NCBI GenBank assembly: GCA_021785115.1
Contig: JAJYGO010000327.1
Location: forward strand, 1 to 13,680
Length of the DNA stretch: 13,680 bases
Source: Chloroflexota bacterium
GTDB lineage: Bacteria > Chloroflexota > Limnocylindria > Limnocylindrales > CSP1-4
Direction: 5' to 3'
Notes under the pieces: model-generated
The model's database searches: none
Told to the model about the DNA's origin: nothing
The model's input: the letters and a program-made list of their open reading frames with translations, nothing else
Position numbers and translations under genes: made by a program
Shown here: positions 1 through 13,680 of the stretch, piece after piece
Numbering within the stretch: position 1 is the first letter of the stretch
Layout of the letters: each line of letters starts with the position of its first letter

Positions 1-432
1 ATGGAGATCGACTGGGCGACGCCCGCGGACGTGCCGGCGGTCGAGGGGCTGCTCTCGGCGGCTGGCCTGCCGCTCGAGGGCGCCCGGGAGGCCTTCGCGC
101 TTGGCGTGGTCGGGCGCGAGGGCGGCCGGGTGGTCGCCGCGGCCGCCGTGGAGAAGTACGGCGCCGCGGGGCTGCTTCGCTCAGTGGTCGTCGACTCGGC
201 CGTCCGGGGCACGGGGCTCGGCCGGTCGATCGTCGCGGCCGCCGAGGATGCCGCCCGCGATGCGGCGGTCCGCGAGCTGTACCTGCTGACCGAGACGGCG
301 GTCGACTGGTTCCCGCGACTCGGCTACGAGGTGGTCGCGCGATCCGAGGCTGCCGCTGCCGTCGGCGAGTCGATCGAGTTCACCACCGTCTGCCGCGATG
401 CCGGCGTCGCCATGCGGAAGCTGCTCGGGTAG
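1..432 (+). CDS. arsN2: ArsN2-like GNAT N-acetyltransferase
   Basis: This 143-residue protein is a single GNAT acetyltransferase domain, which would transfer an acetyl group from acetyl-CoA to a small amine. The acetyl-CoA loop is visible as RGTGLG at about residues 69-74, after the beta strand LRSVVVD. The C-terminal part, with LLTETA, WFPRLGYE and a closing run of EFTTVC then VAMRKLLG, is the pattern I associate with the ArsN2 subfamily, found in arsenic-resistance operons. The length is normal for a complete member, and MEIDWATPADVPAV looks like a genuine N-terminus although the ATG is the first base of the window. No other ars gene is visible, so a link to arsenic depends on what lies upstream. 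A generic GNAT with another substrate remains possible. Upstream regulation cannot be seen. Confidence 0.8.
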   Translation: MEIDWATPADVPAVEGLLSAAGLPLEGAREAFALGVVGREGGRVVAAAAVEKYGAAGLLRSVVVDSAVRGTGLGRSIVAAAEDAARDAAVRELYLLTETAVDWFPRLGYEVVARSEAAAAVGESIEFTTVCRDAGVAMRKLLG

Positions 433-445
433 GCGAGGCCCGGGT

Positions 446-476
446 GGCGCCCGCGAGGGGCGCCCCAGCAGGGGCG
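446..476 (+). other. Two mutually exclusive GC hairpins after the acetyltransferase
   Basis: GGCGCCC (446-452) can pair with GGGCGCC (458-464) around a 5-base loop. CGCCCC (461-466) can pair with GGGGCG (471-476) around a 4-base loop. The two share bases 461-464, so only one can form at a time. They begin 14 bases after the stop of the acetyltransferase and may end its transcript, but there is no T-tract and such pairings arise easily in DNA this rich in G+C. Confidence 0.3.
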
Positions 477-480
477 ACGA

Positions 481-510
481 GGCGGCCGGGTGGCGGCCGG
501 GTGGCGGCCG
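481..510 (+). repeat. 11-bp tandem repeat, 2.7 copies
   Basis: The unit GGCGGCCGGGT occurs at 481-491 and 492-502 with no mismatch, followed by a partial copy GGCGGCCG at 503-510. It lies about 70 bases upstream of the polyphosphate kinase start. The 11-base period is close to one helical turn, and each unit holds the palindrome CGGCCG. It could be simple slippage or a set of in-phase protein sites. Confidence 0.8.
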
Positions 511-580
511 ACGTCCACGAGGCGCGATGATGCGCCCGACGGCGCGACGACGAGGGCGTCGGGAGAAAGGACTCGCTGCC

Positions 581-1597
581 ATGGCAGATCTTCGGCCCAG
601 GCGGATCGCCGATCTCATCGCGCCCTACCGGGTGCAACCCGGGCGCAGGGTGCGCCTCCCGCGGGACTTCCCCACCGACGCGCCCGGCAAGTTCGGCCGT
701 GGCGACTCGCGCGAGGCGAAGGCCGTCCTCGCGGCCGGGACCGAGCTGCTGACCGAATACCAGGAACGGCTGGCGGCGCAGGACACGTACGGCGTGCTCG
801 TGATCATCCAGGCCATCGACGCCGCCGGCAAGGACGGGACCATCGGCCACGTGATGAGCGGGGTCAACCCCCAGGGCGTCGAGGTCACGAGCTTCAAGAT
901 CCCGTCGGACGAGGACCAGGACCACGACTACCTGTGGCGCTACGCGCGCCAGCTCCCCGGCCGCGGGTCGATCGGCATCTTCAACCGCTCCTACTACGAG
1001 GAGGTGCTCGTCGTCCGGGTGCACCCCGAGCTGCTCCAGTTCGAGAAGCTGCCGGCCCGCTCGCGGCGCGGCGACATCTGGCGGCGGCGGTTCCGCGAGA
1101 TCAACGATTGGGAGCGCTACCTCTCGGACCAGGGCTTCAAGATCGTCAAGCTGTTCCTCCACCTGTCCGAGGACGAGCAGCGGCGCCGGTTCCTCGACCG
1201 GATCGACCAGCCCGAGAAGAACTGGAAGTTCAGCGCCGCCGACGTCAAGGAGCGGGCGTTCTGGGGCGACTACCAGAAGGCGTTCAGCGACGTGCTCTCG
1301 AACACGAGCACCGAGTGGGCGCCGTGGTACGTGATCCCGGCCGACGACAAGCCGTACGCGCGGATGATCGCCTCGGCGGCCATCGCCCACGCGCTCGTCC
1401 AGATCAACCCGCACTACCCCAAGGTGACGCCCGAGCAGCGCGCGCAGCTGGAGACGGCCCGGGCGACACTGGCCTCCGACGAGCCTGACGCCGACGCTGA
1501 AGCGCCGGCCGAGGGCGGCGACGCTGCGGAACCAGCCGCGCCGCCCGCAGAGCGATCTCGGCACAAGTCCAAGGCCAAGAAGCGCTCGAAGCGGTAG
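581..1597 (+). CDS. ppk2: PPK2-family polyphosphate:nucleotide phosphotransferase
   Basis: This 338-residue cytoplasmic enzyme would move phosphate between polyphosphate and nucleotides. The P-loop is AIDAAGKDGT (residues 78-87), followed by HVMSGVNPQG. The Walker B region is GIFNRSYYE (132-140), and the lid/C-terminal core carries QPEKNWKF and TSTEWAPWYVIPA. The last motif and the overall length resemble class III PPK2 enzymes, which phosphorylate AMP and ADP, but class assignment from motifs is tentative. ATG 581 is chosen because GAGAAAGG (563-570) sits 10 bases upstream and the protein then begins MADLRPRRIADLIAPYRV, as family members do. An in-frame ATG at 398 would add 61 residues of composition-biased sequence and overlap the previous gene. 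The C-terminus has an acidic Asp/Glu/Ala stretch and then a Lys/Arg tail (RSRHKSKAKKRSKR). The gene converges on an MFS gene 6 bases away. Confidence 0.95.
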   Translation: MADLRPRRIADLIAPYRVQPGRRVRLPRDFPTDAPGKFGRGDSREAKAVLAAGTELLTEYQERLAAQDTYGVLVIIQAIDAAGKDGTIGHVMSGVNPQGVEVTSFKIPSDEDQDHDYLWRYARQLPGRGSIGIFNRSYYEEVLVVRVHPELLQFEKLPARSRRGDIWRRRFREINDWERYLSDQGFKIVKLFLHLSEDEQRRRFLDRIDQPEKNWKFSAADVKERAFWGDYQKAFSDVLSNTSTEWAPWYVIPADDKPYARMIASAAIAHALVQINPHYPKVTPEQRAQLETARATLASDEPDADAEAPAEGGDAAEPAAPPAERSRHKSKAKKRSKR

Positions 1598-1618
1598 GCC
1601 GCCTCAGGCGACGCGGCC
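1597..1618 (+). terminator. Possible shared terminator hairpin between convergent genes
   Basis: GGCCGC (1597-1602) can pair with GCGGCC (1613-1618) across a 10-base loop. The hairpin covers the last base of the kinase stop codon and the final codons of the opposing MFS gene, whose stops are only 6 bases apart. No T-tract follows on either strand, so the call rests on position and symmetry. Confidence 0.3.
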
Positions 1619-2800
1619 CTCCGATGCCGGCGCCGCGCCCGCGCCCGCCGCCGGCATCCGCGCCACGATGGCCAGCCCCGCGGCGCAGGCAAGGCACACG
1701 GCCGCGGTCCCGAGCATCGCCGTCGGCAGGCCCACCGTCACCGAGAGCACGCCCATCAGCGGCGGGTACACCACGGCGCCCACCACCGACGCAGCGACGA
1801 TCACGCCGCTCACCGCGGCGGCGCGGTCGGGGAAGCGCTCCCCGCCCAGCGCCACGATGAGCGGGTAGATCGGGCCCGACGCGAAGCCGACCACCACGAA
1901 CAGGACGATCGACGCCTCGACGCTGGGCACCGCCACGGCACCGACCAGCGCGACGCCCGCCACGAGCGACGCCCCGATCGCGAGCGTGGCGTGGTCGAAG
2001 CGGTCGGCGATGCGGCTGCCCGTGAACCGGCCGGCCGCGAGCCCCGCCCAGAACAGGCCGAGCGCCGAGGTCGCGGTCGCCGCCGGCGCCGCCGCCAGGA
2101 ACCGCACGAGCCAGTTCGACACGCCGATCTCCGACGCGACGTAGCAGCCGATCGAGACCGCGAGCACCACGAGCGGCAGGGCGAGCAGGCTCGAGCGCTG
2201 GCCGCCATGCGCGCGGTGCGGCCGGGCGCGGCCGTCGGCGAGGTCGGTGACGGCGAGCAGGGCCGCGAGCGGCAGCGTGATGACGCCGCTCGCGACGATG
2301 ACGCCCTGCCACGGGATGCCGATGAGGTCGCGGGCCGCCAGCGCGAACGGCGCCCCGAGCGCGCCCACCGAGTAGAACAGGTGCAGCAGGTTGAGCCGGC
2401 CGCCGCGGGCGTCGTGGTACAGGTCGAGGATCATCCCGTTGCCGCCGCCGTCGATCGCGCCGGACCCGACCGACCGCACCACGCCGGCCACGAGGAACAT
2501 GCCCCAGTCGCCGGTCAGTCCCTGGGCGATCAGCCCCACGCCCGTCAGCCCCACCGCGACCGCGTAGATCGGGCGGCGGCCCACCCGCTCGGTGACCATC
2601 CCGCCGAGCACCGATCCGCCCGCGTACGCGATCGCGGTGACGAAGTAGAAGAAGCCGAGGCCGACATCGGTCTGGGCGAACCCGCCCTCCACCTCCCGGG
2701 CGAGCGACGGCACCAGCAGGCCGCTCCAGCCGAGGAGCACGAACGACCAGCAGCCGAGGACGAACGCCGTGCGGCGCGAGCGGAACAGGGTGACCCTCAC
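1604..2800 (-). CDS. MFS transporter, fucose-permease-like
   Basis: A 398-residue inner-membrane permease with about 12 hydrophobic segments. The cytoplasmic loop 2-3 carries motif A as GGMVTERVGRR (residues 66-76). The stretch around residue 224 (ASEIGVSNWLVRFL, followed by FWAGLAAGRF) resembles the E-x-G-x-x-x-W motif of fucose:H+ symporter-type permeases, so a sugar or other small polar substrate is a reasonable guess but unproven. The start is GTG 2800. No Shine-Dalgarno site precedes it, but TACGAT lies 7 bases upstream (2813-2808), which suits a leaderless message. No ATG occurs near enough upstream or downstream to compete. The C-terminal tail is Ala/Gly/Pro-rich and ends 6 bases from the convergent kinase gene. 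A dead ABC permease lies just upstream on the same strand, so the gene is probably transcribed alone. Confidence 0.9.
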   Translation of the reverse strand: MRVTLFRSRRTAFVLGCWSFVLLGWSGLLVPSLAREVEGGFAQTDVGLGFFYFVTAIAYAGGSVLGGMVTERVGRRPIYAVAVGLTGVGLIAQGLTGDWGMFLVAGVVRSVGSGAIDGGGNGMILDLYHDARGGRLNLLHLFYSVGALGAPFALAARDLIGIPWQGVIVASGVITLPLAALLAVTDLADGRARPHRAHGGQRSSLLALPLVVLAVSIGCYVASEIGVSNWLVRFLAAAPAATATSALGLFWAGLAAGRFTGSRIADRFDHATLAIGASLVAGVALVGAVAVPSVEASIVLFVVVGFASGPIYPLIVALGGERFPDRAAAVSGVIVAASVVGAVVYPPLMGVLSVTVGLPTAMLGTAAVCLACAAGLAIVARMPAAGAGAAPASEGRVA

Positions 2801-2807
2801 GCGACCG

Positions 2808-2813
2808 ATCGTA
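2808..2813 (-). promoter_or_regulatory. -10 element of the MFS gene (leaderless)
   Basis: Read on the minus strand this is TACGAT (TANNNT). It ends 7 bases before GTG 2800, which would put the transcript start at or beside the start codon. I see no convincing -35 hexamer at the usual distance. Confidence 0.5.
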
Positions 2814-2880
2814 TCGGGGTCGTCCTGCTCGCGAGCACCCCGCAGGCACCGGCGCCGGGGCGGGCGACGCGAGGGCGGGG

Positions 2881-3400
2881 CTACTCGCACCGCTGCGCCG
2901 CGATCGGGTCCAGCCGAGCCGTCTGTCGCACCGGCCAGACGCCGAAGACGACGCCCACGCCCAGCGAGAACCCGACGGCCAGGGCGATCGTCGAGGGCGA
3001 CACCAGCATGATGTTCACGATCCGCGATCCCGCCCACGAGCAGGCTGATCGAGGCGATGCCCGCCAGCAGCAGCGACAGGATCCCGGTGATCGTCCCGAA
3101 CGCGGACAGCAGCTGCGCCCGGTCGATGATCGTGAAGTCGTCGGCGGTGCCATGGGCCAGGTCGTGGCGCTGGAGGAGGAGCTCGCGGATGGCGAACTTC
3201 GTGAGCGGGATGTTCTCGGGTGGACCACCGACACGGAGATCGCGCCCAGGGACTTGCCGGCGTCGAAGTAGTCGCGCACGGCGGCCAGCGGCACCAGCAC
3301 CTGGTCGTCGAGGATGCCCTTGGGCTGGAGGATGCCGACGATCCGGAACGGCACACCGCCCACGGTGATCGCCGAGCCCACGGCATCGGCCCCGAGGGGC
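2881..3400 (-). pseudogene. Decayed MacB/FtsX-type ABC transporter permease, C-terminal remnant
   Basis: Three minus-strand pieces in alternating frames match successive parts of a MacB-like permease. First comes the end of the periplasmic domain (DAVGSAITVGGVPFRIVGIL to GAISVSVVHP, about 3393-3222). A one-base loss near 3216-3222 shifts to ENIPLTKFAIRELLLQRH and the hydrophobic IASISLLVGGI (to about 3028). A one-base gain near 3022-3026 shifts back to VNIMLVS. That is followed at once by PSTIALAVGFSLGVGVVFG and the typical end TARLDPIAAQRCE, with TAG at 2883-2881. Between NIMLVS and PSTIALAVG the family normally has roughly 60 more residues (the TERTREIG region), which are missing. The N-terminal half is also absent, and no MacB-type ATPase or membrane-fusion partner lies nearby. 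Intact MacB-type permeases form a dimer that drives export or envelope transport. This copy cannot encode one. Confidence 0.85.
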
Positions 3401-3443
3401 GGCTGGCTGGGCCTTCCCCATCGACCTCCTCGCCGTTTCGGGG

Positions 3444-3449
3444 CAAGAT
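3444..3449 (+). promoter_or_regulatory. -10-like element of the alpha/beta hydrolase gene
   Basis: CAAGAT keeps the conserved A2 and T6 of a -10 element. It ends 7 bases before ATG 3457, the same geometry as the leaderless candidates elsewhere in the window. It is also the reason for preferring ATG 3457 over the in-frame ATG at 3448, which overlaps the element. Confidence 0.45.
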
Positions 3450-3456
3450 GGTGCGC

Positions 3457-4320
3457 ATGGACACGCGTCGCGTCCCGGTCGCCGAGGGCGTGGAGATCGC
3501 CGCCGACACCTGGCCAGCCCCAGATGCCGCCCCCGGCGCCCCGACGTTCGTGCTGATGCACGGGCTGGCGTCCAACGCGCGGCTCTGGGACGGCGTGGCG
3601 GCGCGTCTCGTTGAGCGGGGCTACCCCGCCGTCACGGTCGACCTCCGGGGCCACGGGCGCTCGTCCAAGCCCGACGGCCCCTACGACGTCCCGACCGTGG
3701 CCGACGACGTGGCCGCGTTGATCGGCGCCCTGGGGCTCGCGCGCCCCGTTGTCGCCGGGCAGTCGTGGGGCGGCAACGTGGCCATCGAGCTCGGCGCGCG
3801 CCATCCGGCGATCATGCGCGGCATCGTCTGCGTGGACGGCGGCTGGTTCGAGCCGTCGCGCGCCTTCCCGTCGTGGGAGGCATGCCGCGAGGCGCTGGCC
3901 CCGCCCCGGCTGGCCGGCCGCCGCCTCGCGGAGATCGAGGGCTACATCCGCGTCGCCCACCCCGACTGGCCCGAGGCGGGGATCGCCGGCACGCTCGCCA
4001 ACTTCGAGCGCTTCCCGGACGGGACCATCGCCCCCTGGCTCACCTTCGAGCGGCACCTGACGGTGCTCCGCGGCATGTGGGACCACCACCCCTCCCAGCA
4101 GTACCGGCTGGTGACGGCCCCCGTGCTGCTGCTGCCCGCTGGTGCCGACAGGCTCGACGACCAGGCGCAGGGCCGCCGGGAGGTGGTCGAGGAGGCGCTC
4201 GCCGGGCTGCCGCGGGCGCGGGTCCACCCGTTCGCGGGCGACCACGACCTCCACGCCCAGCACCCCGCGGCCGTGGCGGACGCGATGGCCGACGCGGTCG
4301 CCGACGGGTTCTTCGCGTGA
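3457..4320 (+). CDS. Alpha/beta-fold hydrolase
   Basis: A 287-residue soluble hydrolase of the alpha/beta fold. The oxyanion strand is FVLMHG (HG at 35-36), the nucleophile elbow is GQSWGG with Ser103, and the likely acid is Asp231 in PAGADRL. The catalytic His is probably His263 or His266 in GDHDLHAQHP. A cap region rich in Arg/Glu/Trp lies at about 125-200. These features show an esterase, lipase or similar activity but not the substrate. ATG 3457 is preferred because a -10-like CAAGAT lies 7 bases upstream. ATG 3448 would give three more residues, and no good ribosome site supports either. The stop TGA shares bases with the GTG start of the next gene (GTGA at 4317-4320), so the two are almost certainly co-transcribed and translationally coupled. 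The start sits beside the truncated end of the dead ABC permease, which is a likely rearrangement junction. Confidence 0.9.
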   Translation: MDTRRVPVAEGVEIAADTWPAPDAAPGAPTFVLMHGLASNARLWDGVAARLVERGYPAVTVDLRGHGRSSKPDGPYDVPTVADDVAALIGALGLARPVVAGQSWGGNVAIELGARHPAIMRGIVCVDGGWFEPSRAFPSWEACREALAPPRLAGRRLAEIEGYIRVAHPDWPEAGIAGTLANFERFPDGTIAPWLTFERHLTVLRGMWDHHPSQQYRLVTAPVLLLPAGADRLDDQAQGRREVVEEALAGLPRARVHPFAGDHDLHAQHPAAVADAMADAVADGFFA

Positions 4321-5609
4321 GCGGCGGGCCGGTGGGCGGCGACCCGCGCATCCTCGCGATCATGGGCTCGGGCGAGACGGCGCCTGCGATGGCCAAGGTC
4401 CACCGCGCGCTGTTCGACCGCTTCGGCCGGCAGGTGCCCGCGGTCATCCTCGACACGCCGTACGGGTTCCAGGAGAACGTCGACGACCTCTCGGCGCGGA
4501 CGATGGAGTTCTTCGCCATCAGCGTCGGCAACCCGGTCGAGGTCGCGTCGTACCGATCGACCGACGTGGACGCAGTGACCGCGGCGACCGCCCTCGCCCG
4601 CATCCGCGCGGCCCGCTACCTGATGGCCGGGCCCGGCAGCCCGTCGTACGCGCTTCGCCAGTGGACCGGCGGGCCGATCCCCGGAGCGCTCGAGGAGAAG
4701 CTCCGGAGCGGCGGGATCGTCACGATGGCCAGCGCCGCCGCCCTGACGCTGGGCGTCGTGTCGATCCCGGTCTACGAGGTCTACAAGGTGGGCGAGCCGC
4801 CGCACTGGCTCGAGGGCCTGGACCTGCTCGGCAGCGCGACCGGGCTGCGGGCCGCGGTCGTCCCCCACTACGACAACGCCGAGGGCGGCAACCACGACAC
4901 CCGCTTCTGCTACATGGGCGAGCGTCGCCTGCGGATGCTCGAGGCCCTGCTGCCGCAGGACGTGTTCGTGCTGGGCGTCGACAGCCACACGGCGCTGGTC
5001 CTGGACCTCGGGGCCGGGTCGGCGTCGGTCGCCGGGCTGGGCGGCGTGACGGTTCGCGTCGGCGGGCGGAGCGCCCGGTTCGAGGCCGGTGCCTCCATCC
5101 CGCTGTCGGCCCTCGGCGAGGCGGCTCGCGGGCTGGCAGCCGGGCAGTCCAGCGAGGCCGTCCACACGGCAGCCCTGGCGGGTTCAGCCTCCGACGAGCA
5201 GCCCGCCCGACCTGCGGTGCCGATGCGCCAGGAGATGCAGGAGCTGGAGGGGACCTTCAGCGCGGCGCTCGACGGTGGCGACGTGCGCGAGGCCGTGACC
5301 GCGCTGCTGGCGCTCGACGAGGCGATCAACGCCCGCGTCCGAGCCGGCGAGGACAGCCCCGACCTCGACAACGCCTCGGCGACCTTCCAGGCGCTCGTCG
5401 TGCGCCTGGGCGAGCAGGCCGGCCGCGGCTCCCACGACCGGCGAGCCGATCTGGCGCCGCTGGTCGAGGTCCTGCTGCAGCTGCGCGACACCGCCCGGGC
5501 GTCGAAGGACTGGACCACCGCGGACCTCATCCGCGCCCGCCTGGCCTCGGCGGGCGTCGAGGTCCGCGACGGGCCGTCGGGCTCGGAGTGGGTGCTGGCC
5601 GGCGCCTGA
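4317..5609 (+). CDS. Peptidase S51/cyanophycinase-like hydrolase fused to a CysRS C-terminal (DALR-like) domain
   Basis: A 430-residue fusion. Residues about 10-260 resemble the class I glutamine-amidotransferase-like fold of peptidase S51 and cyanophycinase. Visible features are ILAIMGSGET at the start, the loop AGPGSPSYALRQW (104-116), a nucleophile-elbow-like MASAAALTLG with Ser139, VVPHYDNAEGG (181-191), and GVDSHTALVLD (220-230). A linker (about 275-305) leads to a C-terminal part that aligns with the end of cysteinyl-tRNA synthetase. That part has helices from about 311 (EGTFSAALDGGDVREAV), then ARASKDWTTADLIRARL and GVEVRDGPSGSEW close to the end. In CysRS this region contacts the tRNA anticodon stem. 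Here the synthetase catalytic core (HIGH/KMSKS) is absent, and FNTPEA of the DALR region is replaced by GDVREA. The start GTG 4317 overlaps the hydrolase stop by four bases. Function is unknown. Tethering of a peptidase or amidase to tRNA is only a guess. Confidence 0.85.
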   Translation: MSGGPVGGDPRILAIMGSGETAPAMAKVHRALFDRFGRQVPAVILDTPYGFQENVDDLSARTMEFFAISVGNPVEVASYRSTDVDAVTAATALARIRAARYLMAGPGSPSYALRQWTGGPIPGALEEKLRSGGIVTMASAAALTLGVVSIPVYEVYKVGEPPHWLEGLDLLGSATGLRAAVVPHYDNAEGGNHDTRFCYMGERRLRMLEALLPQDVFVLGVDSHTALVLDLGAGSASVAGLGGVTVRVGGRSARFEAGASIPLSALGEAARGLAAGQSSEAVHTAALAGSASDEQPARPAVPMRQEMQELEGTFSAALDGGDVREAVTALLALDEAINARVRAGEDSPDLDNASATFQALVVRLGEQAGRGSHDRRADLAPLVEVLLQLRDTARASKDWTTADLIRARLASAGVEVRDGPSGSEWVLAGA

Positions 5610-5665
5610 GCGCGGCAGCAGATAAGCCAAGACAGGCGCCCAAGGCCCTCCGGCGCGCCACCCGC

Positions 5666-5671
5666 TATCCT
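5666..5671 (+). promoter_or_regulatory. Candidate -10 element for the rhodanese gene
   Basis: TATCCT stands out in the 110-base gap after the fusion gene and would give a leader of roughly 40 bases before GTG 5720. There is no clear -35. It suggests that the rhodanese has its own promoter instead of depending on the upstream operon. Confidence 0.4.
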
Positions 5672-5719
5672 TCGCGCCGCCACCTTGGCCTGCCGCGGGC
5701 CCCCGCTTGGAGTCACTCC

Positions 5720-6061
5720 GTGTTCTCGTTCCTGCGCCGCCTGTCCCCGAGCATCCCGTCGATCGATGTCGCCGAGCTCGACGCCCTCCTCCAGCAGAAT
5801 GCGGTCCGCGTGCTCGACGTGCGCGAGGATTCGGAGTTCCGCCGGGGTCACCTCCCGGGCGCCATCCACGTCCCGGTCAAGCGGCTTCCCGACCGCATCG
5901 CCAAGCTCCGCCGCGACAAGCCGTATGCGGTGATCTGCGCGTCGGGCAGCCGGAGCACGAAAGCGACGAACTACCTCCTCGAGCAGGGCTTCGAGGGAGC
6001 GGTCTCGGTCAAGGGCGGGACCAGCGCGTGGGCCAGGAGCGGGCGAGCGATCGTCCGCTAG
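5720..6061 (+). CDS. Single-domain rhodanese (sulfurtransferase)
   Basis: A 113-residue protein made of one rhodanese domain, the size of GlpE- or PspE-like enzymes. It would pass sulfane sulfur from a donor to a thiol acceptor through a persulfide on the active-site cysteine. Cys73 lies in the loop CASGSRS. The CH2A-like motif VRVLDVREDSEFRRGHLPGAIHVP (in two parts, about 29-40 and 41-52) precedes it, and SVKGGTSAWARSG closes the domain. There is no signal peptide, so it should be cytoplasmic. GTG 5720 is chosen because GGAG (5709-5712) sits 7 bases upstream and earlier in-frame sequence is out of character. The gene converges on the MarR gene with 15 bases between the stops. The sulfur acceptor cannot be predicted from the neighbours. 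Confidence 0.92.
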   Translation: MFSFLRRLSPSIPSIDVAELDALLQQNAVRVLDVREDSEFRRGHLPGAIHVPVKRLPDRIAKLRRDKPYAVICASGSRSTKATNYLLEQGFEGAVSVKGGTSAWARSGRAIVR

Positions 6062-6076
6062 GACGACGGGGGGAGG

Positions 6077-6541
6077 TCAGGCCTCCGCAGCCTCATCGAG
6101 CGCCGACCGCAACTCGCGCAGCGCAGCCTCGATCCGCGCCAACCGCTCCGGCGATGCGGTGGCCAGGCGCAGGGTCAGCCAGTCCAGCGTCCGGCGTCGG
6201 GCCTCCGAGAGCAGCCGGTCGCCCTCGTCGCTGAGCGAGAGCCGCACGCGTCGGCGCGAGGCCGGGTCCGCGCTGCGCACCATCAGCCCGTCGCGAACCA
6301 GCCGCGACACGAGCTCCGACATCGACGGCATCGACGCGCCCAGGTGCTCGGCCACGCTCGAGAGGTCTGTGCCCGGGTGCCGGCGGACGTAGAGCAGCGC
6401 CCGGAACTGCGGCACCGACAGACCCTCGGCCCGCCCCTCGCGCATCCGCGCCCGGATCGCCCGCATGACCGGCGGCACGGACTCCAGCACGGCCTCTGCG
6501 GTCGACCGCGCGATGCCGGTTGCCTCGGGTGACGTCTCCAC
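6077..6541 (-). CDS. MarR-family transcriptional regulator
   Basis: A 154-residue winged-helix DNA-binding protein. MarR proteins bind as dimers to palindromes and usually release DNA on binding a small ligand. Visible parts are LSVPQFRALLYVRRHPG (41-57), TDLSSVAEHLG, the recognition helix region SMPSMSELVSRLVRDGL (70-86), and the wing SADPASRRRVRLSLSDEG. The long flanking helices expected for dimerisation are at both ends. The start is GTG 6541, with TATCCT six bases upstream and no Shine-Dalgarno site, again suggesting a leaderless transcript. Longer in-frame starts to 6622 would run through the promoter of the opposite gene. It is divergent from the ABC exporter genes, 71 bases away, the common arrangement for a MarR repressor and the efflux pump it controls. 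A near-palindrome between the two genes is its likely operator. Confidence 0.93.
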   Translation of the reverse strand: METSPEATGIARSTAEAVLESVPPVMRAIRARMREGRAEGLSVPQFRALLYVRRHPGTDLSSVAEHLGASMPSMSELVSRLVRDGLMVRSADPASRRRVRLSLSDEGDRLLSEARRRTLDWLTLRLATASPERLARIEAALRELRSALDEAAEA

Positions 6542-6557
6542 GAGGGCAGGATAGAAT
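6529..6557 (+). promoter_or_regulatory. Promoter of the ABC exporter operon
   Basis: GTGACG (6529-6534, four of six matches to TTGACA) and TAGAAT (6552-6557, five of six matches to TATAAT) are 17 bases apart. The transcript would start near 6564, leaving a leader of about 48 bases that contains the AGGAGG-type ribosome site. It overlaps the start of the marR coding region and the oppositely directed marR -10 element. Confidence 0.55.
6548..6553 (-). promoter_or_regulatory. -10 element of marR
   Basis: On the minus strand this is TATCCT, six bases before GTG 6541. It shares its first two bases (6552-6553) with the opposite-facing TAGAAT of the ABC operon. Confidence 0.55.
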
Positions 6558-6586
6558 GTTCGTGACCCGAAGTGTGACGGACATTC
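6554..6586. promoter_or_regulatory. Candidate MarR operator (inverted repeat)
   Basis: GAATGTTCGT (6554-6563) and ACGGACATTC (6577-6586) are inverted repeats matching at nine of ten positions, separated by 13 bases. Inside, GTGAC recurs directly at 6562 and 6574. The site covers the end of the exporter -10 element and its transcript start. It lies just upstream of the marR promoter, so one bound dimer or pair of dimers could repress both directions. Confidence 0.5.
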
Positions 6587-6612
6587 GCACCGATCGGGCA
6601 GGAGGCGACAGC

Positions 6613-7413
6613 GTGCCGGCACTGGCGATCGAATGCGCAGCCCTGACGCGCCGCTTCGACGAGGTCACCGCCGTCGACGCGTTGACGCTCAACGTGACCG
6701 ACGGCGAGGTGTTCGGCCTGCTCGGGCCCAACGGCGCCGGCAAGACCACCACGATCAAGATGCTCATCACCCTGCTCGACCCGACCTCGGGTGCGGCCAG
6801 GGTGGCCGGCCACGACATCGTCCGCGACTCGCGCGCGGTCCGCCGGTCCATCGGCTACGTGCCGCAGCTGCTGTCCTCCGACGGGACGCTCACCGCCCGC
6901 GAGAACCTCGACATCTCGACCCGCCTCTACCACGTGCCGCGCGGCGAGCGCCGACAGCGGATCGACGACGCACTCGAGTTCATGGGCCTCGCCGACGTGG
7001 GCGACAAGCTGGTCCGCACGTTCTCGGGCGGGATGATCCGACGCCTCGAGATCGCCCAGGCGATGCTCCACCGCCCGGCGGTGCTGTTCCTCGACGAGCC
7101 GACCGTGGGCCTCGACCCGGTGGCCCGGCGCGCCGTCTGGGAGCACGTCCGGAGGCTTCGCGAGCGTGACGGGACCACGGTGATGCTCACCACGCACTAC
7201 ATGGAGGAGGCCGCCGAGCTCTGCGAGCGCCTGGGGATCATGCACCTCGGCAAGCTCGTCGCCCTCGGGACCCCCACCGAGCTTGCCGCCCAGGTGGGCC
7301 CCGGCGCCACGCTCGATGCCGTGTTCACCCACTTCACCGGCTCAGGCCTCGAAGAAGGAGGAACGTTCCGTGACGTCGCTCGAACGCGCCGCACCGCACG
7401 CCGCCTCGGCTGA
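6613..7413 (+). CDS. ABC exporter ATP-binding protein, DrrA-like
   Basis: A 266-residue ATPase that would power a small-molecule efflux pump with the permease encoded next. Walker A is GPNGAGKT (38-45), the Q-loop is YVPQLLSSDG (82-91), the signature is FSGGM (137-141), Walker B is LFLDEP (158-163, with Asp161 and Glu162), and the H-loop is TTHYMEEA (His195). The type resembles daunorubicin-resistance/ABC-2 exporters. GTG 6613 is fixed by CAGGAGG (6599-6605), seven bases upstream. An in-frame ATG at 6520 is rejected because it lies inside marR on the other strand. The C-terminal extension beyond about residue 230 is shorter than in many DrrA proteins and ends in an Arg-rich segment overlapping the next gene. 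The end of the gene overlaps the permease start by 44 bases, implying coupled translation. Likely controlled by the divergent MarR. Confidence 0.95.
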   Translation: MPALAIECAALTRRFDEVTAVDALTLNVTDGEVFGLLGPNGAGKTTTIKMLITLLDPTSGAARVAGHDIVRDSRAVRRSIGYVPQLLSSDGTLTARENLDISTRLYHVPRGERRQRIDDALEFMGLADVGDKLVRTFSGGMIRRLEIAQAMLHRPAVLFLDEPTVGLDPVARRAVWEHVRRLRERDGTTVMLTTHYMEEAAELCERLGIMHLGKLVALGTPTELAAQVGPGATLDAVFTHFTGSGLEEGGTFRDVARTRRTARRLG

Positions 7414-8194
7414 GCCCGTCGCACCGGTCCGCTTCCTGCTCGATGCCTGGACCGTCGCCAGCGCGGAGCTCCGCAAGCTCGCCCACGACCCCACGGAGGT
7501 GGCGACGCGGGCCGTCCAGCCGATCCTGTGGCTGGTCGTCTTCGGCCAGGTGATCGCCCAGGCCCGCATCATCCAGACCGGCAGTGTCGGGTACATGGAC
7601 TTCCTGGCGCCAGGGGTGCTCGCCCAGAGCGCCCTGTTCTCCGCGATCTTCTTCGGCATCGCGGTCATCTGGGAGCGCGACCTCGGCGTCCTCCACAAGT
7701 ACCTCGTCAGCCCCGCCTCGCGCGAGGCGCTCGTGGCGGGCAAGGCGCTGGCGGGCGGGCTCCGCGCGCTGGTCCAGGCGTTCGTCGTCTACCTCGCCGC
7801 CGTCCTGATCGGGATCCACCTTCGCTGGGAGCTGCCGTCGCTCGTCGGCGTGGCCCTGGTGGTGGTCCTGGGCGCCGCCGGCTTCGCCACGTTCAGCCTG
7901 ATCGTGGCCTGCCTGGTCCGGACCCGAGAGCGGTTCATGGGCATCGGGCAGGTGCTCACGATGCCGCTGTTCTTCGCGAGCTCGGCGATCTACCCCATCT
8001 CGCTCATGCCCGGCTGGCTGCAGGTGTTCGCCCACCTCAACCCGCTCACCTACCAGGTGGACGCGCTCCGGGCGCTGATGATCGAGGGGAGTCCGTCCAG
8101 CTACCCGATCGGGCTCGACATCGCGGTGCTGGCGGGGACGGTGGCGGTGCTTGTGGCGATCGCGTCGCGCCTGTACCCGCGCCTGGCGCAGTAG
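7370..8194 (+). CDS. ABC-2 type exporter permease, DrrB-like
   Basis: A 274-residue membrane protein with about six hydrophobic segments between residues 45 and 270. It forms the transport channel for the preceding ATPase. Family-like features include ATRAVQPILWLVVFG in the first membrane helix, DFLAPGVLAQSALFSAIFFG, the cytoplasmic VIWERDLGVLHKYLVSP, and the ABC-2 consensus near the end (SSAIYPISLMPGWL, NPLTYQVDALR). This last stretch is typical of drug and polyketide exporters, but the substrate is not given by sequence. GTG 7370 is set by AAGGAGG (7355-7361) eight bases upstream. The gene begins inside the 3' end of the ATPase gene in another frame. The first 40 residues are polar and likely cytoplasmic. 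No partner such as a membrane-fusion protein follows. Confidence 0.93.
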   Translation: MTSLERAAPHAASAEPVAPVRFLLDAWTVASAELRKLAHDPTEVATRAVQPILWLVVFGQVIAQARIIQTGSVGYMDFLAPGVLAQSALFSAIFFGIAVIWERDLGVLHKYLVSPASREALVAGKALAGGLRALVQAFVVYLAAVLIGIHLRWELPSLVGVALVVVLGAAGFATFSLIVACLVRTRERFMGIGQVLTMPLFFASSAIYPISLMPGWLQVFAHLNPLTYQVDALRALMIEGSPSSYPIGLDIAVLAGTVAVLVAIASRLYPRLAQ

Positions 8195-8519
8195 CACCGT
8201 CGGCGGCGTGCCGTCTCCGATGGGCGCCGGCTCGGCGCGGGCCCGCCGCGCGGCAGCGGGGCACCTCCCCGCACGACCGGGGCGCTCGTCCAGCGGGTGG
8301 GCTGACGTGGCCTCGCTCGACGCTGCTCGCCGGGCGGAGCATCTGACCCCCGCACGCGTTCGCCGAACCGCGAGGCGGCTGCGCTGGCACCCGGATGTGT
8401 CCGAACAGTCGACAGGCGGCTGGCTGGAGGCGCGCGCAGCGTGAGCCGATGGCCCGCCGCCGCCCGGGAACGCGAAGCGGGGCATCATGGACGCACTTGC
8501 TGATGGAGGCTCGAAGACA
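8195..8519 (+). other. 325-base gap without a convincing gene
   Basis: The stretch between the ABC permease and 6PGDH holds the hairpin at 8235-8251 and, near its end, a -10-like CATCAT (8483-8488), which would give a short leader ahead of the 6PGDH ribosome site. One plus-strand frame, from GTG at about 8307 to TGA near 8444, could encode about 45 residues (MASLDAARRAEHL at the start). It lacks a ribosome site, is Arg-rich and has weaker third-position G+C than its neighbours, so I do not call it a gene. A second in-frame start for 6PGDH, ATG 8487, lies in the -10 region. Confidence 0.6.
8235..8251 (+). terminator. Possible terminator after the ABC operon
   Basis: GCGCGG (8235-8240) and CCGCGC (8246-8251) form a six-pair, all-GC hairpin with a five-base loop, 40 bases after the permease stop. 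No T-tract follows, so it may act as a pause or 3'-end structure instead of a classic terminator. Confidence 0.35.
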
Positions 8520-9545
8520 ATGCACGTCGGACTCGTCGGACTGGGGCGCATGGGCGCCAACATGGCGCGCCGCTGGCGCCGGAACGGCCACACCGTGGTC
8601 GGCTACGCCCGCACCGCCGCGAGCGTCGACGCGCTGGTGAACGACGCCCTCGACACGGGCGCCCACTCGCTCGAGGACCTCGTCGCCCAGCTGCCGACGC
8701 CGCGCGTGCTGTGGCTCATGGTCCCGGCGGCGTCGGTCGACGCGACACTCGCGGAGCTCGTGCCCCACCTCGCGCCCGGCGACATCGTCATCGACGGGGG
8801 CAACTCCTGGTACCGCGACGACATCCGCCGCGCGAAGGAGCTCGCCCCGGCCGGCATCCACTACGTCGACTGCGGCACGAGTGGCGGCGTCTTCGGCCTC
8901 GAGCGCGGCTACTGCCTGATGGTCGGCGGGCCGGACGAGGCGGTCGCCACCCTCGATCCGATCCTGCGCGCCCTCGCGCCGGGCGTCGCCAGCGCCCCCC
9001 GCACGCCCGGCCGGGAGGGAACGCCGTCAACAGCCGAGGAGGGCTACCTCCATTGCGGTCCGGTGGGCGCCGGCCACTTCGTCAAGATGGTCCACAACGG
9101 CATCGAGTACGGGGTCATGGCCGCGTACGCCGAGGGGTTCAACATCCTCCACCACGCCGACGCCGGGATCGCGGGCCACCGCGAGATCAACGCCGAGACC
9201 AGCCCCCTGTCGGATCCCGAGCTCTACCAGTACGAGCTCAACCTCCCGGAGATCGCCGAGCTGTGGCGCCGGGGCAGCGTCGTCGCATCCTGGCTGCTGG
9301 ACCTGACCGCCGAGGCGATGGTGGGCGACCCCGGGCTCGATCGCTTCGGCGGCACCGTGGCCGACTCCGGCGAGGGCCGCTGGACGAGCATCGCGGCGAT
9401 CGACACCTCGACGCCGGCGCCCGTGCTGAGCACCGCGCTCTACTCCCGGTTTACCTCGCGCGGCGAGGAGACGTTCAGCAACAAGGTCCTCTCGGCGATG
9501 CGCTGGGGCTTCGGCGGCCACGCGGAGATCACGAAGGACAAGTAG
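8520..9545 (+). CDS. gnd: 6-phosphogluconate dehydrogenase (decarboxylating), short form
   Basis: A 341-residue oxidoreductase converting 6-phosphogluconate to ribulose 5-phosphate and CO2 while reducing NAD(P)+. It belongs to the short 6PGDH type, which lacks the large C-terminal helical repeat of the roughly 470-residue enzymes. The dinucleotide loop is GLGRMG (7-12). IDGGNSWYRDD and CGTSGGVFGLERGYCLMVGG (Ser121 in TSGG) form the substrate pocket. Lys189 and Asn193 in GHFVKMVHNGIEYG have the four-residue spacing of the catalytic Lys and Asn of known 6PGDHs. After the second beta strand comes GYARTAAS. The Arg31 position resembles the NADP-binding NRT motif, whereas many short forms use NAD, so the cofactor is open. 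ATG 8520 is chosen because GGAGG (8505-8509) lies ten bases upstream. ATG 8487 would add 11 residues without a comparable site. No other pentose-phosphate gene is adjacent. Confidence 0.95.
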   Translation: MHVGLVGLGRMGANMARRWRRNGHTVVGYARTAASVDALVNDALDTGAHSLEDLVAQLPTPRVLWLMVPAASVDATLAELVPHLAPGDIVIDGGNSWYRDDIRRAKELAPAGIHYVDCGTSGGVFGLERGYCLMVGGPDEAVATLDPILRALAPGVASAPRTPGREGTPSTAEEGYLHCGPVGAGHFVKMVHNGIEYGVMAAYAEGFNILHHADAGIAGHREINAETSPLSDPELYQYELNLPEIAELWRRGSVVASWLLDLTAEAMVGDPGLDRFGGTVADSGEGRWTSIAAIDTSTPAPVLSTALYSRFTSRGEETFSNKVLSAMRWGFGGHAEITKDK

Positions 9546-9546
9546 C

Positions 9547-9663
9547 GACACGGTCTGCGCCAGAGGCGGCCTCGCGATCACCGAGCGCCACATAGACGAG
9601 TATCGAGCTCGCTTCGAGCCGCCGACGGATGACGGGCTGGCTCTGTATGACCCGCCGTGGTAA
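9547..9663 (+). other. Possible relic reading frame without a start
   Basis: Between the convergent 6PGDH and MFS genes one plus-strand frame reads 38 codons to TAA. It contains AITERHIDEYRARFEPP and then TDDGLALYDPPW. The mixed acidic and aromatic composition and the natural-looking end differ from the Arg/Ala/Pro-rich shadow frames elsewhere. There is no ATG, GTG or TTG start or ribosome site in the gap, so if coding it is the 3' tail of a lost gene. I do not recognise the family, and chance is a real alternative. Confidence 0.25.
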
Positions 9664-9677
9664 TGCGGCACTCGGCC

Positions 9678-10886
9678 TCAGGCGGGCAGCACCCCTGCAG
9701 GCTGCTCGATGGCGACCGCCGGCGCGCTGACGCGCAGCACCACCGCGAACGCCACGACGAGGAGCGCGAGCACGATCGCCCAGGCGCCCACGATCCCCGT
9801 GACGCTCACCACCACGCCCAGCAGCAGGGGCGCGGTGAAGATCGCCGAGCTTGACGCGAGGGTCAGGCGGGCGCTGGCGCGGACCGGCGCGGCGGGCGCG
9901 TGGGCGAGTGCGAGGCTGGCCGCGAACGGGTAGATGGGCGCCATGCCCAGACCGCAGAGCAGCAGCCCCAGCGCGGACAGCTCCGGGTGCGGCGCGAGCC
10001 ACAGGACCACGGCGCCGAGCGCGGTCAGCACCGTGCCGGCGCGGACGACGAGCAGCGAGCGCCCCGGGCCGATGTGCACGAACGAGGCGGCCAGTCGGCC
10101 GCCGCTCATCCCGACGACGTAGATCGAGGCGAGGCCGGTGGCCGCGTTCGTCGAGATGCCGGTGCGGGCTGCGGCCACCTGCGAGCCCCAGACGACGTAG
10201 GAGAACTCGGCGCCGATGCACAGCGTGAGGAAGACCCACGACAGCCAGAACTCGCGCGACAGCGGGGGCTCGGGGGCACCCTCGGCGACGGGCGCGTCGC
10301 GGGCCGGCGAGCCCGGGATCACGAACGCGAGCACGACGAGGACCGGCAGCGGCGCGAGCGTCCCGTACCACCAGCCGATCGTCGCGGCGGCCGCGGACAG
10401 GACGAGCGGCCCGGCGAGCCCGCCAACCACGGAGGACAGGTTCGCGCGGGTCAGCAGCAGCCCCCCTCGGGGGCCCTGCCCGAGCGCGCTGTTGACGTGG
10501 ACGAGCCACCCGCCCAGCGCCACGCCGAACACCAACCCGCCGACCATCGTGACCACGATGCTCACGGGCATCGCGAGCAGCAGGCCGGCCCCGGACATGA
10601 GCAGCAGCCAGGCGCGGATCGCCCGCTGGGCGCCGAAGCGCGTGTTGAGCTGACGTGCCGCCACCCCGCCCAGCCCCAGGCCCACCGCCATCAGCGAGTT
10701 CGGCATCGCGGCCAGCCAGGGCTCCACGTGGAGCGTGTCCCGGACGAATGGCGTGATGAACCCGACGGCGTAGACGAGGAAGCCCTCGGCAGCCATGACG
10801 ACGTACGCGGTCCAGATCAGGCGGCGCACGTCCGGATGGCCTCCGCGAGCGGGTGGCTGGCCCGGAGCTGTGACGCCCTGGTCCAT
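9678..10886 (-). CDS. MFS transporter of unknown substrate
   Basis: A 402-residue inner-membrane permease with about 12 hydrophobic segments in two halves separated by a charged loop (SPARDAPVAEGAPEPPLSRE) near the middle. The first membrane helix, YVVMAAEGFLVYAVGFITPF, is followed by a conserved-looking cytoplasmic loop (RQLNTRFGAQRAIRAW) in the place of motif A. The classic G-x-x-x-D-R-x-G-R-R form is not evident. The second half has SREFWLSWVFLTLCIGAEFS and LCGLGMAPIYPFAASLALA. A uniporter, symporter or efflux role cannot be chosen. ATG 10886 is the start. There is no Shine-Dalgarno site, but GACAAT lies eight bases upstream. It is divergent from the other MFS gene, with 69 bases between start codons, and the two may share control. 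Confidence 0.9.
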   Translation of the reverse strand: MDQGVTAPGQPPARGGHPDVRRLIWTAYVVMAAEGFLVYAVGFITPFVRDTLHVEPWLAAMPNSLMAVGLGLGGVAARQLNTRFGAQRAIRAWLLLMSGAGLLLAMPVSIVVTMVGGLVFGVALGGWLVHVNSALGQGPRGGLLLTRANLSSVVGGLAGPLVLSAAAATIGWWYGTLAPLPVLVVLAFVIPGSPARDAPVAEGAPEPPLSREFWLSWVFLTLCIGAEFSYVVWGSQVAAARTGISTNAATGLASIYVVGMSGGRLAASFVHIGPGRSLLVVRAGTVLTALGAVVLWLAPHPELSALGLLLCGLGMAPIYPFAASLALAHAPAAPVRASARLTLASSSAIFTAPLLLGVVVSVTGIVGAWAIVLALLVVAFAVVLRVSAPAVAIEQPAGVLPA

Positions 10887-10894
10887 GGACGGCC

Positions 10895-10900
10895 ATTGTC
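10895..10900 (-). promoter_or_regulatory. -10-like element of the leftward MFS gene
   Basis: On the minus strand this is GACAAT, with the conserved A2 and T6, eight bases before ATG 10886. There is no clear -35. The geometry suits a leaderless or nearly leaderless message. Confidence 0.45.
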
Positions 10901-10912
10901 GCCCGGCCGGAA

Positions 10913-10924
10913 CGTACCGGTGCG
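10913..10924. promoter_or_regulatory. Imperfect palindrome between divergent MFS promoters
   Basis: CGTACCGGTGCG is a 12-base near-palindrome with one mismatched pair, centred on ACCGGT. Its centre is within about three bases of the midpoint between the two MFS start codons. It could bind a regulator of both genes, but short GC palindromes are common here. Confidence 0.25.
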
Positions 10925-10942
10925 GCGTGTCCCCGTATCCGG

Positions 10943-10948
10943 CATTGT
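10943..10948 (+). promoter_or_regulatory. -10-like element of the MFS-cobQ operon
   Basis: CATTGT (A2 and T6 conserved) ends seven bases before GTG 10956, matching the spacing seen at the other leaderless candidates. No -35 is obvious. Confidence 0.45.
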
Positions 10949-10955
10949 GGTGGGC

Positions 10956-12179
10956 GTGCAGCACGACGACGCCACGGACGAGTACGTGACCCTCCGCGCC
11001 CTCGCGCTGATGCTGGCGCGCGGGTCGGTCGGCGGGACGGTGGCGCCGTACGGGACGGTGATCCTGCTCGAGGCTGGGCTCGCCCCGGAGCTCCTGGGGC
11101 CGCTGGCGGCGCTCGGCGCCATCGCGACGCTGCTGGCCGCTCCCACGTGGGGTCGACTCGGCGACCGCCACGGGAGGCGGCGAATGCTCGCCTTCACGAT
11201 GCTGGTGGCCGCACCGGTCGCCCTCGCCCATGCGACGGGCCGCGTTGCCGTCATCGCCGTGGCGTACGTGCTGTGGGCCGCGGTGGCGTCGGCGTTCATC
11301 CCGCTGACGGACTCGCTGGTCCTGGGCCGCCTCCGCGGCGACCGCGCGCAGTTCGCCCGGGCGAGGGTGGGCGCGTCGGGGATGTACATAGCTGTCGTCG
11401 TGATGCTCGGCGCACTCGTGTCGGGGACCGCCCTCGGGTGGGCCGCGCCGGGCATCGTGGGCTTCGTGCTCTGCCTCCTTGCCGCGGCGGCCGTCGTCGG
11501 TCGCCTGCGCGGCGAGCTCATCTCCGGGACCGGCGTGGCGGTCCGCGGCAGCACCGGGCTCATGACCGGGATCCTCGCCGGGGTGCGGCGCAATCGGTGG
11601 TTCCTCGTCGGGCTGTCACTCGTGTTCGCCGGCTCCAACGCCCCGACGATCTTCACCGGCCCGCGCGTCGCCGAGGTGGGCGGAACCGGATGGGAGGTGG
11701 GCCTCGCGATCGCCGCCGGCACCCTGGTCGAGCTGCCCGCGTTCTTCACGCTTCCGTGGCTGCTCCGGGCGATCGGCGGGCAGCGCATGTTCGTGACCGG
11801 CGGGGTGCTCCTGGGCGTGGCCGGCCTGACGTCCGCGCTGGCCCCGACGCCGGAGCTGCTCATCGCCGCGCGCCTGCTGTTCGGCGCCGGGTACGCCTGG
11901 GTGGTGCTGCCGTCGCTGGCGGCGATCTCGGCGGCCGCCCCAGCCGACGAGCACGCAGCGTCGGCGGCGCTCCACTTCGCGACGCAGGCAGGCGGCTCCC
12001 TGCTCGTCGCCTTGGCCGGCCTGCCGCTGGTCGCCGCCACCGGGTCGGTGTCGGCCGTGCTGGCAGCGGCCGCGATGGCTGCCCCGGTCGGCGCGGTCGT
12101 CGGGCTCCGCGCGTGGCCACGCGCGGCGTCCCCGGTTGAGCCCGCGCCCGCCCCGGCCGAGGCTCGCGCCTCGACATGA
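10956..12179 (+). CDS. MFS transporter, cotranscribed with cobQ
   Basis: A 407-residue permease with about 12 membrane segments. Motif A is clear as GRLGDRHGRRR after the second helix (APTWGRLGDRHG), and YVLWAAVASAFIPLTDSLV follows in the fourth-to-fifth helix region. The second half (GSNAPTIFTGPRVAEVGGTG, GTLVELPAFFTLPWLLRAIG) resembles the sugar-efflux/MFS-1-like group, but this does not define a substrate. The tail is Pro/Ala-rich. GTG 10956 is preferred because CATTGT lies seven bases upstream. A GTG further in at 10986 (EYVTLRAL) is possible and would remove ten residues. The stop TGA (12177-12179) overlaps the ATG of cobQ in the string ATGA, so the two genes are translationally coupled. 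A role in moving a corrinoid, cobalt-related compound or pathway intermediate is inferred only from this context. Confidence 0.9.
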   Translation: MQHDDATDEYVTLRALALMLARGSVGGTVAPYGTVILLEAGLAPELLGPLAALGAIATLLAAPTWGRLGDRHGRRRMLAFTMLVAAPVALAHATGRVAVIAVAYVLWAAVASAFIPLTDSLVLGRLRGDRAQFARARVGASGMYIAVVVMLGALVSGTALGWAAPGIVGFVLCLLAAAAVVGRLRGELISGTGVAVRGSTGLMTGILAGVRRNRWFLVGLSLVFAGSNAPTIFTGPRVAEVGGTGWEVGLAIAAGTLVELPAFFTLPWLLRAIGGQRMFVTGGVLLGVAGLTSALAPTPELLIAARLLFGAGYAWVVLPSLAAISAAAPADEHAASAALHFATQAGGSLLVALAGLPLVAATGSVSAVLAAAAMAAPVGAVVGLRAWPRAASPVEPAPAPAEARAST

Positions 12180-13573
12180 CCGGCCAGCGCCCGGTCATGG
12201 TCATGGGCTGCACCAGCGACGCGGGCAAGAGCTTCCTCGTCGCGGCCCTGTGCCGGATCCACGCCAACCGCGGCGTCCGCGTGGCGCCGTTCAAGGCGCA
12301 GAACATGAGCAACAACGCCGCGGTCACGCCCGACGGGCTCGAGATCGGCCGGGCGCAGTACCTCCAGGCCCTCGCGGCCCGCGTCGCGCCCGAGGCCCGC
12401 CACAACCCGATCCTGCTCAAGCCGTCGGCCGACACGTTCAGCCAGGTCGTGGTCATGGGCCGCTACGACGCGGAGATGACCGCGCTCCCCTGGCTGGGCC
12501 GGTCGGAGCTCCTGTGGCCCACCGTGCGCGAGGCGCTCCACTCGCTGGTCGCCGACCACGAGCTCGTCGTCATCGAGGGCGCCGGCAGCCCGGCAGAGGT
12601 CAACCTGCGCGCCTCGGACATCGTCAACATGCGCGTCGCGCTCGAGGCCGGAGCGGACGTGTACCTCGTCGCCGACATCGACCGCGGTGGCGCCTTCGCC
12701 CACCTCCTGGGAACCTGGCTGTGCCTCGCGCCGGACGAGCAGGCGCTGGTCCGCGGCTTCGTGCTCAACAAGTTCCGCGGCGACCCGGCGCTGCTGGGCA
12801 ACGCGATGGACTGGCTCGAGGAGCGCACCGGCGTCCCCACCGTCGCCATCGTCCCGATGCTCCGCCATCACCTGCCCGAGGAGGACGCCTTCCACCACGC
12901 CGCGTCGCCGGTCGCGGGCGAGGTCAACATCGGGCTCGTGCTCTACCCGTACGCGTCGAACCTCGACGAGTTCGACCCGCTGCTCCACGAGCCCGGCGTG
13001 ACGGTGGTGCCGATCCGCGAGCGAGCCCCGCTCGACGGGTTCGCGGCCGTCCTGCTGCCGGGGTCGAAGAACACGGCCGCGAGCCTGCGCTACTTGCGGG
13101 GCACCGGGCTCGACGCGGAGATCGCGCAGGCGTCGACTTCGGGCGTGCCCGTCGTCGGCGTCTGCGGCGGGCTCCAGCTGCTCGGTCGACGCGTCCTCGA
13201 CCCGGCCGGGCTCGAGGGCGGCGACATGGAGGGCCTCGGGCTGCTGGACCTCGAGACCACGCTCGAGCCGGCGAAGACGACGCGCGTCGCCGAGGTGGCC
13301 TGGGCGGGCGGGCTGCTCAGCGGATACGAGATCCACCACGGCCGGACCGTGGCCGGGCTGGCGGCTCGCGAGCACCTCCCCGACGGCCTGGGCTGGGAGC
13401 AGGGGGCCGTCCGCGGCGTGTACGTCCACGGGCTGTTCGAGAATTCCGCCTACCGCCAGGCGTTCCTGGCCGGGCTGGGCTGGCGGGGGCAGGTCCGCGA
13501 CTGGCGGGCGCACCTCGACGCTGAGCTGGACCGCGTCGCGCGGGAGGTCGAGGCGGCCTGGCCGCAGGGCTGA
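12176..13573 (+). CDS. cobQ: Cobyric acid synthase (glutamine-hydrolysing)
   Basis: A 465-residue cytoplasmic enzyme of cobalamin synthesis. It amidates four carboxylates of adenosylcobyrinic a,c-diamide using glutamine and ATP. The N-terminal synthetase domain starts with the P-loop-like GCTSDAGKS (11-19), then APFKAQNMSNNAAVT and NPILLKPSADTFSQVVV, with VIEGAGSPAEVNLR further on. The C-terminal type I glutaminase domain has LLPGSKNT, the nucleophile Cys330 in VCGGLQLLG, and His418 in YVHGLFEN. Both key residues are present, so the enzyme should be active. The length is slightly below the usual 480-500. ATG 12176 overlaps the upstream MFS stop by four bases. No other cobalamin gene is visible and no cobalamin riboswitch fits in the 69-base region before the operon. 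Two hairpins directly follow. Confidence 0.97.
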   Translation: MTGQRPVMVMGCTSDAGKSFLVAALCRIHANRGVRVAPFKAQNMSNNAAVTPDGLEIGRAQYLQALAARVAPEARHNPILLKPSADTFSQVVVMGRYDAEMTALPWLGRSELLWPTVREALHSLVADHELVVIEGAGSPAEVNLRASDIVNMRVALEAGADVYLVADIDRGGAFAHLLGTWLCLAPDEQALVRGFVLNKFRGDPALLGNAMDWLEERTGVPTVAIVPMLRHHLPEEDAFHHAASPVAGEVNIGLVLYPYASNLDEFDPLLHEPGVTVVPIRERAPLDGFAAVLLPGSKNTAASLRYLRGTGLDAEIAQASTSGVPVVGVCGGLQLLGRRVLDPAGLEGGDMEGLGLLDLETTLEPAKTTRVAEVAWAGGLLSGYEIHHGRTVAGLAAREHLPDGLGWEQGAVRGVYVHGLFENSAYRQAFLAGLGWRGQVRDWRAHLDAELDRVAREVEAAWPQG

Positions 13574-13584
13574 GCGGACGGCGG

Positions 13585-13638
13585 CGCCTGCCGGGGCGGC
13601 GGGCCCCGGGCAGGCGGCGGGGACGGCCCGAGCGGGCC
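13585..13638 (+). terminator. Tandem hairpins after cobQ, probable terminator
   Basis: CGCCTGCC plus GGGGC (13585-13597) pairs with GCCCC and GGCAGGCG (13603-13616) to give 13 base pairs with a single bulged G at 13608 and a five-base loop. A second hairpin, GGCCC-GAGC-GGGCC (13625-13638), follows and is succeeded by TT. The first begins 12 bases after the cobQ stop. With no long T-tract this is not a textbook intrinsic terminator, but position and strength make a transcript 3' end likely. Confidence 0.55.
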
Positions 13639-13680
13639 TTCCCGAGCCGCCCCGCCCGGTGTCCCGTTCCTGAGGTCGCC

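What the first reader, a model, noticed from the sequence alone, without database searches (positions are those of the whole stretch)
4317..5609. S51/cyanophycinase-like hydrolase fused to the tRNA-binding tail of cysteinyl-tRNA synthetase
One uninterrupted frame joins an amidotransferase-like S51 domain (about residues 10-260) to a segment matching the CysRS C-terminus, including ASKDWTTADLIRARL and GVEVRDGPSGSEW. The synthetase catalytic core is missing. In CysRS this module contacts tRNA-Cys. A protease/amidase-like domain carrying it suggests action on tRNA, an aminoacyl or peptidyl-tRNA, or a CysRS-related complex. That role is inference; I know of no characterised protein with this architecture.
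Basis: partly seen in the sequence, partly recalled or inferred. Interest (0 to 1): 0.75.

Follow-up and report, generated by a model that had tools for sequence, protein, structure and literature searches.

The report
Hydrolase carrying a cysteinyl-tRNA-synthetase tail
A little-studied bacterial enzyme family joins a peptidase-like domain to the part of cysteinyl-tRNA synthetase that reads the tRNA anticodon; it is real and widespread, and its gene neighbours in some bacteria hint at a role in making or handling cysteine-based protective thiols.

Summary
Observation confirmed. The 430-residue frame (4317-5609, +) is an S51 (PepE/cyanophycinase) fold, then a helical bundle and the CysRS anticodon-binding module (Pfam CysS_C, E 1e-8). 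It is no artefact: the architecture recurs in four phyla, and separate cysS genes were read in eight related genomes. Ser139 and His184 are invariant in 147 distinct relatives. In the 142 with a tail, positions matching the CysRS contacts to tRNA base G34 (R423, R427, D436) never vary, and the W432 position is always aromatic. 18 of the 147 keep the module without the bundle.

In other phyla the gene often sits near mycothiol-MshA-like, PIG-L-like, FemAB-like and Gfo/Idh genes; 21 of 24 fusion-bearing Desulfobacterota genomes have an MshA-like gene, against 4 of 80 without the fusion. BshC was found in 0 of 45 genomes; no MshC reaches its cut-off.

My reading: a tRNA-Cys-tethered amidase or acyltransferase tied to thiol-type metabolism (about 0.3). 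tRNA binding is untested. The window's nearest relatives lack the usual third catalytic residue, and three of their genomes lack MshA-like genes.

The parts
4317..5609 (+). Whole gene: S51-fold domain, helical bundle, CysS_C module (430 aa, GTG start)
   Evidence: one open frame; homologues of the same architecture in four phyla
4341..5102 (+). S51-fold domain, about residues 9-262
   Evidence: structure matches, family profile to 6nqc, PF03575 in 19 of 45 relatives
4731..4733 (+). Ser139, presumed nucleophile (ASAAA motif)
   Evidence: invariant in 147 of 147; aligned with the nucleophile region of 6nqc
4866..4868 (+). His184, presumed catalytic His
   Evidence: invariant in 147 of 147; aligned with the PHF motif of 6nqc
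4983..4985 (+). Residue 223: Ser here, Glu in 122 of 147 (position of the third triad residue by alignment)
5217..5429 (+). Three-helix bundle, residues 301-371, matching the CysRS linker domain by sequence
   Evidence: structure matches unspecific
5445..5591 (+). CysS_C anticodon-binding module, residues 377-425, with R390, R394, W399, D403 at the G34-contact positions
3448..4320 (+). Alpha/beta hydrolase gene, probable operon partner (start inferred; 3457 is also possible)
   Evidence: Pfam PF12697 9.5e-23; conserved next to the fusion; fused in P0086
4317..4320 (+). GTGA overlap of the stop codon of the hydrolase gene and the start codon of the fusion gene
   Evidence: sequence

Best explanation
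The protein is an S51-fold serine enzyme that carries the tRNA-reading end of CysRS. Shown: the composite fold, the invariant Ser and His, the invariant residues at the G34-contact positions, the recurrent alpha/beta hydrolase partner, and an association with MshA-like genes in other lineages. Inferred: the CysS_C module binds tRNA-Cys through its anticodon; a linker (type 2) or the bundle (type 1) lets the S51 site act on a cysteinyl group or a cysteine-derived conjugate; Ser139, activated by His184, forms an acyl-enzyme that is hydrolysed or passed to an amine. Where MshA-like and PIG-L/BshB-like genes sit beside it, the acceptor or product would be a glucosamine-based thiol. The alpha/beta hydrolase would act on an ester in the same pathway.
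For: Fold and domains. Ser139 and His184 invariant in 147 of 147. In 142 distinct tails only 5 of 49 positions never vary (R390, R394, D403, R406, D418) and three of them match G34 contacts of E. coli CysRS (passage of PMC12684709); chance of at least 3 of 4 contacts among 5 invariant positions is 0.002 if positions were random. The fourth contact position is W, F or Y in 142 of 142. Context: an MshA-like gene in 39 of 45 fusion genomes; in Desulfobacterota 21 of 24 fusion genomes against 4 of 80 without it; fusion, FemAB-like, MshA-like and PIG-L genes in one row in L196, L197, L199; ThuA-GFO, MshA-like, alpha/beta hydrolase and fusion within one stretch in L221, L223, L225. BshC in 0 of 45, MshC over its cut-off in 0 of 45. 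An S51 enzyme that cleaves aminoacyl-nucleotides exists: MccG (passages of PMC9239234).
Against: No binding or activity data. R423, R427, W432, D436 and D451 are also kept in 4 of 4 proteins that join CysS_C to a glycosyltransferase-like domain, and R423, R427 and D436 in 2 of 2 CysRS paralogues, so these residues may serve the fold. The window and its 24 nearest relatives lack the Glu, and three genomes of that group have no MshA-like gene, so the thiol link is not shown for the window itself. 14 of 45 fusion genomes have an MshC-like match of 344-422 bits, so the fusion does not simply replace MshC. In Chloroflexota ThuA-GFO is not enriched with the fusion (8 of 42 strong ThuA-GFO genomes match the fusion query, against 72 of 301 overall). 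Nucleoside-phosphorylase neighbours (8 of 156 non-duplicate loci) do not fit obviously. 57 of those 156 loci show none of the six markers within 6 kb (many have only 1.5 kb of flank). No tRNA-Cys gene lies near the gene in 53 loci scanned. Co-occurrence is not corrected for relatedness.
Confidence: 0.3

Rival explanations
1. Ordinary small-molecule amidase or peptidase (for example acting on a thiol or amino-sugar conjugate), in which the CysRS-derived module serves dimerisation, folding or free-nucleotide binding and does not touch tRNA.
For: Neighbours are metabolic: alpha/beta hydrolase, Gfo/Idh dehydrogenases, nucleoside phosphorylases, glycosyltransferase, deacetylase. The module occurs on other proteins. 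The bundle, and in 5 of 147 the tail, can be absent. The S51 fold is that of peptidases.
Against: Does not explain why residues at RNA-contact positions are among the few invariant ones, nor the retention of the module across four phyla.
Confidence: 0.37
2. Trans-editing or rescue deacylase: it grips tRNA-Cys and removes a wrong, oxidised or adducted aminoacyl group. Some S51 enzymes act on aspartyl substrates, so an oxidised cysteine, which resembles Asp, would be a natural target (my inference).
For: Residues at the G34-contact positions kept; Asp-X cleavage by PepE and Asp-nucleotide cleavage by MccG (passages of PMC9239234); a link between stress and tRNA-Cys integrity is described for B. 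subtilis (passages of PMC5372718).
Against: The paper listings seen show no such factor for tRNA-Cys (listings only); the neighbours seen are metabolic rather than translational.
Confidence: 0.15
3. In the window's own group the enzyme is weak or inactive (Glu replaced by Ser or Gly) and works as an RNA- or protein-binding partner of the alpha/beta hydrolase, whose gene overlaps its own.
For: Residue 223 is Ser or Gly in all 25 sequences of this group; GTGA overlap; single chain P0086.
Against: Ser139, His184 and the surrounding motifs stay invariant in the same group; replacing the third residue of MccG (D196A) substantially decreased resistance, whereas the Ser and His changes abolished protection from one compound (passage of PMC9239234).
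Confidence: 0.12
4. Assembly or frameshift artefact joining two genes.
For: None found.
Against: The same junction in independent genomes of four phyla.
Confidence: 0.005

Closest known systems
Peptidase family S51: 6nqc (acI-B1 actinobacterial peptidase), cyanophycinase CphB, PepE, MccG
   Different: ASAAA around the Ser where 6nqc has CSAGA; a long conserved stretch after the His (NAEGGxHDTRFCYMGE) absent from 6nqc; different conserved motifs elsewhere (DTPxGFQxN, GPGSPxY, PVYExYK); a C-terminal extension; Glu lost in the window's group. MccG was compared from the paper only
Cysteinyl-tRNA synthetase, C-terminal linker and anticodon-binding parts (1li5/1u0b, 3sp1, 8qhp)
   Same: Sequence over both parts (E 4e-12 for 1li5 with the C-terminal profile); fold of the last module; all four G34-contact positions
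   Different: No catalytic core; bundle only loosely alike in structure; joined to a hydrolase fold
MshC (mycothiol cysteine ligase, a CysRS relative) and BshC
   Same: A CysRS connection (MshC) and, in some phyla, similar neighbours (MshA-like and BshB-like genes)
   Different: MshC-like proteins keep the catalytic core, the fusion only the tail; BshC was not found in 45 fusion genomes
SepRS carrying a ThrRS-type editing domain (PMC8762117, passages seen)
   Same: A hydrolytic domain joined to a protein that recognises tRNA-Cys
   Different: Different domains, and those keep a synthetase

Membership tests
Peptidase family S51 | S51 fold | tested here: met
Peptidase family S51 | Match to the family profile PF03575 | tested here: inconclusive
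   19 of 45 relatives, best 1.9e-7; the window protein itself has no match up to E 10
Peptidase family S51 | Ser-His-Glu/Asp triad | tested here: inconclusive
   Ser and His 147 of 147; Glu 122 of 147, absent in the window and its 24 nearest relatives; assigned by alignment to 6nqc, no coordinates were available
Peptidase family S51 | Peptidase activity | not testable with these tools
   needs an assay
CysRS anticodon-binding module (CysS_C) | Profile match above the curated cut-off | tested here: met
   35.4 bits against 23
CysRS anticodon-binding module (CysS_C) | Residues at the G34-contact positions kept | tested here: met
   R390, R394, D403 in 142 of 142 tails, position 399 aromatic in 142 of 142; contacts from a passage of PMC12684709
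CysRS anticodon-binding module (CysS_C) | Binds tRNA-Cys | not testable with these tools
   needs a binding assay
Cysteinyl-tRNA synthetase | Catalytic core | tested here: not met
   only positions 342-464 of TIGR00435 are matched, 25.1 bits against a cut-off of 340
Mycothiol/bacillithiol-type pathway enzyme | Encoded with MshA/BshA-type and MshB/BshB-type genes | tested here: inconclusive
   MshA-like within 6 kb in 14 and PIG-L in 6 of 156 non-duplicate loci; the tested glycosyltransferases and deacetylases score below the curated cut-offs; no MshA-like gene in three genomes of the window's group
Mycothiol/bacillithiol-type pathway enzyme | Takes the place of MshC or BshC | tested here: inconclusive
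   18 of 22 MshA-positive Desulfobacterota fusion genomes show no second match to the MshC model at E <= 1e-30, and none of the 22 has a BshC match; but MshC-like matches occur in 14 of 45 fusion genomes

The most novel reading that the evidence does not exclude
A tRNA-dependent cysteine ligase for low-molecular-weight thiols. In Desulfobacterota that have MshA-like and FemAB-like genes, some with a PIG-L/BshB-like gene beside them, but no recognisable MshC or BshC, the S51-CysS_C protein (alone or with the FemAB-like protein) would take cysteine from Cys-tRNA-Cys as a Ser139 acyl-enzyme and place it on the glucosamine amine of a new glycosidic thiol; other lineages would keep the protein for hydrolysis or recycling of such thiols.
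Probability: 0.1. Interest if true: 0.92.

Novelty: new variant of a known kind. Interest (0 to 1): 0.62.

Why it matters
If the module binds tRNA-Cys, a widespread family of mostly unnamed hydrolases would act on or through tRNA, a role I know (from recall) for no S51 enzyme. The link to mycothiol-like genes outside Actinobacteria bears on an open question: a 2018 survey found complete mycothiol gene sets only in Actinobacteria (passages of PMC6282198), and a 2017 minireview speculated that tRNA-Cys may serve as a cysteine store for bacillithiol (passages of PMC5372718). This family offers a concrete protein with which to test such a link. Of the listed database copies that carry a name most read 'hypothetical protein' and some 'cyanophycinase-like exopeptidase', so even a simple activity assay would help to annotate thousands of genes.

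Tried and rejected
Artefact: rejected. A tRNA-Cys gene beside the fusion: none in 53 loci scanned, 53 of the 80 loci; tRNA-Glu lies just downstream in L026, L027, L064, L078. ThuA-GFO as an obligatory partner: rejected for Chloroflexota, although 7 of 7 genomes with a match in Actinomycetota (296 searched; in two, G010 and G660, only the dehydrogenase part matched) and 3 of 3 in Desulfobacterota (198 searched) carry the fusion. Fusion as a general replacement of MshC: rejected. Bundle as a specifically CysRS fold: structure matches unspecific. Identity of the alpha/beta hydrolase: many generic matches, all NCBIfam ones below the curated cut-offs. A first clustering of neighbouring ORFs was swamped by spurious high-GC frames and replaced by marker searches. 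Limits: the protein searches of whole genomes scored only some candidates per genome (for instance at most 5 and 23, where 14 of 80 genomes had more), so absences are softer than presences; Fisher values are not corrected for relatedness; phylum names are inferred from record titles of the centre loci. Distances between active site and anticodon pocket could not be measured, as no coordinates are given. Papers: no paper holds both 'cyanophycinase' and 'cysteinyl-tRNA synthetase', nor 'peptidase S51' with 'tRNA' and 'anticodon'; one search gave one paper, on other fusions; the listings show no tRNA-dependent thiol ligase. Only this open-access library was searched.

Full report

Not an artefact. 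169 stretches in genome contigs encode a relative and 80 were kept. The nearest, L001, is a Chloroflexi MAG at 93% identity with shared neighbours; two of the closer loci, L011 and L014, are titled Candidatus Limnocylindrales. In phylum draws the query matched 72 of 301 Chloroflexota (in many only the S51 part aligned), 24 of 198 Desulfobacterota, 23 of 296 Actinomycetota and 13 of 95 genomes of the phylum of L066, whose title says Rokubacteriota (phylum names inferred from record titles). A separate CysRS gene was read in eight genomes (L093, L096, L099, L103, L106, L108, L111, L112).

Architectures. 162 loci gave 154 closed proteins with an N-terminus, 147 of them distinct. Of these 124 have S51-bundle-CysS_C, 18 have S51-linker-CysS_C without the bundle, and 5 have no tail. 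The linker and no-tail forms in Chloroflexota were found because their S51 part matched the query and their C-termini were then read. On an S51 tree rooted on one unfused S51, 13 linker and all 5 no-tail forms fall together (support 0.66), and the bundle forms with 4 linker forms fall in a clade with support 0.89. The tail may be older than the bundle; the root is poorly resolved.

Catalytic residues. Ser139 and His184 are invariant in 147 of 147. Alignment to 6nqc puts them at its SAG serine and PHF histidine and puts residue 223 at its GIDE glutamate. Residue 223 is Glu in 122 and Ser or Gly in 25; the 25 are the window and 24 loci at 53-93% identity (L001-L021, L023-L025). The PepE triad Ser120-His157-Glu192 and the substantial but partial effect of changing the third residue in MccG come from passages of PMC9239234.

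The tRNA-reading residues. A passage of PMC12684709 lists contacts of E. coli CysRS with G34: hydrogen bonds of R427 and D436, stacking of W432, and a hydration network with D436 and R423. These align with R394, D403, W399 and R390. In 142 distinct tails only 5 of 49 positions never vary: R390, R394, D403, R406, D418. Position 399 is W in 71, F in 51 and Y in 20. The same four positions are kept in nine CysRS rows (position 432 W or F) and in four proteins that join CysS_C to a domain that looks by eye like a glycosyltransferase; two CysRS paralogues keep R423, R427 and D436. The test therefore does not separate RNA binding from fold.

Partner hydrolase. An alpha/beta hydrolase lies within 100 bp upstream on the same strand in 76 of 162 loci and within 6 kb in 76 of 156 non-duplicate loci (many loci hold only 1.5 kb of flank). 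P0086 is one chain of 674 residues with an alpha/beta hydrolase part, the S51 domain and the tail. The hydrolase's own serine and histidine regions are conserved. Its substrate is unknown.

Wider context. A ThuA-GFO double-domain dehydrogenase lies nearby in L064, L072, L078 (Acidimicrobiia-type loci), L129 and L206 (Chloroflexota), L073, L079, L194, L195 (Desulfobacterota) and L221, L223, L225 (Rokubacterial group), in the first nine with a second Gfo/Idh gene. In several Desulfobacterota the fusion is next to an Acetyltransf_6/FemAB-like gene, an MshA-like glycosyltransferase (best NCBIfam model mycothiol_MshA, 215-361 bits in three proteins tested, cut-off 462.5) and a PIG-L deacetylase (best model BshB1, 98 and 114 bits, cut-off 182.5). 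Within 6 kb, of 156 non-duplicate loci: alpha/beta hydrolase 76, ThuA-GFO 19, MshA-like 14, FemAB-like 13, phosphorylase 8, PIG-L 6, none of these 57. An MshA-like gene was found in 39 of 45 fusion genomes. In the Desulfobacterota draw 21 of 24 fusion genomes and 4 of 80 others have one (80 of the 174 without the fusion were searched; in 14 of the 80 not all candidates were scored); Fisher 4e-15 without correction for relatedness. BshC was found in none of the 45, while 3 of 14 control genomes rang. MshC reaches its cut-off in none of the 45 (in 1 of the 14 controls); 14 genomes have a match of 344-422 bits, above the other CysRS-like matches of the same search (at most 327), which I read as MshC-like. 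Of 22 MshA-positive Desulfobacterota fusion genomes 18 show no second match.

Against. Three genomes of the window's group (G001, G003, G005) have no MshA-like match at E <= 1e-45, and this is the group with the altered third residue; the thiol link comes from other lineages. ThuA-GFO is not enriched with the fusion in Chloroflexota (8 of 42 strong matches against 72 of 301).

Mechanism. I think it most interesting and nearly as likely as any rival that the module still binds tRNA-Cys and that the S51 site handles a cysteinyl group or cysteine conjugate, as amidase or acyltransferase, in a thiol-type pathway (0.3). A plain small-molecule amidase whose tail does not bind RNA is slightly more likely (0.37). 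Shown: fold, residues, gene context. Inferred: tRNA binding, substrate, chemistry, product.

Literature. Passages were seen of PMC12684709, PMC9239234, PMC8762117, PMC5372718 and PMC6282198; other papers only as search listings. Searches found no paper on this architecture; only an open-access library was searched.

Noticed in passing
L095, L098, L101, L104: Another CysS_C carrier: a short CysS_C hairpin followed by a domain that looks by eye like a glycosyltransferase, in genomes that also have the fusion and a full CysRS.
   Followed up: partly
L109 (1-2172), L234 (1608-3920): Cysteine synthase joined to a CysRS paralogue in Desulfobacterota genomes that have the fusion and ThuA-GFO genes; possibly a thiol enzyme.
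   Followed up: partly
L195 3416-6464, L196 3932-6984, L231 3630-5860, L232 4043-6339: MshA-like and FemAB-like genes (with a PIG-L/BshB-like gene in L195 and L196) in Desulfobacterota; a 2018 survey, passages seen, reports complete mycothiol gene sets only in Actinobacteria (PMC6282198). Product unknown.
   Followed up: partly
L042, L057 (9285-9995), L073, L115, L147: A second, unfused S51 gene lies directly beside the fusion or its relative (PF03575 2e-16 for L057).
   Followed up: no
L071, L076, L137, L138, L142, L143, L148 and L121-L123: A PNP_UDP_1 phosphorylase gene follows the fusion gene in one group of Desulfobacterota; in L121-L123 a gene that looks by eye like a pyrimidine-nucleoside phosphorylase follows the linker form.
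   Followed up: no
window 2850-3421, minus strand: By eye only, a piece resembling the end of an FtsX/MacB-type permease next to the MFS gene; Pfam scored only the MFS part.
   Followed up: no
L026, L027, L064, L078: A tRNA-Glu gene lies about 20-80 bp downstream of the fusion gene.
   Followed up: no
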